NCBI GenBank assembly: GCA_035653615.1
Contig: DASRBN010000027.1
Location: 1-64,000 of the forward strand
From: Ktedonobacteraceae bacterium
GTDB taxonomy: Bacteria; Chloroflexota; Ktedonobacteria; Ktedonobacterales; Ktedonobacteraceae
Length of the DNA: 64,000 nt
Direction of reading: 5' to 3'
A program made the position numbers and the translations under genes. A model generated the notes under the pieces. It saw nothing but the letters and a program-made list of their open reading frames with translations. It was not told the origin of the DNA and searched no databases. Of this stretch, positions 1 to 64,000 are shown in pieces (within the stretch, counting starts at the first letter, position 1; every line of letters begins with the position of its first letter).

Positions 1-174
1 TCACATCCAGCTGAGAAACGCACGAGATGTGAGAGCATCCCGGGAAGAGGCCGTTGACGGAACCAGAAGCAGAGAGTACAATGAGCAACAGAGAGGCATC
101 CCGGGACTCTTCCCGGGATTTTGCAAGTGCAACTGTAGTGAGGATGAACCAGAAGATATATTTGGCATCCCAGC
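1..174 (+). promoter_or_regulatory. Putative CRISPR leader with internal repeats
   Basis: Sequence directly upstream of the first repeat and so the likely leader, since the decayed repeat is at the other end. It contains a perfect hairpin (98-119, 9-bp arms ATCCCGGGA/TCCCGGGAT, 4-nt loop). GCATCCCGGGA occurs at 35-45 and again within the hairpin arm, and GGCATCCC at 164-171. GAACCAGAAG occurs near 60-69 and near 146-155. It has no convincing gene. The region may extend left of the window, and the leader role is inferred from position only. Confidence 0.45.
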
Positions 175-718
175 GGCTAAATGGCCTGAGACGCCCGTTG
201 GGGATTGAAACGTACTGTACCGTTGGGGTTCACCTGTTTCTTTGGGAGGGCTAAATGGCCTGAGACGCCCGTTGGGGATTGAAACGATAATTTTATATAA
301 TTTTCAGAAAGTTTTTTTATAAGGCTAAATGGCCTGAGACGCCCGTTGGGGATTGAAACGAGTAGAGTTGACCAGCACCAATGTTATTCAATGGGGCGGC
401 TAAATGGCCTGAGACGCCCGTTGGGGATTGAAACGCCCACGTAAAAAGCAGGATGGCTCATCATTTACAGCGGCTAAATGGCCTGAGACGCCCGTTGGGG
501 ATTGAAACGAGGAAAGGCGGGCTCGAAACGCAAGGGCAAGAGCAAGGCTAAATGGCCTGAGACGCCCGTTGGGGATTGAAACCATCTCTGCAAATTGCGG
601 TGGCAAGGTCGGTTTGTCGGCTAAATGGCCTGAGACGCCCGTTGGGGATTGAAACTATTTCCCATCTGTGGCGTAGTCGGGATCTAATGCCCGGCTAAAT
701 GGCCTGGGACGCCCGTTG
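175..718 (+). CRISPR. CRISPR array, 37-bp repeats, seven intact copies plus a decayed terminal copy
   Basis: Identical 37-bp repeats (GGCTAAATGGCCTGAG... ending GGGGATTGAAAC) start at 175, 249, 323, 398, 472, 546 and 619. They are separated by unique spacers of 36-38 nt. An eighth copy at 693 has one substitution (GGGAC for GAGAC) and loses its 3' part after position 718. The ATTGAAAC 3' end is the usual crRNA handle of type I/III repeats, so the array should be transcribed rightwards with its old end on the right. That fits the decay at 693. No cas gene is present in the window; any would have to lie to the left or elsewhere in the genome. Confidence 0.97.
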
Positions 719-739
719 AAGGAAAGCAACAAACTCATA

Positions 740-1024
740 GGGGATTTAAGACATGGGAAACAACAAACGTTTCTACCTTGATCCAGATCGAGAGCAGATA
801 AATAGTTTTTGGGAAAAAGCTTTCGAGTAACAAGAAAGAAGATTTAGACGCAAAGAAAAACCTTCTCTTGGTGTTTATATAATTATCTTTAGTGCATTGA
901 TTGCCGCCCTACTAAGTTCTTTTATCCCTCTCATCGTGGGTGGCATAATTGGATTACTTTTGATTATCCCGGTACTGCTTTGAAAATGACTAACTAGCCT
1001 GGGAAGCCTATTGGGAATTGAACC
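740..1024 (+). repeat. Fossil CRISPR repeat copies
   Basis: 740-752 (GGGGATTTAAGAC) resembles the 3' part of the repeat, and it may be the displaced end of the copy broken at 718, with 21 nt inserted. 988-1024 aligns without gaps over all 37 positions to the repeat with 28 matches (hand count), keeping TTGGG.ATTGAA near the end. The two fossils bracket the broken small ORF at 753-983. Decay of the trailer end of an old array is the simplest reading. Confidence 0.6.
753..983 (+). pseudogene. Broken small membrane protein gene
   Basis: An ATG at 753 opens a frame of 76 codons ending with TGA at 981-983, interrupted by one in-frame TAA at 828-830. Before the stop it reads a soluble N-terminus beginning MGNNKRFYLDPDRE. 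After it, a basic stretch (QERRFRRKEK) leads into one long or two short hydrophobic segments rich in I, L, A and G. This is the layout of a small cytosolic head plus membrane anchor. Upstream, AGGGGATT overlaps the fossil repeat and could have served as a ribosome-binding site. It is too short and broken to assign to a family. It could be read as two ORFs or by suppression, but simple decay is more likely. Confidence 0.45.
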
Positions 1025-1120
1025 CCTTTATTGCCATACTATGGAATTCAAAATTCTTACCGTTTCTGTGAATTGTAGTAGTTCTATTCAGACTATCATG
1101 CAGGGGAAAGGAGAAAACCA

Positions 1121-1480
1121 ATGGAAGACTACATTTATCAAGTTCTGAAGCAAGCAGAAGCAATAAAAGATGAGTTATATTGTACTAAGCCTTCCGAAAG
1201 CCAGTTTGGGAAGCTTGCCGGCGAGGTGTATAGGCTGCTTAATTACATCATTATTGACTCAGACGCTGATGATTTAGCATATACAGAACACATCAAAGGG
1301 AAGGTTGATGAACTCGCGGCAAGTGTATATAGTGATAAACAAGCTCGTCTTTTCATGGCGAAACACAATTATCAAAGTGCAGTAAATCACGCAAAACAGG
1401 GTTCAGGAAAATATGGGAGAAGCGCTGTTTTTTATGAAGACGAGTTAGCAGAGTTTCGGATTCATTGGCCAAATGCCTGA
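1121..1480 (+). CDS. Hypothetical protein, 119 aa
   Basis: A well-formed small gene: GGGGAAAGGAG lies just before the ATG at 1121, and the frame is open for 119 codons. The protein is acidic, predicted mostly helical and soluble, with no signal peptide, membrane segment or recognised motif. The stretch is AT-richer than the bulk of the window and follows the decayed CRISPR end, so it belongs to an accessory region. It converges on the decayed nucleotidyltransferase (1486-1686) with 5 bases between the ends. I do not recognise a family. A role tied to CRISPR or a toxin/antitoxin pair would be guesswork. Confidence 0.6.
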   Translation: MEDYIYQVLKQAEAIKDELYCTKPSESQFGKLAGEVYRLLNYIIIDSDADDLAYTEHIKGKVDELAASVYSDKQARLFMAKHNYQSAVNHAKQGSGKYGRSAVFYEDELAEFRIHWPNA

Positions 1481-1485
1481 CATAA

Positions 1486-1686
1486 TTAGGGCCTAACCGC
1501 TTTGGCAATCTCATTTTTCAAACGACTTAGACTACTCACAAAAGTTGCCGAACAGCTTGATAGTGCTGTGAAAACTGTTAATGCCGCTCCACCTGTAAGA
1601 TATAATCGTCCAGGTTGCCGTGTTCGACCAACCTGGATAAGAAAGTGTTCAATTTCCTGTTGCCCCACCTTTTGTCGCATGCTCAT
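1486..1686 (-). pseudogene. Decayed nucleotidyltransferase remnant (DUF6036-like)
   Basis: The 66-residue frame starts like small nucleotidyltransferases of the DUF6036/AbiEii-like kind: a helix, then LYLTGGAAL, which matches the glycine-rich strand before the catalytic G-S-x-D-x-D motif. The acidic motif is absent in frame. A shifted frame over the same bases reads ...HSTIKL..., which may be its remnant, and the original frame then resumes with SLSRLKNEI, resembling the following family helix. This suggests paired indels plus a truncation. It lies 20 nt downstream of the 196-aa gene on the same strand and probably formed a two-gene unit with it. The family call is from memory of the motif and is moderate. 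Confidence 0.4.
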
Positions 1687-1706
1687 AATGACACTTCTTT
1701 CTTACC

Positions 1707-2297
1707 TCAGGCACTCAGTTGCACGAGCGCTTTCCTCAAATTATCAGACAATTCACGCTGATGGGCTTCCTCCTGCATGAGCAAATGATTGATCTGATTC
1801 TGCCAATCGTCAAGAAAATTGAGAGGAACAGCGTACCTCTCCTGCTGATACTCCTGGAGTGTTAGTAGTCCGGTTAATCCATAACCCACTGATGGCGGCG
1901 GCAAATGACGTTCTTCCCATAGAGCAGCAAAAGGTGCTTCGGGAAAAGAGGGGAGGCAACCAAGCGCAAATGCCAGACGGAAGAACCACCACTGCTGAAG
2001 ATAGAGTGTAGCAAGTGTGACAACCGCGATATTTTCAGCAATTCCACCTTGACTGCGCTGAAGTGCTTCCACAACAGCAGGCGCAAGCTCTGGATGTAAG
2101 ATGAACAGGGAAATACTCGCATTCTCGACGAGTGGATAGCCACACGCTGCCAGTCGCTGAATAAGGTCAACCGGGTCCACGTCCTCATGATCCTCATTCA
2201 CCGCCGAACCATTTCCTATGAGATAGAAAATTCCTTGTGCGCGTAAAAACGTGATCAGCGCATCAACTTCATCCCAGTCAAATGTGCTATTCATCAT
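1707..2297 (-). CDS. Hypothetical protein, 196 aa, partner of the nucleotidyltransferase remnant
   Basis: The frame opens with two ATG codons behind GAGAGGA at a normal distance. The protein is acidic and mostly helical, with an aromatic central stretch (LYLQQWWFFRLAF, about residues 98-110) that may pack in a core and is not a clear membrane helix. A charged C-terminal helix follows. I recognise no catalytic motif. Its partner immediately downstream looks like a decayed nucleotidyltransferase, so the pair could once have been a toxin/antitoxin or abortive-infection type module. That is inference from the arrangement alone. Confidence 0.55.
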   Translation of the reverse strand: MMNSTFDWDEVDALITFLRAQGIFYLIGNGSAVNEDHEDVDPVDLIQRLAACGYPLVENASISLFILHPELAPAVVEALQRSQGGIAENIAVVTLATLYLQQWWFFRLAFALGCLPSFPEAPFAALWEERHLPPPSVGYGLTGLLTLQEYQQERYAVPLNFLDDWQNQINHLLMQEEAHQRELSDNLRKALVQLSA

Positions 2298-2490
2298 CCC
2301 GTTATTCCTCTCACAGAACTTCTGATTGTATCTTTTGGGAGCATAGCATAATCAATGCGGTCTCGCAATGGGCCATTCATTGTTCATCTTCGTTTATTTT
2401 CCAGTCTTTCCTACAGATGAGGTGAAAAGAGCATATTTCCATGTTCTTCTCTGATACAGTGCGGTCAGGTTGCCTGGAACTGATGAGAAC

Positions 2491-3051
2491 CTATCCCTGT
2501 TCCCCGTTCTCCAATGTCTTTACCATGCGCAGGTAGCGCCGTTGGTAGAGGATGGTGTGCCGGGTGACTACATAGTGCAGGTGCGTATACAGCTCCAATG
2601 CCTTCTGGTTCCCCTCGGCGACATTAAGCGCGATCCTGGAATAGTGATGCTGACCTGCCAGCTGCTCCGCTGTTTGCAGCAGGCGCGTGCCAATTCCCTT
2701 CCGACTCCAATTTTTGAATACAGCGAGCGCGTCAACATACCATTCATCGTCCTCCGCCTCGCGTTCGAGCCAGCTTCCAACGGCAGCATTCAGCCGTACC
2801 TCGTCTCGTCCCCCAAAGCTCAAAACCAGTCCGACCACCTCCGAGCCATGTTCAGCGAGTTGGACGTTTTGATAGCTGAAACGATCGCCTTCCTGCCGGA
2901 AGAAGTGCCGCAAACGCTCGCTCCACCCGCTCTCGTGTTCTGTGCCCAGAGGATAGGTGACCTGTGTATGTATGTATGCTGAGTAAAGCAAGACTGCCGC
3001 TACCTCAGCATCGACCGGCACGGCTGGTCTGATCTGTATCGAATCTCGCAT
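2491..3051 (-). CDS. GNAT-family N-acetyltransferase
   Basis: This 186-residue protein is the usual size for a single GNAT domain. It would transfer an acetyl group from acetyl-CoA to an amine, with the substrate unknown. The N-terminus (SIQIRPAVPVDAEVAAVLL) has the typical first strand and helix. Around residues 105-130 a strand (WYVDALAVFKNW) leads into the acetyl-CoA pyrophosphate loop RKGIGTRLL, the R/Q-x-x-G-x-G/A motif, followed by its helix. The strand SRIALNVAEGNQKALELY is motif B. It stands alone between intergenic stretches, so the context gives no substrate. Confidence 0.85.
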   Translation of the reverse strand: MRDSIQIRPAVPVDAEVAAVLLYSAYIHTQVTYPLGTEHESGWSERLRHFFRQEGDRFSYQNVQLAEHGSEVVGLVLSFGGRDEVRLNAAVGSWLEREAEDDEWYVDALAVFKNWSRKGIGTRLLQTAEQLAGQHHYSRIALNVAEGNQKALELYTHLHYVVTRHTILYQRRYLRMVKTLENGEQG

Positions 3052-3217
3052 CGCTTCTCATAGAGATGGTTACCATCGCTGTGTTTGATGGCAGGATGAC
3101 CTGTACCTGGTCACTATACCACACCGCACCAGGCCGATGCCGGGAAATGCCGGAACCCAACCGGTACCTTACTCTAGTGGGACTTCAACGACCACGTCTT
3201 ATTTGGGATATAAGGAG

Positions 3218-3511
3218 CTATCTCCTACTCGGCCCGCCGCTAAAGGCCTGCAAAATTGCCACTAATATGCACGCTCCAAGGAAGGCGATAATGACGGTGC
3301 CCCAAAAATGAAAGGTGCCCGTAATATTCAGCAGGCCTGCCAGAAAACCCCCGATTACAGCTCCGATTAGCCCGACGATGATGTTGCCGATGCAGCCGTA
3401 ACCGCGACCGCGAATGACGGCGCTGGCGAGAAAGCCTGCGATCAGGCCGACAACAAGCCAGGTGAGCAGATCATTTATGGCGAAAGTGACGGTAGTGGCT
3501 AGAACTGTCAT
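3218..3511 (-). CDS. GlsB/YeaQ/YmgE-family small membrane protein (copy 1)
   Basis: A 97-residue integral membrane protein with three hydrophobic segments and the glycine-rich family core: WLVVGLIAGFLAS, then RGRGYGCIGNIIVGLIGAVIGGF. These transglycosylase-associated proteins are linked to general stress responses in other bacteria, and their biochemical role is unknown. An upstream in-frame ATG (3520) overlaps the ribosome-binding site AAGGAG, so the second ATG at 3511 is the better start. It lies about 260 bases downstream of a close paralogue on the same strand, separated by a terminator, so the two are probably transcribed separately. Confidence 0.85.
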   Translation of the reverse strand: MTVLATTVTFAINDLLTWLVVGLIAGFLASAVIRGRGYGCIGNIIVGLIGAVIGGFLAGLLNITGTFHFWGTVIIAFLGACILVAILQAFSGGPSRR

Positions 3512-3663
3512 AGTATGCATCTCCTTTTGCTTCTTATTATTATTCTGTTTACTTTTTTGTTATTGAGCAAACGCTAGACGTACCATCATTAGTACGTAGA
3601 AGAAGCTCTGGAGTTGTGTGTACCTCGCTCACGCCAACCTGTTTCTTTTTGCCAAAAAATATG

Positions 3664-3705
3664 GGAGGGCGGCTCAACTTGTTTGAGCCGCCCTCCACGT
3701 TTTGC
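3664..3705 (-). terminator. Rho-independent terminator of GlsB-like copy 2
   Basis: A 14-bp stem (GGAGGGCGGCTCAA at 3664-3677 with its complement at 3683-3696) has a 5-nt loop. Read leftwards it is followed by a T-rich run (ATATTTTTTGGC). It sits downstream of the gene ending at 3775 and upstream of copy 1. Confidence 0.8.
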
Positions 3706-3774
3706 ACGAATTGGGCATCCCCGCTATCCTGAGCAGGCATTCGTGCTTACCCCGCTACTTCTCCCTACCATCCA

Positions 3775-4065
3775 TTATAGCGTGCGTCGTGGTCCATAAC
3801 TGCCACTGATCAGGCGCAGGATAGCAATCAGGATACACGCGCCGATGAAGGCGACGATGATGCTCCCGATAAATCCGCCTGTTCCTATACCTATCAGGCT
3901 GAACAGCCAGCCACCGATGAACGCGCCGATGATGCCGACAATGATATCACCAATGATACCATAGCCGCCGCCGCGCATTACCAGGCTGGCAAGAAAACCT
4001 GCGATTAACCCTACTACTAACCACCAGATCACGGCACCAACACTAAGGTCTGCAAGAACCATCAT
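3775..4065 (-). CDS. GlsB/YeaQ/YmgE-family small membrane protein (copy 2)
   Basis: A 96-residue paralogue of the neighbouring protein: three membrane segments, the core WWLVVGLIAGFLASLVMRGG and the motif GYGIIGDIIVGIIGAFIGG. A strong ribosome-binding site (TAGGAGG, 8 nt before the first of two ATGs) sets the start at 4065. A clear terminator follows. The two copies differ most at their N-termini and in the third membrane segment, so the duplication is not recent. The role is presumably a stress-related envelope function by family, with unknown mechanism. Confidence 0.87.
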   Translation of the reverse strand: MMVLADLSVGAVIWWLVVGLIAGFLASLVMRGGGYGIIGDIIVGIIGAFIGGWLFSLIGIGTGGFIGSIIVAFIGACILIAILRLISGSYGPRRTL

Positions 4066-4404
4066 TGTAAAATCCTCCTAACTATTCTCTAGTCGATACT
4101 TTCGCAAATGCTGATATCGAGCAACGATTATTTCTACTCGAAAATTGCCTAAGCAATCTTCACCAATCCTCCGAACTTTACGCATTTGCTGATAATACAT
4201 TAACCTGATTGATTCCATAAGGCAAGTCAACAATAAAAACGTTAAGTAAGCTCCAAACTAGTGTTAATCTTTTTAAGTTTCTATCAATAGTGTAAATAGC
4301 GTTTAGCTCGCCTGCCCTCCTGTCCTTTTGTCCATTGTTCGCGCCGGGGCGATATGGTACTCTATCTACTACATACACGTTTGCAGTAAGCAGGAGTATT
4401 CATT
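4066..4404. other. AT-rich divergent intergenic region
   Basis: This 339-bp stretch lies between divergent genes (GlsB-like leftwards, MFS rightwards) and must carry both promoters. It is markedly AT-rich around 4170-4300. The 13-mers near 4105 (CGCAAATGCTGAT) and 4180 (CGCATTTGCTGAT) are near-identical and could be a paired binding site. I see no gene or RNA in it. Confidence 0.4.
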
Positions 4405-5790
4405 ATGTCCTTCGTGCCCGATTCCCCGGAGACAACGCCGGAGATAGTGGCGGCGGATACACGGGTATCACGAAAGCCTCGTTTTGGTTTATCGCTGTCG
4501 CGTTTGCCATTAAATGTCTATCTGTTGCTCCTTTTCACGTTGGGGAAAGGGTTCCAACTCAGCATAAGCGCGTTGACGCTCAATTACTATGTGCATAGCC
4601 TGGGCTACCGTCCCGACTTCATCGGCGTTTTCAATGCCATGCCCGCCCTGGGAGCGCTGGTCAGCGCCGTTCCCGTTGGGATGCTTTCAGATCGTATCGG
4701 ACGCAAGCCGGTGCTGGTATTGACGGCCATCCTCACGCCGCTCTTTCTCGCCTTCTGCGGGCTGGTCGCCGCCCCTTTCTGGTTGCTGTTCTGTGCTTTT
4801 ATGCAAGGCGTCGTCTCCACCGCCTACTGGGTGACGAATCTGCCGCTGTTGACCGAAAGCACGACCGAAAGGCAGCGCGTCGGTGTGTTTGCACTGAATA
4901 GCTTTCTCTTGCTTGGTGTTGGCGCTTTCGGCAACCTGCTAGGTGGCGGCTTGCCCGAATTTGTGGCCGGTTTGCTGCATGTTTCTGCTGCCAGTACGAT
5001 CGCGCTGCGTTGGGGAGTGTTTGCTGCCGCGCTTTTTACCTTTGTCTTTGGCCTTCCCCTCTGGTTGTTGCGCGAACCAAAGCGAGCCAGGGCAAAAACA
5101 GCGAGCAACGTAACGGAGAAGGCGGTCTTAGAGGAAACCATGCGCACTGGCGAGCCGGTGGTTGAAACGGTGCTCCATAAAAAGCGAGAGCGACTGCCCA
5201 TTGTGCTGTTCGCGAAATTACTGGTGCCTGACCTCCTTTTTACCATGGGCGAGGGCGCTGTTGTTGCGCTCATGCAGCTATTTTTCATCTTACGCTTCCA
5301 CCTGTTACCAGGCCCCCTGGGTCTCATTTTCACCTTTTCGGGTCTGACCGGTGGCGTCTTCTCACTGACTGCGCCCCTGTTTGTCAAACGCTGGAGTAAA
5401 TTACGCCTCATCACCTCTGTACAGTATCTCAGCGCGCCCTTGATGGTGCTGATAGGTTTTTCCCCCACGTTACCTGTAGCAATAGGTGGCGAGTACACGC
5501 GTTCACTTATGCGTACCTTGATAGAACCCGTCTATGCCGCTTTTGCTATGGAACAGGTCTCAGACCGCCACAGGGCGACGCTGTCAGGTTTCTATTCGGT
5601 CACCTGGAGCATTGGATATAGCATCGGGCCTTCTGCTGGTGGATGGTTGCAGTCCAATGTCAGTCTTTCCGCCTCCTTTGTCTTCGGAGCGTTCTGCCTT
5701 GTGCTGGCCGCCAGCCTGTTGCTCGTATTTTTTGGTAGCCAGCTGAGAAGCCCTCGTGCGATTGAAAATCAGGCTGTGAAAAAGGAATAA
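4405..5790 (+). CDS. MFS transporter (exporter-like)
   Basis: A 461-residue protein with about twelve hydrophobic segments in two halves joined by a charged cytoplasmic loop around residues 225-265. The loop after the second membrane segment carries the MFS signature GMLSDRIGRK (92-101). The start follows GCAGGAG at good spacing. Proteins of this layout are proton-driven exporters of drugs or small metabolites, but the substrate cannot be read from sequence. The poorly hydrophobic N-terminal 30 residues are cytoplasmic. It is transcribed alone, and the next gene is 330 bp away. Confidence 0.88.
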   Translation: MSFVPDSPETTPEIVAADTRVSRKPRFGLSLSRLPLNVYLLLLFTLGKGFQLSISALTLNYYVHSLGYRPDFIGVFNAMPALGALVSAVPVGMLSDRIGRKPVLVLTAILTPLFLAFCGLVAAPFWLLFCAFMQGVVSTAYWVTNLPLLTESTTERQRVGVFALNSFLLLGVGAFGNLLGGGLPEFVAGLLHVSAASTIALRWGVFAAALFTFVFGLPLWLLREPKRARAKTASNVTEKAVLEETMRTGEPVVETVLHKKRERLPIVLFAKLLVPDLLFTMGEGAVVALMQLFFILRFHLLPGPLGLIFTFSGLTGGVFSLTAPLFVKRWSKLRLITSVQYLSAPLMVLIGFSPTLPVAIGGEYTRSLMRTLIEPVYAAFAMEQVSDRHRATLSGFYSVTWSIGYSIGPSAGGWLQSNVSLSASFVFGAFCLVLAASLLLVFFGSQLRSPRAIENQAVKKE

Positions 5791-6120
5791 GGGGTAAGAT
5801 GCAACAAATTGGTTCACCCTTTCGTCTTTTTAAAAGAAAGGCCTGTACTCATTTTTGCCTGTCGAAATGGGTGGGAGTCCCATTTTCACCGGGCCATAAG
5901 CCCTGCCTTAAACTGAACGCGGTCTGAACCACCGGGATGCGAAATTGTGAACTACTGCATAGCCTTCTTGTGAGTTGTGTCGTATACTAGCAAGAAGCAT
6001 CGTATGTTTCTACTGCTATTGTCTTGCCTGATAGGGGCAAGAGAGCGATACCCTTGATGAACTAGAAGCCAGCTCAGGGTGCCAGAGAAGGTAAACCTGT
6101 GGCTATAGAGGAGCCTGTTG
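5791..6120. other. Intergenic region upstream of the transglutaminase gene
   Basis: A 330-bp stretch with no gene. A weak hairpin (AAATGGG/CCCATTT near 5865-5885) just after the MFS gene could act as a terminator but lacks a good T-run. The promoter of the downstream gene should lie in 5940-6100. I see no strong consensus. Confidence 0.3.
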
Positions 6121-8550
6121 ATGCGGTCCAGTGTAGTTGAGCCTCAAAACCCACGCGGCGTTGGGACTCGTAGTAGTAATGCGCCTCGATCAGATATACG
6201 TCCTCCCTATCCTCAGCAGCGCATGCCGAAGCCGCCCAGATATGAAACAAAATCGTCGATCATCCCGGTACCGGCTGAAGGCTGGCTGGCTATGCTATTA
6301 CTGGCCGTATCCGTCTATTGCGTTGTCTTCTCGATTGTCGCCGCGAACTGGGTCAGTCACAGCTTCATACTCTTCTGGAGTACGGCCGCCGGACTGCTGC
6401 TGGGGCTGGTGGTGGCGAAAATTCACCGCTTTCCGCAGGCCATCCTGCACCTCGCGGCCTGTCTCGCGGGCCACTGGCTGTCCATCTGGCTGACGAGCGT
6501 CCTGGCCTATCATATTTCGTGGCTGCTATTACTCGAAAATTTACGCTCCGTGATCGGCGGGGGCTTCACATCCGCCGTCTCTCCCGGCAGCGCGATGGTC
6601 TTTCTCTTTTACCTCTCGTTCCTCTGCTTCTTCCTGGGCTATTTTGGGTCCTGGTTGATCTACCGCGCGCACCTGCCCTGGCTGGTGGCGCTGGTCTACT
6701 GCGCCATCATGCTCGTCAACCTCAACTATGTCAAGCAGGACCTCTCATTGCTGGTCATTGTCATGCTGGGGGCCTTGATACTGCTGATCGCGCGCATTCA
6801 CCTCGTCAATCAATTGAACCAGTGGATGAATGATGGGCTGCATACCGATCGCACCTGGCTGCGGAACATCTCGCGCCGCTTCGTGCAGATTCCCGCGGTC
6901 TTTGCGTTGCTGGCGCTGCTCGCTGCCTCAATCCTGCCGGTCCTGGCCCAGCCTGCATCCGGCGTCTCTTTCTGGAACATGCTGGATAACGCCTGGACGA
7001 ACATAACCAGTGGGCAATTCTCTCTCAGCGCGCCGGGTCAGTTATTTTCGCCCTACGAAGCCCCGGCCAACTTTTTTGGCGATACGCTTGCCATTACAGG
7101 CAACGTCAATTTGCCCAGCGGCGAGGTGCTTTACTATAGCAGCACGGCCCAGCAACAGTCGCAATACCTGGAAGGCTTCACCTACGATCACTTCGATGGG
7201 CATATCTGGACAAGCAGCATTCCCGGCCAGGCGCAGCTTTATCCCGCCAACAGTCCCTTACCATTTGATGATTCCGGCAATGGTACTCATCAGCAGGTCA
7301 CCACCTCGGTAACAGTATTGCTTCCACCTGAAGGGACGAAGCATTATATCTTCGCGCCCGCCGATCCGCAGAGCTTTAACGTAGATACCATCGTTTATGA
7401 CAATGGGTCTAACCTCACTACTGCCTGGACGCAGCGGGCGCCCCTGACCGCGGGCGAGCATTATACAGCGGTTTCTATGGTCTCAACGGCAGGAGCGACG
7501 GATTTATCGACCGTGCCATTGTACCAGGATAACCAGGATTTCTGGGCGAGCGATGGATACTTCCAACAACTCCAGAATTATTATTTGCAGACCCCCGCCG
7601 ATCTTTCGCGGGCCGTCTTTCAGACGGCTCTAAATTGGACGCAGAGCGCGACAAATGAGTATGACGCGGCTCTGATGCTGGAACAACATCTGAACAATTC
7701 CTCGCAGTTCACGTACTCGGTCAGCAATCCCCCGGTTCCCAGTAACGTGGATGCCGTGGACTGGCTGTTGCAGACCCACCGTGGTTACTGCACCTACTAT
7801 GCCACGGCGATGACTATTATGGCTCGCCTGCTGGGTATGCCCGCGCGCGTGGTCAATGGCTTTAGCCAGGGGCATTACGATTCCACCCGTAAAGCATGGG
7901 TAGTAGATGGCACTGATGCCCATAGCTGGGTGCAGGTCTATTTCCCCGGTTTCGGCTGGATCAACTTCGATCCAACGCCCGGTTTTTCGTTCAACGGGGC
8001 TGCCAATCCACAGCCGATCCCTTCGCCCGCGCCAACGCAGCACCGGCCTACGCCAACGCCCACGGTTACCGGTGGTTCTACTCCGGGCAAGCATCATACT
8101 CCCACACCGGCCTCTTCCGGTTCGGGAGGCAATTCCAGCGCTAAGCCGGAGACGCAGGGTCTCTTTTTGGGCTTCTCAATACTCATCCTGCTGGCATCGC
8201 TCTTCATGCTGCTGCTGGCAATAGCCAGGTACAGGCGCGTTACCGCTGCCGGCGTTACGACCATATCCAGCATATTCTGGCGCCTTTCGCGGCTTGCCAG
8301 TCTCGCGGGTATGCCGCCCCAGCCATGGCAGACGCCTTACGAATACACCCGTACCCTCAGCCGCCACTATCCGCAGGCCAGGACGCCCTTGCGCCGCCTC
8401 GCTGAACTCTTCGTACGCGAGCGCTGGGCCCCTGCTCACCAGGCGCCGCGGGCCGCGGAAGCTGAGGATATCGAGAAGCTCTGGCCCACTTTGCGCAACA
8501 GCCTGCTGCGATCCCTCTTCAGGCGACTGGCCAGGATTGGGAGAAAGTGA
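6121..8550 (+). CDS. Membrane-anchored transglutaminase-like protein
   Basis: An 809-residue protein. Residues about 55-290 form a bundle of hydrophobic segments, followed by a large extracytoplasmic part and a transglutaminase-like (TgpA-type) domain. The catalytic triad is visible as C557 (in HRGYCTYYAT), H601 (in DAHSWVQ) and D617 (in INFDPTPG). A Pro/Thr-rich linker, one more membrane helix (about 680-700) and a cytoplasmic DUF4129-like tail complete the standard TgpA layout. ATG 6121 is preferred over the overlapping TTG at 6118 because GAGGAG is 6-7 nt upstream. Such proteins are often linked to surface-protein crosslinking or processing; the partner here is unknown. It converges on the DNA methyltransferase gene. 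Confidence 0.88.
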   Translation: MRSSVVEPQNPRGVGTRSSNAPRSDIRPPYPQQRMPKPPRYETKSSIIPVPAEGWLAMLLLAVSVYCVVFSIVAANWVSHSFILFWSTAAGLLLGLVVAKIHRFPQAILHLAACLAGHWLSIWLTSVLAYHISWLLLLENLRSVIGGGFTSAVSPGSAMVFLFYLSFLCFFLGYFGSWLIYRAHLPWLVALVYCAIMLVNLNYVKQDLSLLVIVMLGALILLIARIHLVNQLNQWMNDGLHTDRTWLRNISRRFVQIPAVFALLALLAASILPVLAQPASGVSFWNMLDNAWTNITSGQFSLSAPGQLFSPYEAPANFFGDTLAITGNVNLPSGEVLYYSSTAQQQSQYLEGFTYDHFDGHIWTSSIPGQAQLYPANSPLPFDDSGNGTHQQVTTSVTVLLPPEGTKHYIFAPADPQSFNVDTIVYDNGSNLTTAWTQRAPLTAGEHYTAVSMVSTAGATDLSTVPLYQDNQDFWASDGYFQQLQNYYLQTPADLSRAVFQTALNWTQSATNEYDAALMLEQHLNNSSQFTYSVSNPPVPSNVDAVDWLLQTHRGYCTYYATAMTIMARLLGMPARVVNGFSQGHYDSTRKAWVVDGTDAHSWVQVYFPGFGWINFDPTPGFSFNGAANPQPIPSPAPTQHRPTPTPTVTGGSTPGKHHTPTPASSGSGGNSSAKPETQGLFLGFSILILLASLFMLLLAIARYRRVTAAGVTTISSIFWRLSRLASLAGMPPQPWQTPYEYTRTLSRHYPQARTPLRRLAELFVRERWAPAHQAPRAAEAEDIEKLWPTLRNSLLRSLFRRLARIGRK

Positions 8551-8586
8551 CCCGCGTGAGGAAAGGCGAGCAAAACGTGCCGATTT

Positions 8587-11355
8587 TCATATACGGAGAT
8601 TAGAAAGTCCAGCCTGCTCCTCGCCCTCATCATCCTGGTTTTGCCCCATACGGTACTTGATATCATAATTGATGATGAAGTCCAGTTCTTCACCGGTGAA
8701 GCCGTAGTGTTGCGCAAGAACGCGGTCTATTTCGTCGATGATGGGCTTGGAGTGCCTGGGATAAAACTCATCATAGATCACTCTCCCGGTAGCCTTATAC
8801 TGTGCCTCTTTGCGTACCGCATGCCTCCTATAATCATCCATCAGTCTCTGGCAAATTGATGCGAGCACCTGCTTGTCGCATTCTCGCATGGAATCCAATC
8901 CCAGTGGGAAATGCTCTATTTCCCGCATCGTCAGATCGCGGCAGTTTGATAGGACAATAAACCACCAGTAAAACAGGCTGCTGTTCATCACCCCTGCCAC
9001 TACATCGCTGTCTATCTTCTCAGATAGGAGCAGAGATTTTACATGTGAGGAGATTTGCTCACCGTCGCGCTCATTCCAAAAGTAAGGCGCAAAAGTCATA
9101 GCCCTGATCCAATAACGAGGAGCATTGTGGAAGAAAACAGGTGTTCCTGTATCTGAAAGCTGAGATAAGAGTTCTCTGAAAGTAGTTAATTTCTTCCAGA
9201 TGTTCTTTTCGCTAGCAGTGTGAATCTTCGGTATCGAGTTATGAAAAGCTACACCCGTCACATCTTTGTATTCCAATGTAGTGAATAAGGCTGGTCGCGC
9301 CTCCTCCTGCCAGCGATGATATTGGGTAGAATAGAGTACCGCCGGACCAGCGCCAGGTTCACTCACAAAAATAGCAAGCCGCTGATCAACACCGGCAAAA
9401 AGCTTAGCAGGCCGGATACAATAGGTGGATATCCACATGCTTACGCAAGAATGAATGCACAAATCCATCAATGGCTCCATCCTGTCGGTGCAAAATGCCG
9501 AATGCGGTACGATCATTCCAAATCTGCTATGTCGATGTTGTAACTTCAGTGAACGCTCTACGGTATAAGCATAGAGATTCCCACAAGATGCAGTCATATA
9601 CTGCTGAATAGTGTATAACCCTCGAACCTTGCCATACTCCACATATGGCGGATTCCCAATGATTACGTCGAAGCCGCCACGCTTCATAATGCCATAAAAC
9701 TCAACCCACCAGTGGAAAGGCTGATCCTGGGCTTTCTGCTCCAGGCGATCATCAAAGATCACCTGGTTCTGGAAAGCCCTTTCTTCGCGGGTGCTGCCCT
9801 TGCCGGTGGTCTTGCCCTCGATAGCACGCTTTGTCTCTTCTTCCGAGGCAAAGCCCACCAGTGTATTGCCGGCGCGAATGTTGAAGCCGATGCCGGGCAG
9901 CGATTCGATGTCGTTGAACTGGCTGGCCTGGGAGACGAGCTTGAGGAAGAGGCGCAGCTTGCAGATTTCGGTGGCCTCTTCCATGATATCGACACCGTAG
10001 AGATTATTGATGATGATGGATTTGTAGATGAAATATGTGCGACTGGGATGGCTTGCAATCTCGCGCAGGATGGCGCGGAAATAGTCCAGCCGGGGATGCT
10101 GCTGGCGTTTGTTGGCGAGTAGAGCGGCATCGAGCAGGTCGCGCTCATCGATCATCTGCTGCATGCGCTCCAGGCAGGCTTCGTAAAGACGTTCCAGGAT
10201 GTTGAGCGCGGCGAAGAGGAAGGCGCCGGAGCCACAGGTCGGGTCAAGCACGGTGACGCTGCGAATGCTCTCATAGAAGGCGCGCAGCAGGTCGGACTCC
10301 CCGCAATTGCTGATGGCATCCCCGGCGAAGGCGACGATATCCAGGTTGTATGTCACCAGGTCGTTGATCGAGGTGATCTCGCCCGCCGCCAGCTTCGCCC
10401 GCACCTCCTGGTAGCGATTGTGCCGGGCCACCACCTCGCGCCAGATTTCGCTGGGCAGGGCATATTCTTCCGGCGCTGTCCTGTTCCATTCGTCGCGCTG
10501 TGCCACATCATGCAAGCCGGCCTCGATTTTAGGGGGCAGCGGCAAATCACTGCCTTTTTTGACGGCCTCGTAGATGTAGCGGTCGGGGTCTGCGCGCAGC
10601 AGCGACCAGGCCGGCCCATCGGAGTTGAAGGCCACCGGGCACTGCTGCTGGGCGGCATCGAAGATATAGGGGATGATGGTATTCTTGCTGATGTACCTGG
10701 TAATGTCCTCTTTGGTGTAGTAGGCGCCCATCTGCTTCTGGTTGATGTCTTTCTCGAAGATGTAGCCCAGCACGTCGGGGTTGATGTCTTTCTCGTTGCG
10801 CAGTGGCCGGTCGTCCAGGCGCCAATCATAATCGTCGAAGAAGCTAAACAGTTTTTCAAATGCCTCGTCTGGAATGTTGAGGTCGGGATAGCTACGTTCG
10901 AGCGTGTGGATATCGAACAGGCCGCCGTTGAGATAGGGAATGTTGCCCAGCAGCACCTCGAGTTCGGGCGAGCGCTCGCGCTTGCTCAGCCCATCATGAA
11001 ACAACGGGAGCAGGAAATAGCGATAGAAGCTATGGAACTGGTCTTCTCCACACTGCTGCTGCACCCATTTCAGGCGATTGGACAGGTAATGGGGATCGCC
11101 ATCCAGCGCGCCCGGCGTTTTCGTATCGAGAAAGCCCTTGCGCTGGATGAAGTAGATGCACATCAGGCGATTGAGCATCAGCGAGGCGTACCACTCGCGA
11201 TCTTCTTTTGAGGGAATGCCCTGGATAAATTTGAGGAAGGCGTCGCGTTCGAGCTTGAACCGGTCGTAGAAGCGCCGCGTGACGCGCTCGACATCAAGGA
11301 CCCTCGCCGCGCGCTCAACCATCACTGCCGTGTGAACGCTTGTGCTGGTTGCCAT
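8587..11355 (-). CDS. Eco57I-type DNA adenine methyltransferase, nuclease module not evident
   Basis: A 922-residue protein of the large gamma-class N6-adenine methyltransferases seen in type IIG enzymes. The SAM-binding motif I DPTCGSGAF starts at residue 371 and the catalytic NPPY is 568-571. A target-recognition region and the conserved tail (LAQHYGFTGEELDFIINYDIKYRMG-like, given here in part) follow. Relatives usually carry 200-300 residues with a nuclease fold before the part that here starts at residue 20 (VERVTRRFYDRF). That part is missing, so this may be methylation-only or rely on a separate nuclease. No restriction gene adjoins it. The ribosome-binding site at 11355 is weak, and M12 is an alternative start. 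Confidence 0.85.
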   Translation of the reverse strand: MATSTSVHTAVMVERAARVLDVERVTRRFYDRFKLERDAFLKFIQGIPSKEDREWYASLMLNRLMCIYFIQRKGFLDTKTPGALDGDPHYLSNRLKWVQQQCGEDQFHSFYRYFLLPLFHDGLSKRERSPELEVLLGNIPYLNGGLFDIHTLERSYPDLNIPDEAFEKLFSFFDDYDWRLDDRPLRNEKDINPDVLGYIFEKDINQKQMGAYYTKEDITRYISKNTIIPYIFDAAQQQCPVAFNSDGPAWSLLRADPDRYIYEAVKKGSDLPLPPKIEAGLHDVAQRDEWNRTAPEEYALPSEIWREVVARHNRYQEVRAKLAAGEITSINDLVTYNLDIVAFAGDAISNCGESDLLRAFYESIRSVTVLDPTCGSGAFLFAALNILERLYEACLERMQQMIDERDLLDAALLANKRQQHPRLDYFRAILREIASHPSRTYFIYKSIIINNLYGVDIMEEATEICKLRLFLKLVSQASQFNDIESLPGIGFNIRAGNTLVGFASEEETKRAIEGKTTGKGSTREERAFQNQVIFDDRLEQKAQDQPFHWWVEFYGIMKRGGFDVIIGNPPYVEYGKVRGLYTIQQYMTASCGNLYAYTVERSLKLQHRHSRFGMIVPHSAFCTDRMEPLMDLCIHSCVSMWISTYCIRPAKLFAGVDQRLAIFVSEPGAGPAVLYSTQYHRWQEEARPALFTTLEYKDVTGVAFHNSIPKIHTASEKNIWKKLTTFRELLSQLSDTGTPVFFHNAPRYWIRAMTFAPYFWNERDGEQISSHVKSLLLSEKIDSDVVAGVMNSSLFYWWFIVLSNCRDLTMREIEHFPLGLDSMRECDKQVLASICQRLMDDYRRHAVRKEAQYKATGRVIYDEFYPRHSKPIIDEIDRVLAQHYGFTGEELDFIINYDIKYRMGQNQDDEGEEQAGLSNLRI

Positions 11356-11471
11356 CTACGTTTTTTCCGTCTACTCTCACCGCTTTTGTTCTGTCCTGCA
11401 CCTGAGCTACTTCATGATTGAGGATGGCATGAGTATAGCAAAGTGGCGCGTAGAACTCAAGTAACATGCGT

Positions 11472-11516
11472 AGGCATGCATGGATGTATCAATCAACGTT
11501 ACATCCATGCATGCCT
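11472..11516. repeat. Perfect 17-bp inverted repeat
   Basis: AGGCATGCATGGATGTA (11472-11488) and its exact complement (11500-11516) are separated by 11 nt. The element lies between the divergently oriented methyltransferase and PH-like genes. No T-run follows on either strand, so a regulator site or transcript-end hairpin is more likely than an intrinsic terminator. Confidence 0.7.
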
Positions 11517-11616
11517 TTCGTCTCATCTAATTGGAAGATATATTGCTATATATATCTTGCTTGCGTGTTGAAATGTAGCGGTTGGGCATCCATAAAGGTG
11601 CCAGAGGTGGGGAGCG

Positions 11617-12522
11617 ATGGAAGAGGAGTGGGTGGCACAAGATCGTCCGCTTGTCGCGTGCGCATTTGGTTGGGGTCGAACCTTTCGCCTGTATCGCAAT
11701 CGTCTCGATGTCGATGGTGAATCCTATGACTTAAAGGACCTCACACACGTCAACCTGGTGTATCATGGTTTTCTGGGCATTCAGTCGGCGCGGCTGGAAT
11801 TGCGTTTTGCCCGCAAACGCCTCGTCCTGCGTGGCATTGCCGCCATTAATGAGGCCCGGGAAGCCGCCGACTACTTGAAAACATGGTATGAAGATAGCAG
11901 GCAGGTCACCGATTACAGCGCCGCGTCCTGTAGAGACAGCGCCTGGTGCCTGTCCCCCGCAATAGAAGCCCAGGCAACCGCGGGAACACCCTCTGCTGAA
12001 TCATTTCCCGCGTTTCGCCCCGGGTCTGACATCGCATCGCACGATGATGTTTCCACAGCCGATTGGGAACACGAAAGGATTGCGGCACCAGCTCAACCTC
12101 CGGCAGACCGCCTTGAAATGATCAAAACAAATATAAGCCTGCCTGTTGTGCGCGTCCCTGTACGATTGCTGCCTGGCGAATATGCTCATTACAGCACCAG
12201 TGCCACTCTTTGTGGTGAGCGCGCCGGTCTAGAACAGGAGATTCGCAAGCACCCCGCCGGTTACTACCCGGAGCGAGACCATGGCATGCTCATACTCACG
12301 AACAGGCGCATGATCTATATCGGGCGTAACGATCAAATTGTGCTGGAGTATAACTCCCTATTGCACTTTTCGCGCCTGCGCACCGCCGTCGCATTTCAAG
12401 CCGATCATTGGCAAAAACGCGTCATCTTTACAGTGCCCCAACCCATCGAGTGCGCGCTGTACATGGAAGCAATATTGCACCGCTTGCAACAATCCGTGTC
12501 ATATCACGAGCAACTTTTGTGA
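11617..12522 (+). CDS. Hypothetical protein with two PH-like regions
   Basis: A 301-residue soluble protein. The N-terminal part (about 8-95) and C-terminal part (about 190-295) both read as beta-rich folds ending in a helix, like bacterial PH/GRAM-type domains. The clearest signature is in the second: GMLILTNRRMIYIGRNDQI, the strand-turn pattern found in bacterial PH domains. A polar, low-complexity linker joins them. GAGGTGGGG precedes the ATG. The downstream gene (41 bp away) is a membrane protein on the same strand, so the pair may be co-transcribed. The function is unknown and the domain call is by eye. Confidence 0.65.
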   Translation: MEEEWVAQDRPLVACAFGWGRTFRLYRNRLDVDGESYDLKDLTHVNLVYHGFLGIQSARLELRFARKRLVLRGIAAINEAREAADYLKTWYEDSRQVTDYSAASCRDSAWCLSPAIEAQATAGTPSAESFPAFRPGSDIASHDDVSTADWEHERIAAPAQPPADRLEMIKTNISLPVVRVPVRLLPGEYAHYSTSATLCGERAGLEQEIRKHPAGYYPERDHGMLILTNRRMIYIGRNDQIVLEYNSLLHFSRLRTAVAFQADHWQKRVIFTVPQPIECALYMEAILHRLQQSVSYHEQLL

Positions 12523-12563
12523 TTGCTCTGTAATACGGGGGAAGAATAGGATAGGGTAGAAAA

Positions 12564-13466
12564 ATGATAGATACGCTCATGGCTCTCTGGAATCTCATTT
12601 TCCGCAGGAATGTAGCCCACTACGCGCTGGCGCGTCCTCGTCGCTTCAAAGCGATACCGCTTGTGCTGGCTTTGCTCCTCATTTGCACCAGTATATCCCT
12701 ACTTCTGGTTACGATTGGCGGCATATGGCCCTCCTTGCAACATTCAGGGAAAAACTCGCATGGCAATGGCAAAGCAGGCGCTCATCAAATAACCTTAAGT
12801 ACCGCGACTCCTCAATCGACAATACCCGCGATAGCTACAGTTCCGGGGACAATAACGCCAATGATTACCAGCACGGTAACAACCTGTAGCGGCACTCCTA
12901 CAATGACCGGTTCGCGTGGCATACCCGCAAGTCCGACGCCAACGCGTGGACAGGGTGGCAAGGGTAAGCAACCGGGCACGCCCACACCTGTACCCACACA
13001 ACAGGGTTCGCAGCCCACCCCCCCCATCATCTCCGTGTCGCCGGTCGTGAATACCACGCCTCCATCAACACCTGTGCCCACGCCGACAGTGCCGCCCTCA
13101 CCAACAGCCTCGCCCACTCCCAGCGTTACGCCGACCGGCACACCTACGTCCAGTCCGACTGTAACTCCTTCGCCTGGCGTCACGCCTTCTGTTACGGCCA
13201 CGTCAACTCCAGGTGGCAGCCCGACAGTGACGCCAACCGGTAGTATCGAGGCTCCGGCCAGCGGAGGAGGTCCAGGTGCGGGCGCCGGGCAAAATGGTTA
13301 CCCTGCCGCGGCAAATTGCCTGAACGATAGTCTGGGTATAGATGGCAATCAAGATATCCTATGGACTGTAGGGCAGTATATATGGATCATCCTGGGTTGT
13401 GCCATTCTGGGCGCGCTGGCAGTTTGTGGGAGCATCTATCGTTTACGACGGGGTAGGGACAGATAA
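12564..13466 (+). CDS. Bitopic membrane protein with Pro/Thr-rich linker
   Basis: A 300-residue protein with a membrane helix at about 31-52 (ALLLICTSISLLLVTIGGIW) and another near 270-290, just before a basic tail (RLRRGRDR). Between them lies a roughly 200-residue linker made almost entirely of P, T, S, G and V, ending in a short cysteine-containing segment. It looks like a surface stalk or spacer. The ribosome-binding site (AGGG) is modest. It probably forms a unit with the PH-like gene just upstream. No enzymatic domain is present. The repetitive linker codons make length variation between strains likely. Confidence 0.6.
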   Translation: MIDTLMALWNLIFRRNVAHYALARPRRFKAIPLVLALLLICTSISLLLVTIGGIWPSLQHSGKNSHGNGKAGAHQITLSTATPQSTIPAIATVPGTITPMITSTVTTCSGTPTMTGSRGIPASPTPTRGQGGKGKQPGTPTPVPTQQGSQPTPPIISVSPVVNTTPPSTPVPTPTVPPSPTASPTPSVTPTGTPTSSPTVTPSPGVTPSVTATSTPGGSPTVTPTGSIEAPASGGGPGAGAGQNGYPAAANCLNDSLGIDGNQDILWTVGQYIWIILGCAILGALAVCGSIYRLRRGRDR

Positions 13467-13513
13467 TGGCATGTAATTATTTCATCCGGCCCCAATTATC
13501 TTTTAATCCGTCT

Positions 13514-14311
13514 CTACACCATGACTAACACGGGATGGCTCAACTGGCCTGATGCCACGACCGGCCCGGCGGGGGCATTTTTGCTGCCGTTTGGGCCGCG
13601 CTCCAGGCTCACGGCTGCCGCTGAATAGCTGCTAATATCGCCGGGAAAGTCTACGCTCGCAATACCATTCTGAACCGAGAGCAGGCCAATGTTTACCGTC
13701 CTGCCGTTTTGAATCAACCAGCCCTGGTACACTTGCTGGGCCTGTAGTTTTGGCAGTCCCTGCATAATCAAAATCGTCAGGTGCTGCTTCGGCAGGTAGA
13801 TCAGTTTGCCCGAAGCATTCTGAGTAGATGGAGTTCTACCGGTGAGAATATATGATTCGGCCACCTCGGGCCGGAGCCCATTCACCTCCTGCGCCAGAGC
13901 GCCATTTTGTTGTTGAAGAGATGCCACGGTATGCTGCAACGAAATATTCCAGGCCGTCATGCCGCCCAGCAGGGCCAGCATCAATACCGCTGCCGCTGCG
14001 ATACCTGCCAGGCGCCGGCTCCATCGTCTCGCCCCAATAGCGCGGGCAGACCGCACCTGGCCGCCTCTCTCTAGCGGAGGAACATCCTGTTCCCCGCGAA
14101 TAGTCGCCAGCAGCCTGTCTTTTGCCTCTGGCGGCGGATTTACCTGCGTGACAGACAATGGCAGCAGATCCACGACGGAGCGCAGTTCCTCGTAGAGATG
14201 CGCGCATTTCACGCATCCCGCCAGGTGCTCTCGCGCCGCCTGGCGTTCTTCGGGAGTCACAGCATCTAACGCAAATGCGCCCGAAAGCTCTTCAAATTCT
14301 TCACAGGTCAT
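13514..14311 (-). CDS. RskA-family membrane anti-sigma factor
   Basis: A 265-residue protein. Residues 1-75 hold the zinc-binding anti-sigma domain with the H-x3-C-x2-C signature (H29, C33, C36). One membrane helix lies at about 102-122, followed by a coiled segment (SLQQQNGALAQEVNGL) and an extracytoplasmic RskA-like domain. By family it holds an ECF sigma factor inactive at the membrane until a signal triggers its degradation. Such genes normally sit directly behind their sigma factor, but none is adjacent here. The only ECF sigma gene in the window is at 42 kb. It converges with the Pro/Thr-rich gene. Confidence 0.85.
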   Translation of the reverse strand: MTCEEFEELSGAFALDAVTPEERQAAREHLAGCVKCAHLYEELRSVVDLLPLSVTQVNPPPEAKDRLLATIRGEQDVPPLERGGQVRSARAIGARRWSRRLAGIAAAAVLMLALLGGMTAWNISLQHTVASLQQQNGALAQEVNGLRPEVAESYILTGRTPSTQNASGKLIYLPKQHLTILIMQGLPKLQAQQVYQGWLIQNGRTVNIGLLSVQNGIASVDFPGDISSYSAAAVSLERGPNGSKNAPAGPVVASGQLSHPVLVMV

Positions 14312-14498
14312 ATGCCCTCATGCTCCATTCTGTCTCTCCATTTGCACTGTACTACGAAAAGAGGTGCTTACCAGATTACCTTTTATAGCCCTGCTATATG
14401 CTACCAAAACTCAGGCATACGTTATGACGTGTAATGATACTATCGTATCTTTTGAAGGTGAGGGCAGGTCACCTATCACGCTCTGGTACTTCATAGCG

Positions 14499-14504
14499 TA
14501 TAAT
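14499..14504 (+). promoter_or_regulatory. Possible -10 box (TATAAT) for the MgtC/DUF4010 gene
   Basis: A perfect TATAAT lies 48 bp upstream of the ATG at 14553. No good TTGACA-like box is seen 16-18 bp before it, so the assignment rests on the -10 alone. Confidence 0.3.
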
Positions 14505-14552
14505 GGGTAAACAGGGTAATGAACCCCTCAAACTCTCAGGTTTCCGGTACAT

Positions 14553-15830
14553 ATGGATACATCACTCCTACTCGCTGAAAAAGTCGCGGCATCAGCGGCC
14601 ATCGGTCTGCTCATCGGCCTCGAACGCGAATGGGCACATAAAGAAGCCGGCGTCAGAAGTTTCGCTATTGCTACGCTGCTCGGTACGCTGGCCTGGATCG
14701 TCTCGCCCACGCTGGGCTTCATCGAAGTCAGCGCTGTCCTGGTCGCGATCATCCTTGTGAATCTCTATTCGCTGACACAAAGCCAACCCTTGCAGATTAC
14801 CACATCTTTGGCATTAGCGGCAACAAATGTACTTGGCATCCTGGTAGGAGCAGGCTACTTCTTCCTTGCTTTTGGGTGCGCCATTGTCATCGCTGCCCTG
14901 CTGTCGTGGAAGACCGAACTTATTTCTTTCACCAGCAAGCTAACGGTGCCCGAAATTCGCGGCGCACTGCTGCTCGCCTTCATCGCCGTCGTCGTTTATC
15001 CCTTGCTGCCGGATCAGAATGTTGGCCCGCTCAGCATCGTCAATCCACATGCCATCTGGCTAACGGTCATCATCGTATGCGCCCTTAACTTCTTCAACTA
15101 CATCCTCCTGCGCCTCATGGGGCCAAGGGGCATCCCCTATAGCGCGCTGCTTGGCGGGCTGGTCAACAGCGCGGCCATCTCTCACTTCCTGGCCGAGGAA
15201 CTCAAGCGTGATAAAGGAGCCTCTGCCATCCGGGCTCCTACAAACCTGATCCTGGCAGACCTGGCCATGATGTTGCGCAACGCCGTACTGGTTATCTTCT
15301 TTTCATGGGCCGCCGAACTGCAGGCCGCCGTCGCTACCGCGGTCGTACTTGGGCCAATGATCCTGGTCGCGGGAATCGTCGTGCTCATTGCCTGGCTCCG
15401 CTTGCATATAACAGGCAAGGAGAAGGCATCCGAATTCACATCTCCCCAGAAGGCGCCCCTCATGTCGCCGCTTGACCTGCGCTATGTACTCACTTTTGCT
15501 CTCTTATTCTTCTTGCTGACCGTCTTCAGCGGTATTGGGCAGCACTTTTTTGGCGCGGTAGGCTTCATCGTCGTCGCCATCGTCGGGGCATTGATCAGCG
15601 CCACCTCTTCATCTATCCTCATCGGAAATCATGCCAGCATGCACCTGCTCGCGCCTGCTCCTGTGGCCGCGGTGATCTTCGCCGCCACGCTAATGGGACT
15701 GGTAGAGAATGTGGCCATCTTTCTTGTGGTTTCGCGCCAGCGACAGATAGCGCTGCGTATGGCGCTGTTGACGCTGCCGGTTATCGCAGTGGGGGTAATA
15801 GCTCTTGTACTGCTCGTCATCTTTGGATGA
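14553..15830 (+). CDS. MgtC/SapB-type protein with DUF4010 domain
   Basis: A 425-residue polytopic membrane protein. Residues 1-145 match the MgtC/SapB membrane domain: GLLIGLEREW at about 18-27, with the acidic and arginine residues typical of that helix end, and a conserved AGVRSFAIATLLG. The remainder is the DUF4010 membrane domain. The family is associated with magnesium limitation and stress in pathogens, but the fused form's biochemical role is not established. No clear Shine-Dalgarno sequence precedes the ATG. It is divergent from the anti-sigma gene. Confidence 0.85.
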   Translation: MDTSLLLAEKVAASAAIGLLIGLEREWAHKEAGVRSFAIATLLGTLAWIVSPTLGFIEVSAVLVAIILVNLYSLTQSQPLQITTSLALAATNVLGILVGAGYFFLAFGCAIVIAALLSWKTELISFTSKLTVPEIRGALLLAFIAVVVYPLLPDQNVGPLSIVNPHAIWLTVIIVCALNFFNYILLRLMGPRGIPYSALLGGLVNSAAISHFLAEELKRDKGASAIRAPTNLILADLAMMLRNAVLVIFFSWAAELQAAVATAVVLGPMILVAGIVVLIAWLRLHITGKEKASEFTSPQKAPLMSPLDLRYVLTFALLFFLLTVFSGIGQHFFGAVGFIVVAIVGALISATSSSILIGNHASMHLLAPAPVAAVIFAATLMGLVENVAIFLVVSRQRQIALRMALLTLPVIAVGVIALVLLVIFG

Positions 15831-15914
15831 GGAAAAGAATTTCTGTGATGTTCCCGTGATAGTTTTACCTCGTCCGGTGATGAGTTCGTGATCTCCAAAC
15901 CTTATCCTGTAAGT

Positions 15915-15983
15915 GGCGGAAGAAAAGCAAACAAAGAGTACCTCACGAAACAGGGTGAGGCCACAAAACAGGCACATTCCGCC
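15915..15983 (+). promoter_or_regulatory. Possible structured leader RNA upstream of the DoxX gene
   Basis: An outer stem GGCGGAA (15915-15921)/TTCCGCC (15977-15983) encloses a hairpin CCTCAC (15941-15946)/GTGAGG (15955-15960). The element ends 31 bp before the start codon of the next gene. It matches no riboswitch class I know. It could be a leader, an RNA thermometer or chance folding. Confidence 0.3.
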
Positions 15984-16013
15984 TGCAAGAGATAAATAAA
16001 GGAGCAAGAGATC

Positions 16014-16658
16014 ATGAGTATCGTAAGCACTATTCATCCCAAAGATTCGACCCATATTCCTGAGCCGCCGATTGCGAAATTCCTCTTTGCGGATACGCGC
16101 ATGGCCTGGTTCTGGCTGATCGTCCGTGTGTATGTTGGCTATCAGTGGTTGACCGCCGGGCTGGAGAAGTTGACCGGGCGCGACTTCACGATTGGAGCCT
16201 CGTTCAGTAAAGTAGTCAGCACGCCCTGGGTCTTTAATGCCCACGCGGGAGCCGGTCTGAAAGGCTTTATTATGGGAGCGATTGCCCAGGCGAATGGATC
16301 GTATGCGCCGGTGCAAGGCTGGTATGCCTCGTTCCTGCAGCATTTCGTCCTGCCAAATGTGGGTGTCTTCGCCTACGTCGTCACCTTCGGGGAAATCCTG
16401 GTGGGACTTGGTTTGATCTTCGGCGTATTGACCGGTATAGCGGCCTTCTTCGGAGTATTCATGAACCTGAACTTCATGCTGGCAGGTGCGGTGAGCATTA
16501 ATCCGATCATCGGCACGCTGGCCTTGTTCATCGTACTGGCCTGGAGAGTGGCGGGCTACTACGGCGTCGATAGTCTTCTGCTCCCACTGCTGGGCACTCC
16601 CTGGACGGGCAGGTTGGCCAAAGGTGGCAAAGCAGTTCCAAAAGAGAAGGCAGCCTGA
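16014..16658 (+). CDS. DoxX-family membrane protein
   Basis: A 214-residue protein with four to five hydrophobic segments. An N-terminal cytoplasmic stretch of about 25 residues is followed by WFWLIVRVYVGYQWLTAG, the signature first helix of DoxX/DoxD proteins. The longer loop after it and the last two helices fit the thiosulfate:quinone oxidoreductase-like subgroup. A strong ribosome-binding site (AAAGGAGC) lies 7-8 nt upstream. Its likely role is a quinone-linked redox membrane component, but no partner subunit is adjacent and the electron donor cannot be told. A good terminator follows, so it is monocistronic. Confidence 0.82.
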   Translation: MSIVSTIHPKDSTHIPEPPIAKFLFADTRMAWFWLIVRVYVGYQWLTAGLEKLTGRDFTIGASFSKVVSTPWVFNAHAGAGLKGFIMGAIAQANGSYAPVQGWYASFLQHFVLPNVGVFAYVVTFGEILVGLGLIFGVLTGIAAFFGVFMNLNFMLAGAVSINPIIGTLALFIVLAWRVAGYYGVDSLLLPLLGTPWTGRLAKGGKAVPKEKAA

Positions 16659-16711
16659 CAGTAGGGTAGTTGAAGTAACCGGGGAGTATAACGCTATCTC
16701 GAATTGAGGCG

Positions 16712-16757
16712 GGTGGCCGGAAAGCTTTCTTCCGCTTTCCGGCCACCTGGTTTTTTC
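16712..16757 (+). terminator. Rho-independent terminator after the DoxX gene
   Basis: A 14-bp perfect stem (GGTGGCCGGAAAGC at 16712-16725, complement at 16734-16747) with an 8-nt loop, followed by TGGTTTTTTC. Confidence 0.9.
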
Positions 16758-16859
16758 TATGGGAGAGAGGTAAGTATCCTTCTGCTCATTTGACACGCTC
16801 AACAATGAGAGCGCACAATAGAAAGTGTTCTATCAAAGAGAAAAGAGGCAACAAACAGG

Positions 16860-17309
16860 TTGAGCTGGCACATTCCCAACGCCGTCATGCTGGCCGCCGA
16901 CAAGGTGACCCAGTTTCTCTACTGGTCCACCGGCGGGCGGTTGGGCGAAAAGCAGTTAAGCTATTCGATGCTCCTGCTGCACACCATTGGACGCAAAACC
17001 GGCAAGCGGCGCACGCATACACTTTTATATTTTCGCGATGGAGAAAACCTGGTTATCTGCGCCTCCAATAATGGCTCCCCGCAGCTTCCTGCCTGGTATC
17101 TGAATTTACAGGCACACCCGCGCGTCTGGATTCAACATGGGCGCACCAGGCGCGAGGTGATCGCGGAAACGGTTGGTGTGGAGGAACGGCAACGCCTCTG
17201 GCAGCGACTATTGCAAATCCGTCCTCAATATGCCGACTATCAAAAGTATACCTCGCGTGTATTTCCCATCGTTATTCTCAAGCCTCTTCCTGGAGAAGAG
17301 CATGGTTGA
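16860..17309 (+). CDS. F420-type nitroreductase/quinone reductase (Ddn-like)
   Basis: A 149-residue protein of the deazaflavin-dependent nitroreductase (DUF385) family, which reduce quinones or other substrates with F420H2. Family features are the helix at the N-terminus, LLLHTIGRKTGKRRTHTLLY (about 37-56, containing the conserved GRKTG/R motif that contacts the cofactor phosphate), then the PAWYLNLQAHP motif and the C-terminal strand VFPIVILKP. TTG 16860 is chosen because no ATG lies upstream before an in-frame stop and the first ATG (16887) would cut the first helix. It lies 24 bp upstream of the ERG2-like gene and is probably co-transcribed with it. Some relatives bind FAD, heme or no flavin instead. 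Confidence 0.82.
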   Translation: MSWHIPNAVMLAADKVTQFLYWSTGGRLGEKQLSYSMLLLHTIGRKTGKRRTHTLLYFRDGENLVICASNNGSPQLPAWYLNLQAHPRVWIQHGRTRREVIAETVGVEERQRLWQRLLQIRPQYADYQKYTSRVFPIVILKPLPGEEHG

Positions 17310-17333
17310 TCAGATCAAGGAGAAACGTTGCGT

Positions 17334-17969
17334 ATGGCCAACTATGTATTCGATCCGCAAGTCATTCACGAAATCAGCCTCAAACATCTGGGGAAGCCGC
17401 TGGAGCAGATGTTTGCGGATATTAGCGCCGAATTATCGGAACGCTATCCAGGCATGATAGATGATTCTAAGCCCTGGATCTTCAATAACGCGGGCGGCGT
17501 GATGCTCGAAATGAAGCTGCTGTACGCCTCGACGAAAGAATACATCATGCTCTGGGGCACACCTATTGGAAGCGAGGGACATACCGGGCGTCACCTGGTC
17601 GAATTTTATGATACCGTGCTCGATGGCGAGGCCTGGTACTATACCGAGGGCCAGTTTACGCGCGATGTCTATACGCCGGGGGATCATATCTTTGTCGGCA
17701 AGGGGCAAAGCGCCGGAATGCATTATCCAGATCACGTGTGGATGATTGAATACGCTCGTGGCCCCCTGCCGACGCTGCTCCCATTCGGCCTTGCCGATGC
17801 CCTGACCAGCACGCACGATTTCAAAACTGCCATCCAGACGGTCGTCATCTACTTTTCGCTTACCGGTCGCCAGATGTCAAGAGGCCAGAAGATGGCGCTC
17901 GGCTCGCTTGCCGCCGCCGTCCTGCTCTTATGGAGTGTCAGAGGCAAAAGAGGGCGGCGGCGGGGATAA
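17334..17969 (+). CDS. ERG2/sigma-1-receptor-like protein
   Basis: A 211-residue protein that closely resembles the eukaryotic ERG2 (sterol C8-C7 isomerase)/sigma-1 receptor family. Matching stretches are YVFDPQVIHEI near the start, IFNNAGGVM, the LLYAS...EYIMLWGTPIG core, GSEGHTGRH, FYDTVLDG, VYTPGD, WMIEYARGPLP and FGLADALTSTHDF. The two acidic ligand-pocket residues of the human receptor (D126 and E172) correspond to D93 and E139 here. A C-terminal membrane helix (about 187-202) with a basic tail replaces the N-terminal anchor of the eukaryotic proteins. ATG 17334 and TTG 17328 both fit AAGGAG. It follows an F420-type reductase. The reaction (isomerase, or ligand binding only) is not known. 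Confidence 0.85.
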   Translation: MANYVFDPQVIHEISLKHLGKPLEQMFADISAELSERYPGMIDDSKPWIFNNAGGVMLEMKLLYASTKEYIMLWGTPIGSEGHTGRHLVEFYDTVLDGEAWYYTEGQFTRDVYTPGDHIFVGKGQSAGMHYPDHVWMIEYARGPLPTLLPFGLADALTSTHDFKTAIQTVVIYFSLTGRQMSRGQKMALGSLAAAVLLLWSVRGKRGRRRG

Positions 17970-17970
17970 G

Positions 17971-18915
17971 TTACCTGTGGTAATAGGGCGACATGCGCAA
18001 AATCCACCAGCGGGCGGCGGGACGTACCATGCGCGTGAGATAGCGTTTATAGCCGACGATGCGCGTCAATTGCCGCATGATGTCGTCGAACGAATAACGC
18101 TGGTAGTGCAGCAGGCGCTGGCTCTCTTCTGTATCAAGCCAGTCCGTGCAATAGGGTTTGTGGCCAAAGGCGCTCTCCGGCAACATGCCGATGCCCATCA
18201 TCTCCAGCATGCGCCCCAGGTAGTCGCGGTAGAGCATCTGGCAGCTGGGGCCACCGCCGATGAGCAGCGTTTTGCCCCAGGCCTCTTCGCAACGGATGCC
18301 GTTGGCGATTGCCATGCCCGCATCGTAGGTGTGAACGACCTCGAAGCGTGTGACAAGAGGAATTTCGAACATGATAGGATGCGGGCTGCGCAGGCTCAGC
18401 GGCGGGACATCGGCAAAACGGAAGATACTCCACTCGAGGCCAGATGTCTTGACCATCTCCTCACAGGCAATTTTGTGTGTCGAGTAGTGGTCCGTCGCCT
18501 GAACCGGGTCGGTTATTCTGCGTGGCGGGGGTTGCTCCTGCGTATAGCCGAAGACATCGAAACTGGATGCGAAGAAAAACCTGGGCGGTCTGGATAAGCT
18601 GCGAGCAGCGACGAGCAGGTTGCGCGTTCCGCCAATATTGATCTGATGCGCGAGCTCAGGATGTTCCTCGCTGTATGGCGGCAGCATGTAGGCCAGGTGA
18701 ATGATCGCGTCTCGATCCTGCACTGCCTTCGACACGTCCGCCGGTTGCCGGATGTCACCCTGTATCAATTCTATCCTGCCCGCGAAACGCCTGGCAGTGC
18801 GTGCATGAGCCTTGCGCCTGGATACGAAGCAACGCACTTCGTGTCCCTGGCGCAATAACTCATGCAGCGTACTCATCCCGATATTGCCAAAAGCGCCGGT
18901 CAGTAAAATCTTCAT
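17971..18915 (-). CDS. NAD(P)-dependent epimerase/dehydratase (extended SDR)
   Basis: A 314-residue extended short-chain dehydrogenase. The dinucleotide-binding loop TGAFGNIG is at 6-13, DAIIHLAY is the strand contacting the adenine side, and the catalytic pair is Y144-x3-K148 with an upstream serine in FFFASSFD. The C-terminal substrate domain differs from the common sugar epimerases, so the substrate could be a nucleotide sugar, a hydroxysteroid-like lipid or another alcohol. It converges on the ERG2-like gene, the stop codons being separated by one base, so transcription of each runs into the other. No terminator lies between them. Confidence 0.83.
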   Translation of the reverse strand: MKILLTGAFGNIGMSTLHELLRQGHEVRCFVSRRKAHARTARRFAGRIELIQGDIRQPADVSKAVQDRDAIIHLAYMLPPYSEEHPELAHQINIGGTRNLLVAARSLSRPPRFFFASSFDVFGYTQEQPPPRRITDPVQATDHYSTHKIACEEMVKTSGLEWSIFRFADVPPLSLRSPHPIMFEIPLVTRFEVVHTYDAGMAIANGIRCEEAWGKTLLIGGGPSCQMLYRDYLGRMLEMMGIGMLPESAFGHKPYCTDWLDTEESQRLLHYQRYSFDDIMRQLTRIVGYKRYLTRMVRPAARWWILRMSPYYHR

Positions 18916-18987
18916 CTCGTTCCATCCTATCCTGTCTTACCTCAAGCATTGTCTTTGACAGTATAGCACAGGACGAGGGGAGAGAGT

Positions 18988-20739
18988 TTACAGCAACCCG
19001 TAAATCTCCAGACTCCCTTGCGTGCCCACGAAGACCTCGCCATTGGCAACGGTTGGTGTCGAGAATTTGACATAACTGGGTAGTCCATCACGGCCCGGAT
19101 TCTGGTTCGTGTTGTAGAGTTCGGTGCCCAGATTGGTGGCATCGTAGGCGTGCAGGATGGCGTTGGGATCAAGCGTCCAGAGGATGCCTGTGCCAGGAGT
19201 CGCGCCATTGCTGGAGATGACGGTATTGCCGCCCGTGAAGCCGAAGCTCTCTGGCGTGCGCGATGTAGGACTCTTCGAGAGCAGCCCGTTACTCAATTGA
19301 TACGCCTTCACCGAATCGCCATTTCCGCCGAAATAGACATATTCCCCATTGGAGCCGTTCCAGTATGCCGGCGTGCTGAAGAGACCGCCAATGGTTCCAG
19401 GCGCAAATTCCTGCACGATTCTGTCCACATTGGTGCGGTACTGCTTGCTACAAGGATTCTGGATCGAATGATATCCTCCCATCGATTGACTATTGACGAC
19501 GTAGATGCGTCCTTCTTTTCCGGCGCTGATGATCTCGTTCTCGGCAGGCAGCAGCAGTGGCCCTCCTGAACCCAGGTCAGTATCTTGCTGCTCAAGGCAT
19601 AATTGATTGAAAGGCGTGAAGTAGCTCACAACCGATAAATTTTGTGAGTTCAATTTGACGAAGCTATCTCCGGCATCCTTTCCGCCTCCTTTAAGGTCGA
19701 AGGTGCCGTTGCCGGACATGAAGTAGATGTTGCCATTGCTATCGGCGGCCAATCCACCGCCGGCTTGCCAGATACCTGCCTCGGAACCGTTTGGAGAGTC
19801 GTTATAGACGGCAACGCGCTTGAGAGTGGAAGCATTATACCCCATCACCCACCCATGATAGGGGCCGATATCGCAGTGTGAGGCCCAGGCGATATAAACC
19901 ACGCCGTTCAGCAGCAAGAGGCCGGCACGCTGGCCTTCGCGCAAAGCATTAAAGGTAATATGCCCATTGATGCTGCCATCGCCGCTGCCCTTAACTTTCG
20001 CGGCAATCGTTGCCGGCTGTTTCACCTCGTTACCGGTCGTGATATCGATGGCGTGCAGGCGCTGGAAGTATTGACCGTGTTCTTTAGTCGCGGCCACCGC
20101 GTACAAAATGTTGGCATTGGCATCGATCACCGGCGTGCTGGTGATGCCAATCTCCGGTGTGAGGTCGCCGCAACCCGTATCGCTGCTGGGGATGGGGGTG
20201 ATAGCGGGAGGATTGATAAAGCTGGCGTGCCACAACAGCAGATTCTGGTCGGCATCGAAGGCGTAGACACTGTCATGTTCGGTCGCTACGATGACCATGT
20301 TGTGCAGGCTGCCACCGGTATTGACATTGGGCACGAAGAGCGGCTGCGCATAGACCTGCCCGTCAACCGGGTACGAGAGTTTTTTGCCGAACTGCTTCAC
20401 ATTGACATTGCCTGTAGTGAGGATGGTTTCATTCAGGTTTTCGCCTGTGCGATAGGTGTCATACTTGTTGGTTAGCACGGCTGTGTTTGATGGCGCCGGG
20501 TGATAGGCGCCTGGTGCGGCACCTGCTTGAGCATAAGCCGTACTTGTTAGTCCTGTTGCTCCCGCGAGCATGAGAAGGAGAAGGCCCGCTCTTATTATAA
20601 AGAGAGCGCCGGGAGACGAAAAAGGCCCGTTTTTGGGCCAGAGAATCATGCGGTCTTTTGACATAAAGCATGTCAATCCTTTCTTCATCACAAAACGAGA
20701 GGGGCGTAGCGCATGAACTCCAGCCGGGATAAGAGCCAT
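18988..20739 (-). CDS. Secreted PQQ-like beta-propeller protein
   Basis: A 583-residue protein with an N-terminal hydrophobic segment (about 47-68, AGLLLLMLAGATGLTSTAYA) reading as a signal peptide or anchor. A repeat-rich beta structure of the quinoprotein alcohol-dehydrogenase-like propeller type follows. Repeated features are GGSLHNMVIVATEHDSVYAF and blades of the form YVVNSQ..., FVGTQGSLEIYG. The residues needed for PQQ catalysis are not evident, so a structural or binding role is more likely than dehydrogenase activity. Several ATGs compete for the start. 20739 has GAGGG nearby, but the signal segment makes a later start plausible. It is monocistronic. Confidence 0.75.
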   Translation of the reverse strand: MALIPAGVHALRPSRFVMKKGLTCFMSKDRMILWPKNGPFSSPGALFIIRAGLLLLMLAGATGLTSTAYAQAGAAPGAYHPAPSNTAVLTNKYDTYRTGENLNETILTTGNVNVKQFGKKLSYPVDGQVYAQPLFVPNVNTGGSLHNMVIVATEHDSVYAFDADQNLLLWHASFINPPAITPIPSSDTGCGDLTPEIGITSTPVIDANANILYAVAATKEHGQYFQRLHAIDITTGNEVKQPATIAAKVKGSGDGSINGHITFNALREGQRAGLLLLNGVVYIAWASHCDIGPYHGWVMGYNASTLKRVAVYNDSPNGSEAGIWQAGGGLAADSNGNIYFMSGNGTFDLKGGGKDAGDSFVKLNSQNLSVVSYFTPFNQLCLEQQDTDLGSGGPLLLPAENEIISAGKEGRIYVVNSQSMGGYHSIQNPCSKQYRTNVDRIVQEFAPGTIGGLFSTPAYWNGSNGEYVYFGGNGDSVKAYQLSNGLLSKSPTSRTPESFGFTGGNTVISSNGATPGTGILWTLDPNAILHAYDATNLGTELYNTNQNPGRDGLPSYVKFSTPTVANGEVFVGTQGSLEIYGLL

Positions 20740-21053
20740 CCCTTGCCCTCACAAAGCAAACGAGCATTGCAAGGAAATTATAAACATATTCTCTATTTTA
20801 TTCAAGCAATAAGATGATATTTTTTGAAATATAATGAAACAATATGAGGTGATTTGAAGTGGTGACGCTCAGATTTCCTCTCTGCATGATTTCTCCCCCT
20901 CAAAAATGGCAGGATCAGAACATCTAGTACTTTGTGGGCCGCCTGTCAAAAAATGAAACTTGCTTGCTTACTGCATCGTACAAACTTGTAGATATTGGAC
21001 ATCTCCGTTTTTGGCAACTTCCACAATCGTTACTCAACCCGGAGGGTATGACG
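20740..21053. other. Divergent intergenic region, no gene
   Basis: A 314-bp AT-rich stretch between divergently transcribed secreted-protein genes (beta-propeller leftwards, GH5 rightwards). It has to hold both promoters. A TATAAT-like box sits near 20830, but no paired -35 stands out. No RNA or repeat was seen. Confidence 0.4.
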
Positions 21054-22235
21054 ATGAATAACAATCCTATCAATCCTCGTCGGAATCGCAATCTGCTCAT
21101 CTTTTTCGTGTTGCTGGCTGTAGTCGTCTTGATCGCCAGCTTTGCTTTATCGTATGTGTTTTTACACAGGCCTAACTCGTCGCTAACGACTTCCGCTACA
21201 CCCACGCCAGCTGGAACCTCATCGGGGCCGGCCACGTGCAACGGCCAGGGTGTGACAAAAAATCCCGATGGCTCCTATACCTTTTCCTGGCTGCACATCA
21301 ATTCGCAGGGGCAGGTCGTCGATTCGCATAATTGCCTGGTTCACCTGCTTGGCGTGAATATGGGCGGTCTGTTCCTCAGTTCAGCCGGACACGAACCGCT
21401 GGCATCGGTTAGCTGGTATAAGCAGAATGTTCCAATGAACGTGGTACGCGAAGCCATCAACACCTACTGGTGGGACACTAACGTCTACGTGCCGGACGCG
21501 CACATGCATTACCAGCAGTGGCTCGAAACGGTGATCAACTGGCAAAAGCAGAACGGCAACTACGTGATTATCGACGCTGCCACGCAATTCCACAATCCAC
21601 CCTGCGGCACGGGAGTCACTGTTCCCTGCCCCTCGCAGAACCAGGCGAGCAAGAATACTCCACCCAACCCGCAAGAGCAATCAACCTATCAGCCTACACC
21701 TTTGCAGGCGCTCACTGACCTGGCAAAGTTATATGGCAATGACCCACAGATCATCTTTGACGTGTGGAACGAACCCTCGCCCAAGGAGATCAGCGGCATC
21801 AGCATGCAAACCTACTTCCAGTACATGAACCAGCGCATCGACACGGTGCGGCAATATGCGCCCAATTCCATCGTTATGGTCTACGAAAACGGCCTGTCGC
21901 AGATCATGTCCGGTCAATATCCCATGTACGCGCAAAAAAATCTTATGTTTGATGCCCACATCTACGATGCTGGCTGGAAGCCGGGTGACACAACCGGGCT
22001 TGTCTCCTTCGTACATGCGCACGGAGACGCCTTTATCGTCGGCGAATGGGGTGGAGTTCCTGGTCAACCCTCGCCCAGCGTCATGATCCCTTTTCTCAAG
22101 CAGTATGATGTCGAGGCCTGCTACTTCGGTTCGAAAGACCTGGTAAAAGGCAGCGCCGCTAAGTCCGCTCAGTTGCAGCTCAACAGCATCGGCCAGGCTG
22201 TCGCCAGCGGCTATGGCTCGATCTTCTCTTCATAA
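21054..22235 (+). CDS. Secreted/anchored GH5-family glycoside hydrolase
   Basis: A 393-residue protein with an uncleaved-looking N-terminal membrane anchor (about 14-37), a short S/T-rich linker and a TIM-barrel glycosidase domain of family GH5. The acid/base glutamate is E240 in FDVWNEPSP, and the nucleophile is probably E331 in VGEWGG. Such enzymes cleave beta-1,4 glucans, mannans or related polysaccharides. GGAGGG lies 7 nt before ATG 21054, which beats the upstream ATG at 21048. A second, larger GH5 gene lies 6 kb away, pointing to plant- or fungal-polymer use. Confidence 0.85.
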   Translation: MNNNPINPRRNRNLLIFFVLLAVVVLIASFALSYVFLHRPNSSLTTSATPTPAGTSSGPATCNGQGVTKNPDGSYTFSWLHINSQGQVVDSHNCLVHLLGVNMGGLFLSSAGHEPLASVSWYKQNVPMNVVREAINTYWWDTNVYVPDAHMHYQQWLETVINWQKQNGNYVIIDAATQFHNPPCGTGVTVPCPSQNQASKNTPPNPQEQSTYQPTPLQALTDLAKLYGNDPQIIFDVWNEPSPKEISGISMQTYFQYMNQRIDTVRQYAPNSIVMVYENGLSQIMSGQYPMYAQKNLMFDAHIYDAGWKPGDTTGLVSFVHAHGDAFIVGEWGGVPGQPSPSVMIPFLKQYDVEACYFGSKDLVKGSAAKSAQLQLNSIGQAVASGYGSIFSS

Positions 22236-22353
22236 GGAGGATACCCAGGGACGTAGAGCCAGGTAGAACGCTCATTTGCCTTGCTGCTATCCTCTGATGT
22301 ATATTTTTTGTGAAGAGCAATATATATCATGAGGATGAAAGGCAGAACGTACA

Positions 22354-23103
22354 GTGACCGAGACAAACAACACCACCGACCGGTGGAGCGAGAGCGATTC
22401 ACAGATATTCCTGAACCACAGCGAGGTATTTGTGCCGGGGCGCGCGGAACAGCTCGCGAGCCTGCTACATCTCATTCCCGCACAGGCGGATGAGGCTTGC
22501 ACGATTGTCGAATTGGCGGCGGGTGGCGGCATACTGGCACGCGCAATCCTGGAGCGCTTTCCTGCCTGCCATTACGTGGCGCTGGATGGTTCGGAGGTTA
22601 TGCGCGACCACCTGAGCCGTTCGCTGGCCATGTTCGGGAATCGCCTCGAGGTACGTCCTTTTGAGCTTGAGGAGCAGGATTGGCGCGTGGCTCTGCCTGC
22701 TCCCTTGCGCTGCGTGCTATCATCGCTGGCCGTCCATCACCTATCGGACGAGGGCAAGCGCCAGCTTTTCAAGGATATAAGCGAGCGATTGGAGCCGGGC
22801 GGAGCCTTACTGCTGGCCGATATCGTCAAACCCGCGACGCCCCACATTGCCGAACTCTTCGCGCGGCAATATGATGACATCGTGCGCGCGCAAAGCGTGG
22901 CCACCTATGGCGATTTGCGCGGCTACGAATCGTTCCAGGAGTTGAAATGGAACTATTTCATCTACGACTATGCCGACCCCAACTCCTACGATAAGCCATC
23001 CCTGCTCAGCGACCAGCTTCTATGGCTCCGCGAAGCAGGATTCGGCATGGCAGATTGTTTCTGGATGCAGGCCGGGCATGCAATCTACGGCGGCTACAAG
23101 TAG
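22354..23103 (+). CDS. Class I SAM-dependent methyltransferase
   Basis: A 249-residue single-domain Rossmann methyltransferase starting at GTG 22354, with GAAAGG upstream. Motif I is VELAAGGGILARA (about 49-61), the acidic residue after strand 2 lies in YVALDGS, and VLSSLAVHHL is the motif-IV region. It groups with small-molecule or lipid methyltransferases; no target can be assigned. Conserved C-terminal residues (WFLW-like aromatic stretch, FWMQAGHAIYGG) close the fold. A 76-bp repeat shared with the 49-kb region starts just after its stop. Confidence 0.82.
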   Translation: MTETNNTTDRWSESDSQIFLNHSEVFVPGRAEQLASLLHLIPAQADEACTIVELAAGGGILARAILERFPACHYVALDGSEVMRDHLSRSLAMFGNRLEVRPFELEEQDWRVALPAPLRCVLSSLAVHHLSDEGKRQLFKDISERLEPGGALLLADIVKPATPHIAELFARQYDDIVRAQSVATYGDLRGYESFQELKWNYFIYDYADPNSYDKPSLLSDQLLWLREAGFGMADCFWMQAGHAIYGGYK

Positions 23104-23128
23104 TTCCAATCCCCAGTGGGAAGCCGGG

Positions 23129-23204
23129 AAAAGGTCCGGTTCCTGCCGCTTCTCCGTGGGGAGCGTATAGTGATCAAACCCGAACATGTCAGGTGCAAAT
23201 GCAC
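23129..23204. repeat. Dispersed 76-bp repeat, copy A
   Basis: Matches 49605-49680 without gaps at 61 of 76 positions (hand count). It begins AAAAGGTCCGG and ends GCAAATGCAC. It sits between a stop codon and the next gene's ribosome-binding site. Confidence 0.75.
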
Positions 23205-23219
23205 TAAGAGGTGTTACAG

Positions 23220-23582
23220 ATGGCAAAGCACCATGTAACTGTGGCTATCAAGCGTGTATACGACCCGCCTGAACCCGGCGACGGCACGCGCGTCCTGGTG
23301 GATCGTCTCTGGCCGCGTGGCCTCTCCAAAGAGCGCGCAAAGGTCGATCTCTGGCTCAAAGAGGTCGCGCCCAGCAATGACCTGCGCAAATGGTTCGGCC
23401 ACGATCCAGAGAAATTCCCAGAATTTCGCCGCCGCTACGAGGCCGAGCTGCGATCTGAACCAGGTCAGGAAGCGCTGGCAAAATTGCGCGACCTGGCCGG
23501 TCAGGGGAAGGTGACGCTAGTGTTTGCCGCGCACGACAGCGAACATAATAACGCGGTCGTCTTGCGCGATTTGCTGGCATAG
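23220..23582 (+). CDS. DUF488-family protein
   Basis: A 120-residue single-domain protein. The family signatures are IKRVYDPPEPGDGTRVLVDRLWPRG near the N-terminus (given in part), a WL.EVAPS stretch and GKVTLVFAAHDSEHNNAVVL near the C-terminus. The family has no established activity. Start ATG 23220 has AAGAGG 7 nt upstream. It stands between a methyltransferase and an HPP-family gene, all rightward, but spacing of more than 100 bp on each side does not argue strongly for one transcript. Confidence 0.85.
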   Translation: MAKHHVTVAIKRVYDPPEPGDGTRVLVDRLWPRGLSKERAKVDLWLKEVAPSNDLRKWFGHDPEKFPEFRRRYEAELRSEPGQEALAKLRDLAGQGKVTLVFAAHDSEHNNAVVLRDLLA

Positions 23583-23729
23583 TGGAGCCGGTAAACGCGG
23601 ACAATGTTGTGTTTGCGTTCGGGGGCTTATCTGCATTAGGATTCCCTGGCAGGTAAATTTCTCAATACTCGCTTACCCTCGCCAAAATGTGGCAGAGAGC
23701 AGGGATTATATACTCAGGAGAAATGCAGC

Positions 23730-24482
23730 ATGGACCCGAAACCAGGTGCAGAAGATCCGGCGGCGCAGCAGACGAGCGATAGACCAGCACAGGTGGGTAT
23801 GCAGAGCGGCATGAACCGGCGCTGGCGGTATCGTATTGATCGCGAACACCCTATCGGCGGTGAAATGTCCGATATCGTCAAGGGTCTTTTCACACGCATG
23901 CGTTTGCCCTGGCTCTTAGGCCACCATGCGCAGACGCCGGTTCTTGCCATCTTCAGCTTCATTAATGGCTGCATCAGCATTGGCATCATGTCGGCGCTGG
24001 CCCTCGTTACGCACACTGCATTTATCTTCCCTTCGCTCGGTCCCACTGCTTTCCTCTTTTTCTATACGCCTACCGCTCCAGCCGCCTCTCCGCGCAACAC
24101 CATCGTCGGTCATGCTATCGGTGTGCTGGCCGGCTATTTCAGCCTGGTCGTGACCGGTCTAACGATGGCCGGGCCGGCTCTTTCCGTCGGCGTCACCTGG
24201 CCGCGTGTCCTCGCTGCGGCTCTCTCGCTTGGCCTCACCGCGGGATTGATGGTTTTGCTCAGATCTCCACACCCGCCGGCAGGCGCTACCACGCTTATCA
24301 TCTCGCTTGGCCTGTTGACGAAACCACTGCAGCTGCTCATACTGATGGTGGCTGTGGTACTGCTTACTTTACAGGCTTTCATTATCAATCGCCTTTCCGG
24401 CATTCCCTACCCACTCTGGAATCCACGTCGCGAGCCTGACGAGGAGGGAAAGAAAACCCGGGATAGCGTGAAGTCGAGTTGA
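23730..24482 (+). CDS. HPP-family membrane protein
   Basis: A 250-residue protein with a charged cytosolic N-terminus of about 65 residues and four to five membrane segments. The family motif HPP is present in LRSPHPPAGATTLI (about 178-191), together with FPSLGPTAFLFF. Some HPP proteins carry nitrite across thylakoid or cell membranes; the substrate here is unproven. AGGAG lies 9 nt before the ATG. It is followed by DUF2630 and a glycosyltransferase on the same strand. Confidence 0.83.
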   Translation: MDPKPGAEDPAAQQTSDRPAQVGMQSGMNRRWRYRIDREHPIGGEMSDIVKGLFTRMRLPWLLGHHAQTPVLAIFSFINGCISIGIMSALALVTHTAFIFPSLGPTAFLFFYTPTAPAASPRNTIVGHAIGVLAGYFSLVVTGLTMAGPALSVGVTWPRVLAAALSLGLTAGLMVLLRSPHPPAGATTLIISLGLLTKPLQLLILMVAVVLLTLQAFIINRLSGIPYPLWNPRREPDEEGKKTRDSVKSS

Positions 24483-24598
24483 GATAGGAGGTGTAAGCGT
24501 ATCCGGTTGTTACCGGCAAAGCGTGATATACTATGACAGATTGGCCTGACAAGACAACTGGTTACATACATTTCATGCAGGCCACGAGGAGGAAAGCA

Positions 24599-24844
24599 AT
24601 GAATGATAGTGAAATCCTGCATCGTATCACGGCTCTGGTGGACGAAGAACATCACCTGATGCAACAATCAGAAGAAGAAGGCGGTCTGAGTGACGAGGAA
24701 CGCACGCGCATGCACGAACTACAGCTTCAACTGGATCAATGCTGGGACCTCTTGCGCCAGCGTCGCGCCCGCCGTGAATTTGGCCTCAATCCAAACGAGG
24801 CGCAGGTGCGCGATCCGAACATCGTGGAACACTACCAACAGTAA
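24599..24844 (+). CDS. DUF2630-family small protein
   Basis: An 81-residue helical protein matching the DUF2630 family: ILHRITALVDEEHHL, a charged middle, LDQCWDLLRQRRARREFG and the ending RDPNIVEHYQQ. Function is unknown. Start ATG 24599 follows GAGGAGGAA. It ends 9 bp before the glycosyltransferase gene, so translation of the two is likely coupled. Confidence 0.85.
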   Translation: MNDSEILHRITALVDEEHHLMQQSEEEGGLSDEERTRMHELQLQLDQCWDLLRQRRARREFGLNPNEAQVRDPNIVEHYQQ

Positions 24845-24853
24845 TCGCATACT

Positions 24854-25975
24854 ATGACAAACATCTTGATCATCACCTCTCGCACCGGTGGGGGCCATAT
24901 GAACCTCGCGCTGTCGCTTAAGGATATGCTTGGCGCGAGGTTCTCTATTGATATCGTTGATCCTTTCCCACCTGTTGTTGACAGGTATTACGCCGGGCTC
25001 AGCCGCAACTTCCTCACACTGTGGGATTGGCAATACAAATATACCGATAATGAATTTGCCTCGCTCTGCCTGCATAAAGGGCTGGCGTTACTCGGCCAGA
25101 AACGGATCGCAGGCCTTATCGAGCAAGCTGCCCCTCAACTCATCGTTTCAACGCACGCGCTCTTGTCTTACGTCGTCGCGTCTGCAAACCGGCAAACCGG
25201 TCTGCATATCCCGCTGGCGTTCCAATTGACCGATCTCGAATGCGTGCATACCACCTGGTTTAGTGAGAAGTTTGCCGATGCCTACCTGACCCCTACGCGT
25301 GAAATCTTTGCCCAGGCGAGCGCGGAGGGAATTGAGCAGGGCCGCCTGCACATAACGGGCAGGCCCGTGCGCAAGCAATTCTTACAAACATATGATTCCG
25401 CTTGCAGGGCTGAAACGCTCGCGAGCCTGGGACTCTCGCCGGACGCCTTTACCGTCTTTCTCCAGGGTGGCGCGAAAGGTTCCGCCAGAATCGAACGCAC
25501 CATCTCCAGCATTTTTGCTGCCGGCAGCGCGCGGGCACCCATTCAGATTATCCTGGCAGCAGGCAGCAACAGCGCCATCATCTCGCGCTTCTCAGCTATA
25601 CCCAGCCTGCGAGTGCTGCCATTCACCGAAACCATCGCGCCTTACATGGCCGCTTCGGACCTCATCGTTGGCAAAGCGGGGGCGAGCTTCCTGACGGAAG
25701 CCATCATGCTCGAGAAACCATCGCTCATCACCACCTACATCCCCGGTCAGGAAGGGCCAAACCTGCGCTTCATCGAACGCTATAACCTTGGCTGGACCTG
25801 CCTGGATGCGCGCGGCCAGCAAAAACTGCTGACTCGCATCGTGCGGAACCCCGACCTCATCGCCGAAAAAGTCAGCAGCATTCAATCATACAAGCAATGG
25901 AATATGTCGGCCAATGCCAGCATTCCGTCCGTCTTCAATAGACTGCTGGGCTATCAAGACACTCTTGAGGCTTAA
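24854..25975 (+). CDS. MGDG-synthase/UgtP-like glycosyltransferase
   Basis: A 373-residue GT-B fold protein related to monogalactosyldiacylglycerol synthase and processive diacylglycerol glucosyltransferases. The N-terminal loop TSRTGGGHMN, the acceptor-side LTDLECVHTTWF, the inter-domain ITGRPVRKQF (about 173-182) and the nucleotide-sugar-binding GKAGASFLTEA (about 277-287) are all present. It should add a sugar to a diacylglycerol or similar lipid at the membrane face. No ribosome-binding site is visible, but the preceding stop is 9 bp away, so coupling to DUF2630 is likely. It converges on the UDP-sulfoquinovose synthase gene 28 bp beyond, which makes a glycolipid or sulfolipid role attractive but unproven. 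Confidence 0.85.
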   Translation: MTNILIITSRTGGGHMNLALSLKDMLGARFSIDIVDPFPPVVDRYYAGLSRNFLTLWDWQYKYTDNEFASLCLHKGLALLGQKRIAGLIEQAAPQLIVSTHALLSYVVASANRQTGLHIPLAFQLTDLECVHTTWFSEKFADAYLTPTREIFAQASAEGIEQGRLHITGRPVRKQFLQTYDSACRAETLASLGLSPDAFTVFLQGGAKGSARIERTISSIFAAGSARAPIQIILAAGSNSAIISRFSAIPSLRVLPFTETIAPYMAASDLIVGKAGASFLTEAIMLEKPSLITTYIPGQEGPNLRFIERYNLGWTCLDARGQQKLLTRIVRNPDLIAEKVSSIQSYKQWNMSANASIPSVFNRLLGYQDTLEA

Positions 25976-26003
25976 TGCCTTCAATCTGGCCCCTACCCTG
26001 CCT

Positions 26004-28274
26004 TTACTTGAAAGCCTGTTTCCCTGGCTTCGAAACGACATTGCTGGCATTGCGCCAGTTTACCGTCGGCGTGATCAAACTGTGATCGATATGCTCGCGG
26101 TGTTCGATGGCCAGCTCGATCAACGATTGTAGCACGCCGTCGTTCAGCAGGTGTGGATCGAGGCCAAGCTCGATCAGGCGCGTATGCACTGCGTTGTAAT
26201 AGTGCTGCTCCGCCTCAACGCGAGGATTGGCCATGTGCGCGATTTCCACCTTCAATCCCATCTCCTTGCCCTGCCGCACCACCATGTGCGCCAGGTCGAG
26301 CAGCGAGAATTGTTCCGTGATCTGATTGAACACCCGGTACTCACCCGCACGGATTGGAGACAGGATCGCCAGTTCGATACAGCGAATCGTGTCTCGTATG
26401 TTGATATAGCCGCGTGTCTGCCCGCCCTCACCATAGACGGTCAGGGGATGGCCCACCGCAACCTGCACGCAGAAACGGTTCAGCGCCGTGCCATAAATCT
26501 GATCGTAATCAAAGCGCGTTGCCAACACCGGATCGAGCATCGTCTCATCCGTCTCGACTCCGTAAACGACTCCCTGGTTGAGGTCGGTTGCGCGCAGCCC
26601 CCAGATTTTGCAGCAGAACATGATGTTATGGCTGTCATGGACTTTAGAATTTCCACACCAGAGAGGTTTACCATTGCGCCGAACCAGAATGATACCATCT
26701 CCTGGAACTTCACAACAATAAACCATGCCTGCGTAATCCTCTATCCAGTCGTTAGGATCATCTGGGAGCTGATTGACCTGAAAAACTGTCGTCTTTGTGA
26801 AGTTTACTCGATATTCGCGATTCTTTGCCCACCCAGTACCTCCTGCTCGATCAAAGTAAGAGATGTTTGCGGAAAGTCCTAACTTGAGAGCCATTTCCTG
26901 CACCTCATCTGCGAGCTGCCGCGAAGATGTATAGTAGCGCCCGTAATCACGCTCATTATCCATCCATAAGCCATCACCTGACATCATTGCCTCGAAAAGA
27001 ATACGGAGTTGCCGCTTTGACAGGTTTAGCAATTCGCGCGGTATGTGTTTGGTTAGACTTGTGCCAATCTGAGTAAGGTAAACAGCAAGCTGTGTAGAGA
27101 ACAAATAATGCCCCTCTAGCTCATTGTTCCTATCTGGATAGGAATATACACTATAGGTACAGCCTAGTAAGGCGGCTATCCTCTCGAAGACTGTTTTTAC
27201 TTTCCTGGACTTTGCACCTGGTTTCTGATTGATACAGATACAGTTTGGCACTTTTTTAAGCCATACTCCATCAACAGATCCCTCAGCAATGTACCATCCC
27301 AGGAAACGTAGCCAGTCATCCATAGGTAACTCTATAGCTGGCTTACGAGCATTTATATCGCCAAAGACATAGTAGCCGGGTAGAGTAAATGTTTCACGTT
27401 CTTCGCCATTCCACTCACAGGTGAGATGATAGCGATTGTACTTACCAAGTATGTCTTTTGCCTCCTCAAAGCGCATCGCTTCGGTACCATCCCGGCGTTT
27501 GAAAGAAGTAACCATGCGGTGATTTGGTGTCACACACAGATCAATGCGTCTTTGCTCAAGGTAGTACATAGGACCTTCATATAGGTACGATGTAAGGGCT
27601 GTTGGTTTCTCATAAACGATATGAGGATCGTCAAGTTGTCTTGTAGCTATCTCATCATTGTAACTCAGATCCTTGAAGAGTTTCCACCCACTCCGTGTCA
27701 GAACCTCAGTTCTATCATCATAACATAAATGATAGATTGAGCCAGGCTGCTTGGGATACGGCAGCACGTCCGAACGACCCTTGTGATGAATTTCGATAAA
27801 GCCCTCTTCGATATCGATATTCGGCGTCCCATATTCGCCCATCGTGCCTAATTTTACCAGGTGGCTCTCTGGCGCGTATTCGCGCATGGCATACAGCACA
27901 TTCAGCGTGCCGATCACATTGTTCGTTTGCGTAAAGACCGCGTGCTTGCGATCGATCATAGAATAAGGGGCGGAGCGCTGTTCGGCAAAATGTACAATTG
28001 CCTCCGGTTCGCTTGCTTGTATCGCGGCAACAAGCGCATCATAGTCCATTGTATCGCCGACATGTATATGGATGGTGCGCCCTGTGATCTCTTTCCACCT
28101 CTTCACCCGTTCATACAGCGTCGAGATAGGCAGGAGGCTATTAAACCCGCGTTCTAGATCAAACTGCCTGCGCATGAAATTATCAAAGACCGTTACTTCG
28201 TGTCCCTTTTTCGAAAGGTACATCGCTTGTGCCCAACCGAGGTATCCGTCTCCGCCGAGTATCAGAATACGCAT
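26004..28274 (-). CDS. sqdB: UDP-sulfoquinovose synthase (SQD1/SqdB type) interrupted by an intein
   Basis: A 756-residue precursor. Exteins 1-183 and 543-756 join into a 397-residue SQD1-like extended SDR, which makes UDP-sulfoquinovose from UDP-glucose and sulfite for sulfolipid synthesis. The NAD loop is GGDGYLG. The catalytic residues of plant SQD1 (T145, Y182, K186) correspond to T144, Y181 and K185 after splicing. The intein splits the YxxxK motif (YHL/SK), so the enzyme cannot form without splicing. ATG 28274 is chosen over the upstream ATG because GGAGGAACT directly precedes it. It converges on a lipid glycosyltransferase gene. Confidence 0.88.
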   Translation of the reverse strand: MRILILGGDGYLGWAQAMYLSKKGHEVTVFDNFMRRQFDLERGFNSLLPISTLYERVKRWKEITGRTIHIHVGDTMDYDALVAAIQASEPEAIVHFAEQRSAPYSMIDRKHAVFTQTNNVIGTLNVLYAMREYAPESHLVKLGTMGEYGTPNIDIEEGFIEIHHKGRSDVLPYPKQPGSIYHLCYDDRTEVLTRSGWKLFKDLSYNDEIATRQLDDPHIVYEKPTALTSYLYEGPMYYLEQRRIDLCVTPNHRMVTSFKRRDGTEAMRFEEAKDILGKYNRYHLTCEWNGEERETFTLPGYYVFGDINARKPAIELPMDDWLRFLGWYIAEGSVDGVWLKKVPNCICINQKPGAKSRKVKTVFERIAALLGCTYSVYSYPDRNNELEGHYLFSTQLAVYLTQIGTSLTKHIPRELLNLSKRQLRILFEAMMSGDGLWMDNERDYGRYYTSSRQLADEVQEMALKLGLSANISYFDRAGGTGWAKNREYRVNFTKTTVFQVNQLPDDPNDWIEDYAGMVYCCEVPGDGIILVRRNGKPLWCGNSKVHDSHNIMFCCKIWGLRATDLNQGVVYGVETDETMLDPVLATRFDYDQIYGTALNRFCVQVAVGHPLTVYGEGGQTRGYINIRDTIRCIELAILSPIRAGEYRVFNQITEQFSLLDLAHMVVRQGKEMGLKVEIAHMANPRVEAEQHYYNAVHTRLIELGLDPHLLNDGVLQSLIELAIEHREHIDHSLITPTVNWRNASNVVSKPGKQAFK
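26649..27725 (-). mobile_element. Intein with LAGLIDADG homing endonuclease domain
   Basis: A 359-residue in-frame insertion in the sqdB product. Block A starts at Cys1 (CYDDRTEVLTRSGWKLF). Block B holds CVTPNHRMVTS with the TxxH-type Thr/His. Endonuclease blocks C and E are FLGWYIAEGS (acid at E148) and LFEAMMSGDGLW (D251). Block H is LADEVQEMALKLGL, and block F/G ends PLWCGN before Ser+1. The residue before the last Asn is Gly, not the usual His. Hand counts on sample 60-base lines give 27 G/C inside the intein and 38 in the C-extein, consistent with recent acquisition. Confidence 0.93.
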
Positions 28275-28509
28275 AGTTCCTCCAAAAGACAAAGATCAGT
28301 TTCACCCTTGCTTGTTACGATATCACAAAAAAGCAATTCGCAACAGGCCTGAGATGCTCGTTCATAAATATCGTTCAGAAAGTATACGTAGCACCACGCT
28401 CCTGGATATACACGGGCACTATGACTTTTTTCCTAATCCCTCTCTAAAATTTCCAGCATTTTTGCCGATTATTTGAGGTCAAAGGAATAACTTGAAACAG
28501 GGTGAAGTA
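28275..28509. other. AT-rich divergent intergenic region
   Basis: Part of the 345-bp gap between divergent genes (sqdB leftwards, GH5 rightwards). It is AT-rich, with no gene seen. The GH5 promoter at its right end is listed separately. Confidence 0.4.
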
Positions 28510-28537
28510 TTGACTCATGCGTTTATCTTGTTAGAAT
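28510..28537 (+). promoter_or_regulatory. Sigma-70-like promoter of the second GH5 gene
   Basis: TTGACT (28510-28515), a 16-bp spacer and TAGAAT (28532-28537). It predicts a transcript start near 28544 and a 5' leader of about 75 nt. Confidence 0.5.
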
Positions 28538-28619
28538 GCTAAACAGCCATTCTAGGGGTTGTTTTATATGAAACCTATGGGGTGACCATTCTGGTGGCCC
28601 ATGAAAAAGGGAGTCGTAG

Positions 28620-31136
28620 ATGTCACGTTCATTTAAAGTAATTGCTGCCAGTATCATATTGCTGGCTATAGTCGCCGTAGGGGTCCTCTGGTACGCACCA
28701 AAGGGCTCATCGAATGCTGCCTCCAATGGTATTCGACCGGCCGTCACCCAGGCTAATGGCCCGTATAGCGTCAGTGGCAATCAAATTCTCGACGCTCAGG
28801 GGCATCCCTATTTATTTCATGGAATTGGCCGTGACTCACTGGAGTATGACTGCAATACCGACGGCTATTTCGATTCCACTCACCTGTCCTATATGGGGTA
28901 TGGACACAGCGGCAATGGCATTACCTATTGGGATGCCAATACTATTCGTCTTCCACTCACCGAGGGCTACTGGCTGAGAGATTTTCCTTCCAAACATTGT
29001 GTGCATACCCAGTACCAGAACCTCGTGAAGAGTGTAGTTTCGACCCTCACCGGCATGAATATGAATGTCATTATCGATCTGCAATGGACTGATGCCGGTG
29101 GAGCGGCCCCCGGCAGCGGTGCCGCATTTGAAATGCCGGATGCTGATAGCGTCACCTTCTGGACACAGGTTGCTACCATGTTTGCCGGTAACCCCAATGT
29201 CCTTTTTGAATTATACAATGAGCCTCATCCTGCTCCAGGCAACTGGGCATGCCTGATATCAGGTTGCGCGATTAGCGGCGATAAATCGTATGTCGTCGAT
29301 TGTAATTGCTACATTACCGCCAACTATACGGCTGTTGGTATGCAGGCGCTGGTCAATGCTGTGCGCGGCACCAAAGCGAATAACCTGGTTCTTGTTGCTG
29401 GAATGGACTGGGGCTTTGACCTCAGCGGCTTCGGCCAGAATCCTATCACGGGCGGAAATGTCATCTATGACACGCATCCCTATCCTTATTCTGAGAAGAT
29501 GCCCCAATACTGGGACAATGCTTTTGGCAATATCAGCAAAACCTATCCTGTCATCTCTGCTGAGAATGGCGAATATGATTGTGGCACCAGTTATATGAGC
29601 CGCCTGCTGACCTACTTTGATGCTCATAACATCAGCTGGATTGGTTGGGCGTGGGTCAACATCAACTCTGCCTGTGGTTATCCACAACTCATTATCGATT
29701 ATAATGGCACGCCGGCCCCCAATATGGGTGTGTTGATCTGGCAATATCTGACGAGTTATGCCAATGGTACGCTCCTACCAGGGCCAATCAGTTCTACCTG
29801 GTACTTTGCCGAGGGTAAGGTTGGCCAGGGCTTTATCGAATGGCTCACCATACAGAACCCTGATCCCGTCAATTCCTGTTCGGTCAAAATTCAGTATCTT
29901 CTGACGACCGGTACAGTGACCTATAACCGCACCGTCAATCCCAAAAGCCGGTATACGGCGTCGGTCAATAGTGATTTAGGTACTCCACCCAGTTCTAGTT
30001 CATACAAGACAGATTCCATTATCGTTACCGTCAATAATCCGACCACCTGTTTCGGTGTCGTGGCGGAGCGCCCCATCTACTTCACCAACTTCTTTGGCGA
30101 GAGTAGTGGCAGTGTCGTCATGGGTACGGTAACGCCCGCCAAGGTCTTCTACTTTGCCGACATGCCCACGGTGAAGGGTTCCGACTCGTTTATCACCATC
30201 CTGAACCCGCCCGGCGGCAGTACGGCAACCGTTACCGCGACATATTACGCGGGAGGCAAGCAGGTTGGCTCCGCTCAAACAACCACAGTCACGGGCGGCA
30301 GGCGCCAGACGATCAATCCACCGCCAATGTCGCAGCGTGTCATTGCCATTGTAACCTCATCGCAGCCGGTGGTAGTGGAGCGACCCACCTACTTCAGCAG
30401 CTTCCCGGCAGGTAGCGTTGGCAATGTCTCCGGTGCAGCCTCGGTTGTAGGCGCGCTCAGTTCCGCCAACGAGTGGTTCTTTGCTGAGGGTCATAGCGGC
30501 AGCGGTTACCAGGAGTACTTCGTGATTGGCAACCCCGATCCGTCGAACACTGCACAGGTGAATATTAAACTTGAGGGCGCGGGTGGATCGCAATCGTTCC
30601 CCGTCACCGTCGGGCCGCGCAGCCAGGCCATCTGGGATGTGAACGCGCATAGCAGTGCCGATGTCTCGGCAGATATCACCTCTCCTACCGCGGGCATCGT
30701 TGTGGAGCGTGAGATCTTCTTCCACTATACCGGTCAGAATATGAACAATGCCACGGGCGCGACCGATATCACTGGCGCCGTTGGTCCGGCGGCCTCTCGC
30801 TCCGAGTCATTCGCCGAGGGCTATGTCAACACGGACTTCAACGAATGGCTTACGCTCTTCAATCCTACCGGCAGCAATGAAAACATTTCGGTGACAATTG
30901 TCAATGGCTTTGGCAGCGTCTATTCGTTTAACGTCAATGTACCTGCCAACTCGCGGTCGGTCCAAAATATTACGACCATCGTACACCAGAACCTGTATAA
31001 TGGCAGCCAATCCCAGGGCTACAACATTTCAATGACTGTGCAATCGTCCGGCTACTTCTTCGCCGAACGCGTCATGTATTGGAATGTAGGTACCACACAA
31101 GGCGGCAGCGATGATATAGGCTACATGGGTCTCTAA
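28620..31136 (+). CDS. Multidomain secreted GH5-family glycosidase
   Basis: An 838-residue exported protein. The N-terminal hydrophobic segment (6-24) is a signal peptide or anchor. Residues about 45-385 form a GH5 barrel with acid/base E201 in FELYNEPHP and probable nucleophile E315 in ISAENGEYD. The C-terminal 445 residues hold four diverged copies of a roughly 110-residue beta-rich module, starting near residues 392, 510, 618 and 728. Each opens with an (F/Y)FAEG- or FAD-type motif followed by a segment ending in NP. The modules resemble DUF5719-type surface repeats and probably bind polymer or act as a stalk. GGAG lies 6-7 nt upstream of the ATG, behind a good promoter. Confidence 0.85.
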   Translation: MSRSFKVIAASIILLAIVAVGVLWYAPKGSSNAASNGIRPAVTQANGPYSVSGNQILDAQGHPYLFHGIGRDSLEYDCNTDGYFDSTHLSYMGYGHSGNGITYWDANTIRLPLTEGYWLRDFPSKHCVHTQYQNLVKSVVSTLTGMNMNVIIDLQWTDAGGAAPGSGAAFEMPDADSVTFWTQVATMFAGNPNVLFELYNEPHPAPGNWACLISGCAISGDKSYVVDCNCYITANYTAVGMQALVNAVRGTKANNLVLVAGMDWGFDLSGFGQNPITGGNVIYDTHPYPYSEKMPQYWDNAFGNISKTYPVISAENGEYDCGTSYMSRLLTYFDAHNISWIGWAWVNINSACGYPQLIIDYNGTPAPNMGVLIWQYLTSYANGTLLPGPISSTWYFAEGKVGQGFIEWLTIQNPDPVNSCSVKIQYLLTTGTVTYNRTVNPKSRYTASVNSDLGTPPSSSSYKTDSIIVTVNNPTTCFGVVAERPIYFTNFFGESSGSVVMGTVTPAKVFYFADMPTVKGSDSFITILNPPGGSTATVTATYYAGGKQVGSAQTTTVTGGRRQTINPPPMSQRVIAIVTSSQPVVVERPTYFSSFPAGSVGNVSGAASVVGALSSANEWFFAEGHSGSGYQEYFVIGNPDPSNTAQVNIKLEGAGGSQSFPVTVGPRSQAIWDVNAHSSADVSADITSPTAGIVVEREIFFHYTGQNMNNATGATDITGAVGPAASRSESFAEGYVNTDFNEWLTLFNPTGSNENISVTIVNGFGSVYSFNVNVPANSRSVQNITTIVHQNLYNGSQSQGYNISMTVQSSGYFFAERVMYWNVGTTQGGSDDIGYMGL

Positions 31137-31147
31137 ACTCCAGCGAT

Positions 31148-31223
31148 AGTTGGAAGTGCAGAGAGGCCAGCGTATCCGATCCCGGCCGGGATCGGATACG
31201 CTGGCCTCTCTGCACTTCCAACT
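31148..31223. terminator. Perfect 76-bp palindrome between convergent genes
   Basis: Arms of 38 bp without a loop (centre CGG|CCG at 31185/31186). It lies between the stop of the GH5 gene and the stop of the leftward operon. It can fold on either transcript and is placed as a bidirectional terminator, but no T-run follows on either side. Confidence 0.6.
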
Positions 31224-32035
31224 TAGGAAATTGAAATGCGCTTCAATGCCTGCGACGCTTGCCGGAACAAATCCGGCCCACTAAAGCCGGAGAATTGTCC
31301 CTCTGCCGCCAGGTGTGGCTCCAGCGAGAAAAAGCCATCATAGCCATCCGCGCGCAATCGTCGCAGCAGTTCGGGCCATCTTGCCACGCCCTCTCCGGCA
31401 GGCACAACTTTTCCATCGGCACGCGCGTCCTTCACATGTACATAACGCAGCCAGGGATGTATGGCCTCATAGGCGTCGGGGTAAGGTATCTGGCCGCACT
31501 GGATAAAATTTGCCGGGTCGAGAATGGCCTGGAAATGAGCATCATTGATGCTTTCCAGCAAGTCAACGCAGCGAGCGATAGTATCCCCGTAAATATCCTT
31601 CTCGTTTTCATGCAGCAGCGTAATGCCGGCAGCATCCGCCCTGGCAGTCATCTCACGCAGGCGCCGCAGTACCTCGTCTCGCCATTCTGCCGGATCGCTT
31701 TTCGCGGCTTGTGGGGGATAAAAGGAGAAAATGCGTATGTAGGGCGTGTCAAAAAAATGTGCCAGCGCAATAGCCCGCTCGAAGCGCCCTAAATGCTCAT
31801 CGAAGGGACTATCCACAGGCACTTTATCGATGGGCGAAGCAATGGCGGAAACTGCCATGCCCTGCTCATTAAGCATGCGCCGCAGTTCGTCTACCTGCCC
31901 ATCGCTCAGATCCAGCACATTCGTTCCCCAGGCAGCGCGCAGGTCGAGGAAATGAATATCTTCGCTTTGTAATACCGCGATCTGTTCGCGTGGGTCGAGA
32001 GCAATTTCGTCGGCAAAAGCGGAAATGTGTATCAT
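31223..32035 (-). CDS. Sugar phosphate isomerase/epimerase (AP-endonuclease-2 TIM barrel)
   Basis: A 270-residue TIM-barrel protein of the xylose-isomerase-like superfamily: MIHISAFADEIALDPREQI at the start, then metal-site acids in LLHENEKDIYGDT (about 140-152), ILDPANF, YVHVKDARADGKVVPAGEG and FFSLEPHL. These are typical of sugar, inositol or hydroxypyruvate isomerases/epimerases. It is the last gene of a five-gene leftward operon, with its start overlapping the upstream oxidoreductase by 4 bases (translational coupling). The substrate is probably a sugar or sugar acid handled by the operon. Confidence 0.83.
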   Translation of the reverse strand: MIHISAFADEIALDPREQIAVLQSEDIHFLDLRAAWGTNVLDLSDGQVDELRRMLNEQGMAVSAIASPIDKVPVDSPFDEHLGRFERAIALAHFFDTPYIRIFSFYPPQAAKSDPAEWRDEVLRRLREMTARADAAGITLLHENEKDIYGDTIARCVDLLESINDAHFQAILDPANFIQCGQIPYPDAYEAIHPWLRYVHVKDARADGKVVPAGEGVARWPELLRRLRADGYDGFFSLEPHLAAEGQFSGFSGPDLFRQASQALKRISIS

Positions 32036-33102
32036 GCCAGCAGGACCTCCTTATGCGTGCGGGCCGATTCATAAATGCCCAGGATAATTTCCACGGGGCG
32101 CCGTCCTGCATAACCATCTACAAGCGGCGTCCCATTCTCACGAATAGCGCGCATCATATCCGCTATCTGCGCGGCATGGCTCCTGATAGCCAATGCGGCA
32201 GGATTCTGAGCCGCCCCCTCCGCATCCTGTGTGCCCGTCCGGGTCTCTTTCTGGCTGCCTCCACTGGCTCCATAGGCTCCCACTTCCTGCTGATCGTCTC
32301 GCGCCAGGTGCAGGTAGCCCAATCGATCATCCTCGATCACTGCCGATCCCCTATCGCCAAAAATTTCGACGCGCGTCGTCACGCCCGGATAGGCTCCCGT
32401 TGTAGCCACAATCGCGCCCAGCGCACCATTCGTGAAGCGCAGCACGGCCACGGCCACATCTTCCGTCTCCATGCAATGCGCCAGCGTATCCGTATAGGCG
32501 TAGATACTTTTGACCCTCCCCATCAACCATTGCAGCAGATCAATCGAATGGATAGCCTGATTCATCAATACCCCTCCACCGTCCAATGCCCAGGTGCCGC
32601 GCCATGCGCCGCTATCATAATAGGCCTGCGATCTCCACCACGGCACAAGCGCGTTGCCGAGTACCAGCCGTCCAAGGGCCTGCTCCTCAACCAGTTGATG
32701 CACGCGCATCGACGCCGGATCAAAGCGATGCTGGCTGATAACCGCCAGCTTCACATTCATTTCGCGCTGTACGCGCAGCATCTCATCAATCGCCTCAAGG
32801 CTAATCTCCATTGGCTTCTCTACAATCACGTGTTTTCCCGCCCGCATCGCCAGGCACGCGAATTCGCCGTGCAAACCGCTGGGCACGCAGATATCCACCA
32901 CGTCCAATTGCTCGCGTGCCAGCATCTCCCGCGCATCAGTATAGGCGTGAATGCCGTGCTTTCCGGCAAGCTTCTGCGCCGCGGCTGGCACGATATCGGC
33001 TACGGCGACCAGTTCAGCACCGGGCAGAGTGCGAATCGCATCGGCGTGCGTCGGACCAATTACACCGCCTCCAATAATCCCAAAGCGTAGTTTCTCTGAC
33101 AT
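32032..33102 (-). CDS. Gfo/Idh/MocA-family oxidoreductase
   Basis: A 356-residue two-domain dehydrogenase: Rossmann motif GIIGGGVIGPTH (8-19), VADIV after strand 2, the EKPMEIS motif (about 95-101), whose lysine is catalytic in the family, and a C-terminal domain with GGGVLMNQAIHSIDLLQW bearing the conserved Asp/His pair. It would oxidise or reduce a cyclic polyol or sugar with NAD(P). It starts 4 bp after the PGI-like gene and overlaps the epimerase gene, so the three are tightly coupled. Confidence 0.87.
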   Translation of the reverse strand: MSEKLRFGIIGGGVIGPTHADAIRTLPGAELVAVADIVPAAAQKLAGKHGIHAYTDAREMLAREQLDVVDICVPSGLHGEFACLAMRAGKHVIVEKPMEISLEAIDEMLRVQREMNVKLAVISQHRFDPASMRVHQLVEEQALGRLVLGNALVPWWRSQAYYDSGAWRGTWALDGGGVLMNQAIHSIDLLQWLMGRVKSIYAYTDTLAHCMETEDVAVAVLRFTNGALGAIVATTGAYPGVTTRVEIFGDRGSAVIEDDRLGYLHLARDDQQEVGAYGASGGSQKETRTGTQDAEGAAQNPAALAIRSHAAQIADMMRAIRENGTPLVDGYAGRRPVEIILGIYESARTHKEVLLA

Positions 33103-33106
33103 CGCT

Positions 33107-35080
33107 CTAATTCTCCTGGCTCAGTATCTTTGTCGTTTCCTGGAAAAAACGCTCAAGCGACTCGTATAGGGCATCTCTAGAACTCTCCAGAATCATCAGC
33201 AGGCATGTTCGCCCGACCTCGATCATCGCCTGCCACGTGCTTACCGCCTGGGCGCGCAAAAATGTATCGTTATAGCTGCCAAGGAGCATGGTTTCGGAGT
33301 CGCGCACCAGCAAGCGCAGGCTCACCAGGCGAGGCGGCCCATCCATCTCGCTCTGCTCGGTCGAATGGTAAGCAGCAGGCGCGCGGCGAATCTTTACAGG
33401 AACACCCAGCAGTACGTTGCCGATCCGGTACATGTGCGAGGCGATCAGCTTCAATACATCCGCGGCTATCTCACCGTTGATGGTGAAATCCAGGTAAGAG
33501 AGGGATGCAGGGGAGATAGCCTGCCCATTTGGGGCAGTCAGCGCTAATCGCAATGCGGCAGCATACATGGATGCAGGATCTCCCTGTACCCTCATCTCTG
33601 GTGGGGCATACAGCATAATGGTTCCACTCGAGACGCTTGCTTTCCAGCCCTGCACGAACTGCAAAGGATCATTCATCATGCGCAGTGACCGCGCTCGTGT
33701 TTTATAGTTCTCGACGGCAGGTTGACCGGCGAATCGAATGCGATGCAGGTATCCATAGAGAGCCATGCTCAATTGCCATTCCAGGAAACTGGCCGTCAGG
33801 GCGATCAAGCGGCGTCGCGGCTCATCGCTGGCAAGCAATGGCTGGTAGAGCACGAAATGCCCGGCTTCGTCCTCCCTTTCTGCGATATCCGTCTCCATCC
33901 GTACATGCAATAAACCGCGCGCCGAATAGCCGGGTGCTTTGGGGTTGAGCGCCTGGTTCTCGAAGACCACGACTCCCTTACCGCTCTTGCCCAGGCTCTC
34001 CTCCATCAACTGTTCCACCCAGGGTATGAACGCCGACCATCCAGGGGGCATTTGCAGCGGCATCCCGCATCTTCCATCCACGCTTGCATCGCTCAGCGCA
34101 GCTGCCAGTTGCACAAATGGCGAATCCGCCGGACGCGAGGTCGCGAGCTCCAGATTATACTCGCCCCAGGCTTGCTGGAGCAATGTTTCAAGCAGGCCTG
34201 CTTTTCTTACTGGCTGGCCGTCTGTAGGATTTTCTTCGTGAATGTCGGGACCTGTATCATGTGAGGGTGGTGGCCGATGAATCGGCGATGGGCGCGATAA
34301 ATCGGCCACCGGTGGTTGAACCGGCTCTTGTGGCTGTTCGCTGTCTGATTTCTGCTGCAGGCGTGTCAGGTAAAGGGCGGCGGGCAGCAAGAAAACTCTT
34401 GTGGTTGGAGCGCTCATACGCCCGCCGGTGCCGGTTCCACCATCCAACTGCAAAGAACGTGTGGGTACCTGGTGTTCCTGGGCAAATGTGTCGAGGTAAG
34501 AACCCGGCAGTGTCATCACGAGTAGATGCCGTGCCGCTCGCAGGCGCGCCTGTTTCAGCAGGCCGGTAAACCATTCCAGGTGCGTGATAGGTTCCTCAGA
34601 GGTCATTCCCATCGAAACGCCGATCATCATCACATCATCTAGCAGCGCGCGCAAAAACTCGGGGTTTGATATTGTGCCAACTGCCGGCAGCCTCAGATTC
34701 TTAGCGGCCGCTATCCTGCGCACAATTTCATTCAATGCTGCCGGGTCTGTGCTATCAAGTGGATAGATCGTGAAGTGATCCGGGTCACTGCCACTGCAAA
34801 AGCCGAGATCGGTGAAGACGCGCACGGCGATGACAGAGCCACCCATGCCTGCCCAGATAACATGGCGAATGCCGCGCTCCCATAATTCCCGTGCCTCAAT
34901 TTCTACCTCCTCCAGCATGATAGGATCGGCCAGCAGGCGAGGTATACCCTCCACCCAATCCAATTTGAGAGCGCCATCCTCGCTGCCGAGTACGGCCATC
35001 AGTCCTTCCTGCCGCCGCAATTGACCGATGGCATCCTCCTGGATGAGCCTGCGCATTGAGGGCGAATCTTCTATGTTCAT
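33107..35080 (-). CDS. Glucose-6-phosphate-isomerase-like (SIS fold) protein
   Basis: A 657-residue protein with phosphoglucose-isomerase features. The sugar-phosphate loop is GMGGSVIA (78-85, normally GIGGSdLG). Others are DSTDPAALNEI (normally D.tDP..i) and, near the C-terminus, SMALYGYLHRIRFAGQPAVENYK, which mirrors the PGI segment ending in QPgVE..K and its base/binding residues. Between these are about 90 residues of Pro/Ser-rich insertion (about 245-300). It is larger than standard PGIs (about 450-550). Operon position between LarA-like and Gfo/Idh/MocA genes suggests a sugar phosphate or sugar acid substrate, and PGI activity itself is uncertain. Confidence 0.65.
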   Translation of the reverse strand: MNIEDSPSMRRLIQEDAIGQLRRQEGLMAVLGSEDGALKLDWVEGIPRLLADPIMLEEVEIEARELWERGIRHVIWAGMGGSVIAVRVFTDLGFCSGSDPDHFTIYPLDSTDPAALNEIVRRIAAAKNLRLPAVGTISNPEFLRALLDDVMMIGVSMGMTSEEPITHLEWFTGLLKQARLRAARHLLVMTLPGSYLDTFAQEHQVPTRSLQLDGGTGTGGRMSAPTTRVFLLPAALYLTRLQQKSDSEQPQEPVQPPVADLSRPSPIHRPPPSHDTGPDIHEENPTDGQPVRKAGLLETLLQQAWGEYNLELATSRPADSPFVQLAAALSDASVDGRCGMPLQMPPGWSAFIPWVEQLMEESLGKSGKGVVVFENQALNPKAPGYSARGLLHVRMETDIAEREDEAGHFVLYQPLLASDEPRRRLIALTASFLEWQLSMALYGYLHRIRFAGQPAVENYKTRARSLRMMNDPLQFVQGWKASVSSGTIMLYAPPEMRVQGDPASMYAAALRLALTAPNGQAISPASLSYLDFTINGEIAADVLKLIASHMYRIGNVLLGVPVKIRRAPAAYHSTEQSEMDGPPRLVSLRLLVRDSETMLLGSYNDTFLRAQAVSTWQAMIEVGRTCLLMILESSRDALYESLERFFQETTKILSQEN

Positions 35081-35148
35081 GGCTTGAACTCTTTCCTTCT
35101 AAACTCCGGCGGATTTTTCAGATATCTGTCCAGATCAGGATCGTACTT

Positions 35149-36408
35149 CTACAAATTTTTTGCGCGGTAAAGCATTTCTCCCGCATGTGGCACGACCAGA
35201 ATTCCTTGGTTCTCTCGCCCTTTCCATGCTTCGGGGCCGATTTTCTTATAGTCAGCATAACCCAGGTTGACATGGCGGCAGCGGGCTTCGGAAATGCCGG
35301 TTGCCAGCGTCACCTGGATGCGCGGCGTTTCGATGCCGGTTTTTGCATCGTAAGTGCCTGTACCTTTTACGTGTGTGCTGTGGGCCAGGATACTGCCGGG
35401 CACATCTTTGAAGCGATCCCACTGCTTCAGAAAATAATCTCGCACGTGGTAACCTACCTGGTCGATCAGTTTGCCATGCGTGTAGGATATTTCTTGAAGG
35501 TGTGGAGCATAGATGATGACCTCGCCACCATCGGCTATCGCCGGCTCCGTTTTGTACATGGCCTTGGCAGCAGTCCACAGGTCGTCGTACATCTCCGACG
35601 GCATGGAGAGAACGCGGCGAAATGGCGTATCGACCGTAATGATGTTGAGGCGCGCGGAGAGATCGGCTGCCTGGCTCCAGGCGTCTTTGCAAGGGCCGAT
35701 GTAAAGGCCGTGCAGATCGGTTCCCTGCATGACAAGCGCCATGCATAGCAGCGGTTTTTGGACAAACTCTGCTGCTCGCTCGATCACCCGGCGTACAGGA
35801 GTATCTTTGATGCCGATGGTTTTCATGCTCGTGATGAGCGCCCCCAGCCAGTGGGTGAAATTGATGATATCCGCCCCGGCGATGCCTGGAAAGAGGTATT
35901 TGGCGCCGCCGGAGAAGCCAGCCACCTCGTGAGGGAAGACAGGGCCACAGATAATCAACTGGTCGTATTCATGAATCAGGCGATTAAGCGTGACCGGTAT
36001 TTCATCGACCAGCAGACCATCTGTGAGCCGGTCGGCCTCCGCGCGCGATATCACGCCTATCGTTTGCAGCTGATCGGGCTTATCCCAGTGGTGATTGTAA
36101 ATCTGTAGGTTGGGGTAGCGCTCTTTGCGCTCACCTGCTCTAACTCCCACCAGGTGGTCGATTGCCTCGTCCGGCATGGCCGCGTGTGTCCCCAGGGCGA
36201 TGAGATAGTCCAGTTGCGCGACACGACGGCCAAGCTGTTCATAAAGTAGCCGGAAGAAGAGTGGAATCGGTGCCGTGCGCGTCCCATCAGGAATGATGAT
36301 CAGTACGCGCCTCCCATCGAGCGGCAAGGGATCAATGGCCCGCGCTATGAGTTGGCGGATATCGTCAACCGCCAGAATCGCGGTTGTTGAGCCTTTTCCT
36401 ATGGTCAT
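35149..36408 (-). CDS. LarA-like (DUF2088) racemase/epimerase
   Basis: A 419-residue protein of the nickel-pincer-nucleotide lactate racemase family. It has IIPDGTRTAP (DGTR 41-44), GTHAAM with H75, the second catalytic histidine candidate H160 in GPVFPHEVAGF, and SGGAKYLFPG with K170, the lysine that attaches the pincer cofactor in LarA. It probably racemises or epimerises a 2-hydroxy acid such as a sugar acid. The cofactor genes larB, larC and larE are not in the window and would have to be elsewhere. It is second in the leftward operon. Confidence 0.85.
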   Translation of the reverse strand: MTIGKGSTTAILAVDDIRQLIARAIDPLPLDGRRVLIIIPDGTRTAPIPLFFRLLYEQLGRRVAQLDYLIALGTHAAMPDEAIDHLVGVRAGERKERYPNLQIYNHHWDKPDQLQTIGVISRAEADRLTDGLLVDEIPVTLNRLIHEYDQLIICGPVFPHEVAGFSGGAKYLFPGIAGADIINFTHWLGALITSMKTIGIKDTPVRRVIERAAEFVQKPLLCMALVMQGTDLHGLYIGPCKDAWSQAADLSARLNIITVDTPFRRVLSMPSEMYDDLWTAAKAMYKTEPAIADGGEVIIYAPHLQEISYTHGKLIDQVGYHVRDYFLKQWDRFKDVPGSILAHSTHVKGTGTYDAKTGIETPRIQVTLATGISEARCRHVNLGYADYKKIGPEAWKGRENQGILVVPHAGEMLYRAKNL

Positions 36409-36446
36409 AAATCGTTCTCCCGGCTATTGCCGCAAAAGGGATCGCT

Positions 36447-37301
36447 CTACACGCCGCTGTATGCCGAAAATCCGCCATCAACGGGGATAACCGTCCCTGT
36501 GACGAAGGCAGAGGCAGGGCTGACCAGCCATAACAGCGTTCCGACCAGGTCTTCTGGCATTCCCATACGTCCCATAGGCGTATGCTCGATGATGGACTTT
36601 CCGCGTGCTGTCCAGGCGCCGCTTCCGGCATCGGTGAGTAAATAGCGATTTTGTTCCGTCAAGAAGAAGCCGGGGGCCAGAGCGTTGACGCGGATACGCG
36701 GGCTATATTCCTGTGCCATGTAGACTGCCAGCCATTGCGTAAAGTTGGTCACGGCTGCCTTGGCCGCGCTGTAAGCAGGAATGCGGGTCAGGGGTCGCAG
36801 TGCGTTCATAGAGGCGACATTGACGATGCAGCCCTCTCCTCGCTCGGCCATATCGCGTCCGAATACCTGGCAGCTCGAAAATGTGCCCATAAAATTCAGG
36901 TCGAACACTTCACGCGTAGCATGCAAGTCCAGGTCAAAAAAAGACCGTTCGGGGGTCGTTGTAGCATGCGGATTATTGCCTCCAGCGGCATTAATCAGAA
37001 TATCGACCTGGCCAAACTCCCTGTGTACCTGCTCAAGCGCCTGCTCAAGCGCAACGCGATCAAGCACATTACAGGCTATCCCAAGCCCCTGGCCTCCGCC
37101 TGCCTGGATTGCCTTTGCGGTCCGTTCCGCTGATTCCATATGCAGGCTCAAGACTGCCACCCGCGCGCCTCCCTGCGCGAGCGCGGAAGCCAAAGCTCCT
37201 CCCAGACCACCACTACCACCTGTGACAACTGCGTTCCTGTTTTGTATGGCGAAGAGCGCTTGAAGATCCATCCTCTTTTCTCGCTTTTGCTGTTCTCTCA
37301 C
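36447..37301 (-). CDS. SDR-family oxidoreductase (fructuronate reductase-like)
   Basis: A 284-residue classical short-chain dehydrogenase: VTGGSGGLGGALA (cofactor loop), NAAGGNNPHAT (active-site Asn region with an insertion typical of sugar-acid SDRs), NVASMNA with the catalytic serine, YSAAKAA with the Tyr/Lys pair, and the C-terminal VDGGFSAYSGV. It most resembles D-mannonate oxidoreductases/gluconate dehydrogenases. The GTG at 37301 has no ribosome-binding site, and an internal ATG ten codons on has only an adjacent AGAGG, so the start is uncertain. It heads the five-gene sugar operon. Confidence 0.85.
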   Translation of the reverse strand: MREQQKREKRMDLQALFAIQNRNAVVTGGSGGLGGALASALAQGGARVAVLSLHMESAERTAKAIQAGGGQGLGIACNVLDRVALEQALEQVHREFGQVDILINAAGGNNPHATTTPERSFFDLDLHATREVFDLNFMGTFSSCQVFGRDMAERGEGCIVNVASMNALRPLTRIPAYSAAKAAVTNFTQWLAVYMAQEYSPRIRVNALAPGFFLTEQNRYLLTDAGSGAWTARGKSIIEHTPMGRMGMPEDLVGTLLWLVSPASAFVTGTVIPVDGGFSAYSGV

Positions 37302-37489
37302 AGTATGACAATACCTATTTTACGCTGAAACGCTCTATTGTTGCACGTGAACCGTTACAATAGGACACCTTCCATATTACCATTATCTTGCCTGGATACG
37401 ATATTGATACCATGCGTACTCAAAACCGGACCTTGTTCGCGCGCTATATAATAGGAAGAATCTATCTGCCTTGAAAGCATCTCGTTGTA

Positions 37490-37697
37490 TACTATGAAAC
37501 AAAGGCCGGGACATGTCATTCTGAGTGCAGCGAAGAATCCGTGCTGCGTTGGGACATGTCATTCTGAGGCAGCGAAGAATCCGTGCATACTATGAAACAA
37601 GGGCCGGGACATGTCATTCTGAGTGCAGCGAAGAATCCGCAGGAACCACGGCGCGACCTGGCTCAGGAGAGATTCTTCGTTGCACTCAGAATGACAA
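37490..37697. repeat. REP-like repeat cluster (TGTCATTCTGAG family)
   Basis: Three rightward copies of an ACATGTCATTCTGAG..AGCGAAGAATCC unit (37511-37540, 37554-37582, 37609-37638) and one inverted copy (37671-37696). The first and third copies share flanking TACTATGAAACAA.GGCCGGG, so part of the cluster is a direct duplication of about 98 bp. Confidence 0.85.
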
Positions 37698-37819
37698 GCG
37701 AGAGGGTCTTTTTCGTAACAAGCGGGAGGTTTTTTTTTTCATGACAAGCGAGAGGGTCTTTTTCGTGACAAGCGGGAGGATCTTTTTTTCGTGATAGATA
37801 TACGAGAGGGTCTTTTTTC
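37691..37819 (+). repeat. Degenerate 25-bp tandem repeat ahead of the acyl-CoA dehydrogenase gene
   Basis: Five imperfect copies of an ATGACAAGCGAGAGGGTCTTTTTCG unit (25 bp, given for location: copies at 37691, 37716, 37741, 37766 and 37792). The first copy begins inside the end of the inverted REP unit. Every copy has a GAGAGG or GGGAGG followed by a T-run and a start-like codon. Confidence 0.8.
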
Positions 37820-37847
37820 ATGGCTAGCCATAAAGAGAGGAAATATC

Positions 37848-39035
37848 ATGGCAACAGAAGTAGGACAGGCACACCAGACGGATTTTTATTTGATGGATGA
37901 ATTGCTGACACCTGAGGAGCGCAGCATTCGCGACAAGGTACGTGCATTCTCCGAAAAAGAGGTCATTCCTATCATTAACGATTACTGGGAGCGAGCCGAA
38001 TTTCCATTTGAGCTTATTCCCAGGCTCGCGGCCCTGAATATTGCCGGTGGCAGTATTCAGGGCTATGGTTGTCCCGGCATGAGCGCCATCGCATCAGGCC
38101 TGATCGCGCTTGAACTGGCGCGCGGTGATGCCAGCATTTGCACCTTCTTCGGCGTCCATTCGGGCCTCGCCATGTCCTCGATTGCTATGCTCGGTTCAGA
38201 AGAGCAGAAGCAGCGCTGGCTGCCGCTCATGGCGCGTATGGAGAAGATCGGCGCTTTTGGCCTGACCGAGCCGAATCACGGCTCCGACGCCGTGATGCTC
38301 GAAACGCGCGCGCGGCGTGATGGCAACGAATACATCATCAATGGCGCCAAACGTTGGATTGGCAACGCCTCTTTTGCCGATGTCACCATCATCTGGGCGC
38401 GCGATGACGAGGGCAAGGTGGGAGGCTTCCTGGTCGAAAAAGGCACTCCGGGCTTCGAACCAAAGGTCATGACCGGCAAGGTGGCCAAGCGGGCCGTCTG
38501 GCAGGCCGATATCACGCTCACAGACGTGCGTGTGCCCGCCGAAAATAGGCTGGCCAATGCGCGTAGCTTCAAAGATACCTCGCGGGTGCTGACTGCTACC
38601 CGTTCCGGTGTTGCCTGGGAGGCCGTAGGTCATGCAGTGGCCGCCTACGAAATCGCGCGGGACTATACGAGGCAGCGCGTGCAGTTTGGACGCCCGCTCA
38701 ACAATTTCCAGATCATCCAGACCAAGCTGGCCTCGATGCTTGCCAACGTCACCAGCATGCAATTGCTGTGCCTGCGCCTCGGCCAGTTGCAGCAGGAGGG
38801 CAAGATGACGGATGCGATGGCCTCGCTGGCGAAGATGAACAATGCACGGCTGGCGCGCGAAGTTGTCGCGGAGGCCCGCGAGATGCTGGGCGGCAATGGC
38901 ATTCTGCTGGACTATCATATCGCGCGTCACCACGCCGATATCGAGGCCGTCTTTACCTACGAGGGAACGGATACAATCCAGTCGCTGATCGTTGGCCGGG
39001 ATATTACGGGAACGTCGGCGTTCGCGCCTCACTAA
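37848..39035 (+). CDS. Acyl-CoA dehydrogenase (glutaryl-CoA-dehydrogenase-like)
   Basis: A 395-residue FAD flavoprotein that oxidises an acyl-CoA at C2-C3. The helical N-terminal domain carries LLTPEERSIRDKVR. The middle domain has GLTEPNHGSDA and WIGNASFAD, and the C-terminal helix bundle has RQRVQFGRPLNNFQI and the catalytic glutamate in FTYEGTDTIQ. The layout best fits the glutaryl-CoA/short-chain group. The start is ATG 37848 behind GAGAGGA. The open frame extends upstream to GTG 37791 through tandem repeats, but that part is not protein-like. It converges end to end with the next gene. Confidence 0.9.
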   Translation: MATEVGQAHQTDFYLMDELLTPEERSIRDKVRAFSEKEVIPIINDYWERAEFPFELIPRLAALNIAGGSIQGYGCPGMSAIASGLIALELARGDASICTFFGVHSGLAMSSIAMLGSEEQKQRWLPLMARMEKIGAFGLTEPNHGSDAVMLETRARRDGNEYIINGAKRWIGNASFADVTIIWARDDEGKVGGFLVEKGTPGFEPKVMTGKVAKRAVWQADITLTDVRVPAENRLANARSFKDTSRVLTATRSGVAWEAVGHAVAAYEIARDYTRQRVQFGRPLNNFQIIQTKLASMLANVTSMQLLCLRLGQLQQEGKMTDAMASLAKMNNARLAREVVAEAREMLGGNGILLDYHIARHHADIEAVFTYEGTDTIQSLIVGRDITGTSAFAPH

Positions 39036-39036
39036 C

Positions 39037-39597
39037 CTATTGTTCCATCGGCGGCATCTCTTGTGGATATTGCACTGTAGGCTCCTCGTACTGTGCGTTA
39101 CTGCGGGATTGTTCTTCTGGCGGATACGAATAAGGAGGTACAGGCTCCTGGGCGCTGCCCTGCGTGGGAGTCGGAGTGTATCCCTGCTCATAAGGTGCAT
39201 AAGGCTCTTCAGGCGGTGGCTCCGGCTCTCCATAGGGTTGGTAGGATTGGTATGGTTGCTGGGGCGGCTGTTGCTGCTGGTAAGGCGAGTATGGCTGCTG
39301 CGGCCCCATAAACGAATTGCCGGCCATGGCCCTGCGCAGCAGGCCCAGGATAATTGCCGCGACCACCACCGCGAATATTCCGGCGACGAGCCATGCCCAG
39401 ATATGGGTGAAAATAAAGGCGAGTAACAGTACCAGAAAGACCATACCGACGATGCCGCCTCCCGGCCTTCCGTATCTATATCGATAGGCGCGGCGGGCAT
39501 TTCGATAGGCTAATCTCTGCATACGCCACTGCATTCTGGCGGCTCGCCGTGCATCCCGTGCCGCTCGTCTCGCCTGCCATGGGTCCTGGTACGACAT
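39037..39597 (-). CDS. Membrane protein with Arg-rich head and Pro/Gln/Tyr-rich tail
   Basis: A 186-residue protein in three parts: an Arg/Ala-rich N-terminus of about 45 residues, two membrane helices (about 48-70 and 72-90, MVFLVLLLAFIFTHIWAWLV region), and a long low-complexity tail rich in P, Q, Y and E. It resembles small surface or cell-division-associated membrane proteins of unknown function. GAGGAG lies before the ATG. Its stop is one base from the stop of the acyl-CoA dehydrogenase gene. No family is recognised. Confidence 0.65.
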   Translation of the reverse strand: MSYQDPWQARRAARDARRAARMQWRMQRLAYRNARRAYRYRYGRPGGGIVGMVFLVLLLAFIFTHIWAWLVAGIFAVVVAAIILGLLRRAMAGNSFMGPQQPYSPYQQQQPPQQPYQSYQPYGEPEPPPEEPYAPYEQGYTPTPTQGSAQEPVPPYSYPPEEQSRSNAQYEEPTVQYPQEMPPMEQ

Positions 39598-39983
39598 ACT
39601 TTGCTCCTCGGAAATTGTAGCCTGATGAAAACTATTCGCTTGTGCTCTAAAATACTATACCCCACTACCTCGATCATTACCAGAGGAATTTTTAGACTCT
39701 ACAAAACTTGAAGATGACTAAGCAGGCTCGGGGTTATAAGTGGTAGGCGCAGGATCATCATTATCGTTTTTTATTCCTCTCTCCGTACAATGTTTCTCAT
39801 TGACGGATAACCAGAATGTCCTTTCGGCGTGGTTAGTGTATCACTTCCGAACCTGGGGGCTAAATTACTTTGCCAGAACACCTCTGGCAAGTTTCTAACC
39901 TCTATTGTATGTATACGCAGCAGGGTTGATTTTTACAATTATGAAAAAGGCCATATATGACGTTTTGCAATAATTGAAAGTAA
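39598..39983. other. Intergenic region, no gene
   Basis: About 390 bp between the divergent tail of the membrane-protein gene and the end of the MFS gene. AT-rich in its right half. I see no promoter, gene or RNA that I would defend, apart from the small terminator listed next. Confidence 0.35.
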
Positions 39984-40007
39984 GAGATGCCAGAGAACCG
40001 GCATCCC
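39984..40007 (-). terminator. Weak hairpin terminator of the MFS gene
   Basis: GAGATGCC (39984-39991) pairs with GGCATCCC (40000-40007), seven of eight matched, followed leftwards by a T-rich stretch. It lies just beyond the stop of the MFS gene. Confidence 0.4.
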
Positions 40008-40011
40008 TTGT

Positions 40012-41202
40012 TTACATCTGCTGTCTTTTAGGCACGATAATCAATATGAGTACCGGAGCCAGCCCCAACAACCCGACTCCTGCCAGCAGACCAAAGCGGC
40101 TGGCAACCAGCCCTACGATCCCTGGCAGGACGATCTCAAATGGCGCTCCTAAGCCAATCACCGTGCGTACCATGGCTGAATGTCCTGGCTGGCGTGCATA
40201 TGCTCCGGCCTGCGCAATTGGATAAAGACCAGAGGCTCCCAGGCTCATTACAAAGAGCGAACAGGCGACCAGCCAGATGGAGTGCAGGGCCAGAAATCCA
40301 ATCATGCCGGGCAGCGTCAGCACTGCCAGGCCTATCAGGAGCCGGTGAGCTGCGATGCGCTTCACGAGGCGATCAAGGATCATCAATCCTAGAAAACCAC
40401 CGATCATATGGATAACAATCACCAGGCCGATTACCACCTCGCTTACATGCAGCACATCGTGCATGTAGAGGGCGGCGAAACCAATGAATATCTCATCCAG
40501 CATCGTCGGCAAAATTGCAAGGATAGCCCAGCGCAACAGGAGTGGGTCCCGCAGCGCCTTACGCAAGCTTTTTAGTATGCCAATCGATTCGCTTTCCTCT
40601 TCATTATGGTGTGAGGAGACTGGACGCGGGAAAGGTCGCAAACTGAGAATCGTTGCTACTCCTAACCATAGGCCCACAGCTAGCCAGCACAGCCCTGTCC
40701 AGCCCATGCTCAGCGTGACGAAAGCTGAGACGACCAGGGGCGAGAGCAAATCACCGATACTGCTCATCAATGTCCAGCGCGTCATCGTTCGCATACCATC
40801 ACCTGGCGCGCTATCGATCAAAGCCGCTTCCGAGAGTCCCACCGCTGTGCCGATGGCCGGATACAGCACAATAAACACGAACAATAACCAGCCGAAGCTG
40901 CGTATAGTTCCGGCCAGCGCAAAATCGCAGGCCAGTACAAGCAGACCTCCCAGGATCCACCAGCGTTTTGAGCCACGGTCGCTTACCAGGTTAATGATGG
41001 GCTCGAGGATCATACTCGAGATGGCACCGGCGCTGAAAAGCAATCCTACCTGCGCGTATGTCAGTCCCAATTGATCGCGCAAGAGCGGCATGCCCACTAT
41101 TAGAAAACCCGTCATCAGCTCATCAAACAGGCCCATGCTGAGCAAAATCAGGCGTAATGGCGAAAGATTGCGGAAGCGCGAAACGATATGTGAATTGAAC
41201 AT
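40012..41202 (-). CDS. MFS transporter
   Basis: A 396-residue protein with about twelve membrane segments and little sequence outside them. The signature loop after the second segment is weak (LVSDRGSKRWW, normally G.l.DR.GRR), so it is a diverged MFS member. The substrate is unknown. A 12-bp inverted repeat with 35-bp spacing lies just upstream of the start (41217-41275) and could be an operator. It stands alone. Confidence 0.82.
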   Translation of the reverse strand: MFNSHIVSRFRNLSPLRLILLSMGLFDELMTGFLIVGMPLLRDQLGLTYAQVGLLFSAGAISSMILEPIINLVSDRGSKRWWILGGLLVLACDFALAGTIRSFGWLLFVFIVLYPAIGTAVGLSEAALIDSAPGDGMRTMTRWTLMSSIGDLLSPLVVSAFVTLSMGWTGLCWLAVGLWLGVATILSLRPFPRPVSSHHNEEESESIGILKSLRKALRDPLLLRWAILAILPTMLDEIFIGFAALYMHDVLHVSEVVIGLVIVIHMIGGFLGLMILDRLVKRIAAHRLLIGLAVLTLPGMIGFLALHSIWLVACSLFVMSLGASGLYPIAQAGAYARQPGHSAMVRTVIGLGAPFEIVLPGIVGLVASRFGLLAGVGLLGLAPVLILIIVPKRQQM

Positions 41203-41216
41203 GCAGGATATAGTCC

Positions 41217-41275
41217 TCTCTGAAAATGCACACGTGAAATCAAAATGGCGGCGTTTATGAATACATTTTCAGAGA
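41217..41275. promoter_or_regulatory. Inverted repeat upstream of the MFS gene
   Basis: TCTCTGAAAATG (41217-41228) and its exact complement CATTTTCAGAGA (41264-41275), 35 nt apart, starting 15 bp upstream of the MFS start codon. A regulator site or leader hairpin is possible. Confidence 0.4.
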
Positions 41276-41442
41276 AGGAGGGGCACGCGAATGTTGACAC
41301 GAATACTTGCGGACACACTGAATAGAGCCGGTTCCGGCTCGAATGTGGAGAAGAGGCTCACAAGTGCTTATGAACCTCAGATAGTATTGAAGCTGTGAAA
41401 GTTAGCAGGGGCTACGAGTACTCATATGAATGAACAGGCTCC

Positions 41443-41709
41443 TCATGCTAAAGGATGTTCCGTACCATGGTCTAAGGCCAGAGAATCAAATTCCTTCCAT
41501 GGATTACGCAGGGTAGGTGTAGCGAGCAAGGGCAACATGGGTGAGTTTTTCGGAAGCTCCAGGATACGCGCAATAAGACCCTCGGGCGGCTCTAGTTTCT
41601 GTAATTTATCAAAGAGCGTATCCACATCGTCCTTCGGCAACGTAGCATCCGGCAAGCGGATATCTGAGGAGTTATCATTTAAAACATAGACATCTGGAGC
41701 AAATCGCAT
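41443..41709 (-). CDS. Hypothetical protein, 88 aa
   Basis: A small soluble, Leu/Pro-rich protein with no membrane segment. A GAGAGTGAG stretch precedes the ATG. The central EPPEGLIARILELPK could be a helix pair as in small anti-sigma or adaptor proteins, but that is weak. It lies 420 bp upstream of the ECF sigma gene on the opposite strand. Not recognised; expression is plausible because of the start context and the absence of competing ORFs. Confidence 0.45.
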   Translation of the reverse strand: MRFAPDVYVLNDNSSDIRLPDATLPKDDVDTLFDKLQKLEPPEGLIARILELPKNSPMLPLLATPTLRNPWKEFDSLALDHGTEHPLA

Positions 41710-42128
41710 GGCTCACTCTCTTTTCCTTACAACACTAACTATCTCTTCTGTTAGTACGTAATAGACAACCAGGAAGTTTCAGTTTTCTCATCGAAATTTA
41801 AAGCTTTTTGCGCTCTTCTGATTTTTTTCTTATTTTTCGTTTCTAAAAGCTGAGCATTTTTTAATTGGATCTTCATAGAAAAGTGCTTTTGATGAAAATT
41901 CTTTCATCTTCATCAAAACAAGTAAGCAAGAGACTTGACGCGAGAAGGAACGTAGAGGTCTGATGGATCGGGCCTCGAAAGGGACTTGCCTATTGAGCAT
42001 CCTCGTGTTACACTGCTAGCAAGAGATTACAACTTTTTTAGGCATTCGTCGTATGTATAGTCAGGAAAAGATTTTTCTAATATAACCATATGGTTACTAA
42101 TGAAAATAGATAATGAGCGGTGAGAGAA
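41710..42128. other. AT-rich region upstream of the ECF sigma operon
   Basis: A 419-bp stretch that should hold divergent promoters. It contains an inverted repeat TTTTGATGAA (41887-41896)/TTCATCAAAA (41909-41918) with a 12-nt loop, and a shorter pair ACTAAC/GTTAGT near 41732-41754. Either could bind a regulator. No gene was seen. Confidence 0.5.
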
Positions 42129-42914
42129 ATGGAATCGACACTAAATCCTTCAGGGGCACTGGAAGTCTTTGGACCTCTAGGTAAGCCAGCGCGTAAGACA
42201 CGCCGCCGGCAAAGTACCGGGACGGTCTCACCCCAGGGTATTTTAAGCCAGGACCAGGCGATGGGTAGCGATGCTTCGGCAGTAATGCAGGGTATATCTG
42301 GCGCCTATGCGCGAGGGGCAACTGTCGAGGAATTGAGCGACGCGGAGCTTGTCGAACTGGTGCTTACAGGTACGCAGGAGGCTTTTGAGGTACTGGTCGA
42401 GCGCTATAAAGATGCTGTACAGAATCTTGCCTATCGTATGTTGAGTAATGTCACGGAAGCCGAGGATGTGACGCAGGAAGTCTTTGTACGCGCATATACT
42501 CAACTCTCCACATATAAACCGGCGCATAAATTTAGCACGTGGCTGCTTTCGATTGCCTCGCACCTGGCTATTGACCAGCTGCGACGCCGGCGTTTTCTAG
42601 CGTTACCGTTAGAAGATGTGCCATTCCTGGAATGGATTACCGACCTCGGCGCAGGCCCGGAACAATCGGCCCTGCAGGGGGAGCAACACGACGAGATCCA
42701 GGCCTACTTGCAGAAGTTGCCCAGCAAGTATCGCGCCGTTATACTTCTGCGTTACTGGTACGACTTATCTTATGAAGAAATTGCCATGGCTCTTAACCTG
42801 ACACCGGCTCTGGTCAAAGCCCGCTTACACCGCGCGCGTGAGCTACTGGCTCGCTACATACAGGAAAACAAGGAGAACGAGGAGGAGCAGAGCGATGCGT
42901 TGCCACGACGCTGA
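42129..42914 (+). CDS. ECF-type RNA polymerase sigma factor
   Basis: A 261-residue group 4 sigma factor. Region 2 is LVERYKDAVQNLAYRMLSN with the conserved AEDVTQEVF and the promoter-melting helix ending in DQLRRRR. Region 4 is LPSKYRAVILLRYWYDLSYEEIA with the helix-turn-helix (EIAMALNLTPALVKARLHRAR). An N-terminal extension of about 70 residues precedes region 2 and is unusually long. ATG 42129 (GAGAG close upstream) competes with GTG 42120. It overlaps the next gene by 20 bases. The sigma factor would direct transcription in response to a signal relayed through that neighbour. Confidence 0.9.
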   Translation: MESTLNPSGALEVFGPLGKPARKTRRRQSTGTVSPQGILSQDQAMGSDASAVMQGISGAYARGATVEELSDAELVELVLTGTQEAFEVLVERYKDAVQNLAYRMLSNVTEAEDVTQEVFVRAYTQLSTYKPAHKFSTWLLSIASHLAIDQLRRRRFLALPLEDVPFLEWITDLGAGPEQSALQGEQHDEIQAYLQKLPSKYRAVILLRYWYDLSYEEIAMALNLTPALVKARLHRARELLARYIQENKENEEEQSDALPRR

Positions 42915-43440
42915 CCATCGGCTCACCGCTCAAGATGCAGGGAAATTCGCGCAGCCAGATACCTCGCCGGTACAGGAACAGCTGGTTGATCGTGGCACTG
43001 TCCATTCATCAGGACTGCCCCAGCAGCATCTCGATAACATGCTCCAGCCCCCGTTATCGCACATGTACCAGCCGATATCGACCTACCGTATCATGCAGGC
43101 AGTGCAGCAGCAAAGGCAGATAACCCGGCAGCTTGAGGAAATCCGCACTCAACAGAAGGCTCGTCTGCGTATCCTTCCGCCGCTGTTGGCATTCATTTTT
43201 TCGCTGCTGGGTGCGCTGGCGGTGTTAATAGTGATACTGGCATTTTTCCGGCCTGAGGTACTGGTAGGAATTCTATCGGGGATGGGTGATGTAATTGCAG
43301 GCTTTTTCGTTGTCGCGCAGTACCTGCGGGCAGGGTTGACATTCATCACCGGCAACAGTTTGATTCTCTCAGGGATAGCACTTGTCCTGGTGGTCATGAT
43401 GGGAATGTGGCTTCGCTTGATGCGTTATCCACAAACGTAG
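42895..43440 (+). CDS. Membrane protein of the sigma operon, putative anti-sigma partner
   Basis: A 181-residue protein starting at ATG 42895 behind GGAGGAG, inside the end of the sigma gene. The N-terminus (MRCHDADHRLTA) has a Cys and His spaced somewhat like an anti-sigma zinc motif, but the second cysteine pair is lacking. A glutamine-rich coiled stretch follows (about 75-100), then two or three membrane helices (about 105-170). By position it should control the sigma factor; by sequence it is at best a degenerate anti-sigma factor. Followed by a bactofilin-like gene. Confidence 0.6.
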   Translation: MRCHDADHRLTAQDAGKFAQPDTSPVQEQLVDRGTVHSSGLPQQHLDNMLQPPLSHMYQPISTYRIMQAVQQQRQITRQLEEIRTQQKARLRILPPLLAFIFSLLGALAVLIVILAFFRPEVLVGILSGMGDVIAGFFVVAQYLRAGLTFITGNSLILSGIALVLVVMMGMWLRLMRYPQT

Positions 43441-43528
43441 AGAAAGCGCCTGTCCTGGCGTCCATTTCGGCATGTGTGGTGTAGAAGGCGAAGGTCATGG
43501 TTGCCCAACCATGATAGGGAGTTCCTGT

Positions 43529-44512
43529 ATGCGTAAGACCGGACGTACACCCTGGGTTCTGTTAGTATTGTTTGGACTATTCCTGATACTGGTACTTCCA
43601 ATCGGCGGACCCCAAAATCTACCGGCACAGTTCATACCAACAATCGTTCAGGCATCGGGTAGACAGAGCGTGGGTCCTACAAGCCAATGTACAACAAGTC
43701 ACGAAGGGCCATCTTTTGGTGGAACGCTTGTTATCAATGGGCAAGAAGTAATATGTAGCGACATAACCTCGTTTGGTGGGGTAATTACTATTAAGGGTCA
43801 GGTACGCGGCGATGTAGTTGCCTTTGGCAGCAGTGTCATTATTGACGGCATCGTGACCGGAAATGTGGACCTGTACGGAAGCAACGCGGTCCTGCATAAT
43901 GGTTCTCATGTACATGGGAATATTCTTCTTTATGGAGGCAGTTTTTATAAAGACAAAGGGGCGCTGCTTGATGGGCGGCCCATTTACAATTCAGGGCACT
44001 TCGGTTGGGTTTTTGGCAGTGATGACACATTCAGTTTCCCTTTCTTGTCTATCCTCACATGGGTAGCGCTGGGTCTGATATTCACTCTACTACTCCCCGA
44101 ACATGTAATGTTAGTGCGCACAACGGCGGCAAATCATAAAGGCCGCAGCTTCGTTGTCGGATTATTAACGGTATTGATTGCTCCGGCGGTCCTGGTTGTA
44201 TTGATAGCGCTTATTCTGCCTATTCCGCTGGCAATTATAGTGGCATTAGGGCTGATTGCGGCATGGGCTTTGGGCACGGTGGCAGTCGGGTGGCTCATCG
44301 GCGAGCACCTGGTACATGCAATAGCGCCGCAGTACAATAGACGCACCTTGCAGCTACTGGTTGGACTGACAGTGCTGACGCTGGCAGGAGGGTTGCCCCT
44401 GATTGGCTGGTTTATCACGGTTGTAGCTGGATTAGTAGGACTTGGAGCAGTCCTCTTAAGCCGTTTTGGGACGCGGCTCTACGGTCGGCCCAAAGGACCC
44501 TTGAATCTCTGA
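43529..44512 (+). CDS. Bactofilin-like polymer-forming membrane protein
   Basis: A 327-residue protein: an N-terminal hydrophobic segment (about 10-28), a repetitive beta stretch (about 60-150) with the turn pattern of bactofilin/polymer-forming domains (SFGGVITIKGQVRGDVVAFG, then IIDGIVTGNVDLYGSN and HGNILLYGG), and four C-terminal membrane helices. Bactofilins form non-polar filaments shaping the envelope; this membrane-fused form probably acts there. GGGAG lies 7 nt before the ATG. It is the third gene of the sigma operon, so it may be a target as well as a neighbour. Confidence 0.75.
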   Translation: MRKTGRTPWVLLVLFGLFLILVLPIGGPQNLPAQFIPTIVQASGRQSVGPTSQCTTSHEGPSFGGTLVINGQEVICSDITSFGGVITIKGQVRGDVVAFGSSVIIDGIVTGNVDLYGSNAVLHNGSHVHGNILLYGGSFYKDKGALLDGRPIYNSGHFGWVFGSDDTFSFPFLSILTWVALGLIFTLLLPEHVMLVRTTAANHKGRSFVVGLLTVLIAPAVLVVLIALILPIPLAIIVALGLIAAWALGTVAVGWLIGEHLVHAIAPQYNRRTLQLLVGLTVLTLAGGLPLIGWFITVVAGLVGLGAVLLSRFGTRLYGRPKGPLNL

Positions 44513-44622
44513 TGATTGCTTTTATCGACCTGGACTGGAGGTCATCTCTTTACAGGACGAGATTGAACCGTACAAATATATTGGAAAGTTGGGACGGACA
44601 CCAGAAATGCAGTAGCCAGGAG

Positions 44623-44688
44623 AAGTAGAGACAGTGCCTTATGCCTGTCCTCGTAGGAGCGCAAGGACAGGCATAAGGCACTATCCCT
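44623..44688 (+). terminator. Long hairpin after the bactofilin operon
   Basis: 27-bp arms with 25 matches (44623-44649, 44662-44688) around a 12-nt loop, followed by a CT-dinucleotide tract (44689-44710). Probably ends the sigma operon transcript. Confidence 0.6.
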
Positions 44689-44734
44689 ACCCCTCTCTCT
44701 CTCTCTATCTTGCAGGTGTGCCGCCGAGGTGTAT

Positions 44735-46090
44735 ATGAGCATTGACGTTGAACTAACCGATCTTGCCTACGGTGGAGATGCCGTGGGCCGTTACGAGGGG
44801 CGAGTACTCTTTGTACCTGGAGGGATTCCTGGTGAACGAGTGCGCGTAGAGGTCGTCGAAGAGCGCCGCGGACATGCGCGCGCTGCTCTTTTGGAAATCC
44901 TGCGTCCTGCCCCTGAGCGAGTCGAACCGGCCTACCCTCTGCTCACGGATAGTGGTTGCCAGTGGCAACATATCGCCTACCCCGCGCAACTGACCTGGAA
45001 AGCGCACATCGTGCGCCAGCTTCTTGTACGCATCGGCAAGCAGCCTGACGCGCTTGTCCATCCTACTATTGGTATGCCTGCCGGTAGCTCGGCCTGGGGC
45101 TATCGCAACATCGCATTATTTTCGGTAGGCCCGGAGGGAGAAATCGGCTTCAAACTCACCGACAGCCACGAAGTACAGGACCTCGAAACGTGCGAATTAT
45201 TGCATCCTGCCCTGGATATGGTCTACCAGCGAGTGCGCAGCAAGCTTAAAGCGTATTTCGGCGATTCTCTCCCTCAAATGATTCAGGGCTTTACCATACG
45301 CGGCGCTATCGGCGCGGTCAGCACCCCCAGCTCAAATGCAGAGAGCGTGAGGGCAGTACCCACATTGCTCTGCATGCATGCGCGTCCCGGTTCAACGATT
45401 GAAGCGCCACAGCAGTTGGCACAGGAACTGGTGACTACCGCTCCCGGCATTGTCGGCGTCATTATTGAGCGTGTCGGTGGCCGCTACGGTCGTGTCGTGG
45501 CAGGTCAGGAGTTCTTGACCGATGTCGTATCCGGTCGCCGCTTCCGGGTTTCCGCCGATTCCTTCTTCCAGGTCAACATGGTACAGACACCGGTGCTGGT
45601 TGATCGCGCCATAGCAATGTTGGAGCCTCAACGCGGGGATACGGTGCTGGATGGCTACAGTGGCGTCGGTCTCTTCTCAGCATTCCTGGCTGCTCGCGCC
45701 GGTCGCGTGATTGCCATCGAATCGCAGCCCAGCGCTGTGATGGATGCGCGCGCCAATACTACCCTGAACAACCAGAATAACATCACGACGCTGGAAGGGA
45801 CCTTAGAGCGGCTCCTGGGCCAGTTGTACTACCGCCGTGAACGAGTCGACCTGGCGCTGGTCGATCCACCGCGCGCCGGTTGTCATCCTAAGGCATTGCA
45901 GGCGCTGCAATCGCTTGCCCCGCGCGTCATCTGTTACGTCTCGTGCGACCCCAGTACGCTGGCACGTGATATCGCCACGCTCTGTGGCAGCGAGCGCTAC
46001 CGCCTTGTGGCCGCACAGCCCATCGATATGTTCCCGCAAACATACCATATCGAATGCATCGCGTTGTTGGCACGTACAGGGATGAGATAG
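44735..46090 (+). CDS. TrmA/RlmD-type RNA uracil-C5 methyltransferase
   Basis: A 451-residue SAM-dependent RNA methyltransferase. The N-terminal TRAM domain (MSIDVELTDLAYGGDAVGRY) binds RNA, and the catalytic domain has SAM motifs LDGYSGVGLFSAFLA and ALVDPPRAGCHPKA, with the nucleophile cysteine in VICYVSCDPSTLARD. The usual iron-sulfur cluster cysteines between the two domains reduce to a single one (SGCQWQH), so the cluster appears lost, as in several bacterial members. Whether it modifies 23S rRNA or tRNA cannot be told. GAGG lies 6 nt before ATG 44735, preferred over GTG 44729. Confidence 0.87.
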   Translation: MSIDVELTDLAYGGDAVGRYEGRVLFVPGGIPGERVRVEVVEERRGHARAALLEILRPAPERVEPAYPLLTDSGCQWQHIAYPAQLTWKAHIVRQLLVRIGKQPDALVHPTIGMPAGSSAWGYRNIALFSVGPEGEIGFKLTDSHEVQDLETCELLHPALDMVYQRVRSKLKAYFGDSLPQMIQGFTIRGAIGAVSTPSSNAESVRAVPTLLCMHARPGSTIEAPQQLAQELVTTAPGIVGVIIERVGGRYGRVVAGQEFLTDVVSGRRFRVSADSFFQVNMVQTPVLVDRAIAMLEPQRGDTVLDGYSGVGLFSAFLAARAGRVIAIESQPSAVMDARANTTLNNQNNITTLEGTLERLLGQLYYRRERVDLALVDPPRAGCHPKALQALQSLAPRVICYVSCDPSTLARDIATLCGSERYRLVAAQPIDMFPQTYHIECIALLARTGMR

Positions 46091-46116
46091 ATAAATTTCT
46101 AGAGTAGAAAGAGACG

Positions 46117-46154
46117 GGGATGCTTGAGGCTTTCGTGAAGGCCTCAAGCATCCC
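46117..46154. terminator. Bidirectional terminator hairpin
   Basis: GGGATGCTTGAGGC (46117-46130) and its complement (46141-46154) with a 10-nt loop, between convergent genes. Confidence 0.65.
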
Positions 46155-47714
46155 TTACTTACTCAGCAATACCCGAATCTCCGGTCGCTCGCCTGTATCC
46201 AGATCGACGTGAATAACAGCCCCGGCGGGAGGTTCCTGGCTTACGATTACGCCCGCGGGAATCTGGGGGTAGGATGGAACCTCGCCGATGGGAACCACCT
46301 TCATGCCAAATTCCTCGGCCCGCTCCACCGCCGTCAGCAAATCCAACTTCTGCAAGTTCGGCACGCCACGGTTGACCATCTGTTTTTCGAGGATCGTCAC
46401 AACGTTGCTGAACCACTCGTTCAATTCTTGCTTGCGTTTATTATTCGCCTCGATCTTGTCTGCCTTCTCTTTAAATCCCTTGATGGCATAGATCTTATCC
46501 TGAATGAAGAAAGGATGATCAATATGGGTCATCTTAATGTCCGGACTGGAACCCGGTGTCTCAACATAGACATCCCCGTATCCAAGCAAGAACTCAAAGA
46601 CGTTGCTCATCCTCACCTTGACATCGCGGATATTTCTGTACTCCGTCTCGTCACGGGCCTCGTAAAAGAAGATGAACTTGCGCTCGATATCGATGATGCG
46701 CTTGTTGGTTAGAATGAACACATCGTCAAAGTAATTGATGATGGTCAGCAGGATGCCGATGATTAAGATCAACACTCCGGCAACAACAAAGCTGGTAAAT
46801 TGATGGGGGAGATAGATGATGCCAACAAATCCCAGCAGAAGGAGCAGTACAGGAACAGTAAGGCGCATAGCAAGCACATACCTGGACCGCTGAATGTACA
46901 TGACTGTAAATTCGTCGGTTTGATAGTGAACGTCGGCAGGAATACGTAGCGGCCCTCCAAATGTCCGCAAAGGGCCACGCGGGGCATCTGGTTTTTGCCG
47001 GCGTGCATATTTAGCATCTGCATCCTGCAGTTTTGGAACATCTTCCTCTTTTGCCAGTTTCGAAAGTACTTCATCTAGCTCCGGGTTGGCCGGTCTGGGA
47101 GGTTTCGCTTTGGCTTGTTTGGCCGCTTTATATGCCTCAGAGACGCCCAGGATGGCATCTCTAATCGCCTTCGGGTTGGGTACATCCTTGATATCTAGAC
47201 GACCCCCTACCAGGTAGACGTGGACAGTACCATAGGATGCCAGGAAACTCATAGGAGTAGCGCGGTCAACCCCCACCTGCTGTACCCTATCGAGGCCTGT
47301 TTCCTGGCGTGTTTGTTGCAGAAAACCGCGCCAGGTCAGAATACGCTTATTGGTAATAATATCGACTTCGAGCCACCAGAGGATGAGGTCTTTGTAAACG
47401 AAATAAGCCGCGGTGATGATAACAAGCAGTCCGACGAGCAGGGTTAAAAATGTGAAGAGCGGCTTCAGAGTTGTTTGACCAATATCTACTCCCAGCAGGA
47501 TGATAAGCAGGAGCAGAGAACCAAGAAAGGGTAAAGCAGAGCGGATAAGAAACCAGGGATGCCTGCGCACCACTTTCCTGACCACTTCATCCGGCTCCTG
47601 GCCACGGAAATGCAACTGCTTGTCACGGCCACGCCACAACTGGCGCAGACCGCCATGTATGCGTCGGGGACGCCATGCCTCATCAGGTGCCTGTTGGGGT
47701 GCATTGCTGCTCAT
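46155..47714 (-). CDS. Membrane protein with two bacterial PH domains and a PASTA domain
   Basis: A 519-residue protein. Two pairs of membrane helices (about 50-90 and 285-335) are each followed by a PH-like (YdbT-type) domain. The signatures are TNKRILTWRGFLQQTRQETGLDR for the first (given in part) and LTNKRIIDIERKFIFFYEARD for the second (in part). The last 70 residues are a PASTA-like fold with the form GV.V.Q.PPAG. The PASTA domain would bind muropeptide or glycan outside the cell, but here the topology places it after a cytoplasmic PH domain, so it may be cytosolic. GAGGTGA precedes the ATG. Confidence 0.8.
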   Translation of the reverse strand: MSSNAPQQAPDEAWRPRRIHGGLRQLWRGRDKQLHFRGQEPDEVVRKVVRRHPWFLIRSALPFLGSLLLLIILLGVDIGQTTLKPLFTFLTLLVGLLVIITAAYFVYKDLILWWLEVDIITNKRILTWRGFLQQTRQETGLDRVQQVGVDRATPMSFLASYGTVHVYLVGGRLDIKDVPNPKAIRDAILGVSEAYKAAKQAKAKPPRPANPELDEVLSKLAKEEDVPKLQDADAKYARRQKPDAPRGPLRTFGGPLRIPADVHYQTDEFTVMYIQRSRYVLAMRLTVPVLLLLLGFVGIIYLPHQFTSFVVAGVLILIIGILLTIINYFDDVFILTNKRIIDIERKFIFFYEARDETEYRNIRDVKVRMSNVFEFLLGYGDVYVETPGSSPDIKMTHIDHPFFIQDKIYAIKGFKEKADKIEANNKRKQELNEWFSNVVTILEKQMVNRGVPNLQKLDLLTAVERAEEFGMKVVPIGEVPSYPQIPAGVIVSQEPPAGAVIHVDLDTGERPEIRVLLSK

Positions 47715-47817
47715 TTACTCACCTCGGTCTTTCGAGCGGGCAGCCGCAAGGGCCTGCCCCTGGCATTCCTACTGTGCTGTGTCGTCTATGTTTGGATGGA
47801 CGACCACAAGGCCGCCC

Positions 47818-48393
47818 CTACTTTTTCCCGCCTGCGCCGCCTTTCTTCGCGTTTGCCGCTATCAGGCCTGCGATGACCGCTATTACCGCAACTACAAAGA
47901 TGATCAACAAATAATTGCCGACCTGGCTCTGACTCGGCGTACTCACACCGACCGTAATCAGAGGAGATTTGGCAAAGACATTCGTTACGTACTCAATCAA
48001 AGCATAGCCGGTGATAACTGCCGGAATCACACCTAAAAAACGTTCGGCGGGCGTAGCCGGCTTTGGAAATGCCCTGTTACCAATAATATACCCCAAACCG
48101 ACAATAACAACAAAGGCAATGATAGTTACCACCAGTACATTCACATCCGTAGGAGCCGATGGCGTTTTTGTAGAGGATGAGGAGCCACCTGCGATGATTT
48201 GCAGAATGACGGGAAGGCGCACAAAAACGAAATCCGCGAGCCCCTTTCCGCCGCCCAGGAACAAAAATAACACCCCTGCCAGCGAAAATGCCATTGAGAC
48301 TATCTCACGACGCCATCCCCGCATAAAGCCCAGCACGCCAAAAGCAAGCATGGCTATGAAAAAGCACTGCGGTGCCGTTAATAACAAAGCCAT
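47818..48393 (-). CDS. CvpA-like membrane protein
   Basis: A 191-residue protein with four membrane segments. The second follows the CvpA pattern GFMRGWRREIVSMAFSLAG (about 22-40 in this numbering), after which comes a small Ser/Thr-rich loop and two further helices. CvpA proteins are linked to envelope integrity and colicin V export, with no defined biochemistry. The ATG at 48393 is preferred; GAGGGG is about 11 nt upstream. The open frame extends 31 codons further but those residues look non-coding. Divergent from comB. Confidence 0.6.
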   Translation of the reverse strand: MALLLTAPQCFFIAMLAFGVLGFMRGWRREIVSMAFSLAGVLFLFLGGGKGLADFVFVRLPVILQIIAGGSSSSTKTPSAPTDVNVLVVTIIAFVVIVGLGYIIGNRAFPKPATPAERFLGVIPAVITGYALIEYVTNVFAKSPLITVGVSTPSQSQVGNYLLIIFVVAVIAVIAGLIAANAKKGGAGGKK

Positions 48394-48609
48394 ATGTTTC
48401 TGTTCCCCTCCCTCAAGCGTCAAAGACAATACGATAGTGGGCCAATCAACCGGTAAAGCATGAAGTCGTAGTCTCCCTAAAAACATCTATTACCGTTATC
48501 TTACCACAGCTTTACGACAAAATATAGAGTATTACGGCCCAATTTGCTGAGATATCCCTAAATGCCGGGTAAATTCATAAGAACTGGTGATACGAAGAAT
48601 ATGCCGGGG
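48394..48609. other. Divergent intergenic region, left part
   Basis: Together with the REP element at 48610 and 48685-48822 it separates the divergent CvpA-like and comB genes (about 430 bp). Nothing gene-like was seen; both promoters should be here. Confidence 0.35.
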
Positions 48610-48684
48610 GATTCTTCGCTGCGCTCAGAATGACATGCTCCCGAACATATCTGGGGCATGTCATTCTGAGCGCAGCGAAGAATC
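48610..48684. repeat. REP-like inverted element (TGTCATTCTGAG family)
   Basis: Arms of 29 bp, exact complements (GATTCTTCGCTGCG... at 48610-48638 and 48656-48684) around a 17-nt loop. Confidence 0.9.
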
Positions 48685-48731
48685 TCTCACCGACGTACCA
48701 GTAACCACCAGCAATCCATCCTCGGTTCTGC

Positions 48732-48737
48732 TATAAT
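48732..48737 (+). promoter_or_regulatory. Possible -10 box (TATAAT) for comB
   Basis: A perfect TATAAT about 85 bp upstream of the start; the -35 region is poor. Confidence 0.3.
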
Positions 48738-48822
48738 CATCAATCAGAATAAGTATCTGCTCTCAAAAAGGATACTTCTTTTCAAAACTTAAGTAGTTGA
48801 TACAGAGACAGGAATAAGTCAT

Positions 48823-49605
48823 TTGCGCTTGAACGTCTTCTTCACTCCTTCATCCGTCATTGTGGGGGAGCCAGCAACTCATCACATTTACATTGTCATA
48901 GATGTCATTCGTGCCACCACCACGCTTGCCGTTATCTTCGAGCAGGGCGCTACCCATGTTCTGGCCGGAGAAACGCTTGAGCAGGCGCAAGCAGCTGCAC
49001 AGAAATTGCCTGGATGGTTCCTCTGCGGTGAACGTAACGTGAAGCCGTTGCCCGGTTTTGACTATGGTAATTCGCCCGTCCAGTTTTCTCAACTCGACCT
49101 GAAAGGTCGCGAACTGATTTTGACCACCACCAACGGCACGCGCGCTTTCTATGCCTGCCCCGAACAATCAATTCGCATGGCCGGCAGCTTCTACAATGCT
49201 CACGCAGTGACTGCCAAAGCGCTGGAGCTTGCGCGACAGTACAGGAGCGACATCAGCCTGGTATGTTCCGGGGAATATGGTTTATTCGCGCTCGACGATA
49301 CTGTGTGCGCCGGGTATCTGGCCCTTGAACTGCAGCGCCAATACGAGGCCTATCCTCACGCTGAGCCTCTATTGATCGATGAAAGCGTGCATGCCGCCAT
49401 CACCCTGTACCGCGCTTACCCGGTACCGGAATTGATCGAGCATAGCCAATCGGCGCAGTCCGTAATCAACGCGGGTTTGCCGGATGATGTAACGTTTTGC
49501 CTGCAAAAAGATGGCGGGATGAGCGTACCAGTGGTGGTGGGGAAAGACGAGGGAACCGGATTATTGTTATTAGAACGTATTTCAATCCCGGCCAGGAAGT
49601 CGTGA
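48823..49605 (+). CDS. comB: 2-phosphosulfolactate phosphatase (ComB family)
   Basis: A 260-residue protein of the ComB family, magnesium-dependent phosphatases that release sulfolactate from 2-phosphosulfolactate in coenzyme M synthesis. Family motifs are VIDVIRATTTLA, LPGFDYGNSP, ILTTTNGTRA, and the later ALDDTVCAGYLA. The start is TTG 48823 with AGGA 8 nt upstream. None of the other coenzyme M or sulfolactate genes is nearby, so the true substrate in this bacterium may differ. Bacterial ComB homologues of unknown substrate are common. A repeat begins over its stop codon. Confidence 0.85.
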   Translation: MRLNVFFTPSSVIVGEPATHHIYIVIDVIRATTTLAVIFEQGATHVLAGETLEQAQAAAQKLPGWFLCGERNVKPLPGFDYGNSPVQFSQLDLKGRELILTTTNGTRAFYACPEQSIRMAGSFYNAHAVTAKALELARQYRSDISLVCSGEYGLFALDDTVCAGYLALELQRQYEAYPHAEPLLIDESVHAAITLYRAYPVPELIEHSQSAQSVINAGLPDDVTFCLQKDGGMSVPVVVGKDEGTGLLLLERISIPARKS

Positions 49606-49680
49606 AAAGATCCGGCTCCCGCCGCTTCTCTGTAGGGGGAGTATAGCGGCCACACCCGATCATGCCAAGAGCAAATGCAC
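49605..49680. repeat. Dispersed 76-bp repeat, copy B
   Basis: Matches 23129-23204 at 61 of 76 positions. It starts at the last base of the comB stop codon and runs up to the palindrome at 49682. Confidence 0.75.
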
Positions 49681-49681
49681 G

Positions 49682-49733
49682 AGACAGGAAATGCTCGCAT
49701 GGCTGCGCGCAGCCATGCGAGCATTTCCTGTCT
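49682..49733. terminator. Perfect 25-bp inverted repeat between convergent genes
   Basis: Arms 49682-49706 and 49709-49733 are exact complements with a 2-nt centre. It lies between the convergent comB and quinone oxidoreductase genes, 2 bp from the latter's stop, and probably terminates both. Confidence 0.65.
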
Positions 49734-49735
49734 AG

Positions 49736-50713
49736 CTATCCTACCCTCACGATCAACTTGCCAAAATTCTTATTCTCGCCCATCGCCCTGTGAGCCTCTG
49801 CAATCTCATCGAATGCGTAGACATGTTCGATAATCGGCTTCACCGTCCCGTTTGACAGCAGAGGCAGAACACTTGTTGCGAAACGACGTGTTACCGCCAG
49901 CTTCTCCTCAAGGGTGCGCGTGCGCAGGGTCACGCCGCGCATCGATATGCGCTTACCCATCAGCATGCCCAGGTTCACGTTTGCCTGGACGCCGCCCATC
50001 GTTGCCAGAAAGACGATGCGACCCCATGGCGCCATGGCCTGCAGATTCTGTTCCAGGTAGGGCGCGCCAACAAAGTCGATAATCACGTGTACGCCCGCCC
50101 CGTTGGTCAACCGCTGCACCGCCTCCGCGAAGTTCTGGTCAGAGAAACCGGCATCCAGACCCAGGGCCTTAGCTCGCTCCAGCTTCTCTGGCGTGCGTGA
50201 GGTGCCAAAAGTGGTCGCGCCTGTCGCGTGTGCGAGTTGGATGGCCGCCGTTCCGACTCCGCTGCCTGCCGCGTGAATCAGCACGCGCTCGCCCATTTGC
50301 AGGCCTGCCTGCGTAAAGAGCGCGTCATGCGCCGTCATGAAGACCTCCGGGATGCCTGCTGCCTGCTCAAAATCCAGGTTCGCCGGAATTTCTACCAGCA
50401 TCCCCTCGTGAACCACGATATATTCCGCCTGCGCTCCTCCACCTGCCAGGCCCATCACCCTCTGTCCCGGCTTCCACATGCGTGCCAGGGGACCAACCGC
50501 ATCGACCTCGCCCGCGAATTCCATTCCAGGAATATTAGAAGGCCAGCCCGGGGGCGCGGGATATCCCCCCGCACGCTGCAATAAGTCTGCGCGGTTAATC
50601 CCCGCCGCCCTGACTCTTACTCTCACCTGGTCGCCTGCCGGTTCCGGCGTCTCGACATCCTGGATTTCCAGCACGTCCGGCCCGCCGGGACGAGTGATTA
50701 TTACTGCACGCAT
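49736..50713 (-). CDS. NADPH:quinone oxidoreductase (zeta-crystallin-like MDR)
   Basis: A 325-residue medium-chain dehydrogenase without structural-zinc cysteines. It has the catalytic-domain pattern RVRAAGINRADLLQRAGGYP at about 32-51, the NADPH loop AAGSGVGTAAIQLA (about 148-161) and KLIVRVG at the end. It belongs to the quinone-reductase group. It is the third gene of a leftward run (ctaB, SCO, this), 23 bp after the SCO gene. Confidence 0.88.
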   Translation of the reverse strand: MRAVIITRPGGPDVLEIQDVETPEPAGDQVRVRVRAAGINRADLLQRAGGYPAPPGWPSNIPGMEFAGEVDAVGPLARMWKPGQRVMGLAGGGAQAEYIVVHEGMLVEIPANLDFEQAAGIPEVFMTAHDALFTQAGLQMGERVLIHAAGSGVGTAAIQLAHATGATTFGTSRTPEKLERAKALGLDAGFSDQNFAEAVQRLTNGAGVHVIIDFVGAPYLEQNLQAMAPWGRIVFLATMGGVQANVNLGMLMGKRISMRGVTLRTRTLEEKLAVTRRFATSVLPLLSNGTVKPIIEHVYAFDEIAEAHRAMGENKNFGKLIVRVG

Positions 50714-50736
50714 GAGCTTTGCTCCTCATCTCGCTC

Positions 50737-51378
50737 CTACGCCTGAAGCAACTTCTGTAAATCCGTGGTCATCTCGCTATTGGTGAAATTCTGATCTAGC
50801 AGCACCTGTTCGCGGCCCTGCTTATCGATCAGGTACAGCACCGAGGTATGCATACTCGTGCTGGCGGATATGCTTTGCGCATCGACAGCGTAGGCACTCC
50901 AGATTGGCGAGAGTTGATTTTGCGTTCCGGTGAGATAGTGCCAGTAGTCGGTCATCTGGTGCTGCTCGGAAAAGGTCAGGGCCGAGGCTTGCGTATCGCC
51001 TTTGGGATCGACACTGACTACCAGGATTGCCACCTTTTGCGCGTTGCTGCCCAGGCTCTGCATCGCGGTATGCAACTTTTCAGCGATCAATGGGCACACG
51101 GTGGGACAGTGCGTATACATGAAAGTCACAATGACAGGTTCGCCTTTGAATTGGGCCAGCGAAACCGTGTGGCCGAACTGGTCCGTCAATTGAAATCCGG
51201 GCGCAGGCGAGCCACCAAGGTCAATACCCTGCAAGCCCAATGCGTTGCTTGTAGTTGAGGAACTACTGCCGGACCCTCCTGTCGTGTTGCGCAAGCTCAA
51301 GAGGGCCACGATCAATACGACAAGCAGGGCCATCGTTATAACTGATAAACGTGAAGCCAGGCGCCAACTCATACTCAT
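50737..51378 (-). CDS. SCO1/SenC-family copper chaperone
   Basis: A 213-residue membrane-anchored thioredoxin-fold protein. A signal-anchor lies at about 12-30, the copper ligands are C91 and C95 in YTHCPTVCP and H177 in STSMHTSVL. It delivers copper to, or reduces, the CuA site of cytochrome oxidase. It lies downstream of the heme O synthase gene (108 bp gap) and opposite ctaG, which supports an oxidase-assembly role. Confidence 0.92.
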   Translation of the reverse strand: MSMSWRLASRLSVITMALLVVLIVALLSLRNTTGGSGSSSSTTSNALGLQGIDLGGSPAPGFQLTDQFGHTVSLAQFKGEPVIVTFMYTHCPTVCPLIAEKLHTAMQSLGSNAQKVAILVVSVDPKGDTQASALTFSEQHQMTDYWHYLTGTQNQLSPIWSAYAVDAQSISASTSMHTSVLYLIDKQGREQVLLDQNFTNSEMTTDLQKLLQA

Positions 51379-51486
51379 GATTTTGATTCCTCTAGAATAT
51401 ATTCCTGATGCCCTACCCCGAGCGCGCTATATCTGCTCCCTATGGCCTAGCAATCGCCTTCAAGGGTAGCGGCTCTCCCTCTTTAC

Positions 51487-52452
51487 TTAATGAAGAACTC
51501 TATCTAACACCATTGCGGCGAAGATCATCGCCAGGTAGCAATTAGAGTACCAGAAAAGCGTGCGCGCCCATTTCTTTGTCTTATCGCGCAGCAAACGCAC
51601 GGCCATGTATACCAGTATACCACCCAACACGAGCGCCGCTGCCAGGTAGAGAAATCCCATTGCCCTCATCGCAAATAGCACCAGGGTAACCGCCAGCAAT
51701 AACAGCGAGTACAGGAAAATCTGCTTGCGCGTCTCAGATTCGCCCATCACCACCGGCATCATAGGAATATGTGCCTTCTCGTAGTCTTTTTGAATTAACA
51801 ACGAGAGCGCCCAGAAATGCGGCGGCGTCCAGTAGAAGATGATGGCGAAGAGCCAGATGGCCGGCAGTGAAATGCTATTCGTTACCGCCGCCCAGCCTAC
51901 CAGCACGGGTACAGCGCCCGCCGCACCACCGATGACGATATTTTGCGCCGAGGTGCGTTTGAGCCAGATCGTATACACGAAAACATAGAAAAGAATGGCC
52001 GAAGTCGCCAGCAGCGCGCTGAGCAGGTTGACGAAAAACGCCAGAATCAGGAATGATCCGATGCCTAATAGCAGGCCAAAGATCAGCGCCTGCGCTGGCT
52101 GCACCCTGCCTGATGGCAGTGAGCGACGCTGCGTGCGCCCCATCACCTGGTCGATATCACGGTCGATGTAGCAGTTGATGCAGTTGGCGCTGCCCGCCGA
52201 CATCGCTCCACCCAGCAGCGTTGCCAGCACCAGACCCAGCGATGGGAATCCTCGCTCCGCGATAGCCATAGTTGCCACCGTCGTGCCAAGCAGTAGAACC
52301 GTCACATGCGGCTTCATCAGGTCGATATAGGCACCGATTGTTTGTTTGATTGGCCGGGCCTCTCGCTGCTCCTCTATTCCTTCAAGCTCTTCCAGCTGTT
52401 GTACTGTCTTCATGCGAAACGAAATATCCTTCATGTATTGTTGATGAGGCAA
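51487..52452 (-). CDS. ctaB: Protoheme IX farnesyltransferase (heme O synthase)
   Basis: A polytopic membrane prenyltransferase of up to 321 residues that converts heme B to heme O for oxidase maturation. The diphosphate/Mg motif is NCYIDRDIDQVMGRTQRRSL, followed by the helix-rich domain with the second acidic motif DYEKAHIPMMP. The start is uncertain: TTG 52452 lacks a ribosome-binding site, and a later ATG (52413) has AAGGAT 12 nt upstream. Divergent from ctaG; followed by a SCO gene. Confidence 0.92.
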   Translation of the reverse strand: MPHQQYMKDISFRMKTVQQLEELEGIEEQREARPIKQTIGAYIDLMKPHVTVLLLGTTVATMAIAERGFPSLGLVLATLLGGAMSAGSANCINCYIDRDIDQVMGRTQRRSLPSGRVQPAQALIFGLLLGIGSFLILAFFVNLLSALLATSAILFYVFVYTIWLKRTSAQNIVIGGAAGAVPVLVGWAAVTNSISLPAIWLFAIIFYWTPPHFWALSLLIQKDYEKAHIPMMPVVMGESETRKQIFLYSLLLLAVTLVLFAMRAMGFLYLAAALVLGGILVYMAVRLLRDKTKKWARTLFWYSNCYLAMIFAAMVLDRVLH

Positions 52453-52609
52453 GAATAATTAAGACATCTTGTATTGTCATGGATGCTCCTGTTACCATCC
52501 TTGCAAAAAATGATGCCTGCCTTACAGGTTCCTGAACGGTCTTGCCCCCCCTTCCCACCCCTGCTATAGTATCTAACGAGTAAGTGTGTATAGGTGAAAG
52601 GTCCCGGTT

Positions 52610-53461
52610 ATGACGGCAAATATAGATCTCAACTTCTGGCTCACACAATGGAATCTTGATCCATCAATTCTTATCGGCACGGCATTGATTATCGGTGCCT
52701 ATCTATATGCTATCGGCCCGCTGCGCAGGCGCTATAACTTTGAGAAGGCTACACGCGGCCAGGTTTTCGCGTTCTTATCCGGGATGATTATCATGTTCCT
52801 GGCGCTTATCACCCCGCTGGACGAGCTTGGCGACTCCTACCTGTTCAGCGCGCATATGGTGCAGCATTTGCTGATCACTATGATCGGACCGCCATTGCTG
52901 CTGATTGGCACACCCGAATGGTTCTTGAGGCCAATAGTACGCAACCCGGCGCTATTTCGTATCGCGAAGTTTTTGACGATGCCTGTTATTTGCTTTGCCC
53001 TTTTCAATATCGACTTCTGGCTCTGGCACGGGCCGCCGCTCTATGATGCCACGCTGGAAAACGAGTCCATTCACATCATCGAACACCTGACCTTTATCGT
53101 CTTTGGCGTCCTGAACTGGTGGCCGATGTTTAGCCCATCGAAGGATTTGCCGCGCCTATCTATCGGCGGGCAGGTCCTCTATCTCTTCCTCAGCGGCATG
53201 CCCACCGTCGCGCTGGGGGCCGGTCTCACCTTCTTACCGCCGCTCTATGCTCCCTACATTACTGCTCCGCGTGTGTGGGGCATTTCTGCGGCTACCGACC
53301 AGCAGTTGGGCGGCCTCATCATGTGGATCCCCGGCAATATCCTCTATATCGTCATCATGAGCGCCCTCTTCATTCGCTGGATGCAACAACAAGAGGCAAA
53401 GCAGATGGCGCAGGAACGAGAGCAATATGAAAAAGAGGATGCGAGCGGCGCTGTGATATAG
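52610..53461 (+). CDS. ctaG: Cytochrome c oxidase assembly protein CtaG (caa3 type)
   Basis: A 283-residue protein with seven membrane segments of the caa3_CtaG family. Family residues are LITPLDELGDSYLFSAHMVQH (given in part), with the two conserved histidines in SAHMVQH, and LFNIDFWLWHGPPLYD. It is required for CuB insertion in caa3-type oxidases. It stands divergently next to ctaB and SCO, forming a compact oxidase-assembly cluster; no oxidase structural subunits are in the window. Confidence 0.9.
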   Translation: MTANIDLNFWLTQWNLDPSILIGTALIIGAYLYAIGPLRRRYNFEKATRGQVFAFLSGMIIMFLALITPLDELGDSYLFSAHMVQHLLITMIGPPLLLIGTPEWFLRPIVRNPALFRIAKFLTMPVICFALFNIDFWLWHGPPLYDATLENESIHIIEHLTFIVFGVLNWWPMFSPSKDLPRLSIGGQVLYLFLSGMPTVALGAGLTFLPPLYAPYITAPRVWGISAATDQQLGGLIMWIPGNILYIVIMSALFIRWMQQQEAKQMAQEREQYEKEDASGAVI

Positions 53462-53579
53462 TTCCTCTTCCCATCCATGCTATAATCGCATCAGCATTTC
53501 CACTTTTCCACGCCGGTAGCAGAATAGGGAAGTGGAGATAACTATATTTCAGCTTGTTTGTTGGGAAGGCTGCATTGCA

Positions 53580-56500
53580 ATGCTCATTACACGCATCGAG
53601 TTAGAGAACATCAAGAGCTATCGTCACCTCACGGTCGATTTCCGGCGCGGCACCACCGCTATCAGCGGCCCTAACGGGTCAGGCAAAACCACGCTTGTTG
53701 AAGCCATCGGCTACGCCCTGTTCGACTTTCTTCCCTATAATCAGACACAATTCGTGCGCGAAGGCGAAAAATTTGGCCGCGTCGTTGTCCACTTCCTCGG
53801 CAATGATGACCGCCCCTACGAGGTCGAGCGGCGTTGCGGTGCGGGCGCGAAGTGGTTCGTGTATGACTGCGAAGCCGATATGCGCCTTGAGCAAAGCACC
53901 GATGTACTCGACAAACTACACGAACTCTTCGGCATCGACCGCGAGCGCCCCCTGGACAGCCTCTTCCGCGATGCGCTGGGCGTGCCCCAGGGAACATTCA
54001 CCGCCAGTTTCTTGCTCACTCCGGCCAAACGCAAGCAAGTCTTCGATGCGCTGCTGCAAATAGAAGACTACAAAACCGCCTTCGACTATCTCCTGGAGGT
54101 GAAAAATAGCTACAGAGATCAAGCCCAGGTTCAAGTGCGTGAAATTGACCGCCTCACTGTTGAGACACGCGAATTGGAGCATTGGCGCTCAACATTGGCG
54201 GAGAAGCGCCTGGAAGACCGCCAGAAGAAAGAGCAAAATGTGCAGGTAATGCAGCGCCTCGCCGATTGTAGAGAACGTGAGACGGTTCTGAAGCAGAACC
54301 AGGAGCGCCTCAATCAGTGCAGAGCGCAACTTGATCTGAGCCGCATGAAACATGAAGGCGCTCAACAGGAGCTGTCCAGGAGCGAAGCAACTCTGAACGA
54401 AGCTCGCTCCGCGAGTCAGGCAGTTGAAAATTCGCTGCTGGATTACCGGCGCTATCAACAGGCTGAAACAGCGCTAGTTGCCCTGCGTAAGAATGAACGA
54501 GAGCGCAACACCTTGCGGCAGCAACACGCGGAGCAGCAAAAGCAGCTGGCGACCATCATCGCCACCATCGCTCATCTGCAGGTGCGACTTGACGAGGTAG
54601 CCACCGCCCGGCAGCGCCTGGAAGCATTATTGCCCGCCTATGAGCAGCAAGTTGAACTGGAAAAGCAGAAAGAGCTGCTGGCGCAGCAGGTGACCAGCTA
54701 CGAGGGCCTGAAAAAAGAAGCACGAAATTTCAGTCAGAAACTGGCGGACTGCCGCCAGCAACAGGAAAAACTGCAAAGGCGCATCGCGGAGATCGAACCG
54801 CTCCGGCCACTGGCCGAAAAATTGACCGAACGTGTCGAAAAGGTCGTCCAGCTTCAGACACGGCTGCTTGATCGCGGCACGAAACGCAAGCAATACGAGG
54901 AGAAACGCGGCCAGTTACAGGAGAAACTGGCGGATCAGGAGCATACTGCCACCCAGTTACGCAAGGCTGAAGACTATATCACCAGGGCCGAGCAGCATCG
55001 CGCGGAGGCCGAGGAACTGCCGGGCTTGCAGGAGCAATTTGAACGGCTTTCGGCGCAGAAACATAGGCTCGAAGGCAACATCGAAAGCTACCAGGAATCG
55101 CGTCGTCTATCGGCGGGTGGTCAATGTCCACTGCTTCACCAGCCTTGCCTCAATATCAAGCAAATAGGGCTGGTGAGCCTCGAATCCTATTTTGATGGCC
55201 TGCTGGTCGAGGAGCATACGCAATACGAAGCGCTCGCGCAACGATTGGAGGCCATCAGCGCACGTATCGTTTATGTGAAGAAACATGCCGACGCGCTGGA
55301 AAAAGTAGGGCAGTATATCGAAAGGCGCGACATCTGTACCGATAAATTGCAGCGTTTGAATATCGACATCACGCGCCTGCAACGCGAGATTGCGGACCTT
55401 GAGCAGGGTTTGGAGGAATTGAAGCTCGTTGATAAACTCATTCTCAAGGCAACGTCAGACCGCGATGAGAGCCAGAAAGCGGATCAACAGGTGCGCGAAC
55501 TGGAGGGGTTCCGCAAGCAGTTCGAGCAAGTGCAGGCACAGATTGAACAATATACAGCCGACCTGGAGGAGCGCAGGAGGCAGGCAGATGCTATCAGCGG
55601 CAGCGCAGCACAACTCGAAGAGGTGAACCAGGCATTGAAGGCCCTGAACGACCCGCGCTCGCTCCTGAAAGTCCAGCAAGAAACCATCAAGCAGGAGCCT
55701 GTCCACCAGCAACAATTGCAAGCAGAGCAGCAAAAGCGCCAGCAGGCTGAACAACGGCTGCACAACCTGGAGGAGCAATTACAGCGTTTCGCGGAGCTTG
55801 ACGTGCAAATCGGCGAGCAGGAGGCAATTCGCGCCCAATGCAAATCCGGGCATGATGCCTATATTCAAAACGAGAACGTCGCCAGGCTGCTGCCCGCGCG
55901 CGAACAGTCCTACATACAGGCAGCGAGCAAAGCAGAACAGGCTGAACAGGAATTGCGCAAGGCAGAAGTAGCCTACCAGCAAGCGGCATCCACGTTTGAC
56001 GAGCAGGAACTCCTCTCCATCCAGACAGAGATCAGTCTACTTCAGAAAACACAGGGGCAACTGGCAGAAGAAATGAATAATCTCCAGTCAAAGATTAACG
56101 AACTGGAGCAAAATATTGCGCACGCTGAAGCGTTGCTAAAGGAGTTGGAGGCCGCGCAGCGGGAGAAGAGTACGCTCGAAGACCTGCAAACGATGGTGGA
56201 GCAGTTCCGTAAGTTGATCAAAGAGGCCGCGCCACACGTGCTGAAGGCGATGCTGAACGATATCTCAGCCGAGGCCAATCGCATCTTCGGGGAGATCATG
56301 GGCGACCGCAGCGCGCAGCTTTTCTGGGAGAACGACTATGAGATCGTCCTGCGCCGCCAGGGGGTCAATCGCACCTTTGCCCAGTTGAGCGGCGGCGAGC
56401 AGATGAGCGCGGCGCTGGCCGTTCGCCTGGCGCTGCTCAAGAAGCTCTCCACGCTCAATATCGCCTTCTTCGATGAGCCGACGCAGAACATGGACCTCTT

Positions 56501-56708
56501 GCGCCGCTCGAACCTGGCCGAGCAGATCCGGCGCGTGCGCGGCTTCGACCAGCTCTTCGTCATCAGCCATGACGATACATTTGAGCAAGGACTTGATAGC
56601 CTGGTGCGCCTGCACAAAATAGACGGCGAGACACGCCTGCTGACCGAAGACGATGACAATATGTTTGCGATAGAAGAGCAGGTGCCAGTCCATGCTGCAC
56701 AAAGGTAA
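53580..56708 (+). CDS. Rad50/SbcC-like ATPase
   Basis: A 1042-residue SMC-like ATPase. Walker A is GPNGSGKTT (30-38), two long coiled-coil arms span about 180-510 and 530-890, with a hook at C516-P-L-L-H-Q-P-C523. That is a CX6C in place of the archaeal CXXC. The signature LSGGEQMSAALAVRLALL (about 935) and Walker B IAFFDEPTQNMD follow. It would bridge or open DNA ends with a nuclease. ATG 53580 is chosen; GGAAGG is about 10 nt upstream. It overlaps nurA by 17 bp. No mre11/sbcD is adjacent. Confidence 0.9.
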   Translation: MLITRIELENIKSYRHLTVDFRRGTTAISGPNGSGKTTLVEAIGYALFDFLPYNQTQFVREGEKFGRVVVHFLGNDDRPYEVERRCGAGAKWFVYDCEADMRLEQSTDVLDKLHELFGIDRERPLDSLFRDALGVPQGTFTASFLLTPAKRKQVFDALLQIEDYKTAFDYLLEVKNSYRDQAQVQVREIDRLTVETRELEHWRSTLAEKRLEDRQKKEQNVQVMQRLADCRERETVLKQNQERLNQCRAQLDLSRMKHEGAQQELSRSEATLNEARSASQAVENSLLDYRRYQQAETALVALRKNERERNTLRQQHAEQQKQLATIIATIAHLQVRLDEVATARQRLEALLPAYEQQVELEKQKELLAQQVTSYEGLKKEARNFSQKLADCRQQQEKLQRRIAEIEPLRPLAEKLTERVEKVVQLQTRLLDRGTKRKQYEEKRGQLQEKLADQEHTATQLRKAEDYITRAEQHRAEAEELPGLQEQFERLSAQKHRLEGNIESYQESRRLSAGGQCPLLHQPCLNIKQIGLVSLESYFDGLLVEEHTQYEALAQRLEAISARIVYVKKHADALEKVGQYIERRDICTDKLQRLNIDITRLQREIADLEQGLEELKLVDKLILKATSDRDESQKADQQVRELEGFRKQFEQVQAQIEQYTADLEERRRQADAISGSAAQLEEVNQALKALNDPRSLLKVQQETIKQEPVHQQQLQAEQQKRQQAEQRLHNLEEQLQRFAELDVQIGEQEAIRAQCKSGHDAYIQNENVARLLPAREQSYIQAASKAEQAEQELRKAEVAYQQAASTFDEQELLSIQTEISLLQKTQGQLAEEMNNLQSKINELEQNIAHAEALLKELEAAQREKSTLEDLQTMVEQFRKLIKEAAPHVLKAMLNDISAEANRIFGEIMGDRSAQLFWENDYEIVLRRQGVNRTFAQLSGGEQMSAALAVRLALLKKLSTLNIAFFDEPTQNMDLLRRSNLAEQIRRVRGFDQLFVISHDDTFEQGLDSLVRLHKIDGETRLLTEDDDNMFAIEEQVPVHAAQR

Positions 56709-57966
56709 ACTTCAGGCGGCTCTGAACGTCAAGCGCGGCCAGTTCAGCGCCTACGACGATTCGTTCAACGACCAGGTGCAGGCCTACCGCGAAGCACTGG
56801 AAACGCTGTACCAAAAATACTCATCGGGCTTCTTGCTTGAACAGGACCTTCCAGATGATGGCCCAGGTATGCAACCGGCGGGAGCGCGTCCCAGCATCGA
56901 ATTTGATCGCTGGCTGGTCAACGCGCCCTACAGCTTCTATCACGGTCCGCTTTTTCCATTCGGGCGCGAATTCGCCAATCACGAACAGGCGCGCCAGTGG
57001 GCTGAGTGCATCGAGGGAGTGACGACGCTGGCGGTCGATGGCAGCCAGCTGCAGCCCTGGCGCGACGCCTCAATTCCCGTGGCGCTCATTCAAGTCGGCT
57101 TCTTCGCTAATCCTCACGCGCATGGCCGTCCATATACCAAGGATGTGCGCATGGAAGTACTCGCGCCGGATGAAATCATGGAAGCGTCCAGAAGCGAGGG
57201 CAAAGACCCCGATAGCTACCCCTATTCCGAAATCCAGGTCACGCTGCGCCGCTACAAATTAGAGGTCGAGACGCTTTGCGAACAAATGATACATTTTGCG
57301 AGCATGCGCCGTCCAGGCGATCCCGCCCATAGTCCCGTCGTCTTTTTTGATGGCTCGCTGGTCGTCTCATTTGCGCTGACGATGCCCAGCCCTTACCGCG
57401 AGCAATACATCGCCTCAGCCGTCTCGCTACTGCAAACTTCGGAGGAGTACCGCATCCCGCTGATCGGCTACATTGATACCAGCTACGCGCGCGATGTCAT
57501 TACCATGCTGCTGCGCCTGGATTCCTCAGAACGTCATGGCCGACCCATGCTGCGAGAAACAAAGAAAGTCCACGATGCGCTACTCTGGCAGGGACACATG
57601 CGCTGGGGAGATCGGACACCCGCGATGATCTGCGCCCGCGGCGACATCCTTGAAGGCTACGGTGCCTACCGCGAAAGCGTGGCGTTCTGCTACCTGCAAA
57701 CCACGGCTAACCGTCCCCCGGCGCGCTTAGAATTCCCGCGCTGGATGCTCGACGATGGCGTGCTGGAACCCGTACTGGATGTTGTGCGGGCCGAGGTGAT
57801 CGCGGGCCAGGGCTATCCCTACGCCATCGAAACGGCGGATGCTGTTTCGGTGATTACCATGCAGGATCGGGCCGAGTTCTACCAGCAATTCCAGGAGTTC
57901 ATCGAGCGCCAGGGCCTGAAGTTTTCGTTTTCGACGAAGGCGGTGAGCAAAAGCCGGAGGAGGTGA
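56692..57966 (+). CDS. nurA: NurA-like 5'-3' nuclease
   Basis: A 424-residue NurA-family protein. The catalytic acids appear in TLAVDGSQ (D at about 115), FFDGSLV, IDTSYARDV (about 262) and the C-terminal YPYAIETADAVSVI. NurA resects DNA ends in archaea, usually with the HerA helicase. Here it overlaps the Rad50-like gene by 17 bases, so the two are coupled. HerA and Mre11 are not in the window. A bacterial Rad50/NurA pair acting without them is the reading of the context. Confidence 0.87.
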   Translation: MLHKGKLQAALNVKRGQFSAYDDSFNDQVQAYREALETLYQKYSSGFLLEQDLPDDGPGMQPAGARPSIEFDRWLVNAPYSFYHGPLFPFGREFANHEQARQWAECIEGVTTLAVDGSQLQPWRDASIPVALIQVGFFANPHAHGRPYTKDVRMEVLAPDEIMEASRSEGKDPDSYPYSEIQVTLRRYKLEVETLCEQMIHFASMRRPGDPAHSPVVFFDGSLVVSFALTMPSPYREQYIASAVSLLQTSEEYRIPLIGYIDTSYARDVITMLLRLDSSERHGRPMLRETKKVHDALLWQGHMRWGDRTPAMICARGDILEGYGAYRESVAFCYLQTTANRPPARLEFPRWMLDDGVLEPVLDVVRAEVIAGQGYPYAIETADAVSVITMQDRAEFYQQFQEFIERQGLKFSFSTKAVSKSRRR

Positions 57967-57994
57967 AAATGACTACTATCTGTGTTTTAGGCTT

Positions 57995-59899
57995 TTATTC
58001 TTCAGGATGCTTATTAAGCCAATGATGAATCTTAGTTCTGGCTTGGCGCGTCCGGGCAAAAACATAGTACATATAATTATTTATCTCATCATTAATATCT
58101 ATAGGCTTTTGTGAATTCGGCTCGTCTTTACTCTCAAGTCCCTCCTCATTCTTAGGTTCTTTAGTCTCTTTATCTCTATTCCTATTAGCATCCTCTTTTT
58201 TGTAAAGCCATTGAGGGATTCGACCATTTTCAATGCTAGTGATGAGAAATTCAGCTAAACCGGTACTTTTTAACTCATCATCCAATCTACTCTTACTAAG
58301 CCATTCAGGATTCGGCCCTTTTCTCGTGCGAGAAGTGATGACCTCAATAATATCACCATTCTTCAATTCGTAGTCTATAGATACAAAGCGACCTCCAACC
58401 TTAGCCCCAAGATATTTATGGCCAAGATCGGTATGGATACGGTAGGCGAAGTCTAATGGAGTCGCTCCTGTGGGGAGATCAATAATGTGTCCCTTGGGAG
58501 TAATCACATAGATGCGATCCTTTAGAATCCTATTCTTTGACTGCTCAGTAGAATCCTGCTTTTTTTCTTCGACCACACTTTTGCGCAACTGAGCCAGCTC
58601 TTGATCCCAGATTTGTTCTTTCGTCTTCAGAACTCGTGGCGTCTTGCCCTTCCGGTATGTCTTGCTCTCTTTATAACGCCAGTGCGCTGAAGCTACGCCA
58701 TATTCCGCAATCTCATGCATCTCTTTGGTGCGAATTTGAATCTCAACTATCTTACCCTCAATTTTTACCGTGGTATGCAGGGATTGATATTGATTTTCTT
58801 TGGGCCTTGCTATCCAGTCTCTATATGTTTCACCGTTATACACATCTGTCTCTGCTGGCCATGTGTCTAGAATAATTTCCAATACATCATAACAATCCTG
58901 CTTGCTATCCACGATGATACGAATGCCAAGCAGGTCCTTCACTTCCTCGAAGGACAGGTTTTTGGCGACCATCTTGTTATAAATGCTATAGATATGTTTG
59001 GCCCGACCAGTAATCACTGCTTCAATCCCAAATTCCTTAAGTTCTGCCTGAATCTGTGGGATGATATTATTGATCTCTTTCTCACGCTCTTCCTTTTTTA
59101 CTGCAAGTTGTTTGGCTATCTTTTTGTATTGTTCAGGGTCTATCAAGCGGAAAGACATATCTTCCAGATTTGATTTGAGTTGCCATATGCCTATTCTATC
59201 GGCAAGTTGCGCATAAATTGCTAAGGTTATTTTTGCCAGTTGCAAATGATTGATGGCTTCTTGCTTCTCCGAAGATAAATCCTTCAGCCGTTTGATCAGA
59301 TACAGCCGGTCAATAAGCTTAATGATGAGAGCATTCATGTTAGTTGCAATCGCAAGAAACATTCTGATGATATTTTCAATTTGCTTTTCTTTTTTTTGGA
59401 AATGAAGCATTGCTAGGGAAAGAAGTTCGGCATCCTTACTACTTACTTCGTCAATGGCTAAAGCATACATTTTACGCAATACATCCTGGCGGTCTCTGCA
59501 TTGATCGTAATCATTCTGATCGTGAGCTAATGGCCAGATGCCCCATTCGAGAAGGGATAATTGTAGCATTGATTGGACAAGTTCCACTAGTTTAACTTCG
59601 TTCTTGAACTGCTTCTTCAGGTCATCGAAAACTTTTTGTGGGCTAATTGGTGGTGGGCAGACTATAGCGGCCGCAATTGCGATGGGACTAGCTCCAAACT
59701 CACACAATAATTCGGTGGCATCACAGATATATTCGAGGTAAGGTCTACCAATTGGATGGTCGAGATGAGCATAGTGATTTTCTGCAAATGAGCATGCTCT
59801 TCTAATGAGGTTTACTTCCTCCTCAGAGAAATGCTCTGGTAAATTCTTCAGCAATTTTTCTTTCAACAGATCAGTTTTTTTTAAAGCTTCTGTTATCAT
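57995..59899 (-). CDS. RelA/SpoT-type alarmone synthetase with dead hydrolase domain
   Basis: A 634-residue RSH protein. In the HD domain (1-200) the HP of GEPYI.HP is gone (GRPYLEYI) and the HD motif is replaced by CPPP (81-84), so hydrolase activity is not expected. The synthetase domain (about 240-415) keeps the GTP/ATP-site residues: TGRAKHIYSIYNK, LGIRIIV, RPKENQYQSLHT, EIQIRTKEMHE. A TGS domain follows (460-525), but the usual C-terminal helical, zinc and ACT parts are missing. Its start overlaps the preceding membrane gene by 4 bases. The pair is AT-rich relative to neighbours (hand count 22 of 60 versus 36 of 60 on sample lines), suggesting transfer. Confidence 0.9.
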   Translation of the reverse strand: MITEALKKTDLLKEKLLKNLPEHFSEEEVNLIRRACSFAENHYAHLDHPIGRPYLEYICDATELLCEFGASPIAIAAAIVCPPPISPQKVFDDLKKQFKNEVKLVELVQSMLQLSLLEWGIWPLAHDQNDYDQCRDRQDVLRKMYALAIDEVSSKDAELLSLAMLHFQKKEKQIENIIRMFLAIATNMNALIIKLIDRLYLIKRLKDLSSEKQEAINHLQLAKITLAIYAQLADRIGIWQLKSNLEDMSFRLIDPEQYKKIAKQLAVKKEEREKEINNIIPQIQAELKEFGIEAVITGRAKHIYSIYNKMVAKNLSFEEVKDLLGIRIIVDSKQDCYDVLEIILDTWPAETDVYNGETYRDWIARPKENQYQSLHTTVKIEGKIVEIQIRTKEMHEIAEYGVASAHWRYKESKTYRKGKTPRVLKTKEQIWDQELAQLRKSVVEEKKQDSTEQSKNRILKDRIYVITPKGHIIDLPTGATPLDFAYRIHTDLGHKYLGAKVGGRFVSIDYELKNGDIIEVITSRTRKGPNPEWLSKSRLDDELKSTGLAEFLITSIENGRIPQWLYKKEDANRNRDKETKEPKNEEGLESKDEPNSQKPIDINDEINNYMYYVFARTRQARTKIHHWLNKHPEE

Positions 59900-60963
59900 T
59901 GTACTCTCCCACCAAGAATACTTTCTATCGGGATGGATCGTTTCATTAAGTCGTCGAAGTGCTGCTCAAGGCCCATGAACAGAGGGCCACCCTCTCGTGA
60001 AATTTGCAGCATTTTCTCGTTCTCATCGTTCTTCGGTGTTCCGGCAGCGAAAGAACTGACAAACATGACATCGTCGAACAAGAGAATCTTGAAATTAGGT
60101 GCCTCGTTATAGCATCTCACCTCAAAGTTTTTGTTCTGGCTGGCAATATGCGCCAGGTAATTCAGGATAATACGCATCTTTGTCCTGATTTCTTCCGCCG
60201 AACGATGGCCAAGAGTACTGGCATGTTCATCCGTAATGTGTTCAGAATCAGGCGAGAGGACTAACACTTCAATTTTAGCTCCTCCCGCTCGCTTTAATGA
60301 ATATACGACCTCATAAAGCAGGCTCTTTGGTCCTAAAAAATACTTTTCACCTCTAATGGTCAGTATTTTGATTTTTTTCGCGTTGCGTGCAGCTTCTTTG
60401 ATATGATCTTCACATGACTCTTGATTAAGAAACTCAACAACTGAGTTGTTCTGTTGCAGTTCTATCCCAGAGCTTGCTAATTGCACCCTCTCGATAACCT
60501 TTTTCTTAAATGCAATTTTATCCTCATCGGTTTCATTTGCGCTGATCCTGAGCGCCCTTTCTACGAGCCGCTCCGTCAATGTTCTTACGTAAACTGGATA
60601 GTACTTTCTCACAACCACAAAAAGTATCAGCAAAGCAAATAGTGCGAAGACAGCAGCGATTACAGACCTTTGTGTGCTAAACCCAAAAGCTTGCAGGATT
60701 AACCCTAAAACTGTTGATAAAACTGTGAAAAATATGCTCGCGATTATGCCATCAACCACATTCTTGTTCATTAGCGTTTCTGTTAGTTGATTGTGCCTTT
60801 GTTGTTGTTGATAGCATATCATATACTGCATCGATTTGAAAGTCAAAAAATCATCGTTTGAATCAAAAAAGACAACTCCATTAAAAAATACTATTATCCA
60901 CATGTAGAAACGAAGAAAGGGCAAGAAGGTAAAAAAACTAGCCTGTTTCCTATCCCTTAACAT
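59896..60963 (-). CDS. Membrane protein with PLD-like cytosolic domain, partner of the RSH protein
   Basis: Up to 355 residues. Two membrane helices (about 72-94 and 98-119), possibly a third near the N-terminus (12-33), are followed by a helical linker and a cytosolic alpha/beta domain (about 175-350) with a phospholipase-D-like pattern: IKILTIRGEKYFLG, IEVLVLSP, FEVRCYNEAPNFKILLFDD. In the last segment the HKD-type HxK is NFK, so it is probably a binding, not catalytic, PLD fold. The start could be 60963 or the Met at residue 65 (60771); no ribosome-binding site is clear. It overlaps the RSH gene. An alarmone-responsive membrane effector is a reasonable hypothesis, not shown. Confidence 0.7.
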   Translation of the reverse strand: MLRDRKQASFFTFLPFLRFYMWIIVFFNGVVFFDSNDDFLTFKSMQYMICYQQQQRHNQLTETLMNKNVVDGIIASIFFTVLSTVLGLILQAFGFSTQRSVIAAVFALFALLILFVVVRKYYPVYVRTLTERLVERALRISANETDEDKIAFKKKVIERVQLASSGIELQQNNSVVEFLNQESCEDHIKEAARNAKKIKILTIRGEKYFLGPKSLLYEVVYSLKRAGGAKIEVLVLSPDSEHITDEHASTLGHRSAEEIRTKMRIILNYLAHIASQNKNFEVRCYNEAPNFKILLFDDVMFVSSFAAGTPKNDENEKMLQISREGGPLFMGLEQHFDDLMKRSIPIESILGGRVQ

Positions 60964-61085
60964 TTACGCTTTGTCATAGCGAAACGGGAAAATGCCACGC
61001 TCGACCGAATTTCTATCTCCTCGCCCATATGATATACTTACCTTAACGTATTCGCCTGGTAGATAGTTAACTCTGGAAAGTTTCT

Positions 61086-61745
61086 ATGTCTCGTTCGATT
61101 AAACACACGCTTACCTGCCCGTGCGGGCAGGTTTTCGAGAGCACGATTTATGATTATGTCAATGTTGCGCAAGACCCGCAACTGCAATATACCGTTCTGG
61201 CAGGGCTTTTGAACGTTTCTACGTGCCCATCCTGCGGGCGTCGTGCCGCTATCGCTCGCCCTTTCATTTACTCGGACCCGGCCCATAAGCTGCTCGCTTA
61301 TGTTCATCCTCGCAGCGATGCTCCTGAAGAGGCGCGGCTCATGATCCTGGAGCGGCTTCGCGATACGTACGTCAATATTGTCGGTGATGCCGAAGAACAT
61401 CTCAACGAGGAAGCTGGCGGCGATATTAGTAGCATCGAGCCTACCGGCCAGGTGCCACGGGTAGTGGAAACACCGCCCTTACAGGTCGTTTTTGGAGTCG
61501 ATCAATTGCAGGAACTTATCAACGCCGTGCTGAGCCAGGATGAGCGCCTGGGCAAAATCGCCTTGAGCACACAGAGCCATGATGAGGCCGAACGCGCGCA
61601 ATTACATACCATCGCTCGCAAGCTGGCCTCCGAAATGCAATGCCAGATCGAGGTGGAAGACCTCTCGGACGAATATACTGTCTGGCTTTTCGGCTCCCGC
61701 CGCCAGATCGGTGCTATTATGCGGGAGCTAGCCGCGCGCAGTTAA
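61086..61745 (+). CDS. CpXC domain protein
   Basis: A 219-residue protein whose first 60 residues hold the paired zinc-type motifs CPCG (11-14) and CPSC (47-50) of CpXC proteins, followed by an extended helical/beta region. The C-terminus (ASEMQCQIEVEDLSDEYTVWLFGSRRQ) is a separate small domain. The family is widespread, function unknown. GGAAAG lies 5 nt before the ATG. It stands between the AT-rich RSH island and the Mog/WD40 pair. Confidence 0.85.
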   Translation: MSRSIKHTLTCPCGQVFESTIYDYVNVAQDPQLQYTVLAGLLNVSTCPSCGRRAAIARPFIYSDPAHKLLAYVHPRSDAPEEARLMILERLRDTYVNIVGDAEEHLNEEAGGDISSIEPTGQVPRVVETPPLQVVFGVDQLQELINAVLSQDERLGKIALSTQSHDEAERAQLHTIARKLASEMQCQIEVEDLSDEYTVWLFGSRRQIGAIMRELAARS

Positions 61746-61773
61746 CCATATTATTAAGAGGGCGACCAGGCCG

Positions 61774-61845
61774 TGTCATTCTGAGCGATAGCGAAGAATC
61801 TCTGGCTCGGTGGATGCGGATTCTTCGCTATCGCTCAGAATGACA
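61774..61845. repeat. REP-like inverted element (TGTCATTCTGAG family)
   Basis: 27-bp arms, exact complements (61774-61800 and 61819-61845), with an 18-nt loop, downstream of the CpXC gene. Confidence 0.9.
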
Positions 61846-61932
61846 TTATAGAGAATGGCATCATAGAGAATGACATCATAGAGAATGGCATCATAGAGAA
61901 TGACATCATAGAGAATGACATTATAGAGAATG
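61843..61932 (+). repeat. 15-bp tandem repeat ahead of the mog-like gene
   Basis: Six copies of ACATCATAGAGAATG-type units. The first overlaps the last bases of the REP arm (GAATGACAT), as at 37.7 kb. Ends 30 bp before the start codon. Confidence 0.9.
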
Positions 61933-61962
61933 GCATCTTAAAGGAACAGGCAGGCGCACATC

Positions 61963-62448
61963 ATGATCACCATTGGAGTTCTTACCATCAGCGATAGCGG
62001 CGCGGTTGGTGCCCGCGTTGATACCAGCGGCGAAAATATTCGCTCGCTGGTCACGCAATTGCCGGAAGCTGTCATCAGCGCGGGCGCGATCATACCTGAT
62101 GAGCGGGAACAGATCGAGGCTACATTGATCGAGTGGTGCGATGAGAAGCATCTCAACCTGATCATCACCACCGGCGGAACCGGCCTCGCGCCTCGCGATG
62201 TCACTCCGGAGGCGACAAAAGCGGTCATCGACCGCGAGGCGCCAGGTATTGCAGAGGCCATGCGCGCAATCAGCCTGCAACATACTCCCTTTGGTATGCT
62301 TTCTCGGGGAGTCGCGGGCACACGCGGCCGCTCGCTGATCATTAATCTCCCCGGCAGCCCGAAAGCGGTGAAAGAGTGCCTCGAATATATCCTGCCTGTC
62401 CTGCCCCATGCTGTGAATTTGCTGACCGGCGGGCCGAGGGAACACTAA
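61963..62448 (+). CDS. MogA/MoaB-type molybdopterin adenylyltransferase
   Basis: A 161-residue single-domain protein of the MoaB/Mog superfamily, acting in molybdenum-cofactor synthesis (adenylation of molybdopterin). It has [19 protein letters not shown] at the N-terminus, the molybdopterin loop [16 protein letters not shown] (about 69-84) and [16 protein letters not shown]. The ATG has no strong ribosome-binding site; AAAGGA is 17 nt upstream. Tandem repeats precede it. It is followed after 2 bp by the WD40 gene. Confidence 0.9.
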
Positions 62449-62450
62449 AT

Positions 62451-63356
62451 TTGTCTAACGATAATTCTACAACCTCTCTATTCACCTACGCGGGCCATAC
62501 GGACTACGTTTTTGCTGTTGCGTGGTCACCTGATGGCGTGTCTATCGCCTCGGCTTCGCAGGACACTACTGTGCGCACCTGGGATGCGGCAACGGGCGAG
62601 GATAGATATGTCTACCGGGGGCATTCAAGCTGCGTGCTTTCCGTGGCGTGGTCGCCTGATGGTCACTACCTGGCTTCTGGCGATACGAGCGGCAGCATTC
62701 ATGTATGGGAAGTTCGTACGGGCCGCGCTATTCTTACATATCGCGGCCACACGCGTTTTGTGAGAAGCATTGCGTGGTCGCCAGATGGCAAGTACATCGC
62801 TTCGGGTGGCGACTTTGGGGACAGTACGACAAAAGTCTGGGAAGCTTTTAGCGGCGGCACGATTTATACTGACAAGAATCAGTACAGAGTGTTTGCCGTG
62901 GCCTGGTCACCTGGTGGCAGCCGGCTCGCTTCCGCCAGCTTTGATGGCAGCGTGCATATCTGGGATGCCTTTACGGGTGGCAATCTTCTCCATTATAAAG
63001 GGCATGATGCCCCGGTTTACGCCATGAGCTGGTCACCTGGTGGACGATGTATCGCCTCCGCGGGCCAGGATACGACCGTGCGCACCTGGTCGGCGGCAAC
63101 AGGAGATACTCTTCGTATTTACAAGGGCCACACCCGGCCGGTCAAAGCCCTGTCATGGTCACCCAATAGCCGGTATATTGCGTCCGGCGGCGATGACTGG
63201 ACTATTCAGGTATGGGATGCTACTACGGGAAAGAGTCTTATCGAATATGGCCGTTATCCCAGATGGATACGTACCGTTGCATGGTCACCGGATGGCCGGT
63301 GTATCGCCTTTGCGTATGACCAGGCGGTGCGGATTGTGGAGGCACGTGTCCAGTAG
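62451..63356 (+). CDS. Seven-bladed WD40 repeat protein
   Basis: A 301-residue protein of seven WD40 repeats, one full propeller with almost nothing else. Each repeat has the form W(S)P-D/G-x-A-S...x-W-D/E; repeats start near residues 14, 56, 98, 141, 183, 225 and 267. The start is TTG 62451, two bases after the mog stop, with GAGGG upstream, so translation is likely coupled. It is probably a scaffold for protein contacts. A functional link with the molybdopterin enzyme is implied by the arrangement only. Confidence 0.87.
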   Translation: MSNDNSTTSLFTYAGHTDYVFAVAWSPDGVSIASASQDTTVRTWDAATGEDRYVYRGHSSCVLSVAWSPDGHYLASGDTSGSIHVWEVRTGRAILTYRGHTRFVRSIAWSPDGKYIASGGDFGDSTTKVWEAFSGGTIYTDKNQYRVFAVAWSPGGSRLASASFDGSVHIWDAFTGGNLLHYKGHDAPVYAMSWSPGGRCIASAGQDTTVRTWSAATGDTLRIYKGHTRPVKALSWSPNSRYIASGGDDWTIQVWDATTGKSLIEYGRYPRWIRTVAWSPDGRCIAFAYDQAVRIVEARVQ

Positions 63357-63397
63357 GCAGCCGTTGTGGTTGCACTCCACGAGAGCGTACCGACCAG

Positions 63398-64000
63398 TTA
63401 GCCCTCATTATTCTCTAGTGGCAGCGAGAAGTAGAACGTGCAGCCCTCGCCGGGTTTGCTTTCTACCCACATGCGGCCACCCTGCCGCGCGATGATCTCG
63501 TGCGCGATGTAGAGTCCAAGGCCCAGGCCTGCAACTTGCTCCTCGTTGCCATTGGAAGCTCGGTAGAAACGTTCAAAAATACGGGCCTGGTCTTCCTGGC
63601 TAATACCTCGCCCTTCATCTTTCACGGAGACGACGACCTCTGCATCCTGTCGCTTCACTCCGACTACGACGGGTCGGCCCGCGGGACTATACTTAATGGC
63701 ATTGCTGACCAGGTTGTTCAGCACCTGCTCCAGGCGCTCTGCATCCCAGTTGCCGCTGATAGCTTCCTCATCTGCTTCGAGTTTCAGGGGATGATCATCC
63801 AGGTCAGAGTACGTTTCAATTACGCGGCGGGCCAGCGCCACAATATCGACATTTTCCTGCTTGTGTAGTTCGAACATGTTGACGCCAATACGTGTAATAT
63901 CTAGCATCTCATCAAGGAAGTGGGAGAGGCGATGAACCTGGCGGATGATGCTATCCAGAAGGCGAACCAGGTTTTCCTGCTCTGTAGCTGCTGCCCCGCG
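63398..64000 (-). CDS. Sensor histidine kinase, C-terminal part
   Basis: The gene runs off the right end of the window. About 200 C-terminal residues are visible, ending at 63398. The visible N-terminal stretch (RLSHFLDEMLDITRIG) is the end of the phospho-acceptor helix pair, followed by a HATPase domain with the N box LNNLVSNAIKYS, the G1 box DEGRGI and the G2 box GLGLGL. The kinase would phosphorylate a response regulator, not visible here. Sensor domains lie beyond the window. Confidence 0.88.
   Translation of the reverse strand, partial: RGAAATEQENLVRLLDSIIRQVHRLSHFLDEMLDITRIGVNMFELHKQENVDIVALARRVIETYSDLDDHPLKLEADEEAISGNWDAERLEQVLNNLVSNAIKYSPAGRPVVVGVKRQDAEVVVSVKDEGRGISQEDQARIFERFYRASNGNEEQVAGLGLGLYIAHEIIARQGGRMWVESKPGEGCTFYFSLPLENNEG

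What the first reader, a model, noticed from the sequence alone, without database searches (positions are those of the whole stretch)
17334..17969. Bacterial homologue of ERG2/sigma-1 receptor
Seen: nearly the whole family core, including the two acidic pocket residues (D93, E139), with a C-terminal membrane anchor in place of the N-terminal one of eukaryotes. Known: ERG2 is a sterol isomerase and the sigma-1 receptor binds varied amines; I know few bacterial members. Inference: a sterol- or hopanoid-like isomerase, or a ligand-binding protein of unknown role.
Basis: partly seen in the sequence, partly recalled or inferred. Interest (0 to 1): 0.72.

Follow-up and report, generated by a model that had tools for sequence, protein, structure and literature searches.

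The report
Orphan bacterial ERG2/sigma-1-receptor homologue with F420 reductase
A soil bacterium that has none of the tested sterol-making genes carries a close structural relative of the yeast sterol isomerase ERG2 and the human sigma-1 receptor, placed next to (and in a relative fused to) an F420-dependent reductase, which suggests the pair rearranges and then reduces a double bond in a lipid that is not a home-made sterol.

Summary
Window 17334-17969(+) is a full-length ERG2_Sigma1R (PF04622) protein: 191 bits, AlphaFold pLDDT 93, structural Z 28.5 to human sigma-1 receptor over 185 residues. D93 and E139 align with the receptor's D126 and E172. It is a real gene under purifying selection. 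The genome is a Ktedonobacterium (Chloroflexota). Only 4 of 47 genomes of the class have the gene. Bacterial ERG2 is not rare: a scan gave 38 loci in Myxococcota, Chloroflexota, Spirochaetota and Asgard archaea. In Myxococcota it mostly goes with sterol synthesis (oxidosqualene cyclase in 12 of 17 genomes). This genome has only a squalene-hopene cyclase, and no squalene epoxidase or sterol reductase was found, so it is not a step in de novo sterol synthesis. New here is the partner: a Ddn-type F420H2-dependent reductase 24 bp upstream. In a related MAG the two form one 389-residue frame. In 47 genomes the reductase's four best matches lie in exactly the four ERG2-bearing ones. Best reading: a double-bond isomerase coupled to an F420H2 ene-reductase, acting on a hopanoid, terpenoid or scavenged sterol. 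Substrate and activity are inferred. A non-catalytic receptor role is not excluded. New variant of a known kind.

The parts
17334..17969 (+). ERG2_Sigma1R-family protein, 211 aa (P0001)
   Evidence: AlphaFold2 pLDDT 93.4; Z 28.5 to 5hk1
17538..17543 (+). codons of E69 and Y70; E69 invariant in 44/44 rows, Y70 in 43/44 (align with the receptor's E102 and Y103)
   Evidence: column counts
17610..17612 (+). codon of D93 (GAT), aligns with sigma-1 receptor D126
17748..17750 (+). codon of E139 (GAA), aligns with sigma-1 receptor E172, invariant in 44/44 rows
17880..17945 (+). extra C-terminal helix 183-204 with basic tail, possible membrane attachment
   Evidence: secondary structure; hydropathy maximum 1.36
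17317..17322 (+). AAGGAG ribosome-binding-site-like sequence before the ERG2 start
   Evidence: read directly
16860..17309 (+). F420H2-dependent (Ddn/FDOR-A-type) reductase, 149 aa, probable first gene of the same operon, 24 bp before ERG2
   Evidence: PF04075 121 bits; TIGR00026; Ddn structures E 5e-24
16790..16819 (+). sigma-70-like promoter site (10 of 12 matches) before the F420 reductase; at chance frequency in the region
16710..16749 (+). terminator-like hairpin (16-pair stem, T tract) that would separate the DoxX gene from the F420 reductase-ERG2 unit
17971..18915 (-). convergent NAD-dependent epimerase / 3beta-HSD-like SDR, 314 aa, conserved neighbour in two further ERG2-bearing relatives

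Best explanation
The protein is a genuine ERG2/sigma-1-receptor-fold protein that most likely works as a lipid double-bond isomerase (inferred). An acid pair (D93, E139) in the closed cupin barrel would protonate one carbon of an alkene and let a neighbouring proton leave, shifting the double bond. It probably works with the Ddn-type F420H2-dependent reductase of the same operon: the isomerase moves a C=C into a position that the ene-reductase can hydrogenate with F420H2. The convergent 3beta-HSD-like SDR may make the activating ketone. The substrate is probably a polycyclic or prenyl lipid that is not a home-made sterol: a hopanoid or other terpenoid, or a sterol taken from plants or fungi. 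Shown: family, fold, pocket residues, gene order and fusion frame, co-occurrence of partners, no detected genes for de novo sterol synthesis. Inferred: catalysis, order of steps, substrate.
For: Fold and pocket. F420 reductase 24 bp upstream on the same strand, with a strong terminator-like hairpin before it and none between the two genes. In L012, a MAG of another genus of the family, reductase and ERG2 form one uninterrupted 389-aa frame with both Pfam domains (115 and 197 bits; junction read). Of 47 Ktedonobacterial genomes the four with the best reductase matches (340, 236, 180, 147 bits) are the four ERG2-bearing genomes, in four genera and three families. The SDR orthologue is in 4 of 4 ERG2-bearing and 13 of 43 other genomes, Fisher p 0.013 without phylogenetic correction, and is adjacent in three (L001, L004, L027). 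In L027 (another family of the order) reductase, SDR, ERG2 and a Rieske protein with a 3-ketosteroid-9alpha-hydroxylase domain lie together. All four genomes encode the F420 synthesis gene cofD. FDOR-A enzymes reduce activated C=C bonds by hydride transfer (PMC5449967, PMC8498797). In other lineages ERG2 sits beside a sterol-desaturase-type protein (L025) and an ERG4/ERG24 sterol reductase (L035), consistent with double-bond chemistry.
Against: No activity or substrate is shown here, and none was found in the papers searched, for a bacterial ERG2 outside sterol makers. Two of the four ERG2-bearing Ktedonobacteria show no squalene-hopene cyclase, so a hopanoid cannot be the common substrate unless those incomplete genomes (88 and 91%) miss it. 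The Rieske gene is linked in only one genome and no KshA-type domain was found in this genome. In G084 the reductase homologue lies on another contig. The fifth-best reductase hit (145 bits, G300) is nearly as good as the fourth and its genome, 79% complete, has no ERG2. FDOR-A enzymes are also known as menaquinone reductases (PMC8498797), so the partner need not act on the isomerase product. The fusion rests on a single MAG contig.
Confidence: 0.45

Rival explanations
1. A sterol C-8 isomerase in the strict sense, used on sterols scavenged from fungi or plants (or their breakdown intermediates) rather than on home-made sterols.
For: Same family and pocket as ERG2; linked KshA-like Rieske oxygenase and 3beta-HSD-like SDR in L027; Myxococcota members go with sterol synthesis; a spirochaete (G421) has ERG2 next to an ERG24-type reductase with no convincing cyclase.
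Against: No KshA-type oxygenase found in this genome and none of the sterol synthesis genes tested. Yeast ERG2 (sequence recalled from memory) and L025 carry a DDYF acid motif in place of D93, whereas this protein has the receptor-type position.
Confidence: 0.22
2. A non-catalytic, sigma-1-receptor-like protein that binds amphiphilic amines, sterols or sphingoid-like lipids at the membrane and regulates or scaffolds the neighbouring enzymes.
For: Closest solved structures are receptors, some bound to steroids (progesterone, DHEA sulfate); receptor-type acid positions and W136; possible membrane helix; vertebrate receptors are themselves family members that, by general knowledge, lack isomerase activity.
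Against: Adjacent to, and once fused with, a redox enzyme; homologues in other bacteria sit in sterol-synthesis contexts.
Confidence: 0.22
3. A recently acquired or drifting gene with no settled role; the neighbours are chance.
For: Patchy presence, 4 of 47 genomes in the class and 5 of 400 in a phylum sample.
Against: Purifying selection (dN/dS about 0.07), the four Ktedonobacterial copies form one supported group (100/100), repeated linkage with the same partners across three families.
Confidence: 0.06

Closest known systems
Vertebrate sigma-1 receptor (SIGMAR1; 5hk1, 7w2b, 8w4b)
   Same: Whole fold (Z 28.5, 185 residues, rmsd 2.0), about 35% identity, pocket acids D126/E172 plus E102 and Y103
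   Different: No N-terminal transmembrane helix; an extra C-terminal helix with basic tail; bacterial operon with an F420 reductase
Fungal ERG2 sterol C8-C7 isomerase
   Same: Same Pfam family; same glycine-rich core and invariant glutamate
   Different: Yeast ERG2 (recalled sequence) has its acids at a shifted place (DDYF instead of YDT); this genome has no oxidosqualene cyclase, squalene epoxidase or ERG24 match
ERG2 homologues of sterol-making Myxococcota (e.g. Plesiocystis pacifica, L020) and ERG2 in sponge-symbiont steroid clusters (PMC9531527)
   Same: The Myxococcota proteins are mostly 43-48% identical, with the same pocket positions and the same start of the protein at YxFDP
   Different: Those Myxococcota genomes mostly carry an oxidosqualene cyclase with VSDCTAE motif and an ERG24 homologue; no C-terminal helix; no F420 reductase partner seen
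Ddn / FDOR-A F420H2-dependent reductases (partner gene)
   Same: PF04075, Ddn structures at E 5e-24, shared GRKTG and PxYxDYQ stretches
   Different: Linked and once fused to an ERG2 domain; no such pairing found in the papers searched

Membership tests
ERG2_Sigma1R (PF04622) | Profile score over the curated cut-off along nearly the whole model | tested here: met
   191 bits against 21, model 21-206 of 210
ERG2_Sigma1R (PF04622) | Helix pair, closed cupin-like barrel, two C-terminal helices as in 5hk1 | tested here: met
   pLDDT 93.4, Foldseek E 1e-21, Z 28.5 over 185 residues
ERG2_Sigma1R (PF04622) | Two pocket acids equivalent to receptor D126 and E172 | tested here: met
   D93 and E139 by alignment
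Sigma-1 receptor proper | N-terminal transmembrane helix before the barrel | tested here: not met
   Protein starts at MANYVFDP; N-terminal hydropathy 0.19
Sigma-1 receptor proper | Binding of sigma ligands such as pentazocine or haloperidol | not testable with these tools
   needs binding assay
Sterol C8-C7 isomerase (ERG2 enzyme) | Isomerase activity or rescue of yeast erg2 | not testable with these tools
   needs assay
Sterol C8-C7 isomerase (ERG2 enzyme) | Genome encodes sterol synthesis (oxidosqualene cyclase, squalene epoxidase, ERG24) | tested here: not met
   only a hopene-type cyclase DIDDTA; no PF08491 or PF01222 match; genome 95% complete
FDOR-A / Ddn F420H2-dependent reductase (partner 16860-17309) | PF04075 match and sequence motifs shared with Ddn | tested here: met
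   121 bits, Ddn alignment
FDOR-A / Ddn F420H2-dependent reductase (partner 16860-17309) | Organism has F420 synthesis genes | tested here: met
   cofD TIGR01819 373 bits in this genome; other F420 synthesis genes not searched

The most novel reading that the evidence does not exclude
A lipid pathway not found in the literature searched, in bacteria without sterol synthesis: an ERG2-fold isomerase physically coupled to an F420H2-dependent ene-reductase (operon here, one polypeptide in a relative), with a 3beta-HSD-like dehydrogenase and sometimes a Rieske oxygenase, remodelling hopanoids, other terpenoids or scavenged sterols.
Probability: 0.35. Interest if true: 0.65.

Novelty: new variant of a known kind. 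Interest (0 to 1): 0.5.

Why it matters
The sigma-1 receptor is a drug target whose ancestral function is debated, and ERG2 is a fungicide target. Prokaryotic members without sterol synthesis show that the fold is not tied to home-made sterols and may have begun as a more general lipid enzyme or binder. The F420 reductase operon and fusion name a concrete partner reaction, which makes the role directly testable. Members without the N-terminal helix could also be easier to express and crystallise.

Tried and rejected
Viral contigs: no relative found. NCBIfam has no model for the protein. The DoxX gene at 16014-16658 was considered as an operon member and set aside because a 16-pair terminator-like hairpin follows it. 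Steroid degradation in this genome was tested only through KshA (no match). The SDR alone is not specific to ERG2: it occurs in 13 ERG2-less genomes with other neighbours. A eukaryotic origin by transfer was considered: Ktedonobacteria plus the three eukaryotic rows as one group is rejected (p-AU 0.04) and eukaryotes plus Asgard rejected (p-AU 0.0001), but only three eukaryotic sequences were available, one recalled from memory (it scores 316 bits on PF04622), branches are long and the tree is unrooted, so I draw no direction. One key paper on bacterial steroid genes (PMC8237579) is not held. A first automatic ORF choice failed in GC-rich loci and was replaced by frame-aware picking.

Full report
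Observation. An ORF of 211 aa starts at ATG 17334 and ends at 17969 on the + strand, with AAGGAG at 17317-17322 as a possible ribosome-binding site. It matches PF04622 ERG2_Sigma1R over nearly the whole model at 191 bits and the solved Xenopus and human sigma-1 receptors at E about 1e-36. Against the copy of a genome in another family of the same order (L004) it is 82% identical with dN 0.11 and dS 1.7, so it is under purifying selection. The AlphaFold2 model built on 39 aligned sequences has mean pLDDT 93.4. It aligns with 5hk1 at Z 28.5 over 185 residues, rmsd 2.0; the best unrelated cupin reaches Z 11. D93 and E139 occupy the columns of receptor D126 and E172; E69, G75, G82, G85, G98, E139 and D162 are invariant in all 44 rows examined.

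Anchor. The model has the receptor's two C-terminal helices (145-160, 163-178) plus an extra helix 183-204 and a basic tail. There is no N-terminal membrane helix. The extra helix is only moderately hydrophobic (1.36 over 19 residues), while two Lokiarchaeal and one spirochaete homologue have clear C-terminal membrane segments (2.5-2.8) and most Myxococcota end right after the second helix.

Who has it. The window lies in a 6.6-Mb genome, 95% complete, whose nearest named relative in the scan is a Ktedonobacteraceae MAG. The family occurs in 5 of 400 genomes of a phylum sample and in 4 of 47 of the class, in four genera and three families. A scan of genome contigs gave 38 loci in Myxococcota, Chloroflexota, Spirochaetota, a Dadabacterium and Asgard archaea. 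Viral contigs gave none. The four Ktedonobacterial proteins group with support 100/100.

Sterols. Thirty-three of these ERG2-bearing genomes were searched for cyclases and for ERG24 and the cyclases typed by motif. By my count from those tables, 12 of 17 Myxococcota genomes carry a VSDCTAE oxidosqualene cyclase and 12 of 17 a strong ERG24-family hit. The Chloroflexota and Asgard genomes show no strong cyclase hit of the oxidosqualene type and no strong ERG24 hit. The window's own genome has one squalene-hopene cyclase with DIDDTA, no squalene epoxidase match and no ERG24 match. So within this family there is a sterol-making group and an orphan group, and the window protein belongs to the latter.

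Partners. Twenty-four bases upstream on the same strand is a 149-aa F420H2-dependent reductase of the Ddn type (PF04075 121 bits; Ddn E 5e-24). A strong terminator-like hairpin at 16710-16749 and a promoter-like site at 16790-16819 (the latter at chance frequency) precede it, so the two genes probably form one unit. In the Ktedonobacteraceae MAG contig L012 the same two domains lie in one 389-aa frame without a stop. Searching the reductase in all 47 class genomes, the four best genomes are exactly the four with ERG2 (340, 236, 180 and 147 bits), followed closely by an ERG2-less genome of the same genus as the fourth (145 bits). A convergent SDR with 3beta-HSD similarity is adjacent here and in L004 and next to ERG2 in L027. 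Its orthologue is in 4 of 4 ERG2-bearing and 13 of 43 other genomes (p 0.013 without phylogenetic correction). In L027 the order is F420 reductase, SDR, ERG2 and then a Rieske protein with a KshA C-terminal domain cut by the contig end. All four genomes have cofD.

Mechanism. FDOR-A enzymes hydrogenate activated alkenes by hydride transfer from F420H2, and also menaquinone (PMC5449967, PMC8498797). ERG2 isomerises a nuclear double bond by protonation and deprotonation (general knowledge). The simplest model that uses operon, fusion and co-occurrence is isomerisation that prepares a C=C for F420H2-dependent reduction in a polycyclic or prenyl lipid, perhaps after oxidation by the SDR. The substrate is open: two of the four genomes have a hopene cyclase, two do not, and the Rieske gene in one hints at steroid-like compounds. 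A sigma-receptor-like binding role remains possible because the acid positions are receptor-like and the nearest structures bind steroids without, by general knowledge, converting them.

Known or new. The family, and bacterial ERG2 in sterol clusters (PMC9531527), are known. I found no report of an F420 reductase partner or fusion, or of Asgard members, in the papers searched, which is a limited library. I rate it a new variant of a known kind, interest 0.5.

Noticed in passing
L025:5121-6666 (Myxococcales MAG, JAEUKE010000147.1): A sterol-desaturase-type FA_hydroxylase gene lies 4 bp before an ERG2 homologue with the fungal DDYF motif that groups with yeast ERG2 (99/96; yeast sequence recalled from memory). 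The genome also has an oxidosqualene cyclase and ERG24: a possible bacterial ERG3-ERG2 operon.
   Followed up: partly
L038-L040, L042, L047, L049 (Heimdall-, Loki- and Prometheoarchaeal contigs): Asgard archaea carry ERG2/sigma-1-receptor homologues without strong sterol-cyclase hits; Lokiarchaeal copies have a clear C-terminal membrane segment. They do not form one group with the eukaryotic rows (AU test, few eukaryotes).
   Followed up: partly
L035:5875-8062 (Spirochaetes MAG Prado232): ERG2 homologue directly followed by an ERG4/ERG24 sterol reductase (428 bits) in a genome without a convincing cyclase: possible sterol scavenger.
   Followed up: partly
L006:1059-2058, L041:5519-6549, L048:3636-4668 (Chloroflexota): A SnoaL/NTF2-like gene sits about 25 bp before ERG2 in three loci; the bacterial 8,14-sterol reductase is also an NTF2-fold protein (PMC13277303), so this may be another isomerase-reductase pair.
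   Followed up: no
L043:1015-3201 and L044: In two Dehalococcoidia contigs the ERG2 homologue is close to genes that look by eye like acyl-CoA metabolism (hotdog-type protein, AMP-ligase end).
   Followed up: no
L045:5995-6552 (Myxococcales MAG): A divergent ERG2 homologue groups with the vertebrate sigma-1 receptors (96/92), in a genome with oxidosqualene cyclase and ERG24; long branches, so unsure.
   Followed up: no
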